Origin: Tateyamaria pelophila
GTDB lineage: Bacteria; Pseudomonadota; Alphaproteobacteria; Rhodobacterales; Rhodobacteraceae
DNA: 64,000 bases
Direction: 5' to 3'
Assembly: GCF_019966495.1 (NCBI RefSeq)
Contig: NZ_JAIMIA010000010.1
Location: 1 to 64,000, forward strand
Within the stretch, counting starts at the first letter, position 1, and every line of letters starts with the position of its first letter. The position numbers and the translations under genes are program-made. Of the stretch, positions 1 through 64,000 are shown one piece after another. The notes beneath the pieces are model-generated. The model saw nothing but the letters and a program-made list of their open reading frames with translations, was not told the DNA's origin and made no database searches.

Positions 1-53
1 GCCACATACGTGCAAATCCGTTCCCGAAGGTCCAAAGAATATGGTTTGCCCAT
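1..53 (-). CDS. IS630-family transposase, N-terminal fragment (runs off window)
   Basis: The minus strand reads MGKPYSLDLRERICTYV from an ATG at 53 to the window edge. The opening KPYS-DLRER is typical of the N-terminal helix-turn-helix of IS630/Tc1-type transposases. A very strong ribosome binding site (GGGAGGTGG) lies 3-11 bases before the ATG, so this looks like a real gene start and not a remnant. Only 17 codons are visible, so it cannot be judged whether the element is intact. It sits just beyond the stop of the PstS/OmpA fusion gene, and the element end must lie between about 60 and 132. Confidence 0.72.
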   Translation of the reverse strand, partial: MGKPYSLDLRERICTYV

Positions 54-132
54 GATCCACCTCCCAACGGAAGTGAATCAGACAAAAAGCTTCCTGTGAA
101 TCCCTTTCGATTCAGATCAAACACAAAACGCT
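54..132. mobile_element. Probable end region of the IS630-type element
   Basis: This 79-base stretch separates the transposase start from the stop codon of the next gene. It holds an inverted repeat, TGAATC (97-102) and GATTCA (109-114), plus another GTGAATCA copy at 73-80. IS630 elements normally end in terminal inverted repeats and duplicate a TA target. I cannot place the exact boundary because the other end of the element lies outside the window. Confidence 0.35.
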
Positions 133-1686
133 TTAGCGCACCCAGACCTCGACCCGTCGGTTGGCCTGCCGCCCCCAAGCGCTGTCATCACAGGCCATCG
201 GCAAGGCTTCTCCGAATGCATCCACATCCAATTGAATACGGTCGAAGTTCGCGGTCTCGGCGGCGGAGATAATGGCACGGCGCACAGCCTCGGCCCGCCG
301 CAATGCAATGGTGCGATTGACGTCTGCCGGGCCATCCCCATCGCTGAAACCCACCAGCAAGACCTGGCGTGCATCGTATTTGCCCTGCTCCATCGCAAGC
401 GCCAATTGCTGCACATTTGATCGTGATTGCGCGTCCAGACGCACCGACCCCGCCTCAAACCGAAAAGACGTTGTCAACCGCTCCATGCCGTAGAGGGTGC
501 GCGTCATGCGTTGTAACTCTTCCAGCGACACTTCCGGCCCCGCTGAGGTGATCGCATTGGCAAAGCGGTAACCTTGCGCGTCGATACTGACCTCTTCGGG
601 AGATTGATCTACGAAACCAGCCCGGCGGATCATGATTTGTGCCGCGGGTGAACGCGTGAACGCCAGTAACTCACGCGCCACTTTGGGCAAGCGCCGGGCA
701 GGCATATACCGGAACATAGGCGCTGTCAGCGGGTAGTCTTCGGTCTTGATGGTCCCGCGATCTGCGGACATCGAAAATCCGCAAGGCCCCGTCAGGGTCA
801 ACGCCCGTGTACTGCCAACCTCTGAATAACTGACGATCCCAAAGGCAAACGGATCACGCAGAACCGCCGCAACAAGTTCATCCGGACGGGGATGGCGGAT
901 AATTCCTTCTGCAAAGGCAAGACCGGCCGGGCCCATTACATGGTCTTCGACGGATTGCCCCAGACCGGTCGAGGCATCCGGCAGGTGCAGCACTATCTCT
1001 GCATTTGCGCCGCCAAGGTCCTGCCAGTTGGTGATCCGGCCGGCAAATACTTCAGCCAGATCTTGCGGTGACAACCTGTCCACCGGATTGGACGGAGCAA
1101 CAATCGGCACCATGGCATCCAGCGCCAGAACACGACTGCGGTTGACCTGTGTCATATCCCCCAGCCCCGCCGTACGGGCACGCAGGCGTTCATCGGGTCG
1201 GATTTCGCGCAGCGCCATGACGAGATCCGCTTCGTTCACCAACAGGTCTGCAAAGCCTTCGTCTGTCGTGGAGACACGGAAGTAGAACCGCGCGGCAGGT
1301 GCGCCATCGGATTGGTTGCGCAAGATATAGACAAAGGTCGAGTCACCTGTTGCGACCCGTTCTGCGGTGAAGTCATTGCGTAGCGCAAAGCCTTCGATCA
1401 GCGCAGGCATCAAAACCAGACCCATTGTGGCAGATCCGGAAATGTTCACTTCAGCCACGAAATTCTGCAGATTGGGGCAAGCAGGCCCATCGCACAAGAC
1501 GCCGGACCCATCGACAGTCAACTCGCCGTAAACCGTTTCAAGGCGATAGAACTCACCGTCGAAACCAAGCAATGTCCCGCTCAGCTCGACCGCGCCATCG
1601 GGCGAGGTGAGCGTTACATCCTGCGCATGGGCCGATGTGCCCCATATGAAAAGTGCAGCGAAAATCGCCACACGTGCCCAAGCCAT
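133..1686 (-). CDS. Exported PstS-like substrate-binding / OmpA fusion protein
   Basis: This 517-residue protein has a signal peptide (residues 1-21, cut near SAHA-QDV). Its middle region resembles PstS-type phosphate-binding proteins (SGSATMG near residue 84, then a Type 2 periplasmic-binding fold). The C-terminus is an OmpA/peptidoglycan-binding domain from about residue 405: VGFSDGDG, LRRAEAVR and NRRVEVWV match the OmpA-domain core. No Pst permease or ATPase genes are nearby, so ordinary phosphate transport is doubtful. The inferred role is a periplasmic, wall-anchored ligand-binding protein. It follows the unknown exported gene by 25 bases on the same strand and may share the secA transcript. 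The family is clear; the ligand is unknown. Confidence 0.82.
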   Translation of the reverse strand: MAWARVAIFAALFIWGTSAHAQDVTLTSPDGAVELSGTLLGFDGEFYRLETVYGELTVDGSGVLCDGPACPNLQNFVAEVNISGSATMGLVLMPALIEGFALRNDFTAERVATGDSTFVYILRNQSDGAPAARFYFRVSTTDEGFADLLVNEADLVMALREIRPDERLRARTAGLGDMTQVNRSRVLALDAMVPIVAPSNPVDRLSPQDLAEVFAGRITNWQDLGGANAEIVLHLPDASTGLGQSVEDHVMGPAGLAFAEGIIRHPRPDELVAAVLRDPFAFGIVSYSEVGSTRALTLTGPCGFSMSADRGTIKTEDYPLTAPMFRYMPARRLPKVARELLAFTRSPAAQIMIRRAGFVDQSPEEVSIDAQGYRFANAITSAGPEVSLEELQRMTRTLYGMERLTTSFRFEAGSVRLDAQSRSNVQQLALAMEQGKYDARQVLLVGFSDGDGPADVNRTIALRRAEAVRRAIISAAETANFDRIQLDVDAFGEALPMACDDSAWGRQANRRVEVWVR

Positions 1687-1711
1687 AAGATGCCCTTCGT
1701 CGCAACGGTGT

Positions 1712-2740
1712 TCAGTTGCTTGCGACTTTCAGGTCTGAAACGAGATTGTTCAACACCAGAAAGCTACCAACGGCATCGCAACCCGGGACGGCAAGGATCA
1801 AATCCTGTGTTATCAGCTTGCCGCCGTCGGTGATCTCGATCGTTTCCGCTTCAATTTCCAGTCCGCAGTTTTTCGGGGTCACCTCAGCCTCCACGCTGAG
1901 ATAGACCGGGCCGTCCCGCTGTGTTTTGCGGGAAGGGAATGTGTAGATTTCTGCCAACCGGGGCTCTGCGACGCTGATGTCACCAAGTGGCATCAGAAAT
2001 CCGTGTTCACCGCGTATCAGGCTGTCGATATCCGAGGCGCCGCCGGACCAGATATGGCCGGGCTCTCCGTAGCCTGCACCGAATTCGCGCGCATGCAGCT
2101 GAAATCCGGCCTGGCCCCGCCAGTGCACCGCCACGCGATCGTAATCGTCCAGATCGGTCACTTGCGTATGCGCAACGGCACCATCGCCATTTGAAAAGGC
2201 GAGGATGAAAACAGCTTGTTCCTTCAGTGCCGGCACGGTCACTTTCAACGACCCTTCCGCATCGGTGGCCAAGGTAAACATCATGCCGTGGTGGTGCACG
2301 GTCAGACGTTCATTGACCGCGCAGGGTGCCGACATGGTCAGGTTTACCATGGCTCCCGGCAGTGTTTTCGCGGTAGCGGTCATCACGCAATCTTCCGCTC
2401 TGACTTCCGCGGTGGGGAGCGTATCCCGGTCCAAGTCAGGGAGGCTGGACGGTTCTGGCGCTGAGATGCGCGAAATTCCGTCCTCTTCGGCGGGGGTTGT
2501 CAGAATGATGACATCACTGGACGAGATCTGTTCGATCTCGTCCACTTCCAAAAAGAGGCCTGAGTGCGTTTTGTCGATGATCGGTGTTGCGGTTGATCCG
2601 GTAAAAGCCGCGGTCGGGCGCCCCTCGACACCATATCGTTCCTTGGCCGCCGCCCCGACCTGCATTGCAACCCCAAGGCCCGCGGCGATGCCGAGTGTAC
2701 CAACGGCGGTAATGACCTCTTTAAGGTGAAACATGGTCAT
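1712..2740 (-). CDS. Exported protein of unknown function next to secA
   Basis: The 342-residue product starts MTMFHLKEVITAVG. I chose the ATG at 2740 because GGAAGG lies 5 bases upstream; an ATG at 2734 is also possible. A hydrophobic N-terminal segment (about residues 8-31) suggests a signal peptide or membrane anchor. The rest is mostly beta-rich polar sequence with scattered cysteines (EDCVM, APCAV, KNCGL, PGCDAV) that could form disulfides in the periplasm. No catalytic motif was recognised. It lies about 100 bases after secA on the same strand and 25 bases before the PstS/OmpA fusion, so co-transcription with either is plausible. It appears to be a Rhodobacteraceae-type conserved hypothetical; a secretion role is only guilt by association. 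Confidence 0.75.
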   Translation of the reverse strand: MTMFHLKEVITAVGTLGIAAGLGVAMQVGAAAKERYGVEGRPTAAFTGSTATPIIDKTHSGLFLEVDEIEQISSSDVIILTTPAEEDGISRISAPEPSSLPDLDRDTLPTAEVRAEDCVMTATAKTLPGAMVNLTMSAPCAVNERLTVHHHGMMFTLATDAEGSLKVTVPALKEQAVFILAFSNGDGAVAHTQVTDLDDYDRVAVHWRGQAGFQLHAREFGAGYGEPGHIWSGGASDIDSLIRGEHGFLMPLGDISVAEPRLAEIYTFPSRKTQRDGPVYLSVEAEVTPKNCGLEIEAETIEITDGGKLITQDLILAVPGCDAVGSFLVLNNLVSDLKVASN

Positions 2741-2841
2741 GCGTCCCTTCCACGGATTGGTTCGCGGAGTAACTCCCAAATCAAAAGGGCCGGGTCATGA
2801 CCGGGAAATGAACTCTTTGCGTCAGGATTGCGGCGACGGCG

Positions 2842-5538
2842 TCAGACCAGACGCCCGTGACAATGCTTGAACTTTTTTCCTGATCCGCAGGGGCAAGGCT
2901 CGTTGCGGCCGGGGCTGCCCCACGTGGACTGATCATTTTCATCAAAGCCCGCATTTTTCGCTTCGGGCGTGGGCGCAGGCGTTTCATTTGTCACTTCGGC
3001 CGGAGCTTGCGGTTGCTGTGCGGCGATCTCCGCCATCATCGCCTGACGCTCTTGTTCGGTCATGGGTCGGATCAGGGCGAGCTTCTGGGTCACCTCGTTC
3101 CGCAGGCTATCCAGCATGGCTTCGAACAGTTGAAACGCTTCGTTCTTGTATTCGTTCAGTGGATCACGCTGTGCGTAGCTGCGGAAGCCGACAACCGAAC
3201 GCAGGTGTTCAAGCGTCAGCAAATGCTCGCGCCATTTGGTGTCGATGGCTTGCAGGATCAACTGCTTTTCGATGGTTCGCATATTCTCCGGACCAAAGGA
3301 CTCGGTCTTTTCTTCCAAAAGCTTGTTACTGGCTTCGATCAGACGCTCGCGGATTTGCTCATCATCCACGCCTTCTTCTTCGCACCATTCGATGATTGGT
3401 ACATTCAGGCCCAAACGCTCGATCACGGCGGCATAAAGACCATGGGTGTCCCATTGATCCGCATAGGAATTGGCGGGCATGTACTGGTCGATCAAATCGT
3501 CCACGACCTGATCCCGCATATCCGATGTCATCTCGGACAGATCGTCCGCTTCCATGATTTCGCGGCGCTGGCCAAAAACGACCTTGCGCTGTTCGTTCAT
3601 CACGTCATCGAATTTGAGCAACTGCTTGCGGATATCGAAGTTACGGCCTTCGACCTTTGCCTGTGCGCGTTCCAGGGACTTGTTGACCCACGGGTGCACA
3701 ATCGCCTCACCCTCTTCCAAACCAAGGGTTTTCAATACCTTATCCAAACGGTCCGAGCCGAAAATGCGCATCAGGTCGTCTTCGAGCGACAGATAGAAGG
3801 ACGTGCGGCCGGGGTCGCCCTGACGGCCTGAACGGCCACGCAACTGGTTATCGATCCGGCGGCTTTCGTGGCGTTCAGAGGCCAGAACAAACAGGCCACC
3901 TGCCGCCAGCACTCTTTGCTTTTCATCTTCGTGCTCGGCCTCGATGCGCTTGCGCACATCATCGGGGTCGATGTTCGGATCCGCTACAATCGCTTCAAGC
4001 ACTTTCAGCTCGACGTTGCCGCCCAGCTGAATGTCGGTGCCGCGGCCCGCCATATTGGTGGCGATGGTCACCGCCCCAAATTTGCCGGCATCCGCGATGA
4101 TCTGCGCCTCCTGCTCGTGTTGGCGCGCGTTCAGAACGTTGTGTGGGATGTTTTCTTCTTTCAGCAAGGCACTGAACATCTCGGATTTATCGATTGACGT
4201 GGTGCCGACCAGAACGGGCTGCCCTTTTTCGTGGGCGGCCTTGATCTCCTTGACCATAGCACCGTATTTTTCGGTCCCTGTCCGGAACACCTGATCATCT
4301 TCGTCGATGCGGGTAATCGCCCGGTTCGTCGGAACTTCAACAACGCCCAGACCGTAAATCTCGCCGAATTCCTCGGCTTCGGTGGCGGCCGTGCCCGTCA
4401 TGCCGGCCAGTTTGTTATAGAGGCGGAAATAGTTCTGGAACGTCACCGAAGCCAGCGTCTGGTTTTCCGGCTGGATCTTGACGCCTTCCTTGGCTTCAAG
4501 CGCTTGGTGCAGACCTTCGGACAGGCGACGGCCCGACATCATGCGACCGGTGAATTCGTCGATCAGAACAACCTGATCTTCCCGCACGATATAATCCTTG
4601 TCCTTCTTGAACAGAATATGCGCCCGCAGACCTTGGTTCACGTGGTGTACGATCGTGGTGCTTTCGGGATCGTAAAGCGTTGCGTCAGCTTCGATCAGAT
4701 CGCGCACACGCAACTGTTCTTCGAGAAATTCAATGCCTTCGTCGGTAAAGGTCACGTTCCGTTGTTTTTCATCCAGAGTGTAATGCTCGGGCTGAATCAG
4801 CGGAATGATGGCATTGATGGTGACATAGAGCTCAGACCGATCAGCCATATGGCCGGAAATGACCAGCGGCGTCCGCGCCTCGTCGATCAGGATACTGTCG
4901 ACTTCGTCTACGATGGCGTAATTGTGCCCGCGTTGCACCATTTGGTCGATAGACGGTTTCATGTTGTCACGCAGATAATCGAACCCAAGCTCGTTATTGG
5001 TCGCATAGGTCACGTCGCAGGCATAAGCCTCTCGTTTTTCGTCTTCGGACATGCCTGCAACAGCCACACCAGTGGTAAGACCAAGGGCGGCAAAAACCTT
5101 GCCCATCCATTCGGCGTCACGCCGTACCAGATAGTCGTTGACCGTCACGACGTGCACACCCTTGCTGGTAAGAGCATTGAGGTAAACGGCAAATGTAGCG
5201 GTCAGGGTCTTGCCTTCGCCGGTCTTCTGCTCGGCGATATTGCCTTGATGCAGGAAAATCGCCCCCATCAGCTGTGTGTCATAGGCGCGCAGACCCAGAG
5301 CCCGCCTGGCAGCTTCGCGGCAGTTGGCGAAAGCTTCGGGCAGCAGATCATCCAGGTTTTCACCCGCGTTGGCCCGTTTGGCCAAAGCGTCTGTGCGTTC
5401 TTTCAAACCATCGTCGCTCAACGCTTCGAATTCCGGCTCCAGCGCATTGATCTTGTCGACCAATGGCCGAACAGCTTTGATCTTGCGATCGTTTGGGGTG
5501 CCGAACACCTTTTTGGTGAGAGTTCCGAAACCGAGCAT
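2842..5538 (-). CDS. secA: Preprotein translocase ATPase SecA
   Basis: SecA is the motor that drives unfolded preproteins through SecYEG at the inner membrane. The 898 residues are full length. The Walker A region EQKTGEGKT is at residues 103-111, the DEVD box at 211-214, and the second helicase lobe carries the [13 protein letters not shown] motif. The C-terminal zinc/SEC-C tail is intact (C882, C884, C893, H894), consistent with binding SecB, whose gene lies at 59513-60013. The gene is divergent from the parvulin isomerase gene at 5714; a good sigma-70-type promoter is seen at 5646-5674. Two exported proteins follow on the same strand. Confidence 0.98.
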
Positions 5539-5645
5539 GCGTTCTCCAGCCGATCAATTCATGTTGTGCAGCAACTGCTTGCCGGACAAGCGCCAAGCCC
5601 ATAGATACGGGTGGAAGAAACCGACCCAAACTGCGTCCATAGGGC

Positions 5646-5674
5646 GATGTAAGGGTCGCGCCAAACCGTGTCAA
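5646..5674 (-). promoter_or_regulatory. Candidate sigma-70 promoter for secA
   Basis: On the minus strand a perfect TTGACA -35 box (5674-5669) is followed by exactly 17 bases and a weak -10 hexamer, TACATC (5651-5646). Transcription would start near 5639, giving a leader of about 100 bases before the secA ATG. The -10 matches the consensus at only three positions, so this is a candidate and not a certainty. Confidence 0.45.
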
Positions 5675-5713
5675 TGCACGCACCCTGCGCGCAGCTAGCC
5701 TTAGGACTGATCT

Positions 5714-6553
5714 ATGACGAAACATTACCTTTCATTGCCCATTTTCGGACTCTTGACCGCGATGGCGTTGCCCGCCAGTGCCCAGGACGCAGATACGGTG
5801 GTCGCCACGGTTAACGGAACTGAAATCACAATCGGGCATATGATTGTCGCGCGATCCACGTTGCCGCAACAGTATCAGCAGCTGCCTAACGATGTTTTGT
5901 TTGAAGGCATTCTAAGCCAGTTGATCGATCAGACCCTTTTGGCGCAATCCTTCGAAGGTGAGCTGCCCAAACGCACGACCCTGTCCATCGAAAACGAAAG
6001 ACGTTCGTTGACCGCGGCTGAAGTGATCGAAAATGTGTTGACCACCGCGCTGACCGAAGAGGCCATTCAAACCGCTTATGCGGAGAGACTTGAAGCGTTT
6101 GAAGCGTCAGAAGAATACAATGCCGCACATATTCTGGTTGAAACCGAAGAAGAAGCGCTGGCTGTCGTCGCCGAGCTGGAAGCCGGTGCGGATTTCGCCG
6201 CCACGGCCCGCAATCAGTCAACTGGCCCCTCCGGCCCCAACGGCGGTGATCTGGGCTGGTTTGGGCCCGGCGCCATGGTGCCTTCGTTCGAGGCGGCAGT
6301 GATCGCACTGGAAGTCGGCGCAGTGTCGGCCCCGGTCCAAACCCAGTTCGGCTGGCACGTCATCAAGCTGATCGATACACGCAAAACAGATGCACCAACT
6401 CTGGATGCCATTCGCAATGAAATCGTGAGCGATCTTCAAGCTTCGGCTGTAGCCAGCCGCGTGGAAAGCCTCGCGGAAACAGCAACAATCGACGAGTCTT
6501 CCGCAGAGGGGATAGACCCGGCGATCCTCCAAGACCTGACATTGGTTGAATAA
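5714..6553 (+). CDS. Periplasmic parvulin-type peptidyl-prolyl isomerase (PpiC/PrsA-like)
   Basis: The 279-residue protein has a signal peptide (residues 1-23, cut near PASA-QDAD), an N-terminal SurA-like helical region and one parvulin domain at roughly residues 133-225. The domain shows [25 protein letters not shown] and [10 protein letters not shown], the expected parvulin core. It should catalyse cis/trans prolyl isomerisation and help fold exported proteins in the periplasm. Divergence from secA across a 175-base intergenic region makes functional sense: one gene exports proteins and the other folds them. The argJ gene follows after two bases, so they are probably co-transcribed. TAGGACT before the ATG is the ribosome binding site. 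Confidence 0.93.
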
Positions 6554-6555
6554 CG

Positions 6556-7782
6556 ATGGCTGCCAACTTGCCCAGATCGCCTTTGGCGCCTGCAGCCTTT
6601 CCGGCATTGCCCATGATCGACGGCGTAGAATTCGCCGCCGTTTCCGCCGGTGTCAGATATCAAGGGCGGTTGGATGTGATGCTGGCCAAATGCGCGCCCG
6701 GAACGTCCATCGCGGGCACGTTTACGCGCTCGGCGACGCGCTCGGCGTCGGTTCTGGATTGTCAGGTCAAACTCGGAAAACAATCTCGGGACGGTGCCGC
6801 TATTTTGGTGAACTCAGGCAATTCCAATGCCTTCACCGGGCGCAATGGCGTGGCAGCGGTCGGCACTATCGTTCAGGCCACTTCGGACGCGACCGGCGTT
6901 GCGGCTGATCGGATCTTTACCGCATCCACAGGAGTCATCGGCGAGCCGCTACCGTTTGAGCGGATTACAGAAAAGCTGGCGGACCTTAATGCGGAGCTTT
7001 CCGCTGATGCGATCGCAGACGCAGCGGCCGCCATCATGACGACGGATACCTTCGCCAAGGGGTCCATGGCCACCTGCGACGTGGACGGCAAAATTGTCAA
7101 AATAGCAGGTATCGCCAAAGGCAGCGGCATGATCGCGCCCGATATGGCGACCATGCTTGTCTATATCTTTACCGATGCGCACGTCGCTCAAGAGCACCTG
7201 CAGGATATGACAACGCGGCTGGTGGATGAAACGTTCAATTGCATCACAGTGGATAGCGACACATCGACTTCCGACAGCCTGATCGTTGCCGCAACCGGGG
7301 CAAGCGGTGCGGATGCGTCTGAACACCCCGGCTTTGAAGAAGCGCTCGGATCCGTCATGCGAGATTTGGCACATCAAGTTGTGCGCGACGGTGAAGGCGC
7401 CACGAAATTCGTAGAAATTCGTGTGACCGGTGCTACCGACAAGACGGCGGCCAAAATGCATGCGATGTCGATTGCAAATTCACCTCTCGTCAAAACCGCG
7501 ATTGCTGGCGAAGATCCCAACTGGGGTCGCATTGTTATGGCAGTCGGGAAATCCGGTGCGGCTGCGGACCGCGATACATTATCGATCTGGTTTGGTGACG
7601 TGTTGGTGGCCGAAAACGGCTGGGTCAGCCCGACTTATAGCGAAGCGGACGCAGCCCTGCACATGAAGTCCGATCACATCCGCATTCGTGCCGATATTGG
7701 CATGGGTTCATCCGACGTGACGGTCTGGACCTGTGATTTGACGCATGGATACATTGATATCAACGCTGACTATCGCTCATGA
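6556..7782 (+). CDS. argJ: Bifunctional glutamate N-acetyltransferase / amino-acid acetyltransferase ArgJ
   Basis: ArgJ transfers the acetyl group from N-acetylornithine to glutamate, recycling acetyl in arginine synthesis; bifunctional forms also use acetyl-CoA. The 408 residues match the family. The autoproteolysis site lies in KGSGMIAPDMATML, where cleavage occurs between A198 and T199 and T199 becomes the nucleophile of the beta chain. NSGNSNAFTG near residue 86 and NWGRIVMAVGKSG near the C-terminus are further family signatures. argG for the same pathway is in this window but 29 kb away, so there is no arginine operon. The stop overlaps the mutT start as ATGA. Confidence 0.97.
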   Translation: MAANLPRSPLAPAAFPALPMIDGVEFAAVSAGVRYQGRLDVMLAKCAPGTSIAGTFTRSATRSASVLDCQVKLGKQSRDGAAILVNSGNSNAFTGRNGVAAVGTIVQATSDATGVAADRIFTASTGVIGEPLPFERITEKLADLNAELSADAIADAAAAIMTTDTFAKGSMATCDVDGKIVKIAGIAKGSGMIAPDMATMLVYIFTDAHVAQEHLQDMTTRLVDETFNCITVDSDTSTSDSLIVAATGASGADASEHPGFEEALGSVMRDLAHQVVRDGEGATKFVEIRVTGATDKTAAKMHAMSIANSPLVKTAIAGEDPNWGRIVMAVGKSGAAADRDTLSIWFGDVLVAENGWVSPTYSEADAALHMKSDHIRIRADIGMGSSDVTVWTCDLTHGYIDINADYRS

Positions 7783-8186
7783 CAGACAAGCCGATTGTCC
7801 TGGTTTCGGCCGTCGCGTTGATTGACGTCGACGGGCGAGTATTGCTCGCGCAACGACCCGAAGGAAAATCAATGGCCGGCCTTTGGGAATTTCCGGGTGG
7901 CAAGGTCGAGACCGGTGAGACGCCAGAGGCGGCGCTGGTGCGAGAACTTGAAGAAGAGCTGGGAATCAACACATGGAAGTCCTGCCTGGCGCCCTTGACC
8001 TTCGCCAGCCACAGCTACGATGACTTTCACCTGCTCATGCCTTTGTTTGCGTGCAGAAAATGGGAAGGAACACCCCATTCCCGCGAGAATCAGTCATTAA
8101 AATGGGTGCGCGCAAACGACCTGAAATCCTACCCGATGCCGGCCGCAGATCTCCCTTTGATCCCTGTATTGCGTGATTTGCTGTAG
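7779..8186 (+). CDS. mutT: MutT-type NUDIX (8-oxo-dGTP) pyrophosphohydrolase
   Basis: This 135-residue NUDIX enzyme has a complete Nudix box: G41, E47, R55-E56, E59-E60 and G62, within GKVETGETPEAALVRELEEE. Length and the AGLWEFPGGK lead-in match MutT, which removes 8-oxo-dGTP from the nucleotide pool and so prevents A:T to C:G transversions. It overlaps argJ by four bases (ATGA) and is translationally coupled to it. Rhodobacterial MutT is usually annotated as a (deoxy)nucleoside triphosphate pyrophosphohydrolase; exact substrate choice cannot be read from sequence. Confidence 0.93.
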   Translation: MTDKPIVLVSAVALIDVDGRVLLAQRPEGKSMAGLWEFPGGKVETGETPEAALVRELEEELGINTWKSCLAPLTFASHSYDDFHLLMPLFACRKWEGTPHSRENQSLKWVRANDLKSYPMPAADLPLIPVLRDLL

Positions 8187-8275
8187 ATCCGAAGGTCTTA
8201 AAGTTTCAATTTCGATAAAAAAAATGGCGTGTTTTGAATATTTTTGGTGACATATTAACCAATAAGTTGAAAGAT

Positions 8276-8287
8276 AGTCTTAAGACT
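8276..8287. repeat. 12-bp perfect palindrome before the 44-residue gene
   Basis: AGTCTTAAGACT is a perfect 12-base palindrome 21 bases before the small-protein start, just ahead of its ribosome binding site. A partial copy, GGTCTTAAAG, occurs near 8194 in the same AT-rich intergenic region. It could be an operator or a short RNA hairpin. No known regulator site is matched. Confidence 0.35.
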
Positions 8288-8308
8288 CACAGATGGGGAG
8301 GAACTACA

Positions 8309-8443
8309 ATGCTTCGAACAATCTCTCTCGGTACTTCGATTTTGATTCAAGGCATCTTCGTCCGGTCACTTCCGGACGGTCGTATAACGGTCCGCGTTGA
8401 TAGCGCCGACTATTCGGGAAAACCGGTTACGCGCGCGGCCTGA
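8309..8443 (+). CDS. Small basic protein of 44 residues, unknown function
   Basis: Starting at ATG 8309 the frame gives 44 residues (MLRTISLGTSILIQGIFVRS ... KPVTRAA). Evidence that it is real: a strong ribosome binding site (GGGGAGGA) six bases before the ATG, and a textbook intrinsic terminator (8465-8497) starting 21 bases after the stop. It is also preceded by 120 bases of AT-rich leader. The protein is basic, with a hydrophobic stretch (ISLGTSILIQGIFV) followed by a short beta-like RITVRVDSADYSGKPV segment. I do not recognise the family. It is likely a stand-alone transcript between mutT and infB. Confidence 0.72.
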   Translation: MLRTISLGTSILIQGIFVRSLPDGRITVRVDSADYSGKPVTRAA

Positions 8444-8464
8444 TTAAGCAAGACACTCACGAAT

Positions 8465-8497
8465 AAAAAGGGGACGGTTTTCACCGTCCCTTTTTTT
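8465..8497 (+). terminator. Strong bidirectional intrinsic terminator
   Basis: GGGACGGT (8471-8478) pairs perfectly with ACCGTCCC (8483-8490) around a four-base loop, flanked by AAAAA on the left and seven T residues on the right. It ends the small-protein transcript on the plus strand and, read the other way, the rimP-nusA-infB operon whose last stop is at 8513. Confidence 0.92.
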
Positions 8498-8512
8498 GTT
8501 TTATCAGTCACT

Positions 8513-10978
8513 TCACGCCAAGGTGCGTGTCACTTCTTCACGCTCGAAAATCTCGATCACATCTTTCGGCCGGATGTCATCGTAGTTTTCGAAGGCCATG
8601 CCGCATTCCTGACCTGACTGCACTTCTGCCACTTCATCCTTGAAGCGCTTGAGTGTTTTGAGCGTGCCTTCGTGAACAACCACGTTATCGCGCAACAGAC
8701 GCACACCCGCAGAGCGGCGCGCGACGCCTTCTGTGACCAGACAGCCGGCAACCTTACCGACATGTGACACTTTGAAGACCTCTTTGATCTCGGCATAGCC
8801 GATGAAGGTTTCGCGAATTTCAGCACTCAGCAAGCCTGATGCCGCCGCTTTCACGTCGTCAACCAGATCGTAGATCACCGAGTAGTACCGGATCTCAACA
8901 CCCTTCTGGTTTGCCGTATTCCGTGCTGATGCGTTTGCACGGACGTTAAAGCCCATGATCGGCGCGCCAGATGCTTCGGCCAGACCCACGTCCGTTTCGG
9001 TAATCGCACCAACGCCGGAGTGGAGCACGCGGACGCGTACTTCGTCGTTTCCGATCTTCTCCATCGCCTGGACGATCGCTTCGGCAGAGCCCTGAACATC
9101 CGCTTTCACCAGAATCGGCAGCTCGCTGACATCCTCGTCCGCCTTGGCATTCGCCATCAGTTGCTCGAGTGTCGTTGCCGCACCGGCAGCCGCACGTTTG
9201 TCCTTGGCTGCATTCGCGCGATACTCCGCGATCTCACGGGCCTGCGCTTCTGTCTCCGTTACGTTCAGAACGTCACCCGCTTCGGGTGTGCCGTTCAGAC
9301 CAAGCACCTCGACAGGCACCGATGGGCCCGCTTCCTTGACGCGCTCGCCCTTGTCATTGATCAGCGCACGGACCTTACCGTACTGCTCACCCACAACAAA
9401 GATGTCGCCCTGGCGCAACGTACCATTCTGGATCAAAACAGTCGCGACGGGACCACGGCCCACGTCCAACTGTGCTTCGATCACAGCACCCTGAGCCGCC
9501 CGGTCGGGGTTGGCCTTGAGCTCGAGAATTTCGGATTGCAGCGCAATCGCTTCGAGAAGTTCGTCCAGACCCTGACCGGTAATCGCGGACACTTCGACGT
9601 CCTGCACATCGCCGGACATTTTTTCGACAATGACCTCATGTTGCAACAGATCGGTGCGGACCTTGTCAGGCGTCGCTCCGGGTTTGTCCATCTTGTTGAT
9701 CGCCACGATCATCGGCACTTTTGCCGCCTTTGCGTGGTTGATCGCCTCGATCGTCTGCGGCATCACGGCATCATCCGCCGCGACCACCAGAACGACGATG
9801 TCGGTGACCTGTGCACCACGTGACCGCATCGACGTAAACGCGGCGTGGCCGGGTGTGTCGAGGAAGGACAGCTTGGTGCCGCTATCGGTTACGACTTGAT
9901 AGGCGCCGATGTGCTGCGTGATCCCGCCTGCTTCGCCCGAAACCACTTTGGCATCGCGGATGGCATCCAGCAGTGACGTTTTACCGTGGTCAACGTGACC
10001 CATGATCGTAATCACCGGTGGGCGGGGTTGCAGATCGGCTTCGTCATCGACGATCTCTTTGATCACGTCTTCAACGTCGGCATCAGACACACGTTGAACC
10101 GTGTGGCCAAACTCTTCGATGACCAGTTCCGCAGTGTCGGCGTCAATCGTTTCGTTCTGTGTCAGCATCATGCCCATCTGCATGAGGGACTTCACCACAT
10201 CACCAACGCGCTCAGACATACGGTTGGCAAGTTCCGAAACAACAATCGCCTCTGGCAAGTTGACCGTCCGCATGACCTTTTCGCGTTCAACCGAACCGCC
10301 CATGGCTTTTTGACGTGCGCGTTCCTGTTTGCGCTTCATCGCCGCCATGGAGCGATGGCGACCAGCACCCGCGCCCGTAGCTTCGGAAAGCGTCAGCTTG
10401 CCGGACCGGCGATTATCGTCGCCTCGGCCTTTCGGACGCTGCTGTTGTTCACGCTCGTTTTTCCGGGGCGTTGCCGTGGGCAGTTGCGTCTGCCGCGGCG
10501 CGGCTTTTGCCGGTTTGGGTTCAGTCGGCTCTGATGCGGCCTGTGCCGCAGCCACAGCCTCGGCGGCTTTGCGCGCCTCGTCTTCCGCTTTCAGACGCAG
10601 GCTTTCTTCGCGCTCTTTTTCTTCGCGTTCCTTGGCCTCCATCTCGGCCCGGCGACGCTCACGCTCTTCTTCGCGTGCTTTTTCTTCGGCAGCACGGGTC
10701 GCGGCCTCTTCGACTTCACGCGATTTGGCAGCCTGAACGGCCTTCAGGCGACGCTCCATTTCGGCGTCTGTGATCCCTGCCGGGCGACGGCTGGGGGTCC
10801 CTACCGTCGGGCCGGAACTCACAGGTTTGGGAGCCCCCGTCTTGGGAACCACGACCCGCTTGCGCTTGGTTTCGACGACAACGTTCTTAGTCCGCCCGTG
10901 GCTGAAACTCTGTTTCACATTGCCCGGACGCGCGCCGCCGCGCAGCCCCAGTGTCTTTTTACCGTCTGTATCGCTCAT
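8513..10978 (-). CDS. infB: Translation initiation factor IF-2
   Basis: IF-2 is the GTPase that places fMet-tRNA on the 30S subunit and promotes subunit joining. The 821-residue protein has a long charged N-terminal linker (about residues 75-200, rich in E, R, K and A, probably coiled coil) and an IF2 N-terminal domain near 235-285. The GTPase domain follows, with G1 GHVDHGKT at 327-334, DTPGH near 375 and NKMD near 430; domains II-IV complete it. It is the last gene of the rimP-nusA-ylxR-infB operon, nine bases after ylxR, and the bidirectional terminator at 8465-8497 closes it. Confidence 0.98.
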
Positions 10979-10987
10979 AAAGCTCGT

Positions 10988-11608
10988 CTATCCTTCCAGG
11001 CGACCGTTGCCGCCTTCATTTTCGCGCACACCGCGTAAACGGTTGGCTTCCTCTACAACACGTTGCGTGAGTCCGCCAGAGGCCAGCGCCCCGTGAATCA
11101 CAGTTTGGCGACCGAACGCCAATCCCAACTCATGGGATGTCAGCCATCCGATGTAACTTCCAAAATGCGGCGTGCTCAGCTTGGACTTGCCACGGCCCGA
11201 ACCATCTACCGCCTGAATAAGGACTTGCGCTTCTTCCATTTGAAGCCAGCCCTTTACCTTTTCGTACCCTGCCACGGCTCTGCCGGATTTGCGTGACAAC
11301 GCAATCAGATCGACCACACGACGGGCAAGTTGCCGCTCAACCTCGTTCACCAGATCCTCTGGCACGGTCACGGATTGCTTGGCCCCGCGTGCGAACAGTT
11401 TTTTCGCAACCGCCGTTTCCAGCGCTGAACGTTGCGCCGCGACGTAAATGCCACGCCCCGGCAGTTTGCCCGCAATATCGGGCACAATCTGGTCATCCGG
11501 TCCAACGACAAAACGGATCAACCCGTATTTCGGCTGCACCTCGCCTGTGGCAATGCACTTGCGTTCAGGTCCATCCGACCGATCCTTTGAGGCGCCACCG
11601 CGTCCCAT
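10988..11608 (-). CDS. YlxR (DUF448) / L7Ae-like RNA-binding protein
   Basis: The 206-residue product combines an N-terminal YlxR domain (about residues 12-90; RKCIATGEVQPKYGLIRFVV and GRGIYV are the family signatures) with a C-terminal ribosomal L7Ae/L30e-like domain (DLIALSRKSGRAVAGYEKV onward). YlxR proteins are nucleic-acid-associated and sit between nusA and infB in most bacteria; the fused L7Ae part suggests RNA or RNase P/ribosome contact. It is longer than the single-domain YlxR of Firmicutes, as is usual in alphaproteobacteria. It lies 22 bases after nusA and 9 before infB. Confidence 0.92.
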   Translation of the reverse strand: MGRGGASKDRSDGPERKCIATGEVQPKYGLIRFVVGPDDQIVPDIAGKLPGRGIYVAAQRSALETAVAKKLFARGAKQSVTVPEDLVNEVERQLARRVVDLIALSRKSGRAVAGYEKVKGWLQMEEAQVLIQAVDGSGRGKSKLSTPHFGSYIGWLTSHELGLAFGRQTVIHGALASGGLTQRVVEEANRLRGVRENEGGNGRLEG

Positions 11609-11630
11609 GAGGCTGTCCCGAGGCCTGAGA

Positions 11631-13247
11631 TCAGGCCTCGGTCTCCTCGGTCAGTTCGGCGTCTGCATCTTCTTCTTCGGCTTCCAGTTCCGTCGGATCC
11701 ACCCAGCCCAAAAGAACACGGGCAGTCATAACCAGATGCTGTGCTTCTTCCAAGGATACGTCAAAGGGTTCCAGTACGCCATCATCCTTGTGGCGTTCAC
11801 CGTCGACCGTCGTCCAGCCACCAGCCAGTTCCCAATCCGCGCAGGTTGCAAAATCTTCCAGCGTTTTGACATCGTCCTTGGCCAATGCCTCAATCATTTG
11901 GGGTGTCAGACCGTCAAATTCAATAAGGCTGTCTTCAGCACCCAGAGCGCGCGCATTTTCCAACGCGGCTTTGGCAGCGGCTTCCAGCACGTCGCGGGCC
12001 CGAGCCTGCAACTCTTCAGCGGTGCCCTCGTCGACACCGTCGATGACCAGAAGCTCATCCTGCTCGACATAAGCAACCTCTTCGAGGTTGGTGAAACCTT
12101 CGGACACCAGAAGCTGGGCAAAGAATTCGTCGAGATCCAGATTGTCCATGAACAGCTTGGTGCGTGATTCGAACTCTGCCTGACGGCGGGCCGATTCGTC
12201 CGCCTCCGTCATGATGTCGATGTCGAGACCGGTCAGCTGGCTGGCCAAACGCACGTTCTGACCGCGACGGCCAATGGCAAGGCTCAGCTGCTCTTCGGGC
12301 ACGACAACTTCGATCTTGCCGGCTTCTTCGTCCAGAACAACTTTGGACACCTCGGCAGGCTGCAATGCGTTCACGAGGAATGTCGGCTGATCTTCATTCC
12401 ACGGAATGATGTCGATCTTTTCGCCCTGCAATTCGTTCACGACGGCCTGAACCCGGCTGCCGCGCATACCAACGCAGGCTCCGACGGGATCAATGGAGTT
12501 GTCATAAGAAATCACGGCGATCTTGGCGCGCGAACCCGGGTCACGGGCAACGGCTTTGATCTCGATGATGCCGTCATAGATTTCGGGCACTTCCATCTTG
12601 AACAACTCCGCCATGAATTCAGGCGCGGTGCGGCTCAGGAAAATCTGCGGGCCGCGTTGCTCGCGACGCACGTCCTTGATGTAGCAGCGGATGCGATCAT
12701 TCGGGCGATACGATTCGCGACCGATCTTTTCATTGCGACGCAAAATCGCTTCGCCTGCGCCCACATCGACGATGACGTTGCCGTATTCTTCGCGTTTGAC
12801 CAGTGCGTTGATGATGGTGCCTGCGCGGTCCTTGAACTCTTCGTATTGGCGATCACGCTCGGCTTCGCGAACCTTTTGCAGGATGACCTGCTTGGCCGAC
12901 TGCGCGGCGATTCGACCCATTTCCACGGGGGGTACTTCTTCGATCAGTTGCTGCCCGACCTCGGGTGCATCCATGTATTGCTTGGCCTGCTCGACGGTGA
13001 ACTCAGCCTGATAGTTTTCCAACTCGTCATCTTCGACCACGGTACGAACGCGGGTGAACGTCGCCCTGCCCGTTTTTCGATCAATCGCAACGCGAATGTC
13101 CATCTCTGCGCCGTAGCGGGACTTCGCCGCACGCGCGAGCGATTCTTCCATCGCCTCAATGACCAGCCCGGGGTCGATCATCTTTTCGCGCGCAACCGCT
13201 TCGGCAGTTTGCAAAAGCTCAAGCTGGTTTGCAGATGTAATGGCCAT
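11631..13247 (-). CDS. nusA: Transcription elongation/termination factor NusA
   Basis: NusA binds RNA polymerase and nascent RNA, promotes pausing and termination, and takes part in antitermination. The 538 residues show the N-terminal polymerase-binding domain, an S1 domain (about 135-200) and two KH domains (GACVGMRGSRVQAV and LAIGRRGQNVRLA). The C-terminal part contains helix-hairpin-helix repeats and an acidic tail (EEEDADAELTEETEA). Its ATG shares one base with the rimP stop, so translation is coupled. The hairpin upstream of rimP may be a target of NusA autoregulation, as known for the E. coli operon. Confidence 0.98.
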   Translation of the reverse strand: MAITSANQLELLQTAEAVAREKMIDPGLVIEAMEESLARAAKSRYGAEMDIRVAIDRKTGRATFTRVRTVVEDDELENYQAEFTVEQAKQYMDAPEVGQQLIEEVPPVEMGRIAAQSAKQVILQKVREAERDRQYEEFKDRAGTIINALVKREEYGNVIVDVGAGEAILRRNEKIGRESYRPNDRIRCYIKDVRREQRGPQIFLSRTAPEFMAELFKMEVPEIYDGIIEIKAVARDPGSRAKIAVISYDNSIDPVGACVGMRGSRVQAVVNELQGEKIDIIPWNEDQPTFLVNALQPAEVSKVVLDEEAGKIEVVVPEEQLSLAIGRRGQNVRLASQLTGLDIDIMTEADESARRQAEFESRTKLFMDNLDLDEFFAQLLVSEGFTNLEEVAYVEQDELLVIDGVDEGTAEELQARARDVLEAAAKAALENARALGAEDSLIEFDGLTPQMIEALAKDDVKTLEDFATCADWELAGGWTTVDGERHKDDGVLEPFDVSLEEAQHLVMTARVLLGWVDPTELEAEEEDADAELTEETEA

Positions 13248-13855
13248 CAGCTGTTCTCCTCTGACCCTTGGGTCTCGTTTGTGTCTGCACCCTCGGGCGC
13301 GTCTTCGGATATCTCGTCAAAATCGGATTCTTTGAGAACGCCGGCCGCTTTGCGCTGGCGCAGCATCTCCTTGATCAACTCGTCTGTCAGGACCAGCTTG
13401 GCGTCGCTCAACCAGTCAAACTTCAAACCTATCGTGCCTTCGGCCACGTTGATCAGCACTTCGTCGCCGTCAATCCCGGCAAGCACGCCCTTGAAACGGC
13501 GGCGTCCATCGATCAGTTCGTCGGTCTCCAGCTTGGCCTCATATCCTTCGAACATGTCAAAGTCCTTGAGGCGTGTCAGCGGGCGGTCGATGCCCGGGCT
13601 GGACACTTCAAGCGTGTATGCATCCAGGATCGGATCCTCGACATCCAGCGTGGCGCTCACGGCGGTAGAGATCACGGCACAATCATCGACTTCGATCCCG
13701 CCATCGGCCTTGTCCGCCATGATCTGCAAGATCGACTCTTTGCCGCTCATCAGGCGCACGCGCACCAGTTCATAGCCAAGATCCTCTATCACTGGAGTGA
13801 TGATCTCGGCCATGCGGCGGTCAATGGCGGCTTTGGCAATAAGGTCGGTGTTCAT
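13247..13855 (-). CDS. rimP: Ribosome maturation factor RimP
   Basis: RimP assists maturation of the 30S subunit. The frame is open further upstream, but the start at 13855 ([15 protein letters not shown]) has AGGA in the correct position, and the extra upstream codons run through a terminator-like hairpin and have no family similarity. From this start the protein is 202 residues, with the YELVRVRLM and [11 protein letters not shown] motifs of the family. The acidic C-terminal tail ([20 protein letters not shown]) is longer than in E. coli. It is the first gene of the rimP-nusA-ylxR-infB operon. Confidence 0.95.
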
Positions 13856-13879
13856 AAGTCCTACGCGTGCTTTCGGCAC

Positions 13880-13902
13880 AAAAAAACGGGCGCGCGGCCC
13901 GT
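13880..13902 (-). terminator. Intrinsic terminator / possible attenuator before rimP
   Basis: Read on the minus strand, ACGGGC and GCCCGT form a six-base GC-rich stem around a five-base loop, followed immediately by a run of T residues (13886-13880). It stops transcription from the upstream pip/solute-binding pair. Only 24 bases separate it from the rimP ATG, too little for a separate promoter and ribosome binding site, so rimP-operon transcription may have to read through it. Confidence 0.75.
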
Positions 13903-13990
13903 CGATCTTTCCCGGTGGAGCGTTGGGTTTGGACCCCAGCGCACCGCTGTTGAGAGCCATATACGCACCTGCGCCCGACTCTGCAAGCCC

Positions 13991-14767
13991 TCAGGCGATC
14001 CACCACCGTTCCGCCATGCGCAAATTATCCAGCGGCCATGCTTTACCGACGGTGACAGGCACGGCAATCGACTGGCTTGCGATATGCGTGACGGTCTGGC
14101 CATCCGGCAAAAGCAGGTAATCCCGCGGATCGGCATAGGCATCCAATTCGGTGATGTCGGCCACATCGACCATCGCATCGCGCAAGGCCTCTGCGCGAAT
14201 GGCGGCATCGCTGAAATGAACAAACTCGATGCTGTCGAACCAACCGGCATGGGCAGACTTCCAATGCTCTGCGACACGGGTCCCGATGAAATGACGCCCG
14301 GGTTCGAGCTTCTGCACTTGGTAGATACCCGTACCCATGCCGGTATCCGAGCGCTGCTCGTAACCCGGGTGGGCCAGCAGATAAGGCAGATTGGGGTTGG
14401 GCGCATCGAGTGTGATTTGCAACCTGCGCGCATCCAAAACCCGCACATCGAATGGCAGGTGGACATGAGACGCATCGAACGCTGCACCATCATGAAACAA
14501 AACGTCGTCACGCAAGGAAAACTGCCAGATGCGCGCATCTTGGTTCGAGGTCCATCCGGTCGCCAAGGCGCCGCGCAACGTCCCGTCAGCGCCAATCTCG
14601 GTCAGGTTGTCATAAACCGTGCTGGAAATCGCCAGATCAAACAGATCTGCCGACAAAGCCGCGCGCAACCGACCACCGCGTTTGGGGGCCGCCGACACGC
14701 CCGTGGCCGCCAGAAGCGCTGCGGCAGCACCTGATGCAAATAGGGCGCGGCGGTCCAAACGGGTCAT
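13991..14767 (-). CDS. Half-length peptide/nickel-type ABC substrate-binding protein
   Basis: A 258-residue exported protein: residues 1-26 form a signal peptide with an RR pair and Ala-rich core (MTRLDRRALFASGAAAALLA). The following region (YDNLTEIGADGTLRGALATGW, WQFSLRDDVLFHDG, GTGIYQVQKLEPG) is typical of SBP_bac_5/OppA-family solute receptors. Family members are usually about 500 residues; this one lacks roughly the second lobe and has no permease or ATPase genes beside it. It overlaps pip by four bases (ATGA), suggesting a link to peptide use. It may be a specialised short form or a degraded receptor; the reading frame itself is clean. Confidence 0.78.
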   Translation of the reverse strand: MTRLDRRALFASGAAAALLAATGVSAAPKRGGRLRAALSADLFDLAISSTVYDNLTEIGADGTLRGALATGWTSNQDARIWQFSLRDDVLFHDGAAFDASHVHLPFDVRVLDARRLQITLDAPNPNLPYLLAHPGYEQRSDTGMGTGIYQVQKLEPGRHFIGTRVAEHWKSAHAGWFDSIEFVHFSDAAIRAEALRDAMVDVADITELDAYADPRDYLLLPDGQTVTHIASQSIAVPVTVGKAWPLDNLRMAERWWIA

Positions 14768-15735
14768 TTGCCTGCGATCCTGTCCATGGTGCGCACCAGT
14801 TCAGCCGAAATTCCCGGCTCGGACAAGGCATGTCCAGCATTCCGCACCATCTTCAACTCGCCCGCGGGCCAGGCCTGTGACAGGGCATAAGCGGAATCCG
14901 GTGGGCAGATCATGTCGTAACGCCCTTGTACGATCGTGCCGGGGATATGCTTGATCCGTCCGGCATGGGCCAGGATCTGGCCATCAAACTCAAGGAACCC
15001 AGCATTGGTGAAATAGTGATTCTCCAGCCGAGCAAAGGCGCGGGCGTATTCACCAGGCGCTTCGCCCCCCGCACCTGTCGAGTGAATGGACGCCAGCGCA
15101 TTTTCCCAGGACGACCACGCCCGTGCAAATCGTGTTTCGAGCGCGACATCACCGGAAAACAGACGGCGGTTATAGGCTTCGATGAGGTCGCTGCGCTCAT
15201 CCTCGGGCACCAGCCCCTCGAAGCGGGACCAGACTTCGGGCCAGAATTTGCCCGCCCCACCGCCATAAAACCAATCCAGTTCGGATTGGGTCATCAGGAA
15301 CACACCACGCAGCACAAGATTGCGCACACGCGATGGATGCTCTTCGGCATAGATCAGCGACAGGGTTGCGCCCCAACTGCCACCAAATACGATCCACGCA
15401 TCGATTTCCAGCGTTTTGCGAATCAGTTCGATGTCTTCGACCAGATGCCATGTCGTGTTGTTGGTCACCGACGCATGGGGCCGCGACCGGCCACAGCCAC
15501 GCTGATCAAACAGGATGATCCGATAATACGCAGGGTCGAAATAGCGGCGCATCGCGGGGCTGCATCCGCCGCCGGGGCCGCCGTGCAGCACCACAACGGG
15601 CACGCCATCCGGGTTTCCGCACTGCTCTACATAGATGCGGTGGCCTTGGCCCACGTCCAACATCCGTTGATCGTAGGGGTCGGTTGGCGGGTACAGATAT
15701 TGCACCGCGCGCTTTTGATCACTGTGTTTGTCCAT
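14764..15735 (-). CDS. pip: Proline iminopeptidase (alpha/beta hydrolase)
   Basis: This cytosolic peptidase removes N-terminal proline from peptides. The 323-residue protein has the oxyanion motif HGGPGGG (51-57), the nucleophile elbow GGSWG with S120, the acid residue in GRYDMICPP and the catalytic histidine in RNAGHAL. FDQRGCGRSRPH is diagnostic for the Pip family. It is translationally coupled to the downstream half-length solute-binding protein and diverges from ubiG, with 48 bases between the two starts. Confidence 0.95.
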   Translation of the reverse strand: MDKHSDQKRAVQYLYPPTDPYDQRMLDVGQGHRIYVEQCGNPDGVPVVVLHGGPGGGCSPAMRRYFDPAYYRIILFDQRGCGRSRPHASVTNNTTWHLVEDIELIRKTLEIDAWIVFGGSWGATLSLIYAEEHPSRVRNLVLRGVFLMTQSELDWFYGGGAGKFWPEVWSRFEGLVPEDERSDLIEAYNRRLFSGDVALETRFARAWSSWENALASIHSTGAGGEAPGEYARAFARLENHYFTNAGFLEFDGQILAHAGRIKHIPGTIVQGRYDMICPPDSAYALSQAWPAGELKMVRNAGHALSEPGISAELVRTMDRIAGK

Positions 15736-15783
15736 TACTGACCTACATAGGGCTTAAACGCACATGAGCACACGGAGACGAAA

Positions 15784-16542
15784 ATGCAAACGCATCAAAC
15801 GACCGTCGATCCCTCGGAGATCGCAAAATTTGAAGCGATGGCCGCAGAATGGTGGGATCCTAACGGAAAATTCAAGCCTCTGCACATGCTGAACCCCTGT
15901 CGGCTGGATTACATCACCAGCCAGATCGCCGCCGAATTCGACCGCGACCTGAAATCTGCCGCACCTTTTTCCGGATTGCGCATTTTGGATATCGGATGTG
16001 GTGGCGGGTTGCTGGCGGAGCCCATGGCGCGCCTTGGGGCGGATGTGGTCGGCGCGGATGCCGCCGAACGCAACATTCCCGTGGCGCAGGTGCATGCGGA
16101 ACAATCCGGCCTCACTATCGACTACCGACACACCACGGCCGAAGATATGGCCGCCGCAGGAGAACAATTCGACGCAGTGCTGAATATGGAGGTCGTCGAG
16201 CATGTAGCCGACCCGCTTGGCTATCTGACGGCGTGTCGGCAACTTCTGAAACCCGGTGGCTTGCACATCTGTTCCACGATCAACCGCAACCCCAAGTCCT
16301 TTATGATGGCGATTGTGGGAGCCGAACACATCATGCGGTGGCTGCCAAAGGGCACACATGAATGGTCGAAATTCATCACGCCGGACGAGCTTTTTGATCT
16401 GATGCGGCAGGCCGGACTGGAGCCGGTGGATCGGCAAGGGTTTGTTTTCAACCCGCTCACGTGGGGCTGGAAGCTGTCTGATCGCGATCTGAGCGTCAAC
16501 TACGTTACGGCCAGCCTCAATCCGGCTTCGCCTTCGGGCTGA
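15784..16542 (+). CDS. ubiG: Ubiquinone biosynthesis O-methyltransferase UbiG
   Basis: UbiG carries out both O-methylation steps of ubiquinone synthesis using S-adenosylmethionine. The 252 residues contain the start motif [22 protein letters not shown], the SAM-binding loop [19 protein letters not shown] and the post-motif VEHVADP, all specific for UbiG. The ribosome binding site is GGAG, eight bases before the ATG. Its end overlaps the convergent MarR gene by 26 bases, so the two transcripts collide. Confidence 0.97.
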
Positions 16543-16969
16543 GCTGCATCCGCAGTTGACGCAAGATGGGGAGGGTCGCGCGCACGCTGTCCTCGCCCAA
16601 CTGGTCGATGACATCCGATACCAGCGGCGCAATGGAACTCAGGGCCTGCTCGCGGGCGCGCCGACCCGCCGGGCTGATGGCGACCATTTTCCGACGGGCA
16701 TCGTCCCAATCCGGCCGGATATGCACATAACCCGCCCATTCCAGCCGCGAGAGCGTATTGGTCATGGCCCCGCGGGTAATATTGAATGTTTCGGCCAATT
16801 GCGCGGGGCTGCGCTCCCCTTCGTGCCAGGCGAGGTGATTCAGCACCGAAAAATGGGAGATTTCCATTCCCTTGGGCAACACCCGGCTCAGGCGGTTGCG
16901 CACCATCTGGTCCGCCGCCAAAATCTCGCTAAACAGCGAAATGGCCAGAGTGTTCTTTTCCGTGCTCAT
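16517..16969 (-). CDS. MarR-family transcriptional regulator
   Basis: A 150-residue winged-helix regulator. The region [66 protein letters not shown] is the MarR DNA-binding core with the beta-wing DDARRKM. MarR proteins act as dimers, often repressing nearby genes and responding to small phenolic or lipophilic ligands. Its target is unknown; a palindromic operator near its own start was not obvious. The 3' end overlaps ubiG by 26 bases, and the gene lies seven bases after the nitrilase-family gene on the same strand. Confidence 0.92.
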
Positions 16970-16975
16970 GCAATT

Positions 16976-17806
16976 CTAAGGGCCCTCGAATTTGCGCGCA
17001 TTCTCCCGCGAGGGGACGCGACGCCGGGCCTCGGCCACCTTTTCCAGTTCCAGATCAAAGATATAAACCCCCGGCGCCGTGCCTGCGTCAAGCACGACCT
17101 CGCCCCACGGATCGACCGCCAGGCTGTGCCCGTAAGTTGACCGTTTCTTTTGAGATCCACCCGGATGCGTCCCTGTCTGGGCTGGGGCCAGAACCCACGC
17201 CCCAGCCTCGATCGCGCGGGCGCGCAGCAAGCTGTGCCAATGGGCCGCACCCGTTTCCGGCGAAAAGGCTGCCGGATAAGTCAGGATTTGTGCCCCCGCC
17301 GTCACCAGTGCGTCCGCCAATCTGGGAAAGCGCATGTCGTAACACACGGCCATCTCAATCGGCGCGAACGGCGTTTCCGCAAGAACCGCCCGTGAGCCCG
17401 GACGGTAGCCATCCGATTCCGCCCAGGTTTCCGTTTCCGAAATCGCAACGTCAAACATATGTATCTTGTCATAGCGCGCTAGAATTTCGCCATCCGGGCC
17501 GATCAGAAAGGACCGGTTGGCAAAGCGCCCATCCGCATCATCCGTCTTGAGCGCCAGAGAGCCGATGAGCAGGTGAATGTGCAATTCTGCCGCAACGTCA
17601 CAAAGTGCGGCAAGCGTCGGGTCATCTTCTTCGTGGCGCAACACCTCGTTCTGATGTGCGCGACTGGTGCTGAGGCAATTGGTGACCTCGGGCGTCAACA
17701 CGAACGTGGCACCCTGATCCGCCGCCTGTCGCACAAGACCGAGAGTATGCGGCAGGTTGGCTTCCGGGTCGTCAGAAACGTTGAGTTGTAGAATCGCCGC
17801 CTTCAT
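16976..17806 (-). CDS. Carbon-nitrogen hydrolase (nitrilase superfamily, Nit/omega-amidase type)
   Basis: The 276 residues carry the complete Glu-Lys-Cys triad: E40 in TPEVTN, K114 in RYDKIHMFD and C155 in AVCYDMRFP. This is closest to the Nit1/Nit2 branch, which removes deaminated glutathione or acts on alpha-keto acid omega-amides. The DKIHMFDV and CYDMRFPRLAD motifs support that branch. The start ATG overlaps the stop of the glutaredoxin gene by one base, so the two are translated together. The pairing of a glutaredoxin with a deaminated-glutathione amidase is biochemically sensible, but the substrate remains an inference. Confidence 0.92.
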   Translation of the reverse strand: MKAAILQLNVSDDPEANLPHTLGLVRQAADQGATFVLTPEVTNCLSTSRAHQNEVLRHEEDDPTLAALCDVAAELHIHLLIGSLALKTDDADGRFANRSFLIGPDGEILARYDKIHMFDVAISETETWAESDGYRPGSRAVLAETPFAPIEMAVCYDMRFPRLADALVTAGAQILTYPAAFSPETGAAHWHSLLRARAIEAGAWVLAPAQTGTHPGGSQKKRSTYGHSLAVDPWGEVVLDAGTAPGVYIFDLELEKVAEARRRVPSRENARKFEGP

Positions 17807-18063
17807 TACGCGGCAAGCAAGCTGTCGAGCTTGCCCGAACGTTCAAGCGCATAAAGATCGTCACAGCCGCCCACATGCGTGCCGCCAATGAAAATCTGCG
17901 GAACAGTCCGGCCCCCGTTTGCGCGCGCGATCATTTCCGCCTTGCGCGCGGGTTCACGCAGCACGTCGACTTCGGAAAAGGAAATGCCCTTTTCGTTCAG
18001 CAAGCGCTTCGCCGCGTGGCAAAAGCCGCACAGTGGCGATGTGTAAATCTCTACCGTGGTCAT
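17806..18063 (-). CDS. grxC: Glutaredoxin 3
   Basis: An 85-residue thioredoxin-fold protein that reduces disulfides with glutathione. The active site is C12-G-F-C15 in place of the usual CPYC. The glutathione-binding TVPQIFIGGTHVGGCDDL segment is intact. I chose the ATG at 18063 (MTTVEIYTSPLC) because GGAG lies close upstream; codons further upstream give a tail foreign to the family. It sits between comF and the nitrilase-family amidase on the minus strand, sharing one base with the latter. Confidence 0.95.
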   Translation of the reverse strand: MTTVEIYTSPLCGFCHAAKRLLNEKGISFSEVDVLREPARKAEMIARANGGRTVPQIFIGGTHVGGCDDLYALERSGKLDSLLAA

Positions 18064-18103
18064 GATGGTGCTCCTTTCGGCATGCATCCTTTGGCTGCTA
18101 CAC

Positions 18104-18829
18104 TTAGGTGCCTTTGGCCGCCCGTGCCAGTACAGATACGCACACATCGCCCGCACCCGCTGCACGGCAAACATGCGCACATGCCTCAAGGGTGGCCCCG
18201 GTGGTCAGGACGTCGTCGATCAGCAAGACGGACCGGCCGATGATCCGGTGGCGGCGCTTTGGGTTGATCTTGATCGTGCCTGTCAGAATTTCGGCACGCT
18301 CCTGCCGTGTTTTTCCGCCCAAGGATGGCGTATACCTGAAGCGCTGCAACAGATCGGGACACCAGTCGAGGCCCGACACATCCGCAAGACTTTTGGCGAT
18401 GAGCGCCGATTGATTGTACCGCCGTTTGGCCAGCCGCATCCAATGCAGCGGCACCGGGGCGATCAGCGTACTTTCGGTCAGTATGTCCTTGGTTGACAGA
18501 TGCATCCACCCTGCGGCGGGGTGCGCGATCTCCTGCCGGTCACCGTGTTTGAGCCGCAAGATCAGTTTACGACCCATCCCGCCATAGATCAGCGCAGCGC
18601 GACCCTGCGACCAGGATCTTTTTGTTTTCAAACAAGAATCACAGTGGATCGGCCCATTTTCCATTTGCCCGGGCAATGGAACTCCACACATATCGCACGC
18701 CGTACCGCCGATGAACTGCGTATCGGCCCAGCACGGACCGCATAACCCGAAATCACTGTCTACCAAGTCCCCGCACCCCAAACAGCGCGGCGGATAAATG
18801 GATTTCAGAGCTGTTTGTAAAAGTCCCAT
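18104..18829 (-). CDS. ComF-family double zinc ribbon phosphoribosyltransferase
   Basis: The 241-residue product has N-terminal zinc-binding pairs (CLGCG, CGPCW, CDMCG, CDSC) followed by a type I phosphoribosyltransferase domain. The PRPP loop VLLIDDVLTTGATLEAC is near the C-terminus. ComF is linked to DNA uptake in naturally competent bacteria and is widespread in alphaproteobacteria, where its role is less clear. The start at 18829 was chosen because a longer frame would need a TTG and would cross the divergent methyltransferase start at 18851. grxC follows after 40 bases. Confidence 0.9.
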   Translation of the reverse strand: MGLLQTALKSIYPPRCLGCGDLVDSDFGLCGPCWADTQFIGGTACDMCGVPLPGQMENGPIHCDSCLKTKRSWSQGRAALIYGGMGRKLILRLKHGDRQEIAHPAAGWMHLSTKDILTESTLIAPVPLHWMRLAKRRYNQSALIAKSLADVSGLDWCPDLLQRFRYTPSLGGKTRQERAEILTGTIKINPKRRHRIIGRSVLLIDDVLTTGATLEACAHVCRAAGAGDVCVSVLARAAKGT

Positions 18830-18850
18830 ATTGATCCTAGAAGTCGCGCC

Positions 18851-19669
18851 ATGACCCAACCGAAACCGATCACCGATCTAGAAGCCCTCGCGCGGAACCG
18901 TCAGCGCGCTGACCCGCAGGCCCTGTTCCTGCAACAAGCCGCACGCGACGAAGTCGATGATCGCGTGAATATGGTTAACAAACCCTTTCGATCCCCTGCG
19001 ATCGTTACCGCTTTTCCGACGATCTGGGCAGATCGAATCGCTGACACCGTTGTGATTCCTGAAGTTGAGACCTTGCCTCTGGGCGTGGGCCAACACGATT
19101 TGGTGATCCACAGCCTCGGTCTGCACTGGGCCAACGATCTGGTCGGGCAACTGATCCAGTGCCGCAGGGCGCTACAGCCGGACGGCCTGCTGCTGGCGGT
19201 TGCGCTGGGCGGGCAAACTCTGCACGAATTGCGGTCTTGTCTGGCACAGGCCGAAAGCGCCGTAACGGGTGGTTTGTCGCCTCGCGTGGCCCCGATGGCG
19301 GAAGTTCGAGACCTTGGCGCGCTATTGCAACGGGCGGGTTTTGCGCTGCCGGTGGCCGATACCGTCCCGTTCGAAGTCATTTACAAATCGGCCTGGCACC
19401 TGATGCGGGATTTGCGCGCTATGGGAGAAGCCAACGCAATGACCGCGCGACTGAGGCACCCGACCCGACGTGCGGTTCTGGATCTGGCCGCCGACCTTTA
19501 TTTGCAAAACTACCCGGCCGATCAGGCGGGCATCAAAGCGACGTTCGAAATGATCGTTTTGACAGGATGGGCGCCAGCCGACAGCCAGCAAAAACCTCTG
19601 CGTCCTGGTTCTGCGCAAACAAGGCTTTCTGACGCTCTCGGAACGGACGAAACGTCGCTGTCCGATTGA
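18851..19669 (+). CDS. NDUFAF5/BioC-like methyltransferase-domain protein
   Basis: The 272-residue protein opens ALARNRQRADPQALFLQQAARDEVDDR, typical of alphaproteobacterial proteins related to mitochondrial NDUFAF5. It contains VIHSLGLHWANDLVGQLIQCRRALQPDGLLLA, the family core. The usual SAM-binding GxGxG loop is replaced by AIVTAFPTIW, a degenerate form. NDUFAF5 hydroxylates an arginine of complex I, so a methyltransferase label may be misleading. Its start is 22 bases from that of the divergent comF-like gene; hemH follows on the same strand. Confidence 0.85.
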   Translation: MTQPKPITDLEALARNRQRADPQALFLQQAARDEVDDRVNMVNKPFRSPAIVTAFPTIWADRIADTVVIPEVETLPLGVGQHDLVIHSLGLHWANDLVGQLIQCRRALQPDGLLLAVALGGQTLHELRSCLAQAESAVTGGLSPRVAPMAEVRDLGALLQRAGFALPVADTVPFEVIYKSAWHLMRDLRAMGEANAMTARLRHPTRRAVLDLAADLYLQNYPADQAGIKATFEMIVLTGWAPADSQQKPLRPGSAQTRLSDALGTDETSLSD

Positions 19670-19709
19670 CCTGAAGGCAAAACCGTTTATCTGACGCCTA
19701 TTACGTAAC

Positions 19710-20786
19710 ATGAAACGGCCCAATATGCTTGATACCAGCAAGATCGCGACGCGACCCGAACACGCGGCAGAGGATCATCCGGCGATCCCACCAGCACGCG
19801 TGGGCATCCTTCTGGCCAATCTGGGTACGCCCGACAACTACGATTATTGGTCCATGCGGCGTTACCTGAACGAGTTTCTGTCCGACCGTCGGGTCATCGA
19901 TTACAGCCCGTGGATCTGGCAACCGCTCCTGCAACTGATCATTTTGACGAAACGGCCGTTTTCGTCCGGAGCCGCCTATAAGTCGATCTGGAACCATGAA
20001 GATGGTGAAAGCCCCCTGATGACGATCACCAAGGCCCAGACCGCCAAGATCAAGGAAACAATGCACAAACGCTATGGCGATCAGGTCATGGTGGATTTTT
20101 GCATGCGCTATGGCAACCCGTCGACAACGTCAAAAGTGCGGGCCATGGCAGAGGCCGGATGTCAGAAGATCCTCTTCTTCCCGCTGTATCCGCATTATGC
20201 CGGGGCCACCTCAGCAACGGCGAATGACCAGTTTTTTCGCGCACTCATGGCAGAAAAATGGCAGCCGACCACACGCACGGTCGAACCCTACTACAGCCAT
20301 CCCAAATATATCGAAGCCTTGGCGCAATCCATCGAGCGGGCATATGAGAAGCTTGAAACGCGCCCGGATATCCTGGTTTGCAGCTATCACGGTGTGCCCA
20401 AACGCTATCTGATGGAGGGTGACCCATATCACTGCCAATGCCAAAAAACGACGCGCCTGTTGAAAGAACGGCTGGGCTGGGTGGATACGGAGATCAAGAC
20501 CACGTTCCAGTCCAAATTCGGACCGGAAGAATGGTTGCAGCCCTACACCGTTGAAGAAGTCGCGCGTCTTGCGGAACAGGGCAAAAAGAACATCGCCGTC
20601 TGCGCGCCCGCGTTCTCGGCTGATTGCATCGAAACGCTCGAAGAGATCAACGAAGAGATCAAGGAGAGCTTTGAAGAAGCAGGCGGCGAGCACTTTACCT
20701 ACATTCCCTGCCTCAACGATGACGCGCCCCATATCGAAGCTCTGAGCACCGTCATTGAGGAAAACCTCAAAGGATGGCTGGATTGA
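19710..20786 (+). CDS. hemH: Ferrochelatase
   Basis: HemH inserts Fe2+ into protoporphyrin IX, the last step of protoheme synthesis. The 358-residue protein has the signatures GILLANLGTPD, ILFFPLYPHYAGATSATA and LVCSYHGVPKRYL, the last holding the metal-binding histidine. The EEINEEIKESFEEAGGEHFTYIPCLND segment gives the conserved glutamate-rich and C-terminal parts. A second ATG at 19725 is an alternative start; neither has a strong ribosome binding site. A terminator follows 10 bases after the stop. hemW and hemJ are also in this window but far away. Confidence 0.97.
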   Translation: MKRPNMLDTSKIATRPEHAAEDHPAIPPARVGILLANLGTPDNYDYWSMRRYLNEFLSDRRVIDYSPWIWQPLLQLIILTKRPFSSGAAYKSIWNHEDGESPLMTITKAQTAKIKETMHKRYGDQVMVDFCMRYGNPSTTSKVRAMAEAGCQKILFFPLYPHYAGATSATANDQFFRALMAEKWQPTTRTVEPYYSHPKYIEALAQSIERAYEKLETRPDILVCSYHGVPKRYLMEGDPYHCQCQKTTRLLKERLGWVDTEIKTTFQSKFGPEEWLQPYTVEEVARLAEQGKKNIAVCAPAFSADCIETLEEINEEIKESFEEAGGEHFTYIPCLNDDAPHIEALSTVIEENLKGWLD

Positions 20787-20795
20787 TCAGCACAT

Positions 20796-20828
20796 AAAAA
20801 AAGGCGGTACAAAATGCACCGCCTTTTT
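20796..20828. terminator. Bidirectional terminator between hemH and the 59-residue gene
   Basis: GGCGGT (20803-20808) pairs with ACCGCC (20818-20823) around a nine-base loop, with seven A residues to the left and five T residues to the right. It can end hemH on the plus strand and the small membrane-protein gene on the minus strand. Confidence 0.85.
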
Positions 20829-20846
20829 CATTGGTAGCTTTCGCAG

Positions 20847-21026
20847 TTACGATGCAACAGCAACGCCAACAATCGCCAACAGGATCAGCGGAACGATGAT
20901 GCCTGCGGAAGAGCTTTGCGTTTCTTCTACGATCACAGGTGCTTCGATGATTGGCTCGGCAGGAGCGCCGGCGAATGCGGTCGAAGCAGCAGCGGTCAGA
21001 GCAGCGGCGAGAACGAGTTTTTTCAT
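20847..21026 (-). CDS. Small secreted or membrane peptide, 59 residues, unknown function
   Basis: The frame starts at an ATG preceded by a perfect GGAGG (six bases away) and gives a signal peptide, MKKLVLAAALTAAASTAFAG, then an acidic spacer (EPIIEAPVIVEETQ). A C-terminal hydrophobic helix, SAGIIVPLILLAIVGVAVAS, completes it. A bidirectional terminator lies downstream. After signal cleavage the product would be an approximately 40-residue single-span peptide with an acidic periplasmic face. I do not recognise a functional family; similar small proteins behind hemH may occur in relatives. Confidence 0.82.
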   Translation of the reverse strand: MKKLVLAAALTAAASTAFAGAPAEPIIEAPVIVEETQSSSAGIIVPLILLAIVGVAVAS

Positions 21027-21165
21027 GTTAACCTCCAAAATATGCACGTGGACAGAAAATGCCACACGCACCCAAGACTTACCTCGTGGAACTTGTGTAA
21101 ACATCAAAGGGGGGTCAATGCAAACCATGTTTCATAGGGTTAGATGCCGTTCCGATCGAATGTCG

Positions 21166-21759
21166 TCAAATAAGCAACACTTGGGTTCCGACGTTTGCCA
21201 TTCCGAACAACTCGGCAATATGCTCATTATACAAGCCGATACAACCATTCGACGATTTTCGGCCAATCTTGCGCGTATCATGCGTTCCGTGGATCCGGTA
21301 ATAGGTCCAGCTCAGGTATAGCGCGTGCGATCCCAGCGGATTCTCGGGGCCCGGACCGATATAGCTTGGCCATTCAGGGTTACGCTTGAGCATCGAGGGC
21401 GTCGGACGCCAGCTTGGCCCATCCACCTTTTGCGTTACACTTGTCCGCCCACGACGCGTCAGGTCGTCCGTCAACGGCACGCTGGACGGATAGAGTTTGT
21501 AGACGGACTGATCCTCGCTCCAGTAATGCACAGCGCGGCTGTCGATATCGACAAGGATGGCGCCGCGGCGCAGGTTGTCAAAATACGGCTCCCACGACAA
21601 CGAGCGGAAGCTCGAAATATTCCGTCGGACGGAGATGGTCGGATCACGCTCGGCCTGACCGGCCGGAATGTCCTGCGCAATTGCAGGCGTGCTGAGCATG
21701 GCCGCTGTTCCGACCAGGAATGTACGGCGGTTGGGCGTACTAATGAACTTTTTGGACAT
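21166..21759 (-). CDS. L,D-transpeptidase (YkuD domain), exported
   Basis: The 197-residue protein starts at the second of two ATGs (GGAGAG lies seven bases upstream). Its signal has a twin-arginine-like NRRTFLVGTAAML segment. The YkuD catalytic region contains HGTHDTRKIG and SNGCIGLYN, with the nucleophilic cysteine in GCI. Such enzymes form 3-3 peptidoglycan cross-links or attach proteins to the wall. In most relatives the residue after GCI is R or A; here it is G, but the His/Ser/Cys pattern is complete. It is the first of two such enzymes within 2 kb. Confidence 0.93.
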   Translation of the reverse strand: MSKKFISTPNRRTFLVGTAAMLSTPAIAQDIPAGQAERDPTISVRRNISSFRSLSWEPYFDNLRRGAILVDIDSRAVHYWSEDQSVYKLYPSSVPLTDDLTRRGRTSVTQKVDGPSWRPTPSMLKRNPEWPSYIGPGPENPLGSHALYLSWTYYRIHGTHDTRKIGRKSSNGCIGLYNEHIAELFGMANVGTQVLLI

Positions 21760-21833
21760 CTGATGTCTCTCCAAGGTGATTTCTTTCTTTAATACTCTAT
21801 ATATTGCTTGAAAGCCTCAGTCGCAAATCAAAG

Positions 21834-21859
21834 AGACGTCATCAAACCCTGTCACGTCT
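21834..21859. repeat. Inverted repeat between divergent envelope genes
   Basis: AGACGT (21834-21839) and ACGTCT (21854-21859) are separated by 14 bases in the 169-base region between the first L,D-transpeptidase (-) and the CAP lipoprotein (+). The spacing suits a dimeric regulator, but no known consensus is matched. Confidence 0.3.
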
Positions 21860-21928
21860 TTGTGCGTTTGTAATGCAAGGCGCGAGAGGTTAACGAGGCG
21901 ATCTAACAATTACGGCGATTCCAGTATC

Positions 21929-22543
21929 ATGCGCTATATATATGCTCTCATCTTTGCGACGTTGACCCTGGCCGCCTGCGCGCCGCCAACTTCAACCATT
22001 GGATCAGATGGGCGGCAACAATCCATATACCGGATCCGATCTGGAGACACCGCAAAGCTGCAATTCCGGATGCTCGATTCGGTCAACGCACTGCGCTCCG
22101 CTGAAGGCGTTGCGCCCGTGGAACTGAATGCACAGTTGAACGCCGCCGCGGCGACTCATTCGCGGGACATGTCCGTTCAAAACCGGCCTTGGCACTTTGG
22201 GTCTGATGGATCATCCCCGATCGATCGGCTGGCGCGCGTCGGTTATTCGGGAACTCTTGTGGGCGAAACCATCTCGGAATCCTACGAAGGCGAGTTGGAA
22301 ACGCTCGGAGCCTGGATGACGCAACCGGATACACGCCGAACGATTCTTGCGCCCGAAGCGCGTGATATGGGTTTTTCCTGGTATCAGGAACCCAATGGCA
22401 AAATTTGGTGGACGCTGGTCTTGGGCGACCCGACCCGTGCGCCGATGATTCCAAGTGCAAATCCGTCGGCGACGCGCCTTGTGCCAAGCAGCGTCGACAA
22501 CCCAACTCCAGACTTACCAGCGTCTGCTGCGCCGAATACCTGA
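21929..22543 (+). CDS. CAP-domain (SCP/PR-1-like) lipoprotein
   Basis: From ATG 21929 the product is 204 residues, beginning MRYIYALIFATLTLAAC, a lipoprotein signal with C17 as the lipidated cysteine. The CAP domain spans about residues 50-165: LDSVNALRSAEGVAPVELNAQLNAAAATHSRDM, the NRPWHFGSDG histidine, and GFSWYQEPNGKIWWTLVLG. A proline-rich tail follows. Bacterial CAP proteins are secreted and act at the envelope; their biochemistry is poorly known. It is flanked on both sides by L,D-transpeptidases, suggesting a wall-related role. Confidence 0.88.
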   Translation: MRYIYALIFATLTLAACAPPTSTIGSDGRQQSIYRIRSGDTAKLQFRMLDSVNALRSAEGVAPVELNAQLNAAAATHSRDMSVQNRPWHFGSDGSSPIDRLARVGYSGTLVGETISESYEGELETLGAWMTQPDTRRTILAPEARDMGFSWYQEPNGKIWWTLVLGDPTRAPMIPSANPSATRLVPSSVDNPTPDLPASAAPNT

Positions 22544-22547
22544 TCGG

Positions 22548-23048
22548 TCAGGGATTGATTTTGATCGGCGTTCCGGTACGCACCATCGCGTAGACATCTT
22601 CCATATGGTCGTCCGGCAAGGCGATGCAGCCCCATGTCCAATCCTCCGCACCTCTTCTGCGGGGTTTGGATTTACCGTGAATAAAAATGTCGCCGCCAGG
22701 GCTTTTTCCAAGCGCTCTTGCCTCTGCCCTGTCCTGCGCATTGGGATACGAGATTCCCAACGACAAGTGGAACTTGCTATCCGGGTTGCGCCGATTGATC
22801 GTATAATACCCTTCGGGCGTTTTGCCGTCGCCTTCGTAAAACTTGTCCCCAACCGGAGCAAAGCCGAGATCGATCTTGTAGCCTTTGAGGACTTTGTTCT
22901 GGTGAAGCAAGAACATCTGCCGGGCTTCCTTGTTGACCACGAGATAGGTCACTTCGGGTCCCTTGTAGGTCTTGAACTTGCTCTTCTGTGCACAGCCAGC
23001 AAGACTGAACGCCGCCGCCGCACCCACTATTACCTGTCTACGTTTCAT
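22548..23048 (-). CDS. L,D-transpeptidase lipoprotein (YkuD/ErfK type)
   Basis: The 166 residues begin MKRRQVIVGAAAAFSLAGC, a lipoprotein signal with the lipobox SLAG-C. The domain shows GDKFYEGDGKTPEGYYTINRRNPDSKFHLSLGISYPN, then IHGKS and the catalytic DWTWGCIALPD. This is the YafK/YkuD pattern of enzymes that cross-link or cleave peptidoglycan attachments. It differs clearly in sequence from the enzyme at 21166-21759, so it is not a recent duplication. It ends four bases from the convergent CAP lipoprotein gene. Confidence 0.93.
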   Translation of the reverse strand: MKRRQVIVGAAAAFSLAGCAQKSKFKTYKGPEVTYLVVNKEARQMFLLHQNKVLKGYKIDLGFAPVGDKFYEGDGKTPEGYYTINRRNPDSKFHLSLGISYPNAQDRAEARALGKSPGGDIFIHGKSKPRRRGAEDWTWGCIALPDDHMEDVYAMVRTGTPIKINP

Positions 23049-23280
23049 TGAATCACTGCCTTGCCATCGTCTTTTTTATTCTTTGCGAAACAGTACCACT
23101 TTTTCGTAAATCCCGTATAGAAATTTTTTAGTCCGGACGTCATTGAGCCGCGCAGTGGCGCTTCATGACAACAACCCAATGGGATTGCAAACGCACGACC
23201 GGGACTTGCGATGCCTTGGCTAAGCGGTCAGCCCTTTGGCTACCGCTCTCGCGCCGCCGCCCCCCGAAAGGATCGCTGTG
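23049..23280. other. 232-base non-coding stretch with a strong hairpin
   Basis: I see no credible gene here. The first part (23060-23130) is AT-rich and likely holds the promoter of the L,D-transpeptidase lipoprotein on the minus strand. At 23223-23247 a stable hairpin occurs: AGCGGT-C-AGCC, loop CTTT, GGCT-ACCGCT, one unpaired base on the left arm. It lies about 35 bases beyond the stop of the unknown lipoprotein but has no T run, so it is not a classic intrinsic terminator. It may protect the 3' end of that mRNA or be part of a repeat family. Confidence 0.5.
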
Positions 23281-23841
23281 TTACTGCCCGTTCGGAAGCT
23301 GCCGGGCGGTCAGCAACTCTTCGCGGACTTCCAACCGGGGCCGCCAATCGTAGCGTGTGTCATCGCCCGTTCTTGCCCAGAACAGCGGACCGCCAAAGCG
23401 CCAGGGATCAAGAATGATCCCTTCATAAATCGAATCTCCGACCTGACTGATAATGACCGAATGGTGGATAATTCGGAGCTCTGTCGGGGGTGAGATAGCC
23501 CAATGAATCGTCAGCGTCTTGAAATTCTCCTGTTTCAAACGCGTGTTCATGTCTTCGGTCCAGTGATTGCACAGGCCGCGTTCGCGATATCCCTGATAGA
23601 TCTTCGCGTTGTGAACGATGGGCGGGTCCGTGATCTGATATTCTTTGGCCAGCTGAAGCGGGTAGTCAAAGGCGATGCGGGCCGCACGTTCGGCTTCTTC
23701 AGGGTCTACCCTTGGCCCAAGCCGCTGAATCTCCAGCGCCAGTTCATCGACTCCGCCCTGCGTTGGGGGCGGGCCCGCCGTACAGCCACCGATGAGCAGG
23801 GCTGCCATCACAAAAATGAGTGATGTGAAAAACTTCGTCAT
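23281..23841 (-). CDS. Lipoprotein of unknown function
   Basis: The 186-residue protein begins MTKFFTSLIFVMAALLIGGC, a clear lipoprotein signal with the lipobox IGG-C. I chose ATG 23841 over an upstream TTG. The mature part contains VDPEEAERAARIAFDYPLQLAKEY, then GLCNHWTEDMNTRLKQ and IIHHSVIISQVGD, ending in a polar tail. CNHWTEDM with a later HH pair recalls a compact Cys/His catalytic arrangement like transglutaminase-like enzymes, but I cannot name a family. It faces the divergent L,D-transpeptidase cluster and precedes a possible 3' hairpin. Confidence 0.82.
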   Translation of the reverse strand: MTKFFTSLIFVMAALLIGGCTAGPPPTQGGVDELALEIQRLGPRVDPEEAERAARIAFDYPLQLAKEYQITDPPIVHNAKIYQGYRERGLCNHWTEDMNTRLKQENFKTLTIHWAISPPTELRIIHHSVIISQVGDSIYEGIILDPWRFGGPLFWARTGDDTRYDWRPRLEVREELLTARQLPNGQ

Positions 23842-23991
23842 CAATTTTCTACCACAGCTTTTGGACCCACTCTGACCCCACCAGTCGTTCGTAGGGTCCG
23901 GGAACAGGATTGAATAGGGTCAATTGGCCTGCGGCACAGATTTTTCTTTGGTCAAATATAGGGACAGCGGCCGCGTCTTCCCGCCTGTCCT

Positions 23992-24768
23992 CTATCGATT
24001 TTTCTCCGACAACCGGGCTTCAATGGCCTCAAGGCGGTGGAGAACTTCATCCCGGTAGCTGTCCGTGGCTGCATTGGATTCCTCTGCATGCGCGTCCTGC
24101 ATCGAATTTACGATAAGACCCACCAAAAGGTTCACGACGGCGAATGTCGTGACCATGATGAACGGCACAAAGAACATCCAGGCATAGGGATAAATCTCCA
24201 TCACGGGTCGCACGATGCCCATCGACCACGATTCAAGCGTCATGATCTGAAACAGGGAATAGGCGCTCAGGCCCAGATTGCCGAACCACACTGGAAAAGA
24301 GCTGGCGAAGAGCTTTGTTGCCATCACGGCTCCGATGTAAAAGATCAACGCCATCAGCAGAAAGACACTGCCCATTCCGGGCAAGGCCGTCACGAATCCC
24401 TCAACCACACGGCGCAGACTTGGGGCGACCGAAATAATCCGCAGAACCCGCAAGATACGCAGCGCCCGCAGCACCGACAGCCCCCCTGATCCTGGTACGA
24501 GAGCGACGCCAACGATCACAAAATCGAACAGGTTCCACCCGTTGCGGAAGAAGTTGAAGCGATAGGCTACAAGCTTGGCCAGAATCTCGATCACAAAAAT
24601 CGTAAGACAAATCCGATCGATCATGATGATCAGCGGCCCCGCCAAGTTCATCAGCTCAGGGGATGTCTCCATCCCCAGCGTGATCGCGTTCAGGATAATC
24701 ACCGCCATGATAAATCTGGTGGTATTCGAGCTTTCCAAAAAAGCGGCAAGTTTGGTGCGAACGGACAT
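23992..24768 (-). CDS. Bacterial voltage-gated sodium channel (NaChBac/NavSp type)
   Basis: The 258-residue protein is one six-helix subunit of a tetrameric channel. S4 carries regularly spaced arginines at 101, 104, 107 and 110 (LRALRILRVLRIIS). The pore filter is TLESWSM at about 177-183, the sequence of well-studied marine channels such as NavMs and NavSp, implying Na+ selectivity. The C-terminal tail (RDEVLHRLEAIEARLSEK) is a coiled coil that assembles the tetramer. The start at 24768 has AGGAG at ideal spacing; an upstream TTG is less likely. It lies 12 bases after the RNA methyltransferase gene. Confidence 0.96.
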   Translation of the reverse strand: MSVRTKLAAFLESSNTTRFIMAVIILNAITLGMETSPELMNLAGPLIIMIDRICLTIFVIEILAKLVAYRFNFFRNGWNLFDFVIVGVALVPGSGGLSVLRALRILRVLRIISVAPSLRRVVEGFVTALPGMGSVFLLMALIFYIGAVMATKLFASSFPVWFGNLGLSAYSLFQIMTLESWSMGIVRPVMEIYPYAWMFFVPFIMVTTFAVVNLLVGLIVNSMQDAHAEESNAATDSYRDEVLHRLEAIEARLSEKNR

Positions 24769-24780
24769 CAAAGTACTCCT

Positions 24781-26010
24781 TCAGGCGGAGATATGGGAAA
24801 GCCGGAACGCGCCGACAAGTTCAACATGGGCAGACCACCGGAATTGGTCCAACGGCTGCACCCAGTCCAGAATATAACCCGCATCGCTTAACGTTTTCGC
24901 ATCGCGCGCAAAGGTTTGCGGATTACAGGACACGTGGGCGATGCGTGGAACGCGGGCCTGCGCCAGCTCGGCGATTTGTGCGATAGCACCTGCGCGCGGC
25001 GGATCAATGACGACCGCATCAAAGCGGGCAAGTTCATCCGGCATCAATGGACGTTGAAAAAGGTCTCGCGTTTCTGAGGTCACCCGCTTCAGCCCCTGGG
25101 CCTGACGCCATCCGCCATCCAGCGCCTGAACCATGCTGGACGCGCCTTCATAGGCATGAACCTCTGCATGTTCGGCAAGTGGCAAGGCAAACGTTCCGCA
25201 TCCCGCAAAAAGGTCGGCGACGGTTTTTGCATCTCCAACGATCTCGGTCACCAGATCCGTGAGAACCCGCTGCCCATGTTCCGTCGCCTGCAAAAACGAC
25301 CCCGGAGGCGGCGTGACGCGCGCCTTGCCCATCGGTTGCATCGGCGGATGGCGCATGCCGATCAACTCGTCGTCCCATGTCAGACGGGCCAGCCTGTGTG
25401 TTTCACACAGCGCGGCCAGCGCAATCCGAAGCGGACCATCCAGCGGTTTGCCTCCGGACACGGCAACGTCGAGCCCATCCATGCTGCTCGTGACCATGAC
25501 GCTCAATTCCGCTTTGCGACTGGCACCGGTCATGGCCAAGGCTTCGGCCAGGGGTTGAGCGGCGATCAATGCAGGCGTCACGAGAATGCAGGACGGGACA
25601 GGCACAATCGCATCGGACCTGCGCCCGTGAAATCCGACCAGCGCGCCCTTTTTGGTGCGGCGAGCGGCAAAACTGGCCCGCCGACGTGACTTGTCCGGCG
25701 ATGTGATCGTCGGACGCACCTGCGTTGCGACACCCTGCACGTCCAGAGCAGTGACGACAATTCCCCGTTTGAAATCCGCAACGAACGCGGCGTCGGCATG
25801 TTGCAACTGGCACCCGCCACAGGAGCGAAAGTGCGGGCATGGGGCTGAAACACGCTGATCCGACGGCCGTTCAATCCGGATGTCAGAAAGCATGTTACCA
25901 ATCAGCGTTCCGCTGACCTCTTCGCCGGGCAAAGCCATGGGCACATAGATCGGGCCGGGGGCGACGCCGTCGCCCTGTTGGCCCAGCCGTTCAATTATCA
26001 CTGTTGTCAT
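24781..26010 (-). CDS. RNA m5U methyltransferase, TrmA/RlmD (RumA) family
   Basis: The 409-residue enzyme has an N-terminal TRAM-like segment, a [4Fe-4S] cysteine set (C58, C64, C67 in PCPHFRSCGGCQLQH, plus a cysteine near 141 in VPSCILV) and a SAM-binding domain (VADLFAGCGTFALPLAEHAEVHAYE). The catalytic cysteine is in HVSCNPQTFARD. It should methylate uridine C5 in rRNA or tRNA; which RNA cannot be told from this, and alphaproteobacterial members are often labelled RlmD-like. It precedes the sodium channel gene by 12 bases and follows the ABC transporter pair. Confidence 0.93.
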   Translation of the reverse strand: MTTVIIERLGQQGDGVAPGPIYVPMALPGEEVSGTLIGNMLSDIRIERPSDQRVSAPCPHFRSCGGCQLQHADAAFVADFKRGIVVTALDVQGVATQVRPTITSPDKSRRRASFAARRTKKGALVGFHGRRSDAIVPVPSCILVTPALIAAQPLAEALAMTGASRKAELSVMVTSSMDGLDVAVSGGKPLDGPLRIALAALCETHRLARLTWDDELIGMRHPPMQPMGKARVTPPPGSFLQATEHGQRVLTDLVTEIVGDAKTVADLFAGCGTFALPLAEHAEVHAYEGASSMVQALDGGWRQAQGLKRVTSETRDLFQRPLMPDELARFDAVVIDPPRAGAIAQIAELAQARVPRIAHVSCNPQTFARDAKTLSDAGYILDWVQPLDQFRWSAHVELVGAFRLSHISA

Positions 26011-26049
26011 AGCGATGGACTTACAAGGCCGCGCACCTTGGCGACAGTC

Positions 26050-27882
26050 CTATTCGGCGGCTTTTGTACTGATAAATCCGCCGGACTGCCGTCGCCAGTA
26101 TTTGGCATAGAGCCCGCCTTGGGCCAGCAACGCATCATGGGTGCCTTGCTCGGCGATTCGACCCGAATCCATAACGATGATCCGGTCCATTTCCGTCAAC
26201 GTTGACAGCCGGTGGGCAATGGCCAGCACGGTCTTGCCCTCCATCACCCGGATGAGCGCTGTCTGGATCGACGCTTCGACCTCGCTGTCGAGGGCACTGG
26301 TGGCCTCGTCCAAAACCAGAATCGGAGCATCCTTGAGGATCGCGCGGGCCAGAGCGATACGCTGGCGTTGCCCGCCGGACAGTTTCACCCCCCGTTCCCC
26401 GAGATGAGCGTCAAAGCCCGTGCGACCCTTGTGATCCTGCATGTTCAGGATGAATTCTTCGGCCTCGGCCTTGCGGGCGGCGGCGATCATTTCATCCTCC
26501 GTCGCATCCGGGCGACCATACAGAATGTTCTCGCGCGCCGAGCGATTGAACATCGCAGTTTCCTGTGTGACCATTCCGATCGCGCGCCGAAGGCTTTCCT
26601 GTGTTATCGACGCAATATCTGCATCATCAATCAGGATACGACCCTGTTCCGGCGCATAAAGGCGCAAAAGCAGATTCACGAGCGTGGATTTACCAGCCCC
26701 CGATGCGCCAACAATACCGATCTTTTCACCCGCAGCGATCCGTAAGGAAACCTTGTTGATGCCACCGGTCCGGCGACCATAGCTGAAACCCAGATTATCA
26801 AACGTGATCTCGCCCCGGACGCGCGCAAGCGGCTCCGCATGGCCTGCATCCTCCAGCCGGGTTCGGGGGGTCAGGGTGCGCATCCCGTCTTCGATTTCGC
26901 CAACATTTGCGTAAATGGCCATCAGCGTGAAACTGACCCATCCGGTCATTTGCGCGATCCGGATCGCAATCGCACCGGAGGCCACGATATCACCGGGTGA
27001 GGCTTGGCCCGCTTGCCATATGAAGATGGTGCCGCCAAGCAAAAGCACAGGCAGCAAGCCCGCCAGAGTCATAAGGGCGAACCGGAAATACGCCGACAAG
27101 ACACCAAAACTGACGGCGGTCGAACGAAAGACCTCCATCGCGCCCAGCGCTGCGCGATCCTCGTGATCGTCATGTGCAAACAGCTTGACCGTCTTGATAT
27201 TTGTGATCGTGTCCACAACCTGACCGGACACCATGGCCCGCGCCGCAGCCCGCGAGGCAGACCGCTTGCGGATGCGCGGCAAAAACCAGCGGATCAGCAT
27301 GAAATACGCAAACAGCCAGACAGCAAACCCAATCGCCACCCGCCAATCAATCGCCAAAAGCAGAATGATCGATCCCACGAGCGACGCCAGCGCAAAGGCA
27401 ACGACGTTGATGAACTCGGACACCACATCCGTGACAGCCCGCGATGCCTGCATCTGTTTTTGGGCAATACGCCCCGCGAAATCGTCGTCAAAAAACGTGA
27501 CCGCCTGACCAAGCGTCCAGCGGTTCAGACGCGACAAAACCAACGGGTTCACGTTTGGCATCACGATGATCGAGTTCGACGCCGAGGACAGGCCAAAGAG
27601 GAGTGGCCGGGCAATCAGGAAAAATGCCACGGCACCAATGATCAGACCGACATTCTCGATGGCAAAAAACCCATCCGGGCCAAGGGAGACTGTCGAATCA
27701 ATGACCATGCCGAGGATCAGCGCGGTCCCTGCCTCCAATGCTCCGGCAGCCGCGGAAAACAACCCGGCAAGCCACAGCGCGGGCCAAGCCCCCGACAAAC
27801 ACCAGCGCATGAAGGCCCACAGTGTTTGCGGCGGCGGACCTTCGGCATGTCGAAACGCATCTATCCAGTTCGCGATATTCAC
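26050..27882 (-). CDS. ABC half-transporter, second of a pair (permease-ATPase fusion)
   Basis: The 610-residue protein has an N-terminal six-helix exporter domain (about 25-330) and a C-terminal ATPase domain: Walker A GASGAGKST, signature LSGGQRQRIALARAIL, Walker B PILVLDEATSALD, and the H-loop IAHRLST. The start is GTG and overlaps the stop of the preceding homologue by four bases (GTGA), so translation is coupled. Two different half-transporters encoded together usually form a heterodimeric exporter of the multidrug/lipid type (MsbA-like). The substrate is unknown. Confidence 0.94.
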   Translation of the reverse strand: MNIANWIDAFRHAEGPPPQTLWAFMRWCLSGAWPALWLAGLFSAAAGALEAGTALILGMVIDSTVSLGPDGFFAIENVGLIIGAVAFFLIARPLLFGLSSASNSIIVMPNVNPLVLSRLNRWTLGQAVTFFDDDFAGRIAQKQMQASRAVTDVVSEFINVVAFALASLVGSIILLLAIDWRVAIGFAVWLFAYFMLIRWFLPRIRKRSASRAAARAMVSGQVVDTITNIKTVKLFAHDDHEDRAALGAMEVFRSTAVSFGVLSAYFRFALMTLAGLLPVLLLGGTIFIWQAGQASPGDIVASGAIAIRIAQMTGWVSFTLMAIYANVGEIEDGMRTLTPRTRLEDAGHAEPLARVRGEITFDNLGFSYGRRTGGINKVSLRIAAGEKIGIVGASGAGKSTLVNLLLRLYAPEQGRILIDDADIASITQESLRRAIGMVTQETAMFNRSARENILYGRPDATEDEMIAAARKAEAEEFILNMQDHKGRTGFDAHLGERGVKLSGGQRQRIALARAILKDAPILVLDEATSALDSEVEASIQTALIRVMEGKTVLAIAHRLSTLTEMDRIIVMDSGRIAEQGTHDALLAQGGLYAKYWRRQSGGFISTKAAE

Positions 27883-29717
27883 TCAGCAGCCTCTGTCTTC
27901 AGGAATCCGCCAGATTGCCGATCCCAGAATTCAGCATATAGGCCTCTGTTTTGCAAAAGCGCGTCATGGGTGCCGTCTTCAACGATTTTACCGCCATCCA
28001 GCACAAGGATGCGATCCATTTCGGCGATGGTGGACAAACGGTGTGCAATCGCAATCACGGTCTTGCCCTCCATCATACGATAGAGCGTATCCTGAATCGC
28101 CGCTTCGACCTCGCTGTCGAGCGCGCTGGTGGCTTCATCCAGCACGAGGATCGGCGCATTCTTAAGAATAACCCGCGCCAGCGTGACCCGCTGACGCTGG
28201 CCGCCAGACAGCTTGACGCCCCGTTCTCCGACATGCACGTCATATCCCGTGCGTCCATCCGGATCGACAAGGTCGAGGATGAAGTCATGGGCCTGCGCCT
28301 GTTTGGCGGCTTCGATCATCTCTGCCTCGGTGGCCTCGGGGCGGCCATAAAGGATATTGTCGCGCACGGATCGGTGCAGCAACGAACTGTCCTGCTGTAC
28401 CATGCCTATGTTCAGGCGAAGGCTGTCCTGGGTCACCTTGGTGATGTCTTGTCCGTCGATTTCAATACGACCGGACTCAGGGTCGTAAAACCGCAAGAGC
28501 AGTTTGACCAACGTCGATTTACCCGCTCCGGACCGCCCGATCAGACCGACCTTTTCGCCAGGCTGAATGACAGCATTGATTGCGTTCAGACCGCCGCTTT
28601 CGCGGCCATAGTGATGGGTGAGCGCATGCAAGGACAACGCACCTTGGTCCAGCTTCAGCGGTTGGGCCTTGGGTGCATCAATCAGTTTAATCGGCTGGGC
28701 AATTGTCTCCATCCCTTCGGCGACAACGCCCAACTCGCGGAAAAACGTGGTCAGAGCCCACATGATCCAGCCTGTCATTGCATTCAGGCGCAGTGTCAAA
28801 GCCGTCGCCGCAGCAACCACACCAACGCTGGCCGCGCCTTGCGTCCAAAGCACAAGCGCCCAGCCAACAACGCCAACAATCAGGAAACCGTTCAAGGCAA
28901 CAAGCACCACATCCATGATCGTATAGAGCCGCATCTCGGCCATGAAGGTATCGCGGGTGCGGTCGATGGCTTCTTTTGCGTAATTCAGTTCAAGATCATG
29001 ATGCGCGAACATCTTGACAGAATGGATGTTTGAATAGGCATCCACGACGCGCCCCGTCACGGTCGACCGCGCATCCGAAGCTGCCTTTGATGCAGGGCCC
29101 ACACGCTTGACCGTCCATGCGATCAGACACCCGTAAAGCACGAACCAGATCACCATCGGCAAAAGCAAACGCGGGTCTGCCACACTGAGCAAAACGGCAG
29201 CCCCAACCAGATAGGCGAGCGAGAACGAAATCGCATCAAAGACCTGAAACACAACCTCACCGGCAGCGGGTGGCGTCTGCATGATACGATTTGCGATGCG
29301 GCCTGCGAAATCGTTTTCGAACCAGCCAACCGATTGGCGCAAGACATGTTTATGGGCCCGCCACCGGATCAAAGTACCGAAGTTCGGCAAAATCGTATTG
29401 TTGAGCAGCAGAACGTCCAGCATCTGGAGCAACGGACGCGCGATCAAAACCAATAGGGCAACGACAATGACCTCTGTGCCGTGCGCCGCCCAGAATTCTG
29501 CGGGCGATTCCCCCATCAGGTCGACGATGCGGCCCATGTAATAGATAAGGCCGACCTCAATCGCCGCCACGACGATGGACATGATCGCCGCCAGGACAAA
29601 GACACCGATGAAAGGTTCCGAATAGGAGCGCAGGAACGGCCACAGTTTTGTGGGCGGCTCGTCCGTTTCGGTATAGGGCGTGTAGGGGTCGACGAGCGAC
29701 TCGAAAAACTTGAACAT
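27879..29717 (-). CDS. ABC half-transporter, first of a pair (permease-ATPase fusion)
   Basis: The 612-residue protein has the same layout as its neighbour: membrane domain (about 30-340), then Walker A GRSGAGKST, signature LSGGQRQRVTLARVIL, Walker B ILVLDEATSALD and H-loop IAHRLST. The C-terminal ends of the two are very alike (KYWRRQSGGFISTKAAE against EFWDRQSGGFLKTEAAE), pointing to an ancient tandem duplication. Both ATP sites look complete, so an asymmetric degenerate-site transporter is not indicated. The 5' region at 29718-29884 contains a large hairpin (29752-29781). Confidence 0.94.
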   Translation of the reverse strand: MFKFFESLVDPYTPYTETDEPPTKLWPFLRSYSEPFIGVFVLAAIMSIVVAAIEVGLIYYMGRIVDLMGESPAEFWAAHGTEVIVVALLVLIARPLLQMLDVLLLNNTILPNFGTLIRWRAHKHVLRQSVGWFENDFAGRIANRIMQTPPAAGEVVFQVFDAISFSLAYLVGAAVLLSVADPRLLLPMVIWFVLYGCLIAWTVKRVGPASKAASDARSTVTGRVVDAYSNIHSVKMFAHHDLELNYAKEAIDRTRDTFMAEMRLYTIMDVVLVALNGFLIVGVVGWALVLWTQGAASVGVVAAATALTLRLNAMTGWIMWALTTFFRELGVVAEGMETIAQPIKLIDAPKAQPLKLDQGALSLHALTHHYGRESGGLNAINAVIQPGEKVGLIGRSGAGKSTLVKLLLRFYDPESGRIEIDGQDITKVTQDSLRLNIGMVQQDSSLLHRSVRDNILYGRPEATEAEMIEAAKQAQAHDFILDLVDPDGRTGYDVHVGERGVKLSGGQRQRVTLARVILKNAPILVLDEATSALDSEVEAAIQDTLYRMMEGKTVIAIAHRLSTIAEMDRILVLDGGKIVEDGTHDALLQNRGLYAEFWDRQSGGFLKTEAAE

Positions 29718-29751
29718 TGGAAAGACCGTTTAGCTATAATGCAACACGTGC

Positions 29752-29781
29752 GTGACCTCAGGCAGACCGCCTGATCGTCAC
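29752..29781. repeat. Long imperfect hairpin between cca and the ABC transporter pair
   Basis: GTGAC (29752-29756) pairs with GTCAC (29777-29781), and TCAGGC (29758-29763) pairs with GCCTGA (29769-29774), around AGACC. There is no T run on either strand, so simple termination is unlikely. It sits 35-64 bases before the ABC transporter start on the minus strand, and could be an operator or leader structure. Confidence 0.45.
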
Positions 29782-29884
29782 AAAGGGACGAAAAACGACA
29801 ATTTCAGATGTCGTACCAGATCCCGCGAAACATGTTGCAACCCTCCTAGCTGTGCCCCTGCCTTACCCGCGAATTCAGGCAAAG

Positions 29885-31057
29885 TCACGCCCCCAGAAGG
29901 TCTTCTTTTGATTTTGTGAGTTCGGATGCGAGCCAGGACGCTTTGAGCGCCTTCAAACGTTGCCCCAGTTCAGGGCCCTTCAGATCCGGAAAATCCCGCG
30001 CGGATACAGGACACACGGCGCGTGATCCCTCTGCGATCAAACCCAATGTGTCCTCCGGCAGTGGTTGCGCCGCCATCGCCGCGCGTAACGACATCGCTCC
30101 GAGGGCTGCGGCAATGCCAGACATATAGCCCAGCGCTTTCGGACCCATAACAGACGTACTGTTTTCTTGAATCGCCTTCAGAGTCTTTTGCTGCTGGCGG
30201 GACAATCGAAGGCGTTCGGCCGCATCCTGCCCCCCAAGTGCTGCCAATCGGACAATCGGATCGGGGGCTGCTCCGATACTTGCTTCCAGATGAACTATGG
30301 GGCCAAAGACTGTGGTTGTCGCGCCGGGCAAAACGCGCTGGAGCACGCCAATCCGCTCCATCACGGCCAGGGCGGGCGCAGGATCCGGTGCAGACAGAAG
30401 TTTCAACATTTCAGCACCGATGCGTTCGGCCGAAAGCGTCTCTAAACCGTCCAGATTGGATGTGATCGCCGCCAATGCATCCGGGGCCCAACCTTGGGTC
30501 AGATCCGCATAAAACGCGCTGAACCGAAAAAACCGCAGGATCCGCAGGTAATCTTCCCGAATACGTTGCTCCGGGTCCTGAATGAACCGCACGCGACGCC
30601 CAAGAGCGTCCGGCAGACCACCCAGAGGATCATGCACGACCCCGTGGCGATCCGCATAAAGCGCGTTCATCGTGAAATCCCGGCGCACCGCGTCTTCGGC
30701 GATGTCATTCGAAAATGCCACAACCGCGCGCCTGCCATCAGTGGCTACGTCCCGGCGAAATGTTGTGACCTCGAACGACGAACCCCGGACCACAACAGTC
30801 ACCGTCCCGTGATCAATACCCGTTGGCACCACACGCAGTCCTGCTGATTTCGCGACTTCCATGACAGTCTGGGGCGTCGCACTTGTCGAGACATCAATAT
30901 CCGACGCGGCCAGACCCATAACAGCATTGCGCACACAGCCCCCGACAAAAAACGCTTGATGCCCCGCCCGCTCCAGCACCGCGCAGAGGTCCTGACCCGC
31001 CGGGTCGGCGAGAAACGCAGTTTCAGCGCTTAATTTGAAGGTATCTGTTCTGTCCAT
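29885..31057 (-). CDS. cca: CCA tRNA nucleotidyltransferase / poly(A) polymerase family
   Basis: This enzyme adds or repairs the 3' CCA of tRNAs. From ATG 31057 it is 390 residues with the class II signatures FFVGGCVRNAVMG, the metal-binding DIDVST and RDFTMNALYAD, then HDPLGGLPDAL and the RIREDYLRILRFFRFSAFY motif B/C region. The start overlaps the end of the preceding NUDIX gene by 28 bases and has no obvious ribosome binding site, so it probably relies on coupled translation. Gene order Hsp33-NUDIX-cca suggests one operon. Confidence 0.95.
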   Translation of the reverse strand: MDRTDTFKLSAETAFLADPAGQDLCAVLERAGHQAFFVGGCVRNAVMGLAASDIDVSTSATPQTVMEVAKSAGLRVVPTGIDHGTVTVVVRGSSFEVTTFRRDVATDGRRAVVAFSNDIAEDAVRRDFTMNALYADRHGVVHDPLGGLPDALGRRVRFIQDPEQRIREDYLRILRFFRFSAFYADLTQGWAPDALAAITSNLDGLETLSAERIGAEMLKLLSAPDPAPALAVMERIGVLQRVLPGATTTVFGPIVHLEASIGAAPDPIVRLAALGGQDAAERLRLSRQQQKTLKAIQENSTSVMGPKALGYMSGIAAALGAMSLRAAMAAQPLPEDTLGLIAEGSRAVCPVSARDFPDLKGPELGQRLKALKASWLASELTKSKEDLLGA

Positions 31058-31629
31058 GCACGAAGTATACGCGCGGTCGCGCCCCAGATGTAATAGGGGC
31101 CATATGGCACCACGTAATAGGATCTGCGCTGGCCCCGCCACCGACGCGATTCGATCACGTACTGATCAGCATCCAGAACGTGCGCGAGCGGCACACGAAA
31201 CACTTCTGCCACTTCACCGATTTCGGCGCGGGCTTCGAACTCCTGCGTCACCAGCGCCACAACCGGGGTGACGGAAAACCCGGTTACGGTTTCATGCGAC
31301 GCAAAGGTGCCAAGAACCTGCGTATGCTGACGCGGCAAGCCGATTTCTTCCTCGGCTTCGCGCAGTGCGGTTTCGATCAGGTCCGCATCGGTGTCGTCCT
31401 GTTTTCCCCCCGGAAAGGCGATCTGACCCGGATGGTGTTTGAGCGCCGATGACCGTTTGGTCAAAATCAGGTCGAAGCCCCGCGCGCTCTCGATGATCGG
31501 GGCGAGAACAGCCGCCGGGCGCAATTTGCGATCCGGCGGCAGAACCACATCCTTGTTCAGATCAAAATCGGACGACGCTGCGCCGCTTTGAGCAAGGGCG
31601 GCCCGGGTCAAGGCGAGCAGATCATTCAC
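31030..31629 (-). CDS. NUDIX hydrolase, CoA pyrophosphatase-like
   Basis: Starting at GTG 31629 the product is 199 residues. The Nudix box lies in GGKQDDTDADLIETALREAEEEIGL, preceded by RSSALKHHPGQIAFPGGK, which is the CoA-pyrophosphatase (NudL-type) signature. Such enzymes cleave CoA to phosphopantetheine and 3',5'-ADP. I chose the GTG because GAGGCGG lies upstream and the overlap with the Hsp33 gene is then only eight bases; a longer frame would need a CTG. It overlaps cca at its 3' end. Confidence 0.9.
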   Translation of the reverse strand: MNDLLALTRAALAQSGAASSDFDLNKDVVLPPDRKLRPAAVLAPIIESARGFDLILTKRSSALKHHPGQIAFPGGKQDDTDADLIETALREAEEEIGLPRQHTQVLGTFASHETVTGFSVTPVVALVTQEFEARAEIGEVAEVFRVPLAHVLDADQYVIESRRWRGQRRSYYVVPYGPYYIWGATARILRAWTEQIPSN

Positions 31630-32608
31630 CGGATGCTGTTTCCGCCTCAAAGCCGACCGTTTTCGGGTCCAGATCGTAATGCGCGCCACAGAACTGACAA
31701 TCCGCCGTCACGCGGCCTGCGTCCGTGGTCATGGTTGCGATGTCCTTGGCCGAATATATGGACAGGCTTTGCCGCACACGATCCTCGGAGCAGGTACAAC
31801 CAAAGCGCACAGCCTGCGTGTCGAAAACGCGGGGCGTTTCCTGGTGAAACAGCCGAACCAACAGATCGCTCGGAGCAAGTTGCGGGCCAATCAACTCAAG
31901 ATCTTCGACCGTATCCAGCAGGATATTCACGCGGTCCCAGTTTTCGGATGCATCACCGTCCAACAAGTCATTCGCCGACAAGACATCGCCGGTTCCTTCG
32001 CCGGAGGCCATCAGCGGGGACGCCTTTGGCATATGCTGAAGCATAACTCCGCCCGCACGCCAATGCTCGCTCACACCCGGTTCCGTCGACTTGCCAAAGC
32101 TTAGCTGAAACCGCGTCGGCAGCTGTTCGGATTGCGCGAAATACGCCTCGGCACAATTGGACAATGATCCACCGGCAAGCGGCGTTATGCCCTGATACGG
32201 TGTCATGCCCTTACCTTGATCGATCATGATTGCAAAATAGCCTTCGCCGACCTGATCAAAGGGGGCACCATCGGTCAAACGGTCCGCATCATAGGTCGCG
32301 TAGGCTCTGACACGGGCGATATCGCCTGCTTTCTCTGGGCCGTAATAATCCGTTGCGATCATCCGCACCGCCCCTTTGGACTGCACTTGCAGTGAGAGCT
32401 TCCAGCGCAACTTGATCGTCTGGCCGATCATCGCCGTCAGCAATGCCATCTCCGCCACCAGCGCTTCGACTTGCGGCGGATAGTCATGTTGTTTCAAAAT
32501 ACCGTCCAGCACGCCGTCCAGACGCGCCACGCGTCCGCGAATATCGGAAGCGTCAAGTTGGAAAGGCAGGACTGTATCGTCCCACGCGAGCTGCGAACCA
32601 AGTGTCAT
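31622..32608 (-). CDS. hslO: Redox-regulated chaperone Hsp33
   Basis: Hsp33 is a cytosolic holdase activated by oxidation. From ATG 32608 the protein is 328 residues. The C-terminal zinc switch is complete: C271-x-C273 and C304-x2-C307, with 30 residues between, within the known range. The N-terminal domain holds EALVAEMALLTAMIGQTIKLRWKLSLQVQSKGAVRMI. The next genes are a NUDIX hydrolase and cca on the same strand with short overlaps. A second NUDIX gene diverges from it. Confidence 0.95.
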   Translation of the reverse strand: MTLGSQLAWDDTVLPFQLDASDIRGRVARLDGVLDGILKQHDYPPQVEALVAEMALLTAMIGQTIKLRWKLSLQVQSKGAVRMIATDYYGPEKAGDIARVRAYATYDADRLTDGAPFDQVGEGYFAIMIDQGKGMTPYQGITPLAGGSLSNCAEAYFAQSEQLPTRFQLSFGKSTEPGVSEHWRAGGVMLQHMPKASPLMASGEGTGDVLSANDLLDGDASENWDRVNILLDTVEDLELIGPQLAPSDLLVRLFHQETPRVFDTQAVRFGCTCSEDRVRQSLSIYSAKDIATMTTDAGRVTADCQFCGAHYDLDPKTVGFEAETASGE

Positions 32609-32687
32609 TGGGGTTTCCTTCAGCGCCAGTGCTTGGCATATCGCGCTTCTATATAGGACCGATGCCAAAAACTGAAAGAGGTGGTGC

Positions 32688-33125
32688 ATGATCCGACGTA
32701 TCGGTCGAGCCCCGGTCGCGAACCAAAAGTATACAATGCGCCCCGGCGCATATGCTGTCTTGCCTCGGGGTGGTCGGTTGCTTTTGACGCGTCAGACCTG
32801 TCCTGACCCGGAAATTCAATTACCCGGCGGCGGCATCGACCCGGGCGAAAGCCCCTTGCGCGCGCTGCACCGCGAAGTGTTCGAAGAAACCGGATGGTGT
32901 ATTTCCCGGCCCCGCAAGCTGGGCACGTTCCGGCGTTTTACCTTTATGCCTGAATACGATCTATGGGCTGAAAAGCTGTGCCATATCTATATCGCATGGC
33001 CCGCCCTGCGCCTGTCCGACCCGACGGAACCCGGCCATGAAGTCGTGTGGATGCCACCGGACAGTGCGACGCAAGCCTTGTACAATGACGGTGACCGAAT
33101 GTTTGTTGCCCAATTCGCCAGCTAG
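32688..33125 (+). CDS. NUDIX hydrolase of unknown substrate
   Basis: The 145-residue protein contains a full Nudix box in PGGGIDPGESPLRALHREVFEETGW. The region AYAVLPRGGRLLLTRQTCPDPEIQLPGGG lies ahead of it. It is distinct from the other two NUDIX proteins in the window and lacks a signal. AGAGGTGG before the ATG is the ribosome binding site. Its stop overlaps that of the convergent phosphatase gene by four bases. The substrate cannot be predicted. Confidence 0.92.
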   Translation: MIRRIGRAPVANQKYTMRPGAYAVLPRGGRLLLTRQTCPDPEIQLPGGGIDPGESPLRALHREVFEETGWCISRPRKLGTFRRFTFMPEYDLWAEKLCHIYIAWPALRLSDPTEPGHEVVWMPPDSATQALYNDGDRMFVAQFAS

Positions 33126-34396
33126 GGCGGCCCTCGATATTCAAACAGGATTCCAGACACGTCGTCAGGAAAGGGTTTACCGCCCGCGAACTCAGACAAA
33201 TGCCACATCATAGCCTCGAAGAATGCAGGGCCCTTGATATCGGCGAGGCTTGCCATAAAAGTGGCAAGCCCTTCTTCTTCCAGCATTTTGCCGTCTTCCG
33301 CGGGGCATTCCGTTACGCCGTCGGATAACAGCAGTAACCTGTCACCGGGATACAACTGCGTTTCGAATTGCGTAAACTCGATGCCCGAAATCAGACCTAC
33401 CGGAAACCCGCCGGGACCATCCTGTTCAATCCGCCCATCGGCACGCTGAACCGCCGGGTGCGGATGTCCTGCCTGCGCCATCCGCACATGCCCCGTTTCC
33501 AGGCTCACATCTGCCAGCAACAACGTAAAGTAATGCTCGGTCTCCATCTCATCCAGAACCAGGTTGTTGAGCGTTTCAATGACCTGCTCGGGCGGCAGAA
33601 AACTGTACGTGCCATCTGCGCCACGGGCGAGCGCGACGTTCTGGTCCGGGGCGGAGGCTGACAAATATCCCGCCAACCGTGCGGTCATCAAGGCAGAGCT
33701 GATGCCATGGCCGGACACATCGAGCGCATAGAGACCCAAATGCCCTTCGCCTGCGGGGAAGAAACCCACCAGATCACCGCCGACATGCCCGCTGGATCGC
33801 AGCATCAAGGTCACGTCGCCGGTTTCGAAACTCTTGTGCCGTTCGCGGATCAGAGATTGCTGCAGCTTCTTGGCTTCGAGCAGGTCGCTGTCCAGCGAAT
33901 CATACAGCCGCTGCAATTCATCCAGCGTATCAGTAATCAGGCGGTTCTTTTCGGTAAGTTCACGCTGCATGAGCAAAATGCGCTCACCTGCGGCGATTCG
34001 AGCGCGCAGCTCATGCGAGTCGACAGGTTTGGTGAGAAAATCATCAGCGCCCGCCTCAAGGCCCATCGCGACCTCGTTCTTTTCGCTCTTGGACGTCAGA
34101 AGGATAAAATAGCCATAGCGATCGGTTGTTTTCTTGCGAAAGGCATCGCAGAACTCCAGGCCATTCATACCTGGCATCATCCAATCACTCAAAACCAGAT
34201 CCGGAGCGACAGTCTGGCAAATCTCCAGCGCTTCCTCGCCAGACGCAGCCTCGTACACGTCGAAACCCCAGCGTTTTACAGAACTTGACAGGATCCGTCG
34301 TTGCAACCGACTGTCGTCAACGATCAGAATCCGATGGGGAACATCGGTTTCAAAAGATGCCGCGACATCGTCAAAGGCTTTGGTTGGTTTCTTCAT
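33122..34396 (-). CDS. Response regulator with PP2C (SpoIIE-type) phosphatase output
   Basis: The 424-residue protein begins with a receiver domain (about 22-140): acidic pocket D27-D28, phosphoacceptor D71 in LVLSDWMMPGMNGLEF and the LTSKSEK lysine. A short coiled coil (about 150-190) follows, then a PP2C-type Ser/Thr phosphatase domain (GHVGGDLVGFFP, LDVSGHGISSALM, LLLLSDGVTE). This RsbU-like design usually controls an anti-sigma-factor antagonist or partner switch. No such partner genes are adjacent; the divergent gene is an Hpt protein, a plausible phosphodonor in the same pathway. Confidence 0.94.
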   Translation of the reverse strand: MKKPTKAFDDVAASFETDVPHRILIVDDSRLQRRILSSSVKRWGFDVYEAASGEEALEICQTVAPDLVLSDWMMPGMNGLEFCDAFRKKTTDRYGYFILLTSKSEKNEVAMGLEAGADDFLTKPVDSHELRARIAAGERILLMQRELTEKNRLITDTLDELQRLYDSLDSDLLEAKKLQQSLIRERHKSFETGDVTLMLRSSGHVGGDLVGFFPAGEGHLGLYALDVSGHGISSALMTARLAGYLSASAPDQNVALARGADGTYSFLPPEQVIETLNNLVLDEMETEHYFTLLLADVSLETGHVRMAQAGHPHPAVQRADGRIEQDGPGGFPVGLISGIEFTQFETQLYPGDRLLLLSDGVTECPAEDGKMLEEEGLATFMASLADIKGPAFFEAMMWHLSEFAGGKPFPDDVSGILFEYRGPP

Positions 34397-34546
34397 AAAA
34401 AGGATATTCCGAAAATGCTTCCGTCCGACCTACGCAAACAAATTTAACGGCGTGTGAAACACAAAATTGGAACTACTAAACCTTTAGCGATTACGAAATT
34501 TAAACCAAACCGCTGCTACTCACCGTCAAAAGACCGGAGCAATGCA

Positions 34547-34879
34547 ATGATTGACTGGCAACGCGTGAACACGCTGCGTGAAGAAATAGGGGCCGAAGAT
34601 TTTGACGAAGTGGTGCCAATGTTTCTCGAGGAGGTTGAGGAAGTCACGGACCAGTTGCGCGCGCAACCCGACATCGCCAAACTCGAAGATCGCATGCATT
34701 TTCTCAAAGGCAGCGCCGTGAGCCTCGGCTTTGAAGCCTTCTCGACGATGTGCGGCGAAGGCGAAACAAAGGCCGCCGCAGGAGATGGCTCCTGCGTTGA
34801 CGTCGCTGCAATTCTGGAGTGCTACGAACAATCAAAGTCCGTATTCATGGCAGGATTGTCCAGCGGTCTGGCAGCGTGA
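34547..34879 (+). CDS. Stand-alone histidine phosphotransfer (Hpt) protein
   Basis: This 110-residue four-helix protein has the Hpt motif DRMHFLKGSAVSLGF with the phosphorylated histidine at H51. The start at 34547 is supported by GGAG seven bases before it; upstream in-frame codons are not needed. The 150-base region separating it from the divergent response regulator/PP2C gene is AT-rich and must hold both promoters. Its stop abuts that of the convergent ilvA with no gap. The partner kinase is not in the window. Confidence 0.93.
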   Translation: MIDWQRVNTLREEIGAEDFDEVVPMFLEEVEEVTDQLRAQPDIAKLEDRMHFLKGSAVSLGFEAFSTMCGEGETKAAAGDGSCVDVAAILECYEQSKSVFMAGLSSGLAA

Positions 34880-36106
34880 TCAAATCACAAACTGCACCAG
34901 CATTTCGTCATCCGTGATATCCGTGTAAGTGAACCCGGCAGCATCCAATTCGCTAAAGAAACGCGCGAAATTATCGGGATGCGTTGTTTCGATACCAATC
35001 AAGACCGACCCAAAGTTTCGGGCAGACTTCTTCAGATACTCAAACCGCGCGATGTCATCATCCGGCCCAAGAATGTTCAGGAAATCCTTCAGTGCACCGG
35101 GACGCTGTGGCAGGCGGAGAATGAAGTATTTTTTCACACCCGAATATCGCTGCGCCCGCTCCTTGACCTCGGGCAAACGCTCAAAATCAAAGTTGCCGCC
35201 GGATGCGATGCATACAACGGTTTTGCCCTTGATCTGATCCTTAACGTCCGCCAGCGCTTCGATAGACAAAGCACCTGCCGGTTCCAGAACGATGCCTTCC
35301 ACATTCAACAATTCGATGATTGTCGTGCAGATACGATCTTCGGAAATGGACAATACATCCGCCGGATCCACCGTAGACAGGCGGGCAAAGGTACGCTGGC
35401 CGATTTTGGCAACGGCCGCCCCGTCCACAAAGGTATTGATCGGCGACACATCGACCGGCTTGCCCGCCCTTACGGCTTCACCGAGCGAGGTCGCACCGCT
35501 GGGTTCGGCAAAGGTATAGGCCGTCTTGTCTCCGAAATAACTGCGCGTGCCGGCAGAAAGACCACCCCCGCCGACGGGCAGGATGATACGGTCCGGGATA
35601 CGTCCCAATTGGTCTTCAATCTCGACGGCAACTGAAGCCTGCCCTTCAATCACATCCTCATCATCAAAGGGCGAGAGGAAGTGCGCGCCGACATCGGCGC
35701 AGTAGGACTGGGCCGACGCAAGCGTATCGTCGAAATAGTCACCGGTCAGACGGACCTCGACATCCGCACCTCCAAACATCTTGGTCTTCATGATTTTTTG
35801 CTGGGGCGTCGTGACTGGCATGAAAATCACCCCATGCACGCCAAAATGACGGCACATATAGGCAACGCCCTGGGCATGATTCCCCGCGCTGGCACAGACA
35901 AAGATCGCGCCCGGTTCTGACACTTTGCGCATCGCGTTGAAGGCGCCGCGCAGTTTATAAGATCGAACCGGGCTCAGATCTTCACGCTTGAGCCAGATAT
36001 CCGCGTCATAACGCTCCGACAGCAAATCGTTCCGCATAAGGGGCGTCGGCGGAAAAACGTCACGCATTGCCTGCGTGCCTGCGCGCGCATCATCCTGAAA
36101 GCTCAT
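34880..36106 (-). CDS. ilvA: Threonine ammonia-lyase (threonine deaminase)
   Basis: This PLP enzyme converts threonine to 2-oxobutanoate, the first committed step to isoleucine. The PLP lysine lies in SYKLRGAFNA, and the glycine-rich phosphate loop is PVGGGGLSAG. The 408 residues include one C-terminal ACT-like regulatory region (about 325-408: YFILRLPQRPGALKDFLNILG), shorter than the two-ACT E. coli biosynthetic enzyme. The gene is divergent from argG across 115 bases and convergent with the Hpt gene. Confidence 0.96.
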   Translation of the reverse strand: MSFQDDARAGTQAMRDVFPPTPLMRNDLLSERYDADIWLKREDLSPVRSYKLRGAFNAMRKVSEPGAIFVCASAGNHAQGVAYMCRHFGVHGVIFMPVTTPQQKIMKTKMFGGADVEVRLTGDYFDDTLASAQSYCADVGAHFLSPFDDEDVIEGQASVAVEIEDQLGRIPDRIILPVGGGGLSAGTRSYFGDKTAYTFAEPSGATSLGEAVRAGKPVDVSPINTFVDGAAVAKIGQRTFARLSTVDPADVLSISEDRICTTIIELLNVEGIVLEPAGALSIEALADVKDQIKGKTVVCIASGGNFDFERLPEVKERAQRYSGVKKYFILRLPQRPGALKDFLNILGPDDDIARFEYLKKSARNFGSVLIGIETTHPDNFARFFSELDAAGFTYTDITDDEMLVQFVI

Positions 36107-36221
36107 ATCGTGGCCCTTTTCTGCAATTTACCCGACCTAACTGGGCCGCAGGTTTCGGTCAATCTTGCCCCTGTGCAACAAAAACGATATCGGCAGCCAA
36201 ATCGTCAAAGGAAAATACAAG

Positions 36222-37439
36222 ATGAGCGCGCCCAAAAAAGTTGTGCTGGCCTATTCTGGTGGCCTCGACACCTCGATCATCCTCAAATGGCTACAAACCG
36301 AATATGGTTGCGAGGTTGTGACGTTCACCGCCGACCTCGGTCAAGGCGAAGAACTAGAACCCGCCCGCGCCAAGGCAGAAATGATGGGCGCATCGTCGAT
36401 CTATATCGAAGACGTTCGCGAAGAGTTCGTGCGCGATTTCGTGTTCCCGATGTTTCGGGCCAATGCGCTGTATGAGGGATTGTACCTGTTGGGAACGTCG
36501 ATTGCCCGGCCCTTGATTTCCAAACGTCTGGTCGAAATCGCCGCCATCGAAGGTGCCGATGCAGTCGCCCATGGTGCCACGGGCAAAGGCAACGACCAGG
36601 TTCGGTTCGAACTGGCCGCCTATGCCCTGAACCCTGACATCAAGCTCATTGCGCCTTGGCGTGAATGGGATCTGACCAGCCGGACCAAGCTGATCGACTT
36701 TGCGGAAAAAAACCAGATTCCGATCGCCAAGGACAAGCGCGGCGAGGCACCGTTCAGCGTCGATGCAAACCTGTTGCATACGTCGTCCGAAGGCAAAGTG
36801 CTCGAAGATCCGGCCGTCGACGCGCCCGATTACGTCTATCAGCGCACGGTCGCGCCAGAAGATGCACCGAACGAACCGGAATATATCGAGGTTGGGTTCG
36901 AGCGGGGCGATGCAGTCTCTATCAATGGCGAAATGATGTCACCTGCCACCATTCTGACCAAGCTGAACGAGCTTGGCGGCAAGCACGGGATTGGTCGTCT
37001 TGACTTGGTCGAAGGTCGGTTCGTGGGCATGAAATCGCGTGGCATTTACGAGACGCCAGGCGGCACCATCTTGCTTGAGGCGCATCGTGGCATCGAGCAG
37101 ATCACGCTTGATCGTGGTGCTGCGCACCTCAAGGACGAGATGATGCCCCGCTATGCGGAACTGATCTATAACGGTTTCTGGTTCTCGCCCGAGCGCGAAA
37201 TGCTACAAGCCCTGATCGATCACAGCCAGAAACACGTGACCGGAACAGTCCGTCTGAAACTGTACAAAGGTCTGGCCCGCACGGTTGGCCGCTGGTCCGA
37301 GCACAGTCTCTATTCCGAGGCGCATGTGACATTCGAGGACGATGCAGGTGCGTACGATCAAAAAGACGCAGCGGGATTTATCCAGTTAAACGCATTGCGG
37401 CTCAAGCTGCTGGCTGCGCGGGATCGTCGCCTCAAGTAA
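36222..37439 (+). CDS. argG: Argininosuccinate synthase
   Basis: ArgG joins citrulline and aspartate with ATP. From ATG 36222 (AAAGGAAAA upstream) the protein is 405 residues. The PP-loop SGGLDTS is at 12-18; [19 protein letters not shown] and [14 protein letters not shown] are further signatures. It is a single-gene unit, separate from argJ in this window. Its end overlaps the convergent sulfotransferase gene by eight bases. Confidence 0.98.
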
Positions 37440-38136
37440 TCTTATGTGCGGCGAGCGCCTCGTAATGAGGCAGCGCCGCACTCACGATCTGGGCATAGGT
37501 GCCGGACAACTCTGGCACAGGGCCTTCAGCCGCGTCAAATCCCGTGGAACGATGGACCGCGCCATACCAATGCGCGGCCCAGATTCCGTCCGCAGCATGT
37601 CCACCTTTCGGCCAGGTCAGCATTTTCTCATCCCAGTCTATGCCGATCCGGGCGCAGAGCTTTTGTAACATTCCGGCGGGATCACGCCTGATATCGGCCG
37701 AGTCTATGACAATCGGCGCATCCACCATGTCAAATATCCGGGCCTGCTGAACAAAGCCGATATCCTCCAGCGTCGGCCCTTCGCGTTTTTTGGCATAGCT
37801 TGCGATGACGCGCGCCGGGTGTCGGATCAGAAATACGTTTGTCATGTGCCGGGTCCAGTCGATTGGCCAGTCCGGCAACATGTGATGTGTCATGTGTTTT
37901 TGATAAAAAACAGGCTCTGATACAGGGGAATCCAGCGATTTCACCACATTGTCGTAAATGGTGTCCTGGGACCCGAGGATGTCATCTCTCATCGGGTGGT
38001 CCAGTCCCGTCGCCGTCAGATAGGCCGCATAAAACGGCTCGTCCACGACGCGGCAATCGCTGCGTGCGCCAAAGCTGTACATCATAGCTGTCGATAGATT
38101 GCGTGGTCCAGACCACATTGCGATACGTTTTGTCAT
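37432..38136 (-). CDS. Sulfotransferase-family protein
   Basis: The 234-residue protein begins [22 protein letters not shown], with the phosphate-binding loop ([10 protein letters not shown]) of PAPS-dependent sulfotransferases. The second region [17 protein letters not shown] corresponds to the 3'-phosphate-binding segment. Bacterial relatives are common in Roseobacter genomes and are often of unknown acceptor. No sulfate activation genes are adjacent. The 3' end overlaps argG by eight bases tail to tail. Confidence 0.88.
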
Positions 38137-38223
38137 GGCGCCGACGCTAAGCGCGCAGATGACATTCGTAAACGGAAATTCACGGACGCGCGACCTCGCA
38201 GTGCTGTGACTTGAGCGCACCTA

Positions 38224-38246
38224 CCACTTGAGTCACGTTGAAGTGG
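38224..38246. repeat. Inverted repeat before msrA
   Basis: CCACTT (38224-38229) and AAGTGG (38241-38246) flank 11 bases, immediately before the msrA ribosome binding site. A second pair, TGACT and AGTCA, lies around 38206-38236. They may form an operator or an RNA hairpin near the start. No known consensus is matched. Confidence 0.35.
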
Positions 38247-38259
38247 AAGGAGCTTTTCT

Positions 38260-38919
38260 ATGACCCACTTTCATAACGTGAAAACCTACCTGCTGGGCCT
38301 GATGATCGTCGTTGGCCTCATCGCTCAGAGCAAATCGATACATGCGCAACAGTTTGAAACGCTAACAGTGGCAGGTGGCTGCTTCTGGTGCGTGGAGGCT
38401 GATTTTGAAAAGGTAGATGGCGTGGTTGAAGCTGTATCAGGCTTCTCCGGCGGAACTGTCGAGAACCCGACCTACAAGCAAGTGGTCAATGGCGGCACCG
38501 GTCACATCGAAGCGGTGCAGATCACCTATGACCCAAACACCGTCACGACAGCCACCTTGCTTTCCATGTTCTTTCGTTCGGTTGATCCGACAGATGCGGG
38601 CGGACAGTTTTGTGATCGCGGGTATTCCTATACAACTGCAATTTTTGCGGCTCCCTCGCAAATTGATGCTGCGAATGCAGCCAAGGCGCGGGCGCAGGCC
38701 GATCTTGGTCAGACTGTGGTGACACCTGTCCTCACCGCATCCGAGTTCTATCCAGCGGATGCAGGTCATCAGGACTATTACAAACAATCGAGTCTTGTTC
38801 TGACTCGCTTTGGTCCCAAGTCCAAAGCCAATGCGTACAAGGCCTATCGCGAAGCCTGCGGTCGCGACGAACGTGTCAGAGAGTTGTGGGGCTCCGCTGC
38901 ACCTTTCGCAGGCAGCTAG
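38260..38919 (+). CDS. msrA: Exported peptide-methionine (S)-S-oxide reductase
   Basis: MsrA repairs oxidised methionine. The 219-residue form carries an N-terminal signal ([24 protein letters not shown]), which places it in the periplasm, unlike the cytosolic E. coli enzyme. The active site is GGCFWC with the catalytic C41. [36 protein letters not shown] and GHQDYY are core motifs. The ribosome binding site is GAAGGAG. It is convergent with the PfkB kinase gene, overlapping by four bases. Confidence 0.95.
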
Positions 38920-39794
38920 CCAAACCGTGCATCCTCGATGTCTTTGAGGTCGGGGATTACGTCAGCAGTGCCAAGCCGCATTACCATCAAGGCTCCGGCC
39001 TGTGTCGCAAGCCGCAACGATTGCACCATTGGCAGCCCGCGATCCAACCCCGCCACCAAGAAGCCCGTAAAGGTATCACCAGCCCCGGTCGTATCGACAG
39101 GAACGACGGGAACTGCGGCAACATGCGTCTCTGTTCCGGCGGAAACGTCGATCCACCGGCTCCCGTCACCGCCGAGTGTCACGACGATGTTGGCAATACC
39201 CAAATCCGTCAAATCCCGATCCAGCGCCGTCTTGAGCTGCGCAGCCTCAACCTCGTTCAACACCAACAGGTCGATGAACGACAAGACGGCTTCGACAGCA
39301 CCTGCGTCAAACGGTGCGGCCGCGTAAACAACCTTCAGGCCAAGCTCTCTGGCAATCCGGGCCGCATAGTTTTGTCCGCTTGTTTCATTCTGCATCACCA
39401 GCGTGTCGCCCGGAGATGCCGCAGACAAGGCTGCACCGATCATATCATCCGAAACCATTCGATTGGCGCCTGGGTAAATGACGATCTGGTTTTCACCATC
39501 GTCCGCAATCGAAATATTGGCGTGACCCGTTGCCTCGCCCGCGAGTGTCGTAATCTGGCTGGTGTCGACTCCGTACTCCAGTAACCTGTTGACGGTCCAG
39601 CCGCCGTCCTTACCCACGGCCCCGATATGGGTTACCCGCGCCGCGCCGCGTGCGATGGCCACCGACATGTTGGCACCCTTGCCGCCCAGCCCTTGCTGAT
39701 AAGACGTCGCACTCAGTGTTTCGCCAGCCGCAGGCAGGTGTGGAACACGATAGGCATTGTCGATGTTGATCGACCCGAGGTTCCAGACCGCCAT
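38916..39794 (-). CDS. PfkB-family carbohydrate kinase (ribokinase-like)
   Basis: The 292 residues show the PfkB signatures: [18 protein letters not shown] near the N-terminus and [17 protein letters not shown] near the C-terminus, with the catalytic base in GAGD. Overall it resembles ribokinase. Substrate cannot be assigned and no sugar transporter is beside it. The ATG shares one base with the maeB stop (TGATG), so it is translationally coupled to malic enzyme. Confidence 0.92.
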
Positions 39795-42049
39795 CAGCCG
39801 ACCTTGCAAGCAGCCAGCACCGCCATGTTCAGAATATCGTTGGCGGTCGAGTTTGAAGAGCAAATCTGGATTGACCCGCCAACACCCGCCAGGATCGGCC
39901 CGATGACAGTCGCACCGCCCATTTCCTGCATCAGTTTCACCGAAATGCTGGCCGAATGGCGCGCGGGGACCACCAGAATATTGGCCGGTCCGGTCAAACG
40001 CGAAAACGGGTAAGCCTGTTGGGCCTTTGGGTTCAAAGCCACATCGACCGTCATCTCCCCTTCATACTCGAAATTCACGCCACGTCTGTCCAAGACGAGC
40101 GGAGCCTGATGCATCTTTTCCGAACGCTCCGAGACGGGATAGCCGAAGGTCGAAAAGCTGACAAAAGCAACACGTGGCTCAAGGCCCATGTTACGGGCGA
40201 CGGTGGCAGCCTGTTCCGCGATATCGGCAAGGTTCTCTTCGTCCGGCCATTCATTTACCAATGTGTCCGCGATAAACACGATCCGGCCTTTGTGGACCAG
40301 CGCCGTAATGCCGGCCGCCTTACTGTTGGCGTCCGCATCGAAAACATGGTTGATTCGGTCCAGAATGTGAGCAGACTTGCGCGTTGCCCCCGTCACCAGA
40401 CCATCCCCATGACCGTGGGCCAGCATCAACGCCGAAAATACGTGCCGATCCCGCGCGGCCAGCCTGTGCACATCGGCGCCATCAAATCCGCGCCGTTGCA
40501 GCCGTTCGTAAAGATGAGTCTTGTAGCCATCCAGATGCGTCGTGTTGGCCGCATTGACGATTTCCAACTCCCGCGCGGCATCGCCCAACCCAGCGGCTTC
40601 CAGCTTGGTCTTGACGTCATCCGCGCGCCCGACCACCAGAGCCGTTCCAAAGCCGGATCGCTGATACATAACGGCCGCGCGCAAGACACGCGGATCATCG
40701 CCCTCGGCAAAGATCATACGCGCCTGTGCGGCACGGGCGCGAGCGTTGATCCCGGTCAGAATGCTGGCTGTCGGGTCCATCCGCGATTTCAGGCTGAGCT
40801 CGTAGGCATCCATATCGATAATGGGCCTGCGGGCCGCACCGGTATCCATGCCCGCCCGGGCAACCGCCGGGGGGATACGGTAAATCAGGCGGGGGTCAAA
40901 TGGCGTCGGAATGATGTAATCCCGGCCGAAACTCAGGTTCTTGCCATAGGCCAGCGCAACCTCATCGGGCACATCCTCGCGGGCCAAAGCGGCGAGCGCG
41001 TGGGCGCAGGCAATTTTCATCTCGTCGTTGATGGCACGGGCGTGGATATCAAGCGCACCCCGGAACAGGTAGGGGAAGCCCAGAACATTGTTGACCTGAT
41101 TGGGATAATCGCTGCGGCCCGTGGCGACGATGGCATCCATCCGCACGTCATGAGCCTCTTCCGGTGTGATCTCAGGATCGGGGTTGGCCATGGCAAAGAT
41201 CACCGGGTTGTCGCCCATGCTTTCCACCATTTCCGGGGTCACGGCCCCTTTGACCGACACACCCAGGAACACATCCGCACCGACCATCGCCTCTTTGAGG
41301 CTGCGCAATTCGGTTTTGACCGCATGGGCAGATTTCCACTGGTTCATGCCTTCACTGCGGCCCTGGTACACCACACCCTTGGTATCGCACATGATACAGT
41401 TGTCACGGCGCGCGCCCATGGATTTAAGCAACTCAATGCAGGCAATTCCAGCCGCGCCCGCGCCATTCAGCACGATCTTGACGTCTTCGATCTTTTTACC
41501 GGAAATATGCAGCGCATTGATCAGGCCCGCCGCACAGATGACCGCGGTACCATGCTGGTCGTCATGGAAAACGGGAATATCCATTTCCTCTTTCAGACGC
41601 TGCTCGATGATAAAACATTCAGGGGCCTTGATGTCTTCGAGGTTGATGCCGCCGAATGTCGGGCCCATCAGCTTGACCGCGTTACAGAACGCATCGGGAT
41701 CTTCGGTATCCAGCTCGATATCGATGGAGTTTACATCCGCGAAGCGTTTGAAGAGAACCGCCTTGCCCTCCATCACGGGTTTCGAACCCAGCGCACCAAG
41801 GTTCCCCAGGCCCAGAACGGCCGTCCCGTTTGAAATGACGGCCACCAGATTGCCCTTGTTGGTGTAATCATAGGCCAGTTCGGGATTGGCGGCGATGGCC
41901 TCGCAGGGCACGGCAACCCCCGGCGAATAGGCAAGACTCAGATCCCGTTGGGTCGTCATCGGAACGGTCGCCGTGATCTCGAATTTACCAGGCGTTGGCT
42001 CCATGTGGAACGCAAGCGCCTCTTCTGGCGTAACCTTTGACTTACTCAT
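39794..42049 (-). CDS. maeB: NADP-type malic enzyme with phosphotransacetylase-like domain
   Basis: MaeB decarboxylates malate to pyruvate. The 751-residue protein has an N-terminal malic domain (about 1-420; SLAYSPGVAVPCEAI, FHDDQHGTA, NGAGAAGIACIE) and a C-terminal phosphate acetyl/butyryl transferase domain (about 430-751), the two-domain type typical of proteobacteria, where the second domain is regulatory. The start is at MSKSKVTPEEAL (42049). It is divergent from mutS across 121 bases. Confidence 0.97.
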   Translation of the reverse strand: MSKSKVTPEEALAFHMEPTPGKFEITATVPMTTQRDLSLAYSPGVAVPCEAIAANPELAYDYTNKGNLVAVISNGTAVLGLGNLGALGSKPVMEGKAVLFKRFADVNSIDIELDTEDPDAFCNAVKLMGPTFGGINLEDIKAPECFIIEQRLKEEMDIPVFHDDQHGTAVICAAGLINALHISGKKIEDVKIVLNGAGAAGIACIELLKSMGARRDNCIMCDTKGVVYQGRSEGMNQWKSAHAVKTELRSLKEAMVGADVFLGVSVKGAVTPEMVESMGDNPVIFAMANPDPEITPEEAHDVRMDAIVATGRSDYPNQVNNVLGFPYLFRGALDIHARAINDEMKIACAHALAALAREDVPDEVALAYGKNLSFGRDYIIPTPFDPRLIYRIPPAVARAGMDTGAARRPIIDMDAYELSLKSRMDPTASILTGINARARAAQARMIFAEGDDPRVLRAAVMYQRSGFGTALVVGRADDVKTKLEAAGLGDAARELEIVNAANTTHLDGYKTHLYERLQRRGFDGADVHRLAARDRHVFSALMLAHGHGDGLVTGATRKSAHILDRINHVFDADANSKAAGITALVHKGRIVFIADTLVNEWPDEENLADIAEQAATVARNMGLEPRVAFVSFSTFGYPVSERSEKMHQAPLVLDRRGVNFEYEGEMTVDVALNPKAQQAYPFSRLTGPANILVVPARHSASISVKLMQEMGGATVIGPILAGVGGSIQICSSNSTANDILNMAVLAACKVG

Positions 42050-42170
42050 ATGCGGAAACCCTCCCTCGCGTCCGCCCCCTTTAGCGCAGCATGCCGTGTG
42101 CCTCAATCGACTTTGGCTTTTACTCCCCTGCCACGGTTTGTAAGGTCACCCGACCAAAGCGGGGACTGTC

Positions 42171-44801
42171 ATGACTGTCACGCCAATGATGGCGCAATAT
42201 CTCGAGATCAAGGCCGCCCACGAGGGCGCGCTTTTGTTTTATCGAATGGGCGACTTTTACGAGATGTTTTTTGACGACGCAGTTGCGGCGGCTGAAGCTC
42301 TGGACATTGCTCTGACGAAACGGGGCAAACATGACGGCAATGACATTCCCATGTGCGGCGTTCCGGTTCACGCCGCCGAAGGCTATTTGTTGACGCTCAT
42401 CCGCAAGGGATTTCGCGTCGCGGTTTGCGAACAGATGGAAAGCCCCGCAGAGGCCAAAAAACGTGGATACAAATCCGTCGTCAAACGCGACGTCGTCCGA
42501 TTGGTCACACCCGGCACCCTGACCGAAGACTCGTTGCTCGAAGCGCGGCGCCACAACTTTCTGGCCGCATTTGCGGAGGTGCGCGGGGAATGCGCATTGG
42601 CCTGGGTCGACATTTCCACGGGCGAGTTTCGCGTAATGGCGATGGATTCGGTCATGTTAGGGCCTGAATTGGCACGTTTGGCCCCGTCAGAATTGATTGT
42701 GGCCGACAGCAAAGAAACGGAACTGAGGCCCGTTGTCGAAGATTTCGGAATCCCTCTGACCGCGATTGGCCGCGCGGCGTTTGACAGCACGGGCGGCACA
42801 GAACGGTTGTGTGCGTTGTTCAAGGTATCGGCGCTGGACGGGTACGGCACCTTCACCCGGGCCGAAATCGGCGCGATGGGTGCCGTCATTGACTATCTCG
42901 ACATGACTCAGAAGGGGAAGCTGCCCCTGTTGCGCCCGCCACAACAAGAGGCGCAAGCCAGAACGGTTCAGATCGATGCGGCAACGCGCCGGAACCTTGA
43001 GTTGACATCCGCCCTGTCCGGTGGGCGAAACGGATCGCTCCTGGCGGTTATGGATCATACGGTCACAGCCGCTGGCGCACGCTTGCTTGAGGGGCGTCTT
43101 TCGTCCCCTTCCCGTGTGTTAGAGACGATATCAGCACGGATAGAGGCCGTGGACTACTGCGTGAACAACGCAAGCTATACACAAACAACCCGCTCCAACT
43201 TGCGCAGCGTCCCGGACATGAACCGAGCCTTGTCCCGCCTGTCGCTTGACCGTGGCGGGCCCCGCGACCTTGTCGCGTTGCGCAATGGACTGACCCAAGC
43301 ACAGGTGCTCAACGAAACAGCGCCATCCGATCTGCCTGAATTATTGACCAAGGCCATCGCTGATCTGGCTGGACATGAGAGCCTCATCGATCGGCTGGAC
43401 AATGATCTCGTAGCAGAACCTCCCCTGCTGGTGCGCGATGGCGGTTTCATCGCAACCGGATGCGACCCGGACCTGGACGAAGCACGACAACTGCGCGACG
43501 AAGGTCGGTCGGTGATCGCGCAATATCAGCAGAACTATGCGACCCAAAGCGGGATCCAATCCCTCAAGATCAAACACAACAACGTCCTTGGGTACTTCAT
43601 CGAAGTCACGGCAACCCATGCGGAAAAAATGCTGTCTGAACCGCTCAGCAACACGTTCATTCATCGCCAAACCACAGCCAATCAGGTCAGGTTCACCACA
43701 GTCGAACTGTCCGAGCTGGAAACCAAAATCCTGAACGCAGGCGGACGGGCGCTGGAGATCGAAAAGCGGCTCTATGAAAACCTGAGGGTCCTTGTCACGG
43801 ATCTTGCCCCGCAAATTGCCGAAACTGCGCGCGCTTTGGCCGAGATTGACCTGGCCACCGCCCTCGCCCATCTGGCCACGACGGAGAACTGGTGCAAGCC
43901 GACCCTCGACACCTCCCGTGCGTTCGAAGTTACGGGCGGCAGGCATCCGGTTGTCGAAAAAGCGCTCCGCCATCAGGGCGGCGCGGCGTTCATCGCAAAT
44001 GATTGTAGCCTGTCTGCGGAAAACGATGCCGCCATCTGGCTTTTGACCGGGCCGAACATGGCCGGAAAGTCGACATTCCTGCGGCAAAACGCATTGATCA
44101 CGATATTGGCGCAAATGGGCAGCTTTGTGCCGGCAACTTCCGCGCATATCGGTTTGGTCAGCCAAATTTTCAGCCGGGTCGGAGCATCGGATGATCTGGC
44201 GCGCGGGCGATCGACCTTTATGGTCGAGATGGTCGAAACCGCTGCGATCCTGAATCAGGCCGATGATCGCGCGCTTGTCATCCTCGATGAAATTGGGCGC
44301 GGCACGGCGACATATGATGGGCTGTCCATCGCTTGGGCCACGCTCGAACACCTGCATGATGTCAACAGATCGCGCGCGCTCTTTGCCACGCATTATCATG
44401 AAATGACCGCCCTTGCGTCGAAATTGGCGGGCGTGGAAAACGCGACCGTGGCCGTCAAGGAATGGGACGGCGAGGTTGTTTTCCTCCACGAGGTGCGGCG
44501 CGGCGCTGCCGACCGATCCTACGGCGTGCAGGTGGCGCAACTTGCGGGCTTGCCGCCAGCCGTTATCGCCCGTGCCCGCGTCGTGCTCGAAGCACTGGAG
44601 TCCGGAGAAAGAGAAGGCGGCGTCGCTCAGAAAACGTTCATCGATGATCTACCTCTGTTTTCGGTGAACCCCGCCCCGGTCGTGGCAAAACACGCCCCTT
44701 CCCCTGCGCTGGATATGCTGCAAGAGATTCATCCGGACGAACTGACCCCCCGTGACGCGCTGAACCTGATCTACAAACTGAAAGACGCGGCCAAATCCTG
44801 A
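42171..44801 (+). CDS. mutS: DNA mismatch repair protein MutS
   Basis: MutS recognises mispaired bases. The 876-residue protein has the mismatch-reading Phe-x-Glu motif in GDFYEMFFDDA, the clamp and lever domains, and an ATPase with Walker A GPNMAGKS at 627-634. The Walker B LVILDEIGRGT and the ATHYHEMT H-loop follow. The C-terminal tail is short. GGGGA lies seven bases before the ATG. It is transcribed alone and converges with grpE. Confidence 0.98.
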   Translation: MTVTPMMAQYLEIKAAHEGALLFYRMGDFYEMFFDDAVAAAEALDIALTKRGKHDGNDIPMCGVPVHAAEGYLLTLIRKGFRVAVCEQMESPAEAKKRGYKSVVKRDVVRLVTPGTLTEDSLLEARRHNFLAAFAEVRGECALAWVDISTGEFRVMAMDSVMLGPELARLAPSELIVADSKETELRPVVEDFGIPLTAIGRAAFDSTGGTERLCALFKVSALDGYGTFTRAEIGAMGAVIDYLDMTQKGKLPLLRPPQQEAQARTVQIDAATRRNLELTSALSGGRNGSLLAVMDHTVTAAGARLLEGRLSSPSRVLETISARIEAVDYCVNNASYTQTTRSNLRSVPDMNRALSRLSLDRGGPRDLVALRNGLTQAQVLNETAPSDLPELLTKAIADLAGHESLIDRLDNDLVAEPPLLVRDGGFIATGCDPDLDEARQLRDEGRSVIAQYQQNYATQSGIQSLKIKHNNVLGYFIEVTATHAEKMLSEPLSNTFIHRQTTANQVRFTTVELSELETKILNAGGRALEIEKRLYENLRVLVTDLAPQIAETARALAEIDLATALAHLATTENWCKPTLDTSRAFEVTGGRHPVVEKALRHQGGAAFIANDCSLSAENDAAIWLLTGPNMAGKSTFLRQNALITILAQMGSFVPATSAHIGLVSQIFSRVGASDDLARGRSTFMVEMVETAAILNQADDRALVILDEIGRGTATYDGLSIAWATLEHLHDVNRSRALFATHYHEMTALASKLAGVENATVAVKEWDGEVVFLHEVRRGAADRSYGVQVAQLAGLPPAVIARARVVLEALESGEREGGVAQKTFIDDLPLFSVNPAPVVAKHAPSPALDMLQEIHPDELTPRDALNLIYKLKDAAKS

Positions 44802-44835
44802 CCGCGTCTACGAGTTCTTTAGATGTACAGACGTG

Positions 44836-45399
44836 TTAACCGGCAGGTGTAGACGACACCCCGACTTGCGCCGGACGCAGCAGCCGATCGTGGAGCATGA
44901 ACCCTTCGGCTGCGACCTGAATGATATCGCCTGCCTTGGTGCCGGGAACGGGTGCTTCGAACATGGCCTGGTGGTGTTGCGGATCAAAGCGATCACCAAC
45001 CTCGGGCGCGATGATTTCGATGCCGTGCTTTTTGAACACGTTCAGCAGCTCGCGCATGGTCAGTTCGATGCCTTCAAGCAGCGGGCCGGCGACGCCGCGT
45101 TGCTCTTCGGATGTGGTCTCAAGGGCGCGCTTCATGTTGTCGTAAACCGGGAGCATATCGCGGGCCAGTTTCGAGCCGCCATAATTCTCGGCTTCTCGCC
45201 GGTCCTTGTCTGACCGCTTGCGCGCATTTTCCGCATCCGCAAGTGCGCGCATGAAGCGGTCTTTCAGCTGATCCCGCTCTGCGCGCAGTTGATCCAACTC
45301 CAGGGCTTCATCATCGATTTCAGCCATGTCTTCCGCAAATTCTTCATCTTCGGCGATTTCAATATCGTCCAGAAAATCGTCATTCCTAGGCTCTGCCAT
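44836..45399 (-). CDS. grpE: Nucleotide exchange factor GrpE
   Basis: GrpE releases ADP from DnaK. The 187 residues begin with an acidic segment (FLDDIEIAEDEEFAEDMAEID), then a long coiled coil (about 30-90, LRAERDQLKDRFMRALADAENARKRSDKD), then the beta domain (FDPQHHQAMFEAPVPGTKAGDIIQV). It follows hrcA by three bases, so the pair form an operon; dnaK and dnaJ are not in the window. Confidence 0.97.
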   Translation of the reverse strand: MAEPRNDDFLDDIEIAEDEEFAEDMAEIDDEALELDQLRAERDQLKDRFMRALADAENARKRSDKDRREAENYGGSKLARDMLPVYDNMKRALETTSEEQRGVAGPLLEGIELTMRELLNVFKKHGIEIIAPEVGDRFDPQHHQAMFEAPVPGTKAGDIIQVAAEGFMLHDRLLRPAQVGVSSTPAG

Positions 45400-45402
45400 G
45401 TT

Positions 45403-46473
45403 TTACCTTTCACTGCGGTCCGTCAGCATCCGCCCGACCAGCTGCGCTGTGTAGTCTACAATCGGAACGATCCGCCCATAATTGAGCCGCGTGGGCCCAA
45501 TAACGCCAACCGCACCGATAATCTTACGGTCCGCGTTCATATAAGGGGAAACCACCAAAGAGGAACCCGAAAGTGAGAAAAGTTTGTTCTCTGAGCCGAT
45601 AAAAATGCGTACGCCGTCGCCTTCTTCGGTCAGGTTCAGGAACTCAGCGATGTCGCGTTTGCGTTCCAGATCGTCAAAAAGGCTTCTGATACGGTCGAGC
45701 TCCTCCGCTTCCGCAGAATCGGTGAGCAAATTGGCGCGGCCTCGTACAATCAAACGATCCGGCGTTTCGCCCTCACCTTCCCAGGATGCCAAACCACTTT
45801 CAACCAAGGCCTGCGACAGCGAATCGATCTCCTGCCGCCGCTGCGCGATCTCTGTTTGGACGATTGTACGCACCTCGGTCAGCGTGCGTCCTTCGATGAT
45901 GGCATTCAGAAAATTCGCAGCCTCGCGCATGGATGAAGGGGTTTGCCCGGGCGGCGGCTGGAACAGCCGGTTTTCCACATGCCCATCGCCAAACACCAGA
46001 ACGACCAGTGACTGATCCGGACCCAGCATCACGAATTCCAGGTGCTTGATCGGCGCTTCATATTTCGGCGTCAGAACCAGAGACGCGCCATGTGTGACCC
46101 CCGACAGCGCGGAACCAACCCGATCCAGCAGACTGTTCACATCCCGCTCGTTCGAGCCAAGCGTCGCATCAATCTTTTCCCGATCTGATTCGTCCGGTAC
46201 GCCGACCTCAAGCAGGCCATCGACAAACATACGCAAACCCTGTTGCGTCGGAATGCGACCCGCGCTGACATGGGGGCTGTTCAGCAATCCCATGAATTCC
46301 AGATCCTGCATGACATTGCGGATCGTCGCCGCACTGACACGCTCGCTGAAGTCACGTGTGAGCGTGCGTGACCCCATCGGATCACCCGTCGACAGATAGC
46401 CTTCGACGACACGTCGAAACACTTCGCGCGACCTGTCGTTCATCTCGTCGAGTAGTTTTTGCGTATCGGTCAT
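45403..46473 (-). CDS. hrcA: Heat-inducible transcription repressor HrcA
   Basis: HrcA represses heat-shock genes through CIRCE operators. The 356 residues have the N-terminal winged helix (SRTLTRDFSERVSAATIRNVMQDLEFMGLLNSPHVSAGRIPTQQGLRMFVD) and the GAF-like middle part. The start at 46473 was chosen as the more internal ATG; there is no strong ribosome binding site. I found no CIRCE element in the 97-base divergent region to rph. grpE follows directly. Confidence 0.96.
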   Translation of the reverse strand: MTDTQKLLDEMNDRSREVFRRVVEGYLSTGDPMGSRTLTRDFSERVSAATIRNVMQDLEFMGLLNSPHVSAGRIPTQQGLRMFVDGLLEVGVPDESDREKIDATLGSNERDVNSLLDRVGSALSGVTHGASLVLTPKYEAPIKHLEFVMLGPDQSLVVLVFGDGHVENRLFQPPPGQTPSSMREAANFLNAIIEGRTLTEVRTIVQTEIAQRRQEIDSLSQALVESGLASWEGEGETPDRLIVRGRANLLTDSAEAEELDRIRSLFDDLERKRDIAEFLNLTEEGDGVRIFIGSENKLFSLSGSSLVVSPYMNADRKIIGAVGVIGPTRLNYGRIVPIVDYTAQLVGRMLTDRSER

Positions 46474-46480
46474 GTGACCC

Positions 46481-46509
46481 ACTTAAAAGCCGCGAAAATC
46501 AAAGGTCAA
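46481..46509 (-). promoter_or_regulatory. Candidate promoter for hrcA-grpE (possibly leaderless)
   Basis: On the minus strand TTGACC (46509-46504) is followed by 17 bases and TTAAGT (46486-46481). Transcription would begin near 46474, essentially at the hrcA ATG, implying a leaderless or very short leader. The weak -10 makes this tentative; no heat-shock sigma box was convincing. Confidence 0.3.
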
Positions 46510-46570
46510 TCGGGGTTGCAACGCCACCCGTCCGGGCGGTATCCCGACGCAACAAGAAAAGGATCACCTC

Positions 46571-47284
46571 ATGCGTCCCTCTGGAAGACAGTTAAGTGAA
46601 ATGCGCCCCGTTTCAATCGAAACCGGGTTCACAAAACATGCCGAAGGGTCCGCCCTGATCAAGATAGGCGATACGCATGTCCTGTGTACAGCAACGATCG
46701 AAGATCGTGTGCCGCCTTTTATCAAGGGATCCGGACTGGGATGGGTTACAGCCGAATACGGCATGCTGCCTCGTGCAACAAACACGCGGATGCGCCGCGA
46801 AGCCACATCCGGCAAACAAGGGGGCCGCACCGTTGAAATCCAGCGGTTGATCGGGCGATCCCTGCGCGCCGGCGTTGATCGCGTCGCCCTTGGCGAACGT
46901 CAGATCACCGTGGACTGCGATGTGCTGCAAGCCGATGGCGGCACGCGCTGTGCCTCGATCACCGGTGGTTGGGTCGCCCTGCGCCTTGCCGTGAACAAGC
47001 TGATGAAAGCCGGCGATGTGGTCAGTGACCCACTGATCTCTCCCGTTGCGGCTGTGAGCTGTGGCATCTATGCGGGCCAACCGGTGCTTGACCTCGATTA
47101 TCCCGAAGACAGCGAAGCGGGTGTCGACGGCAACTTTATCATGCTCGGCAATGGCCAGCAGATCGAAGTCCAGATGAGTGCGGAAGGCTCCACATTCTCT
47201 CGGGACCAGATGAACCAACTGCTTGATCTGGCTGAAAAAGGCGTTGGCGAACTGGTGGCAGCCCAACACGCGGCTTCGGCATGA
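46571..47284 (+). CDS. rph: Ribonuclease PH
   Basis: RNase PH trims the 3' ends of tRNAs with phosphate. The 237-residue protein begins [20 protein letters not shown]. It contains [14 protein letters not shown] and [29 protein letters not shown], the full family core. It starts an operon with rdgB and hemW, in which each gene overlaps the previous one by four to eight bases. Divergent from hrcA. Confidence 0.98.
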
Positions 47285-47892
47285 CACGCCGGTTCGATGG
47301 CGACCGGATTTTGGTCGCCACTCACAACGCGGGCAAGCTGGAAGAGATGACGGAACTGTTTGCCCCTTTTGGCGTAACGGTCGTGGGCGCGGCAGAGATG
47401 AACCTGCCGGAACCCGATGAGACGGAAACCACATTCGAAGGCAACGCCCGGATCAAAGCGGTTGCCGCAGTGAAAGCCACCGGAATGCCTGCACTGTCGG
47501 ACGATTCAGGGATCGAGGTTGCCGCACTGGACGGCAGGCCCGGTGTCTATACCGCCGACTGGGCCGAGACGCCCAATGGCCGGGATTTCATGATGGCAAT
47601 GGAGCGGACCCACTCCGAACTGGAAGCCGTCAATGCCGCTCACCCCCGCCAGGCCCGATTTTGCTCGACGCTGGTTCTGGCCTGGCCGGATGGGCACGAA
47701 GAGATATTCGAAGGCACCGTTGATGGCACGTTGGTCTGGCCCGTGCGTGGCGCCCTCGGCCACGGCTATGATCCGATGTTTCAACCCGTGGGCCACGATC
47801 GCACCTTTGCCGAAATGACCCATGACGAGAAAAACGCGATCAGCCACAGGGCCGACAGTTTCAAGAAACTGATCGCAGGCTGTTTTGGCTGA
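47281..47892 (+). CDS. rdgB: XTP/dITP diphosphatase RdgB/HAM1
   Basis: This enzyme hydrolyses non-canonical purine triphosphates, keeping ITP and XTP out of nucleic acids. The 203 residues show the [15 protein letters not shown]-type start, [38 protein letters not shown] and [14 protein letters not shown] overlap with rph. The next gene begins within its last codons. Confidence 0.97.
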
Positions 47893-49030
47893 GGATTGGG
47901 AAGCCGGAGGGTTCGGGCTTTATGTGCACTGGCCGTTCTGCGCCGCCAAATGCCCCTACTGCGACTTTAACAGCCATGTCACACGTAGCGTCGACCATGC
48001 GGCATGGCGCGTCGCGCTTGTCGACGAAGTCAAACGTTTGGGTAAAGAAACACATGGGCGCGTTTTGCGTTCGGTGTTTTTTGGCGGGGGCACGCCCAGC
48101 CTGATGGAGCCAGCCACCGTTGGTGCCATCCTAGATACGGTTCATGCAGTATGGCCAACAGCCAATGATCTGGAAGTCACGCTGGAAGCCAACCCAACCT
48201 CCGTCGAAGCCTCAAAGTTTGCCGACTTCCACCACGCAGGCGTCAACCGCGTATCAATGGGCATTCAGGCGCTGAACGATCCGGACCTTCGCGCATTAGG
48301 ACGTCAGCACAGCGCACGCGAGGCATTGGCCGCTTTTGATATCGCACGACGTGCGTTTGAGCGCGTCAGTTTTGATCTGATGTATGGACGGCAAAACCAA
48401 TCCCTCTCCGATTGGGAAACAGAGTTGTCGTCTGCGCTTGCGTTGGGTTTGGACCATGTCTCGCTGTATCAACTGACTATCGAGGGCGGGACAGCCTTTG
48501 GCGATCGTTACAAGGCCGGGAAACTACGCGGTTTACCGGATGAAGATCTGTCGGCAGATATGTATGCGCTCACACAAGATATATGTGCCTCCCACAACAT
48601 GCCGCGGTATGAAGTCTCCAACCACGCAACGGACGGGAATGAGTCACGGCATAATCTGGTTTATTGGCGATACGGCGACTATGTGGGAATTGGCCCCGGC
48701 GCACATGGCAGGATAACCGCAGAGGGCGTCAGGCAGGCAACCGAACAAACGCGCATGCCGAGCGCATGGCTGTCAGGCGTTTCACGTGAAACTCGCGAAA
48801 ACCTGAGCGGCACAGACCAGGCCAGCGAGTTTCTATTGATGGGTCTCCGGCTCACCGAAGGTGTGAGCAAACAGCGGTTCACCAATCTGGCGGGATACGC
48901 CCTGAACGAGGATAAAATCGCTCATCTCGTTGATCTCGGGATGATTTCCAACACCAAAGATCGAATTGTTGTTACCAATCAAGGGTTTACGGTGTTAAAC
49001 GGCATTCTCAGAGAGCTATTGGGAGCTTAG
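47885..49030 (+). CDS. hemW: Radical SAM heme chaperone HemW
   Basis: HemW is a radical SAM protein related to HemN but thought to carry heme to membrane targets. The 381-residue frame starts with TTG at 47885, the only start that keeps [17 protein letters not shown], with C19, C23 and C26 binding [4Fe-4S]. It lacks the extra cysteine pattern of true HemN. A degenerate parS lies inside it at 48778-48793, encoding VSRET (299-303). The 3' end overlaps parB by four bases. Confidence 0.94.
48778..48793. promoter_or_regulatory. Degenerate parS site inside hemW
   Basis: CGTTTCACGTGAAACT matches the ParB-binding consensus TGTTTCACGTGAAACA at 14 of 16 positions; the 14-base core palindrome (48779-48792) is perfect and only the outer bases differ. 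It encodes V-S-R-E-T in hemW, the same peptide as the perfect site in rsmG. It lies about 240 bases beyond the 3' end of parB. Confidence 0.8.
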
Positions 49031-49914
49031 CTGCTTAATCTCCGGCACAGATCATCCAACTCGTCCAATGAGGTGTAATGAAGAGTCAGCTGCCCCGCTT
49101 CCCCGTTCGGCGCATGGGTCAACGACACCTTCACTCCCGTCGCGGCAGACAGGTCGCTTTCAAGCGCGCGGGTATCTGCATCCTTTTCGGTTGTCTTGTT
49201 TGAAGCACGCGCACGGCCCGAGTCTTCTCCAGTTTGACCGGAAGATTTTTTAACCAAGGCTTCCGTCTGACGCACTGAAAGCCCGCCGGCGATAATCTTT
49301 TTCGCCAGCGCCTCGGGATCCGTTGCCGTTATCAAAGCACGGGCATGGCCCGAACTCAGTTCGCCTTTGAGGACGTTATTCTGTATCGACGGCGGCAAAT
49401 TCAACAATCTCAGCAAGTTGGCAATATGGCTACGGCTCTTGCCCAAAGCCTCCGCCAGCTTTTCCTGTGTATGGCCAAAGCGATCCATAAGCTGTTTGAA
49501 GCCGGCCGCTTCTTCAATCGGGTTCAGGTCCGCACGTTGGATATTCTCGATGATCGCAACTTCCAGAACTTCGGTATCCGTAAAATCACGAACGATAACC
49601 GGCAGCTCGTGCAATTGCGCCTGTTGCGCCGCCCGCCAACGACGTTCCCCTGCAACGATTTCGAAACTTTCACCGACAGGGCGCACGATCAAAGGCTGCA
49701 ACACACCCTTTTCGCGGATTGATGCGACGAGATCATCCAAAGGCGCAGCTTCAAACTGTTTGCGCGGTTGGTCAGGGTTTGGTCTTATCCGCTCGATCGG
49801 GATCATTTGATCCCACGAAGTGCCGGTCGACGGTCGCGTTTGCGGCTCACTCACATCGGCCATCAAAGCGGACAAACCACGCCCCAGACCGCGTTTCTTA
49901 TCATTGCTTACCAT
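49027..49914 (-). CDS. parB: Chromosome partitioning protein ParB
   Basis: ParB binds parS and loads SMC while ParA moves the origin region to the poles. The 295-residue protein begins KKRGLGRGLSALMAD and has the RRWRAAQQAQLHELPV (GERRxR CTP-binding) region. The helix-turn-helix is TQEKLAEALGKSRSHIANLLRLL, and the C-terminal dimer domain ends LTLHYTSLDELDDLCRRL. It follows parA by three bases and overlaps hemW at its 3' end. Confidence 0.98.
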   Translation of the reverse strand: MVSNDKKRGLGRGLSALMADVSEPQTRPSTGTSWDQMIPIERIRPNPDQPRKQFEAAPLDDLVASIREKGVLQPLIVRPVGESFEIVAGERRWRAAQQAQLHELPVIVRDFTDTEVLEVAIIENIQRADLNPIEEAAGFKQLMDRFGHTQEKLAEALGKSRSHIANLLRLLNLPPSIQNNVLKGELSSGHARALITATDPEALAKKIIAGGLSVRQTEALVKKSSGQTGEDSGRARASNKTTEKDADTRALESDLSAATGVKVSLTHAPNGEAGQLTLHYTSLDELDDLCRRLSS

Positions 49915-49917
49915 GTC

Positions 49918-50727
49918 CTACACCCCTACTTTCGTATTGTTCGCAACCAATTCTTGCGCCAATTGGCGATACGCCATCGCGCCCTTGGATGCAGTATCGT
50001 AATTCAGAACCGGCATCGCAAAGGACGGAGATTCACTCACGCGCACATTCCGTGGGATAAGGGTTTTGAACACAACATCGCCCAAATTGTCCCGGGCGTC
50101 CTGTTCCACCTGAAGTGACAAGTTGTTTCGCGCGTCGTACATCGTCAAAACCACGCCTTCGATCCGCAGATCAGGGTTCCCAGCCTGGCGTACCTCACGA
50201 ATGGTCAACATCAATTGTGACAGGCCCTCAAGCGCGAAAAACTCGCTTTGAAGCGGAACCAAAACAGAATGCGAGGCAATCATTGCATTAACGGTCAGCA
50301 AATTCAGCGACGGAGGACAGTCGATCAACACGTAATCAAAGTTGAATTGATCCATCTTTGGCTGCCGCAATGCGTCATGAAGCAAAAAGCTGCGTTTTTC
50401 GTTTGAAATCAAGTCAATGTCAGCAGAACTCAGATCGACCGTCGCTGGCACAATCGAAATATTTCGAAACCGCGTCTTTACGATTACATCCTCGAGAGCG
50501 ACATCATCGAGCAACAAATCATAAGTGGTAAACGTACGATCATCCGTTTCGATTCCAAAGCCGGTTGACGCGTTTCCCTGCGGATCCAAATCAATGACCA
50601 GAACGGAAAAACCCATTTCCGCCAGTCCGGCGGCAAGATTCACGGCCGTTGTTGTTTTTCCGACGCCGCCTTTCTGATTTGTAATGGAGATGATTTTTGG
50701 TCCTGGTGGCCGCGTTGGGTCAGACAC
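49918..50727 (-). CDS. parA: Chromosome partitioning ATPase ParA
   Basis: The 269 residues have the deviant Walker A KGGVGKT (19-25), DLDPQGNASTGF and DCPPSLNLLTVNA, typical of Soj-type ParA. Translation starts at a GTG (50727) and overlaps the rsmG stop by eight bases. ParA with ParB and the nearby parS sites forms the segregation machinery. It is read away from the proposed origin. Confidence 0.98.
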   Translation of the reverse strand: MSDPTRPPGPKIISITNQKGGVGKTTTAVNLAAGLAEMGFSVLVIDLDPQGNASTGFGIETDDRTFTTYDLLLDDVALEDVIVKTRFRNISIVPATVDLSSADIDLISNEKRSFLLHDALRQPKMDQFNFDYVLIDCPPSLNLLTVNAMIASHSVLVPLQSEFFALEGLSQLMLTIREVRQAGNPDLRIEGVVLTMYDARNNLSLQVEQDARDNLGDVVFKTLIPRNVRVSESPSFAMPVLNYDTASKGAMAYRQLAQELVANNTKVGV

Positions 50728-51331
50728 GTTGAATATCCCTTATTTTCAGAATAGCTGCTTCAGGACTGGTTTTACTCAGGACAGCATCGCACAAAAACAG
50801 CCAGTTCTTACGCGCATCTTCGACTTCAGCCTTCCATCTTGCGCCCTTCATAAACACCCCAAGGCCCCCCGGCGCAAGATGACGAAACGACATTTCGATC
50901 AAGCTGTTGAGATCCGTCAACGCTCGGGCAGACACGACATCTGCATTCTGAACTTCAATCATTTCGATACGCTTAGCCGAAACATTGATGGAAACCTCAA
51001 TTTCACGCGCACATGCGCGCAGAAAGGTGGCCTTTCGTTGATCGCTTTCGACGAGGGTCAGGTTCAAAGGCTCATTCCAACCTTCGGCCAAAATTGCGAG
51101 AACAACACCGGGTAGCCCTCCACCACTACCAAGATCAACCCATTTACCTTGCGTCTGTTGGTAAATCTGTGCGGAATCCCAAATATGGCGCTCAGAAATG
51201 TCTTCTATCGTAGACTTTGAAATTAAATTGATCTTGCGGGTCCACTTTTCCAACAAGTTTTTGTAGGTTTCCAACTTCTCCAATGTTTCACGTGAAACAT
51301 CGCGTGAAAACCACTGCGGAACTTCAATCAT
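50720..51331 (-). CDS. rsmG: 16S rRNA (guanine-N7) methyltransferase RsmG
   Basis: RsmG (GidB) methylates G527 of 16S rRNA. The 203-residue protein contains the SAM loop [17 protein letters not shown] and [12 protein letters not shown]. Its N-terminus ([20 protein letters not shown]) encodes a perfect parS site, so residues 12-16 are constrained by the DNA signal. It overlaps mnmG by four bases (ATGA). Confidence 0.96.
51284..51299. promoter_or_regulatory. Perfect parS site inside rsmG
   Basis: TGTTTCACGTGAAACA is the full 16-base ParB-binding consensus, a perfect palindrome extended to 18 bases by A and T on its flanks. It encodes VSRET (residues 12-16) near the start of rsmG, a common place for parS in bacteria. 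Confidence 0.95.
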
Positions 51332-53187
51332 GCTGACTTCTTTTCAAGAAACTTGATACGCCCCAAGACAAGAGCCAAGCCAGCAGGGGTCATTCCATCG
51401 ATTCGACCTGCTTGGGCGAGATCAGACGGCCGAACTTTCTCCAGCTTTCCTTTCAGTTCAGAAGACAAGCCCGAGACATCCGCATAAGAAAAATCTGCTG
51501 GTATCGCGTGTTTTTCATCTTTCCGGAGCTTCGCGACATCTTTTTTCTGTCTGTCGATATAGGTAGCATACAACGCGTCACGCGATAACTGCTCGGAAAT
51601 TTGTGGTGAAATGTCCGAGAAATCAGAATTCAATGCTTTCACGTCGTCAAAAACGACGTCCGGGAAGGCCAACAATTGGAACGCCGACCGTTTTGTGCCA
51701 TCTTGATTAATCTGGATGCCAGATTCAAGAATTTGCTTTGGAGAATAGAGATGTTCTGTCAAAAGAGCCCTTCCTGCATCCAGCAACGATTTCTTTTTCA
51801 AAAAGGCTGTCCGTCGCTCTTCTCCGACACAACCCAGTGTAAGACCAAATTCTGTCAACCGCTGGTCTGCGTTGTCCGCGCGCAAAGACAGTCTGAATTC
51901 TGCCCGCGAGGTAAACATGCGATAGGGTTCGCTCACGCCGCGCGTCGTCAGATCGTCGATCATCACGCCAATATAGCTTGTGTCGCGACGGAAATAGACC
52001 GGTTCACCGCCTTGCGCCGCCCTTGCAGCGTTCAGTCCCGCTACAATCCCTTGGGCGGCAGCCTCTTCATACCCAGTTGTTCCATTGATCTGTCCGGCTA
52101 GAAATAGCCCTGGAACAGCGCGAACGCCTAGCGTCGCCTCCAGCGCGCGTGGATCAACATAATCATATTCTATTGCATAACCTGGCTGAAGTATCTCAGC
52201 TGCTTCTAAACCCGCAATCGAGCGGACATAGTCCACCTGCACATCCTCAGGGAGTGAGGTAGAAATACCGTTGGGATAGACCGTGTGGTCATTAAGCCCT
52301 TCAGGTTCAAGGAAGATCTGGTGCGAGTCTTTATCGGCAAACCGGACAATTTTATCTTCGATGGACGGGCAGTACCTTGGACCGACTCCATCTATATGTC
52401 CGCCATACATCGCAGAACGTTCGAGATTTTTACGGATAATATCATGAGTTCGGGAATTTGTATGCGTGATCCCGCAATCAACCTGTGGCAGCGGCGCGCT
52501 CTCAGAAAGGAAAGAAAACAAAACCGGTTCGTCGTCAGCTGCCTGAACTGATAGCTGATCCCATGCAATTGTACGACCATCCAGCCGCGGCGGTGTTCCG
52601 GTTTTCAATCGTCCCAGAGGGAGGCCAAAGCTATCCATCCGGTCCGCGAGTTTTGAAGACGCCTTATCACCCATGCGACCACCGGAGTAGGATTTGTCCC
52701 CGATATGAATAACACCACGCAAAAATGTGCCGGTTGTCAGTATGACGGAATCTGCCGTTAACTCGGACCCATCGCCCAATATAACCCCGTTCACACGATC
52801 TTTTGTCATCAGAAAATCAGTAACTTCTCCAACGATAACTGAAAGGCTCGCGGTGTTTTCCATGATATACTGCATTTCACGCTGATATACGCGCCGATCT
52901 GCTTGTGTGCGCGGGCCCTGTACCGCGGGCCCCTTCCGTCTGTTCAGAAGTCGAAACTGGATACCAGATGCGTCCGCAACACGACCCATGATCCCGTCCA
53001 AAGCGTCAATCTCACGGACAAGATGCCCTTTACCCAAGCCTCCGATGGCGGGATTGCACGACATCACGCCAATACCTTCGCGTTTCATCGTGATGAGCGC
53101 GGTGGACGCACCCATGCGCGCGGACGCATGTGCAGCTTCACAGCCGGCGTGCCCGCCCCCGATCACGATGACATCGAATTGTTTCAC
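51328..53187 (-). CDS. mnmG: tRNA uridine-5-carboxymethylaminomethyl enzyme MnmG (GidA)
   Basis: MnmG and MnmE modify wobble uridine 34 of several tRNAs. The protein is 619 residues from a GTG at 53187 ([19 protein letters not shown] as fMet...), with the FAD loop [10 protein letters not shown] and the [11 protein letters not shown] and [14 protein letters not shown] motifs. GGAG lies eight bases before this GTG; a longer frame from 53235 would overlap mnmE. The start codon lies in the middle of a perfect parS. Confidence 0.97.
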
Positions 53188-53195
53188 GTGAAACA
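53180..53195. promoter_or_regulatory. Perfect parS overlapping the mnmG start codon
   Basis: TGTTTCACGTGAAACA, a perfect match, lies between mnmE and mnmG. Its central CAC (53185-53187) is the complement of the GTG that starts mnmG, so ParB occupancy covers the ribosome binding site, start codon and first codons at DNA level. The mnmE stop is five bases beyond its right end. Confidence 0.95.
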
Positions 53196-53200
53196 CTCCA

Positions 53201-54484
53201 TCACTTGCCAAGACAAAAACTGGCGAAAATCTCATCCAGCAGGTTTTCTACATCCACCCGACCAACAACAGCTTCAAGCGCTCGAATCGCAAAGCGGATT
53301 TCTTCCGCAGCAATATCATAGTGGTCCGGTCCAGCGCCAACCCACTCTTGTGCAATTTGCAGATTGTTCAACGATTGCTGCATTGCAATGCTATGCCGTT
53401 CATGGGTGACCAATCCTGCGCCCATCGTCCGTTTACTCAACTCTCCGGCCACATGATCAATCAACTCAGTCATACCTTGACCTGTCACACCAGATATGGC
53501 GGGAACTTCGTCTGTTCGTTGATCCGCCTTCGGAGCGAGAACCAAGTCACCGGACTGAACATCTATGCGCAACGTTTCCCCCGGTTCTTTCAGGAATATC
53601 CTAAGATCAGCATGTTCTGCTCGGGCAATCGCTTTCTCTATTCCCAAGGCCTCCACCTCATCCTCACCGTCGCGCAGTCCAGCTGTATCAAGCAGCGTCA
53701 CGGGAATGCCCCGCATATCCATCCGAACTTCGATAATATCGCGCGTTGTTCCCGCGCGCTGCGAGGTAATTGCTGCGTCCCGGCGCGCCAGCGCATTCAG
53801 TAAGGTCGATTTCCCAGCGTTGGGTGGGCCAACAATCGCAACCTCAAATCCCGTACGGATGCGTTCGGCAGCTGAAAAACCATTCAGTTGCTGAGCAATA
53901 TCATCTCGGACAGCGTGCAGCAGTCCGATCACTTCCGGGCTGACATCGACAGGAACATCTTCATCCGCAAAATCTATCGTCGCCTCGACGAGAGCGGCGG
54001 CCCGGATGAGCTTGGATCGCCATTCTTCGATACGATGCCCCAGGTCGCCGGACATGCCACGCATCGCTTGAACGCGCTGTGCTTCGGTCTCGGCCTCGAT
54101 CAGATCCGCAAGCCCTTCGACCTGGGCAAGATCCATCTTGTTGTTTTCCAGTGCCCGACGGGTGAACTCGCCTGGTTCCGCCAACCTTGCGATACCCAAA
54201 CCAAGGGTCCGCAAAACTATGGCAACAACCGCGATGCTTCCGTGAAGATGTAGCTCGACCGTATCTTCGCCCGTGAAACTGCCTGGGCCGGGAAATTTGA
54301 GCACAAGGGCACGATCCAGTACCTCCCCATCCACGCCAACCAAAGCACGTAGTTCCGGAGCCCGACCCGTTGGTAGCGTACTACACAAAGTTTTCGCAGC
54401 GTCGAAGGCCCGTGGCCCAGAAATTCGAATCACGGCAACGCCCGCCCTGCCCTGCGCAGTGGCAAGTGCAAAAATCGTATCCAT
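53201..54484 (-). CDS. mnmE: tRNA modification GTPase MnmE (TrmE)
   Basis: From ATG 54484 (CTGGAG eight bases upstream) the protein is 427 residues. The tetrahydrofolate-binding N-terminal domain precedes a G domain with Walker A GPPNAGKS at 219-226, GTTRDIIEV and DTAGLR. The C-terminus is FCLGK, with the expected cysteine at 424. It forms a complex with MnmG, encoded immediately downstream. An upstream GTG at 54493 is a less likely start. Confidence 0.97.
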
Positions 54485-54505
54485 GCCGATCACTCCAGGA
54501 GTGTG

Positions 54506-55789
54506 TCAGGTGTTCATTGAATCGAAGAAATCCGAGTTCGTCTTGGTCTGTTTGAGCTTCGAGATCAGGAACTCGATGGCGTCCGTTGTGCCCATCGGGT
54601 TGAGAATCCGGCGCAGCACGAATGTTTTGGCCAGATCGACCTTGTCGACCAACAAGTCTTCTTTCCGCGTACCAGACTTGAGAATATCGATGGCGGGGAA
54701 AACGCGCTTGTCCGCAATCTTGCGATCCAAAACGATTTCAGAGTTACCCGTGCCTTTGAATTCTTCAAAGATCACTTCGTCCATCCGACTGCCCGTGTCG
54801 ATCAGTGCTGTCGCAATGATCGTGAGCGAGCCACCTTCTTCGATATTCCGCGCCGCGCCAAAGAAACGCTTTGGTCGCTGAAGTGCATTTGCATCGACGC
54901 CACCCGTCAGAACTTTACCCGACGATGGAACAACAGTGTTGAATGCTCTACCAAGTCTTGTGATTGAGTCCAAAAGAATAACAACATCTCGTTTATGCTC
55001 CACCAGCCGCTTTGCTTTTTCGATCACCATTTCAGATACGGCAACGTGGCGGGTCGCGGGTTCGTCGAAGGTTGAGCTGACAACTTCGCCTTTCACCGAA
55101 CGCTGCATGTCCGTCACTTCTTCGGGTCGTTCGTCGATCAGCAGGACAATCAGGTAACATTCAGGGTGGTTCTTGGCGATGCTGCTGGCAATGTTCTGCA
55201 GCAAAACCGTTTTACCCGTCCGCGGAGGGGCGACGATCAAAGACCGCTGGCCCTTGCCGATCGGCGCCACCAGATCGATGATCCGCGCCGATCTGTCCTT
55301 TGTCGCAGGGTCATCCGTCTCCATCGTCATCCGTTCGTCCGGATAAAGCGGCGTCAGGTTGTCAAACGCGATCTTGTGTTTCACCTTTTCAGGATCTTCG
55401 AAGTTGATACGCGTCGCGTTCGTCAGGGCGAAATAGCGTTCGGCATCGTCCGGTGCTTTGATAACACCCTCGATCGTGTCCCCGGTCCGCAGGGAGTATT
55501 GGCGAATCATTTCGGGCGAAACATAAATGTCATCCGGCCCGGGCAGGTAGTTCGCCTCGGGCGAGCGCAGGAATCCGAACCCATCTTGCAGCACCTCGAG
55601 CACACCGTCGCCGGAGACTTCCCATCCCTCGTCCGCGCGTTCGCGCAGGATCTGGAACATCATTTCGCCTTTACGCATGGTCGAGGCGTTTTCGATCTCA
55701 AGCTCTTCGGCCATATCCAGCAGATATTTCGGGCTTTGCGCTTTGAGTTCAGCGAGGGCGAGGCGTTCTGTTGTCATGATAATACTCAT
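54506..55789 (-). CDS. rho: Transcription termination factor Rho
   Basis: Rho is the hexameric RNA helicase that ends transcription. The 427-residue protein has an RNA-binding N-terminal domain ([22 protein letters not shown]) and Walker A APPRTGKT at 187-194. The Q-loop/secondary site [14 protein letters not shown] and the [16 protein letters not shown] region follow. I chose ATG 55789 because GAGG lies at the right distance; an ATG at 55777 is possible. That ribosome binding site lies in a hairpin. hemJ is upstream, mnmE downstream. Confidence 0.97.
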
Positions 55790-55792
55790 AGC

Positions 55793-55810
55793 CCGCCTCT
55801 CGAGGGGCGG
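55793..55810 (-). promoter_or_regulatory. Hairpin sequestering the rho ribosome binding site
   Basis: On the minus strand CCGCC and GGCGG flank CCTCGAGA, with a self-complementary CTCGAG centre, and the right arm contains the GAGGCGG ribosome binding site of rho. A second small hairpin (CCCCG-TC-CGGGG) lies upstream at 55846-55857. Folding would hide the site and could mediate translational control. Confidence 0.55.
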
Positions 55811-55901
55811 TGCGGTTCAAACTGGTATGTTGGCTATATGCCGATCCCCGGACGGGGTGCATGGATGCAGATAGGGGTACATTCCACAGGAGTCAACGTT
55901 T

Positions 55902-56351
55902 TCAGAATTTCACGACCACGGAAAGCACGATGAGCACCATCAATACTGTCGGAACCTCGTTCATCATGCGGTAGCCGCGCCCGGACTTGATCGGCCCACC
56001 CGCTGCAAAAGCCTTGCGTTGCGCGCCTAACCACCCATGGAAGCCTGACATGGCCAATATCCCTGCAAGCTTCGTCCAGGGCCACACTGCGCTCCAATCG
56101 ACGACACCGGGGATCAGGACAAGCCATATGCCAAACAGCCATGTGGAAACCATCGCCGGGTTCATGATCACCTTGAGCAGCTTGTATTCCATGGTCTGAA
56201 ACAGCTCATGAGTCTGGCCTTCCAGCCCAACCTGCTCTGCGTGGTAGACATACAGACGCGGGAGATAGAACAGCGCAGCCATCCAGGCGATGACCGACAT
56301 AATATGAAATGCCTTGATCCACGGATAAAGCGAGATGATCAGATCAAACAT
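55902..56351 (-). CDS. hemJ: Protoporphyrinogen IX oxidase HemJ
   Basis: HemJ is the membrane protoporphyrinogen oxidase of many bacteria lacking HemG/HemY. The 149 residues contain four hydrophobic helices, the conserved KAFHIMSVIAWMAALFYLPRLYVYH (with two histidines) and a C-terminal FRMMNEVPT-like RGYRMMNEVPTVLM. ATG 56351 was chosen over a GTG at 56378. It is the first gene left of the proposed origin, and is read away from it; rho follows. Confidence 0.95.
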   Translation of the reverse strand: MFDLIISLYPWIKAFHIMSVIAWMAALFYLPRLYVYHAEQVGLEGQTHELFQTMEYKLLKVIMNPAMVSTWLFGIWLVLIPGVVDWSAVWPWTKLAGILAMSGFHGWLGAQRKAFAAGGPIKSGRGYRMMNEVPTVLMVLIVLSVVVKF

Positions 56352-56755
56352 GATGGACGGCCCTAAGTTCGGGCCCACCCTAATAATAAATATATAAGAT
56401 AGAAAAGATGATGATTTGGTAGTGTCGGCAATTTCTGTGGATTATCGACTTTTACCGCGTGTTATCCCCCTTGTGGACAAACGTGGATCATCACCGCGGA
56501 CTCCGAGGATAGATCAAAAAATCCCATATATAACAACATCATACGTAACTCTTATGCAGGAAAGGGTTGGAATATCTTGGTGGATTGTTTTGTATAAACA
56601 GTTTTTTGCACGGCAGCAAAGTTATCCTTACCCGCAAAGGATATATTTGGCCAAAGTCACCAGAGTTGCCAAGTTTATGGCTGGGCTTGGTACAATTCGT
56701 CTTTTATCCCTAAGCACACAGGCTGCCGTCCTCAGCACTTCACAGGGTTACCCAC
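56352..56755. other. Candidate chromosomal replication origin (oriC)
   Basis: This 404-base gap is the only non-coding stretch above 300 bases. It contains AT-rich blocks (about 56380-56420 and 56511-56555) and DnaA-box-like 9-mers: TGTGGATTA (56436-56444), TGTGGACAA (56472-56480), CGTGGATCA (56482-56490) and TTACCCACA (56748-56756), plus weaker TTATCC repeats at 56462, 56622 and 56704. A GANTC methylation site is at 56499-56503. Genes on both sides are transcribed away from it, and parA/parB/parS lie within 8 kb. I see no gene inside it. Confidence 0.72.
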
Positions 56756-57355
56756 ATGTCTATCCCGCTCATCCTTGCCTCAGGCTCAGAGATCCGTGCC
56801 GTGTTGTTGCGCAACGCAGGGCTTGATTTCAAACAAATCATCGCTCGCATTGATGAACAAAGCATTAAGCAGGCCTTGCAAGCGGAAGAAGCCCCCCCGC
56901 GCGACATTGCAGATGCCCTTGCAGAGATGAAAGCGCGCAAGGTCGCAGACAAGCATCCCGAGGCAATGGTCATCGGCTGCGATCAGGTCCTGTCCTTTGA
57001 GGGCGACTTGCTATCCAAACCGCGCGATCCCGAGGATGCTCGCAAACAATTGCAAACTATGCGAAAAAAGCGGCACGCCCTTTTATCTGCTGCTGTCATC
57101 TACCACGATGGTCGGCCGATCTGGCGGCACGTGGGTCAGGTCCGTCTCAGGATGCGGGATGTTTCGGACGCCTATATAGACGGCTATGTAGACAGAAACT
57201 GGGATCAGATTCAGCATTGTGTTGGCGCTTATCAACTGGAAGCCGAGGGTGTTCGGCTGTTTCACAGCATTGAGGGGGATTACTTTCATGTCCTTGGTAT
57301 GCCACTTTTGGAACTGCTGGCGTTCCTGACGCTGCGCGGGGTCATCGAAGGATAG
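56756..57355 (+). CDS. maf: Maf-like nucleotide pyrophosphatase
   Basis: Maf proteins hydrolyse modified or canonical nucleoside triphosphates. The 199-residue protein shows LASGSEIRAVLLRNAGLDF at the start, IGCDQVLSF (catalytic aspartate) and the C-terminal YQLEAEGVRLFHSIEGDYFHVLGMPLLELLAFL. Subfamily (YhdE- or YceF-like) is not certain. The first base of the ATG is also the last base of a DnaA-like box in the proposed origin. It is followed by aroE. Confidence 0.94.
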   Translation: MSIPLILASGSEIRAVLLRNAGLDFKQIIARIDEQSIKQALQAEEAPPRDIADALAEMKARKVADKHPEAMVIGCDQVLSFEGDLLSKPRDPEDARKQLQTMRKKRHALLSAAVIYHDGRPIWRHVGQVRLRMRDVSDAYIDGYVDRNWDQIQHCVGAYQLEAEGVRLFHSIEGDYFHVLGMPLLELLAFLTLRGVIEG

Positions 57356-57368
57356 TGAGCAACACGTC

Positions 57369-58199
57369 ATGACAGGTAAAATTCCACTGGCCGGCGTGAT
57401 CGGATCCCCGATTGCGCACAGCAGGTTGCCGCAGATTCACAGACATTGGCTCAAGACATACGGGCTTGCAGGCGCGTATATTCCGATGGATGTCAGCTCC
57501 GCAGATTTGCGCGAGGTTTTGACTGTGTTACCCAAGGCTGGCTTTGTCGGTGTGAACATCACAATTCCGCATAAGGAAGCTGTTCTGGAAATGGCCGATG
57601 TCGTTACCGATCGCGCCACGTTGATTGGGGCGGTCAACACGCTGATATTCCGGAATGACGGCACAATTCACGCAGATAATACAGATGGTTACGGGTTTCT
57701 GGAAAATCTAAAATCAGGCGCGCCGGATTGGATGCCGTCTGCCGGGCCTGCAACCGTTCTGGGGGCCGGCGGTGCCGCCCGTGCGGTGGTCGTTTCCTTG
57801 CTGGATGCGGGCGTTCCGGAAGTGCTGTTGACCAACAGAACCCGCATTCGGGCGGAGAAGCTGGCGGATGATTTTGGCAACCGGGTCACAGTCGTCGACT
57901 GGGTGCACGCGGCCAATATTCTCGAGGAGTCCGCGTTGATCGTGAATACCACGTCATTGGGAATGATCGGCAAGCAGGAGATGCGCGTGCCGCTGGATGG
58001 ATTGCGGAGCGGCACTGTTGTCACAGACCTCGTTTACACCCCGTTGCGCACCAACTTGTTGGTCGCGGCGGAACATGCAGGCTGTGTGACTGTTGATGGC
58101 TTGGGCATGCTGTTGCATCAGGCCGTTCCGGGATTTGAGCGGTGGTTCGGAACACGCCCGACGGTCGACAGCGCCACGCGCGCGGCAGCTTTGCGATGA
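57369..58199 (+). CDS. aroE: Shikimate dehydrogenase
   Basis: AroE reduces 3-dehydroshikimate with NADPH in aromatic amino-acid synthesis. The 276 residues show GVIGSPIAHSRLPQIHRHWL, NITIPHKEAVL (catalytic lysine), AVNTL, NTDGYGFL and the dinucleotide loop VLGAGGAARAVV. It overlaps coaE by four bases (ATGA). The maf-aroE-coaE-dnaQ set is closely packed and probably one operon. Confidence 0.97.
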   Translation: MTGKIPLAGVIGSPIAHSRLPQIHRHWLKTYGLAGAYIPMDVSSADLREVLTVLPKAGFVGVNITIPHKEAVLEMADVVTDRATLIGAVNTLIFRNDGTIHADNTDGYGFLENLKSGAPDWMPSAGPATVLGAGGAARAVVVSLLDAGVPEVLLTNRTRIRAEKLADDFGNRVTVVDWVHAANILEESALIVNTTSLGMIGKQEMRVPLDGLRSGTVVTDLVYTPLRTNLLVAAEHAGCVTVDGLGMLLHQAVPGFERWFGTRPTVDSATRAAALR

Positions 58200-58789
58200 C
58201 GTTCAAACTTGGTTTGACGGGCTCCATCGGTATGGGAAAGTCCACCACGGCACAGATGTTTGTCGATCTGGGCTGCGATCTATGGGACGCCGATGCCGCC
58301 GTGCACCGCCTATACGCCTCCGGAGGGGCGGCCGTAGCGCCAATGAAAGCGGCCTTTCCAAGCGCCATTGTAGATGGTGCCGTGTCCAGGGAGGCATTGA
58401 TGGAAATCATATCGAAGGATCCAAGCGCCCTGCCCCGGATCGAAACCATCGTGCATCCGCTGGTGGCCCAAGACCGGATGGCGTTCACCACACAGGCAAA
58501 ATCCGAGATTATCGTCTTCGATATCCCGCTTTTGTTCGAAACTGGCGGCGACCAACGCATGGATGCCACGGCTTGTGTGTACGTCCCGGACGATGTTCAG
58601 GAACAAAGGGTCCTGGAGCGTGGAAAGATGACGCAGGCTCAGTTTTTGGCAATCCGGGCGAAACAGATGCCCAGCTTGGAAAAATGCGCGCGCGCGGATT
58701 ATGTTATCGAAACAGATACGCTTGAGCATGCGCAATCGCAGGTGCAAGATATCGTAGACCAAATCAAGGCAGAGCTGCGCGATGCGTGA
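58196..58789 (+). CDS. coaE: Dephospho-CoA kinase
   Basis: CoaE performs the last step of CoA synthesis. From ATG 58196 it is 197 residues with the Walker A loop GSIGMGKS at 9-16, DADAAVHRLY and FDIPLLFETGGD. It overlaps aroE at its start and dnaQ by eight bases at its end. Longer upstream starts lie inside aroE and add a foreign sequence. Confidence 0.96.
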   Translation: MTFKLGLTGSIGMGKSTTAQMFVDLGCDLWDADAAVHRLYASGGAAVAPMKAAFPSAIVDGAVSREALMEIISKDPSALPRIETIVHPLVAQDRMAFTTQAKSEIIVFDIPLLFETGGDQRMDATACVYVPDDVQEQRVLERGKMTQAQFLAIRAKQMPSLEKCARADYVIETDTLEHAQSQVQDIVDQIKAELRDA

Positions 58790-59468
58790 AATCGTACTGG
58801 ATACGGAAACCACTGGATTCGACCCTTTTTCCGGAGACAGAATCGTTGAGATTGGCGCAATTGAGCTGATCCGGCACGTGCCGACAAAGAACGTCTTCCA
58901 CGAATATATCGATCCTGAACGGTCCATGCCGCAAGAAGCCTTCGAGGTTCATGGCCTCGGAGACGACTTTTTGCGCGGAAAACCCAAATTCGCAGAGGTC
59001 GGTCAGAAATTTCTGGATTTCGTGGGCGATGCCAAGCTGGTCATTCACAATGCCGCCTTCGACATGAAATTCCTCAACGCGGAGCTCAAATGGCTGAATT
59101 TGCCGCAACTGCCCTTCGATCAGGCCATTGATACGCTGGAAATTGCCCGTCGGCGTTTTCCGGGCTCGCCTGCATCGCTTGATGCGCTTTGCCGTCGCTT
59201 CGGGATTGATAACTCATCGCGCACACTGCACGGGGCACTTCTGGACAGTGAAATTCTGGCGGAAGTTTACCTTGAGTTGATTGGCGGGCGGCAGCCTGAT
59301 TTCGGCCTGTCGACTTCGTCCGGGCAATCCAATGCAGCCCGGTCCGAAGGTGGCTGGACACCCTCACCACGCCCTGTCCGGCTGAAACCGCGGATTTCTG
59401 ATGCAGAAAAATCAGCTCACGAAGCATTTGTCGCCAAGCTTGGCGATACGACGCTCTGGACCAACTAA
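58782..59468 (+). CDS. dnaQ: DNA polymerase III epsilon subunit (proofreading exonuclease)
   Basis: The 228-residue 3'-5' exonuclease has the Exo I motif with D7 and E9 (VLDTETTGFDP), Exo II in HNAAFDMKFLN, and the C-terminal HGALLDSEILAEVYLEL with the catalytic histidine and aspartate. It proofreads replication as part of Pol III. It is translated by overlap from coaE. The tail is likely to contact the polymerase alpha subunit. Confidence 0.96.
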   Translation: MREIVLDTETTGFDPFSGDRIVEIGAIELIRHVPTKNVFHEYIDPERSMPQEAFEVHGLGDDFLRGKPKFAEVGQKFLDFVGDAKLVIHNAAFDMKFLNAELKWLNLPQLPFDQAIDTLEIARRRFPGSPASLDALCRRFGIDNSSRTLHGALLDSEILAEVYLELIGGRQPDFGLSTSSGQSNAARSEGGWTPSPRPVRLKPRISDAEKSAHEAFVAKLGDTTLWTN

Positions 59469-59495
59469 AAAACCCGGCAGCGGTGCCACCGGGTT
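59467..59495 (-). terminator. Terminator between dnaQ and secB
   Basis: AACCCGG (59471-59477) pairs with CCGGGTT (59489-59495) around an 11-base loop. On the minus strand the stem is followed by a run of T residues, so it efficiently ends the secB transcript; on the plus strand it may weakly end dnaQ. Confidence 0.82.
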
Positions 59496-59512
59496 CAATG
59501 TCTTGATCGTGC

Positions 59513-60013
59513 TTAGTTCAAAGATGGTTTATCAGCCGTTTCAGCCGACGCTTCCGCGGCTTGACGCTTCGCAATCTCATTGCGGTAAAGCGAAACAAAA
59601 TCAATCGTTTCAAGATTGAGAGGTGGGAAGCCCCCATCGCGGGTGATGTCGCTGACCACACGACGCAGGAACGGGAAAATCATCCGTGGGCATTCGATCA
59701 ACAAGAACGGATGCATCTGAGCGTCTGGTACGTTGTCGATGAAAAAGAGACCGACATAGTCAACCTCAAGCACGAACAGAACGGCTTCGCTCTCCTTGTC
59801 TTTCGACGTGACGTTCAGCTTGATCGAAGCTTCGTATTGCTTGTCCTGTGACCGCTTTTTCGCATCGAGGTTCACCTGAACCTGAACGTCGGGCTGCATT
59901 TCGGACGTTGCACCCTTCTGCGCCACGATGTTTTCGAATGAAATATCGCGAATGAACTGTCCCAACACGCGCATTTGCGGTTGGGCGGGCGGGGTCGCTT
60001 GTTCTTCTGCCAT
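59513..60013 (-). CDS. secB: Export chaperone SecB
   Basis: SecB keeps preproteins unfolded and hands them to SecA. From ATG 60013 it is 166 residues; MRVLGQFIRDISFEN, VDYVGLFFIDNV and HPFLLIECPRMIFPFLRRVVSDITRDGGFPPL are the family core. SecA in this window retains the C-terminal zinc tail that binds SecB. The ATG at 60028 is less likely. A terminator follows. Confidence 0.97.
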   Translation of the reverse strand: MAEEQATPPAQPQMRVLGQFIRDISFENIVAQKGATSEMQPDVQVQVNLDAKKRSQDKQYEASIKLNVTSKDKESEAVLFVLEVDYVGLFFIDNVPDAQMHPFLLIECPRMIFPFLRRVVSDITRDGGFPPLNLETIDFVSLYRNEIAKRQAAEASAETADKPSLN

Positions 60014-60073
60014 TGTGAAATTCTCCAAGGGGCATTCAAATTTGGTGTCTGGTAACAGCTTGGCGACCGGGCC

Positions 60074-60544
60074 TCAATCCTTCGTCCAACCGGACGGACC
60101 CCGGTTTTCATTCGATTCAGGCGGAACTTCGGAATATTCCGCGTCAATCACGTCAGATTGACGCTTTTGAGGGCCGCCCCCGGTCGAGAATGTCTGTACC
60201 TTCACGCGTGCGCGCGCCCAGTTGAACACGGCCAGACGGACACTCGGTACCAAAAGCGCAAAACCGACGGCATCCGTAAAAAACCCTGGCGTCAGCAAAA
60301 GGGCGCCGGAAAACAGGATCATCGCACCATGTGCCAGTGCCTCGCTTGGATCGTTCATCTGTTCAAATGACGATTTTACGCGTGAAAGGGCCTCTAAACC
60401 TTGTTTCCGAACCAAATACGTCCCTAAAATCGCAGTAACCACCACAATCAAGAGTGTCGGTGCGAGACCAATCGCACCGCCAACCTGAATGAACAGAGCG
60501 ATTTCGATCAATGGAACAGCGATAAACGCTATCAATAACCACAT
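60074..60544 (-). CDS. fxsA: FxsA-family membrane protein
   Basis: FxsA is a small inner-membrane protein known for protecting E. coli against phage T7 exclusion by F. The 156 residues begin MWLLIAFIAVPLIEIALFIQVGGAIG and continue with LLIVVVTAILGTYLVRKQG and LLTPGFFTDAVGFALLVPSVR, the family core; a polar tail follows. The start at 60544 has AAGGA at good spacing; an ATG at 60553 is also possible. Divergent from the Tim44-domain gene. Confidence 0.9.
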   Translation of the reverse strand: MWLLIAFIAVPLIEIALFIQVGGAIGLAPTLLIVVVTAILGTYLVRKQGLEALSRVKSSFEQMNDPSEALAHGAMILFSGALLLTPGFFTDAVGFALLVPSVRLAVFNWARARVKVQTFSTGGGPQKRQSDVIDAEYSEVPPESNENRGPSGWTKD

Positions 60545-60660
60545 ATGTGACATCCTTTCCTTAAGCTCATTCCAGAGCCACGGTGGACTTGATGCCACCT
60601 ACCACCTACATAAGAGCACTGACAGGGTGATGCCACCCAAGCCCGCATAATGAGGTATGA

Positions 60661-61320
60661 ATGAACTCTCCGCTGATTCAGTTGTTGGTCCTGGCCGGGA
60701 TCGCCGTCTTCTTAATCTTGCGCCTGAAAAACGTGCTGGGCACAAGGGACGGGTTCGAACAACCACCCGTTCCGAAAAACGAGTCCAGCCAGAAGGTGCG
60801 CCCTGATCTGGAAGTGATCGAAGGGGGTCCGGATCTGGACATCACAGATCACGTTCCCGAAGACAGTGAAGCTGCCAAAGCGCTGGCTGCGATGAAACGC
60901 GCCGAGCCGTCCTTTCACGTCGCCGATTTTCTTCAGGGTGCGCGCGGTGCCTATGAGATGATCGTCATGGGGTATGAGCGCGGCGAACTGTCTGAAATTC
61001 AACCGTTCTTGTCCGAGGATATCTACGAGTCATTTGTCGATGGCGTCGCCGCCCGCGAAGATCAGGGTTTGACGATTGAATCTGACTTCATTGGAGTGCG
61101 CGAGATCAAGTTGGTCGATGCGACATTTAACGATGCCACGAATGAGGCCGAATTGACGATTCGCTTTGTCGCCGAGTTGACCTCAGTCGTCCGCGATCAG
61201 GGCGGAGATATCATCGAGGGCAGCCCAACTGAGGCCAAAAAGCAGAAAGACACCTGGTCTTTTGCTCGAAAAATGGGGGCTAACGACCCAAATTGGCTGT
61301 TGGTGGCTACAGACGCGTAA
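60661..61320 (+). CDS. Tim44-domain protein (TimA-like), membrane-anchored
   Basis: The 219 residues have one N-terminal membrane helix (IQLLVLAGIAVFLILRL), a charged linker, and a C-terminal Tim44-like domain (FHVADFLQGARGAYEMIVMGYERGELSEIQPFLSEDIYESFVDGV). Bacterial Tim44-like proteins are peripheral membrane components related to the mitochondrial import motor subunit; their bacterial role is unsettled. GAGG lies five bases before the ATG. mltA starts within its last 28 bases. Confidence 0.92.
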   Translation: MNSPLIQLLVLAGIAVFLILRLKNVLGTRDGFEQPPVPKNESSQKVRPDLEVIEGGPDLDITDHVPEDSEAAKALAAMKRAEPSFHVADFLQGARGAYEMIVMGYERGELSEIQPFLSEDIYESFVDGVAAREDQGLTIESDFIGVREIKLVDATFNDATNEAELTIRFVAELTSVVRDQGGDIIEGSPTEAKKQKDTWSFARKMGANDPNWLLVATDA

Positions 61321-62351
61321 TCCGGGCTGCCCTGGGTGCTTTTCTTGCGACCAGCCTCATGTCTCATGAGGCTGGTGCTGACGTGAAGTACACCGTTGTG
61401 GACTATGCAGACCTTGACGGTTGGAAAGAGGATGACCATGCCGCCGCGCTCAAGGTCTTTCTCAACACATGCCAGGACATGAACGATCCCGACTGGACAG
61501 CGCTGTGTGCTCTGGCGAATGACGGACCGGACCCGCGTACATTTTTCGAACTGTTTTTTCGAGCGGTTTTGATTGAAGACAAGGCCGACCCGTTGTTTAC
61601 CGGATATTTCGAACCGGAACTTGATGGCTCTTTGCGTCGGACCGATCGGTTTCGATATCCTGTTTACGCAATGCCCAGCGAAGCGCGCGTCTTGCGACCA
61701 TGGTTATCGCGCCGGGAAATTCTGGCAACGGATATTATGGCGGGTCGCGGCCTTGAGATTGCGTGGGTCGACGATCCGGTCGAGCTGTTTTTTCTTCAAA
61801 TTCAGGGGTCTGGCCGTATTCGACTGCCCAACGGGCGCAATCTGCGGGTGGGATACGCGGGTGCGAACGGACATGAATACAGATCCATCGGAGCGGAATT
61901 GGTGCGACGCGGCGTCTATGAGCCGCATCAGGTCAGCGCGCAGGTCATCAAGAATTGGGTGCGGCGAAACCCGGCCGAAGGTGAAGAGTTATTGTTCCAC
62001 AGCCCATCCTACGTGTTCTTCCGTGAGGTCAGCGAAGTCCCGTCAGATCGCGGGCCTTTGGGGGCGATGAACCGATCTGTAACAACCCTGCGCTCTATCG
62101 CTGTCGATCCGGCCTTCGTGCCGCTCGGAGCTCCGGTTTGGCTTGAAAAAGACGGCGAGGTCCCGTTGCGCCGTCTGATGATCGCTCAGGACACCGGGTC
62201 CGCGATCAAGGGCGCCCAGCGGGCGGATGTCTTTTTCGGAACCGGCGATGCAGCTGGCCGCAAAGCCGGGAAGCTGCGTGATCCCGGGCGGATGATGGTG
62301 CTTATGCCGATCCAGCGCGCCTATGCCTTGCTGCCGGAAAACGCGATATGA
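61293..62351 (+). CDS. mltA: Membrane-bound lytic murein transglycosylase MltA
   Basis: The frame is 352 residues if started at the TTG at 61293; the start is uncertain, since no strong ribosome binding site is seen. A hydrophobic signal follows (VIRAALGAFLATSLMSHEAGAD). The MltA domain holds LFTGYFEPELDGSLRRTDRFRYPVYA, FFLQIQGSGRIRLPNG and the 3D catalytic region LMIAQDTGSAIKGAQRADVFFGTGDAAG. It cleaves peptidoglycan to anhydro-muropeptides. It overlaps the Tim44-domain gene and is coupled by ATGA to the Smr gene. Confidence 0.9.
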   Translation: MAVGGYRRVIRAALGAFLATSLMSHEAGADVKYTVVDYADLDGWKEDDHAAALKVFLNTCQDMNDPDWTALCALANDGPDPRTFFELFFRAVLIEDKADPLFTGYFEPELDGSLRRTDRFRYPVYAMPSEARVLRPWLSRREILATDIMAGRGLEIAWVDDPVELFFLQIQGSGRIRLPNGRNLRVGYAGANGHEYRSIGAELVRRGVYEPHQVSAQVIKNWVRRNPAEGEELLFHSPSYVFFREVSEVPSDRGPLGAMNRSVTTLRSIAVDPAFVPLGAPVWLEKDGEVPLRRLMIAQDTGSAIKGAQRADVFFGTGDAAGRKAGKLRDPGRMMVLMPIQRAYALLPENAI

Positions 62352-62938
62352 CCCGGCGGCGTCTGCGCCCCGAAGAGGAAGAGCTTTGGCGGAAAGTCAC
62401 CGCCAACGCCGAACGCCTGCATCCGGAAAAGCCCTTTGAGCCAAGCGATTTTGTCACACCAACACCCGCACCCAAAGCCAAAAGGCGTATATTTGACGCC
62501 GTTGAAAAAACCATTATCGGACCGGCAGAGAAACCCCGCACTCAAGTGAGCCTCACCCCACCCATCAGTGATCAAGTTGCCGGGGCACAGGTCAACATGG
62601 ACCGCAAGGCTTATGGCAGGCTGCAACGCGGCAAGTTACGACCTGAGGGAAAGATCGATTTACACGGCATGACGCTGGATCGTGCACACCCCGCGCTGAC
62701 CCGTTTTATCCTGAGCGCGCAGGGGCAGGGTAAACGTTTGGTCCTCGTGGTGACGGGCAAAGGCAAGCAGCGCGACGATGGCGGCCCAATCCCTGTGCGT
62801 TTTGGCGTTTTGCGCCATCAAGTGCCACAGTGGCTTGGCCTGCCGCCGCTGTCCTCGGCCATTTTGCAAGTGACGCAGGCACATGTGCGCCACGGCGGAA
62901 GCGGGGCCTATTATGTCTATCTACGCAAGAACCGGTAA
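62348..62938 (+). CDS. Smr-domain protein
   Basis: The 196-residue protein has a charged N-terminal half and a C-terminal Smr domain: GKIDLHGMTLDRAHPALTRFI, then RLVLVVTGKGKQ and the LSSAILQVTQAHVRHGGSGAYYVYLRK end. Smr domains bind or nick nucleic acid in MutS2 and in stand-alone forms. ATGA overlap with mltA. The last 18 bases overlap the convergent MFS gene. Confidence 0.93.
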   Translation: MTRRRLRPEEEELWRKVTANAERLHPEKPFEPSDFVTPTPAPKAKRRIFDAVEKTIIGPAEKPRTQVSLTPPISDQVAGAQVNMDRKAYGRLQRGKLRPEGKIDLHGMTLDRAHPALTRFILSAQGQGKRLVLVVTGKGKQRDDGGPIPVRFGVLRHQVPQWLGLPPLSSAILQVTQAHVRHGGSGAYYVYLRKNR

Positions 62939-64000
62939 GTCCGCGCGCGCCTTTCGGATGCCGATCCACATCACAACGCTCGTGAATACGAAATAGACGG
63001 CGACTCCGATATACTGCGTTGTCAGTGCCACATTGAAGTCGATCAATATGCCCGTCAGTCCCGGACCAATGGCCGACCCGAGCACCATGACTGCAGTCGC
63101 CATCGCCTTGATCGACCCAATATGTTGGGTGCCATAGAATTCAGCCCAGAACGCATTGGGCAATGTCGCGTTCATCCCTGTTGTCAGCGCCATAAAGACG
63201 AAGCCAATCGCCAGGTGGGGCAACGAGGTTGCGGTGGCGAAGATGAGAAAAGCCAAAATCATCGGCAATTGATAGAGCGGCATCAGCCGGGCGGTCCCAA
63301 ATCGATCCAGCGCGATACCTGACAGGATCATCGCGCCGATACCCATGACCGTATAAAGGGGAAACAGAGATACCAGCGACAGATGGGACCACCCCTTGAT
63401 CTCGGCGAAATAGACCTGATGAAAGAAGAACGCCGTGTTGAATGCCGATGGGCCAAGGATGGCGGGCACCATGAACCAAAAGAGCGGATTATGTAATGTG
63501 GTGCGCCGGGTCCAATGCAGCCCTCGCATGCCGGTGCTTTGGTTTTCGGACGCCATCGATTGTGGCGTGCGTTCTGTGCGCAACAGGGCCAGCAAAACGG
63601 GAATGCCAATCAGGGCAACCACCGCGGCTCCTACCCAGAGCAACCGCCAGGGCCAGATCGTCAGCAACGCCACAAAGGCCAGCGGCAACACCGCTTCTCC
63701 GAGGGAAAACCCGAGGGTGGCGATGGCCAGAGCTTTGCCCCGTGTGGCGACAAACCAGCGTGCCATGGCGACAATGGCGATATGACTGCACATGCCCTGA
63801 CCTGTCAGTCGCAATGCAAAGATTACGAAGGGCAGCAAAGCGGCATAGGGGTTGATGGCCATCGCAAGACAGGACGCTGCCAGGAGGGCCAGAACGAGAA
63901 CGCCAAGGCTGCGCGCGCGCCACCGGTCCGTCAGACCGCCGGCCCAGATCATGACACCGGCGGAGGCGGTTGTGCCAATCGAATAGATGGCGCCCCAGCT
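62921..64000 (-). CDS. MFS transporter, truncated by the window edge
   Basis: The visible part is 360 codons, open to the right edge with no start, so roughly 40 N-terminal residues are missing. It contains about eleven hydrophobic helices. The loop between helices 2 and 3 (GGLTDRWRARS) is the typical MFS charged loop; GIALDRFGTARLM is the equivalent in the second half. No specific substrate motif was recognised. Confidence 0.85.
   Translation of the reverse strand, partial: SWGAIYSIGTTASAGVMIWAGGLTDRWRARSLGVLVLALLAASCLAMAINPYAALLPFVIFALRLTGQGMCSHIAIVAMARWFVATRGKALAIATLGFSLGEAVLPLAFVALLTIWPWRLLWVGAAVVALIGIPVLLALLRTERTPQSMASENQSTGMRGLHWTRRTTLHNPLFWFMVPAILGPSAFNTAFFFHQVYFAEIKGWSHLSLVSLFPLYTVMGIGAMILSGIALDRFGTARLMPLYQLPMILAFLIFATATSLPHLAIGFVFMALTTGMNATLPNAFWAEFYGTQHIGSIKAMATAVMVLGSAIGPGLTGILIDFNVALTTQYIGVAVYFVFTSVVMWIGIRKARADLPVLA

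Follow-up and report, generated by a model that had tools for sequence, protein, structure and literature searches.

The window analysed here, a stretch of 64,000 nucleotides of Tateyamaria pelophila DNA, contains at positions 56352..56755 an intergenic region that is flanked by hemJ on the left (55902..56351, minus strand, TIGR00701) and by maf on the right (56756..57355, plus strand, TIGR00172), and that is predicted from sequence and synteny to be oriC, with no strand assigned. The first-pass annotation of this DNA had proposed the hemJ-maf gap as a probable chromosomal origin, and its description of the neighbourhood is accurate. Transcription diverges from the gap into hemJ and maf, and the partition genes are placed to the left as described: parB at 49027..49914 (minus strand, TIGR00180) and the gene of a parA-like partition ATPase at 49918..50727 (minus strand). 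The parABS system reported nearby includes two perfect parS sites, at 51284..51299 and 53180..53195, i.e., 3-5 kb from the gap, which were found with the parS consensus string; both are situated within coding sequence, the former in rsmG and the latter in mnmG. The dnaA gene, said to be absent from this stretch, is indeed located on another contig (C223). The gap is also AT-rich, as had been claimed, with a GC content of 44% compared with 53-59% in the 2-kb segments between 48 and 64 kb (49% in one of them).

An AT-rich tract at 56380..56404, conserved in an alignment of 95 sequences, is a likely duplex-unwinding element, judged by its sequence alone. It is followed by the trinucleotide repeat AAG ATG ATG ATT TGG TAG at 56405..56422, a putative variant DnaA-trio tract whose trio strand is the plus strand. 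Between the box-proximal trio and the putative anchor DnaA box TAATCCACA (56436..56444, minus strand, one mismatch) there is a 13-nt spacer (56423..56435), which may contain a degenerate second box; on the plus strand, the repeat is followed after these 13 nt by TGTGGATTA. To the right of the anchor box are a weak DnaA box TTATCCCCC (56462..56470, plus strand), a putative box TTGTCCACA with one mismatch (56472..56480, minus strand), a weak box TGATCCACG with two mismatches (56482..56490, minus strand), the weak boxes TTATCCTTA (56622..56630, plus strand, within a conserved block) and TTATCCCTA (56704..56712, plus strand), and a putative box TTACCCACA (56748..56756, plus strand), which ends on the A of the maf initiation codon.

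The three exact TTATCC sites that had been listed are present at 56462, 56622, and 56704. DnaA boxes with at most one mismatch occur in the gap at 56436 and 56472 (both on the minus strand) and at its edge at 56748 (plus strand); the nine boxes that a search relaxed to two mismatches gives within the gap, including those at 56436 and 56472, are weak evidence. The clustering of the better boxes exceeds chance, since three of the seven with at most one mismatch in the 86,205-base contig fall at the gap (binomial estimate of about 4e-6). The single GANTC site (56499..56503) does exist, but it carries no weight as evidence for an origin, such sites occurring at chance frequency (156 in 86 kb); in the family they are mildly more frequent than in shuffled gaps (1.9 vs. 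1.5 per gap).

The main feature of the gap was overlooked in the first-pass annotation; it is the trinucleotide tract, which is conserved and adjoins the AT-rich stretch. When the gap was used as a query in a DNA search, 17 of 149 family genomes gave a match, its own among them, and the matches in the other 16 lie within window positions 56368-56481. All 16 relatives have maf-aroE on one side of the matching region, and on the opposite side 13 have hemJ and 15 have rho, which is missing in the remaining one because its 3-kb locus ends short of it. A scan of named genomes provided 80 further loci, the nearest of which by Maf identity is also from Tateyamaria (84%). After two loci that were cut off (L101 and L143) had been dropped, the 96 loci gave 94 gaps, and thus 95 with that of the window; 94 of these are distinct, the gaps of L017 and L087 being identical. 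Their length is 351-456 bp where hemJ is present and 496-565 bp in the six without it; in these six (L011, L016, L017, L087, L111, and L140), no hemJ separates rho from the origin, and the core is retained.

The most conserved noncoding block of the 95-sequence alignment corresponds to window positions 56380-56445, includes the trio tract, and consists of AT-rich DNA, AAAGGATGATGATTTTGTAGGG, about 13 nt, and CTGTGGATTAT. The distance from GTAG to the box varies by no more than one or two bases across most family sequences, and the form of the anchor box found in the window is the commonest in the family (39 occurrences in the 95 gaps). An extra TGTGGATA box abuts the repeat in L113, L116, L135, and L138, forming a tandem pair as in other orders. 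A Rhodobacterales-like origin locus is also present in a record titled Nocardioides marinus (L103), by name an actinobacterium, which is probably mislabelled or contaminated.

Two sequence models of the core were used, with matches accepted at E 1e-3 under strict filters. The first, R1, was trained on 69 family sequences and matched 192 of 296 family genomes, once in each, and missed 104; the best 30 of the 192 matches are all located between rho-(hemJ) and maf. In the class-wide set, R1 matched 16 of 289 genomes, five of which, including the one analysed here, belong to the family. Among the 11 outside it, seven have the match beside hemE, one upstream of rho, and three, which are the weakest (L209, L210, and L211), at places other than known origin genes; these three were rejected as origins and taken as chance matches. 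The second model, R2, was trained on 34 sequences, of which 29 do not belong to the family. Its alignment omitted L208, L217, L220, L224, L230, L232, and L233 (L220, L224, and L232 only after layout), and the class set excluded L218, which comes from the same genome as L202, as well as L209-L211 and L241, in which no left gene was found.

R2 matched 153 of the 289 class genomes, training genomes among them, with two matches in one genome, and missed 136. The best 30 of its matches, training genomes again included, adjoin hemE in 29 cases and lie between rho and ppsR in one. For 55 genomes outside the training set, some of which were perhaps not among the genomes searched, ppsR coordinates were available; 28 of them were matched; in 27 of these held-out genomes the match precedes ppsR by 220-949 bp and is on its strand, and in the 28th it is beside hemE. 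Among 150 genomes of the phylum, R2 matched 17, nine inside the class and eight outside. Of these eight, five are beside dnaA, two beside hemE (L339 and L342, whose trio reading is ambiguous), and one (L338) has no known origin gene adjacent to it and was taken as a chance match. Applied to 27 DnaA loci of other classes, R2 gave three matches, all weak. In the genome analysed here, each model has a single match, and this match is the hemJ-maf gap; both matches span the trio tract (R1 at 56380-56449, R2 at 56382-56456).

The order and strandedness of box, 13-nt spacer, and tract are those of DnaA-trio elements, which in B. subtilis read 3'-GAT-5' and which have been searched for by a conserved middle A, as runs of at least three NAN trinucleotides not more than 16 bp away from a box, the spacer length peaking at 10-13 (PMC8287927). 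At the four minus-strand boxes of the window with at most two mismatches (56436, 56472, 56482, and 56589), this published rule does not apply, as the longest NAN runs there are 1, 1, 2, and 2, respectively, the first of these values being that of the anchor box. The repeat of the window has instead G at most of its third positions; as the fourth trio, ATT, breaks this G rule, only two consecutive conforming trios adjoin the spacer in this particular sequence. We propose that the variant trios read 5'-[A/T]NG-3' on the trio strand (3'-GN[A/T]-5'), with a middle base that can be A, T, or G but is only exceptionally C.

An alternative is that the origin is an ordinary one, in which the tract is read by the published middle-adenine rule and the variant is mere degeneracy. 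It could be argued for this that in the family a different frame yields GAT GAT GAT, with a middle A, and that elements following the published rule are present in 85% of origins (PMC8287927). With spacers of up to 24 nt, runs of three NAN are also found next to a box in 85 of the 95 family gaps when these are read in the conserved orientation, and in 53 when they are read in the other; for [AT]NG, the corresponding counts are 83 and 5. With spacers of up to 16 nt, at least three NAN barely separate the two orientations (49/95 vs. 44/95), as opposed to at least three 5'-[AT]NG-3' (29/95 vs. 5/95); that [AT]NG covers only 29 of the gaps within this published limit counts against the variant rule. 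NAN is equally poor at telling the orientations apart in a class test set of 28 hemE-ppsR gaps, for which ppsR score was the sole criterion of choice: at spacers of up to 24 nt, NAN runs occur in 11 gaps in the conserved orientation vs. 9 in the other, and [AT]NG runs in 16 vs. 0 (sign test, 3e-5); if three box mismatches are allowed, the counts are 20 vs. 16 and 22 vs. 3, respectively. These orientation tests were not blind, as the [AT]NG wording was fixed after both data sets had been viewed.

The composition of the tracts points in the same direction. In 15 class tracts of at least four trios, the middle base is G in 36, T in 23, A in 19, and C in none, and 13 of the 15 hold fewer than three trios with middle A. 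Three loci from other orders (L208, L226, and L228) have long tracts with no or almost no A. In 25 alphaproteobacterial tracts, T (33), G (28), and A (27) are found in the middle, and C once. In the light of these data, reading the tract by the published rule seems unlikely, and the origin probably works through the variant trios in the way proposed here.

The trio middle base can be related to the DnaA residue that contacts it. In the B. subtilis complex, Arg202 and Glu228 hold the guanine and Asn187 holds the adenine of the trio; C can substitute for the middle A, and G and T are less effective (PMC10721633). When DnaA sequences were aligned to PDB 8btg, all 31 alphaproteobacterial proteins were found to have an aromatic residue or His at position 187 (Tyr in 26, Phe in 3, His in 2), and all 31 keep Glu228 and have Lys at position 202. 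In 27 DnaA proteins of other classes of the same phylum, position 187 is Asn (8), Ala (7), Thr (7), Gln (4), or Leu (1), and aromatic in none.

Ten genomes of one family with Asn187 (f150) allowed a comparison of tracts. Their sites were obtained from genome-wide R2 matches (five), from R2 applied to dnaA loci (three), and by separate scans (two, L292 and L296); five tracts adjoin dnaA, and the other five are inside loci taken around dnaA. With the reading frame set by the proximal TAG, the four box-proximal trios of each site have A in the middle in 15 cases and C in 25, and no G or T was found among these 40. A fifth trio, read outward by eye in L296 and L298, would have middle T and was left uncounted. 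Three further loci with Asn187 (L286, L295, and L297) have no TAG tract before a box and were excluded from the count. L289, a dnaA locus from outside the alphaproteobacteria, has the tract-and-box string twice; the one at the end of the locus was counted, and the one at the R2 match reads identically. The tract is the same in L337 and L340. The middle bases of f150 and of alphaproteobacteria differ with a Fisher value of 6e-21, in which the unit is the trio and not an independent change, and for which the alphaproteobacterial tracts had been picked by the [AT]NG rule. From the few lineages compared, we infer that the variant trio rule goes with the aromatic residue that replaces Asn187 in alphaproteobacterial DnaA. 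It may well be, by a narrow balance of this evidence, that residue 187 sets a trio code that is not universal, with Asn187 admitting the amino-bearing bases A or C as the middle base, and the alphaproteobacterial aromatic residue going with trios that are anchored by G and have a middle T, G, or A, and no C.

The GC-skew check suggested by the first-pass annotation, run on the contig, gave a cumulative minimum at 57106, 0.35 kb to the right of the gap. GC skew has a change point near 57.1 kb that was not equalled in 10,000 permutations of 1-kb blocks, and the minimum of purine skew on the contig is at 56238. The keto-skew minimum, at 68155, disagrees with an origin at the gap. As the assembly of this genome is in 280 contigs, three single-contig relatives (G003, G055, and G123) were sampled for skew instead. 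At the orthologous element, the skew sign expected of an origin was observed in 16/19, 16/19, and 18/19 sampled stretches, which is a broad agreement. The best-fitting origin range includes the element in G055 and G123, and in G003 it is 3.22-3.38 Mb, i.e., 0.1-0.26 Mb off the element. Within a 20-kb stretch, the minimum of cumulative skew is 1.6 kb from the element in G003 and about 1 kb from it in G123; in G055 it is at the stretch edge, and the element shows only a local dip.

GC skew, synteny, the conserved noncoding architecture, the nearness of parS, and the model matches all support the proposal that had been made for this gap, and positions 56352-56755 very probably represent the chromosomal replication origin. 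That the gap is instead a DnaA-controlled regulatory region of divergent hemJ and maf promoters is very improbable. The observation in its favour is that the last eight bases of the gap together with the A of ATG match a DnaA box with no or one mismatch in 70 of the 95 family gaps, and, as this box lies over the maf start codon, the initiator may control maf. The core persists, however, with hemJ, rho, or hemE as its left neighbour and with maf, ppsR, or coaE as its right neighbour, and GC skew turns at the gap. Even less credible is an origin located elsewhere nearby or at dnaA, with the gap as a bystander, since the parAB genes and two parS sites at a distance of 3-7 kb, dnaA on contig C223, and the turn of keto skew 11 kb away have to be set against a turn of GC skew at no more than about 1 kb from the gap and against the single match of each model in this genome.

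Other regulatory sites were searched for in the gaps. Control by CtrA was rejected for the window gap, which has neither the full site TTAA-N7-TTAA nor a TTAA half-site; in the family, ten of the 95 gaps contain one full site, compared with 1.3 expected. The strict IHF consensus was not found in the window gap, and occurs in nine of the 95 family gaps on the plus strand and in three on the minus strand, with 1.9 expected per strand.

From these features we infer that DnaA binds at the gap, unwinds it, and initiates replication there. In the mechanism proposed, DnaA would bind the box array, i.e., the anchor box at 56436 and further boxes to its right, and a DnaA filament would extend leftward from the anchor box onto one strand of the adjoining duplex, gripping the plus strand via the six trinucleotides at 56405-56422. 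The AT-rich tract at 56380-56404 would then melt, the helicase would load, and replication would proceed in both directions from the gap.

There is precedent for calling an origin in this way. Ori-Finder was used to predict the origins of 101 Rhodobacteraceae from nucleotide asymmetry and the number of boxes, followed by curation by hand, and eight strains were left unresolved (PMC6699656). Like the window gap, these computationally predicted origins are close to the skew minimum and to parAB; a description of the trinucleotide core was not found in the sections of that report consulted. In Caulobacter crescentus (Cori), Rickettsia, and Wolbachia, the origin is at a locus of the hemE type (PMC1914354). 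The hemE-type origins and the window gap both have an AT-rich tract, weak DnaA boxes, and the same kind of neighbourhood. In other orders, the hemE-type loci are arranged as hemE, origin, and ppsR (COG1806), with maf-aroE beyond in the loci matched by R1. Unlike these, the window gap is flanked by hemJ and maf and not by hemE and COG1806/ppsR; hemE of this genome is on contig C3, and a search of the genome for ppsR gave no PF03618 match. At loci of the window type, the place of hemE is occupied by hemJ or rho. Via R1 and R2, the core is nevertheless shared with the hemE loci of other orders, in a sample to which Caulobacter itself did not belong. The TTAA-N7-TTAA arrangement of Cori is another difference from the window gap. 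The Caulobacter G-box is altered at its second base, and at this position the anchor box of the window has A. The Caulobacter change is T to G (PMC4468827).

The locus resembles the basal unwinding system of B. subtilis in having a box, a spacer of 10-13 bp, a trinucleotide run on one strand, and AT-rich DNA beyond it, and the proximal trio of the window is the canonical 3'-GAT-5', as in B. subtilis. It differs in that the middle base is not restricted to A but may also be T or G, with C nearly absent, in that G is at most first positions (3'-GN[A/T]-5'), and in that alphaproteobacterial DnaA has an aromatic residue instead of Asn at position 187. The middle position has been called strictly conserved in H. 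pylori trios (PMC8235120), deviant trios without the middle adenine have already been suspected (PMC8287927), and DnaA homologs may recognise other sequences (PMC10721633). How DnaA chooses the strand and the bases at which it opens the duplex is still under investigation. In the parts of the literature on DnaA-trios in alphaproteobacteria covered by our searches, no account was found of a class-wide core or of a changed trio rule, and, as far as these searches went, the two, with the matching DnaA residue, are new. A class-wide exception accompanied by a change in the reader residue offers a direct swap test of the middle-adenine rule and, if true, would mean that origin and initiator are co-evolved pairs. 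In an earlier study, origin sequences were similar only among close relatives (PMC1914354); in contrast, the core described here is conserved class-wide and, if true, would allow origins to be found in draft genomes.
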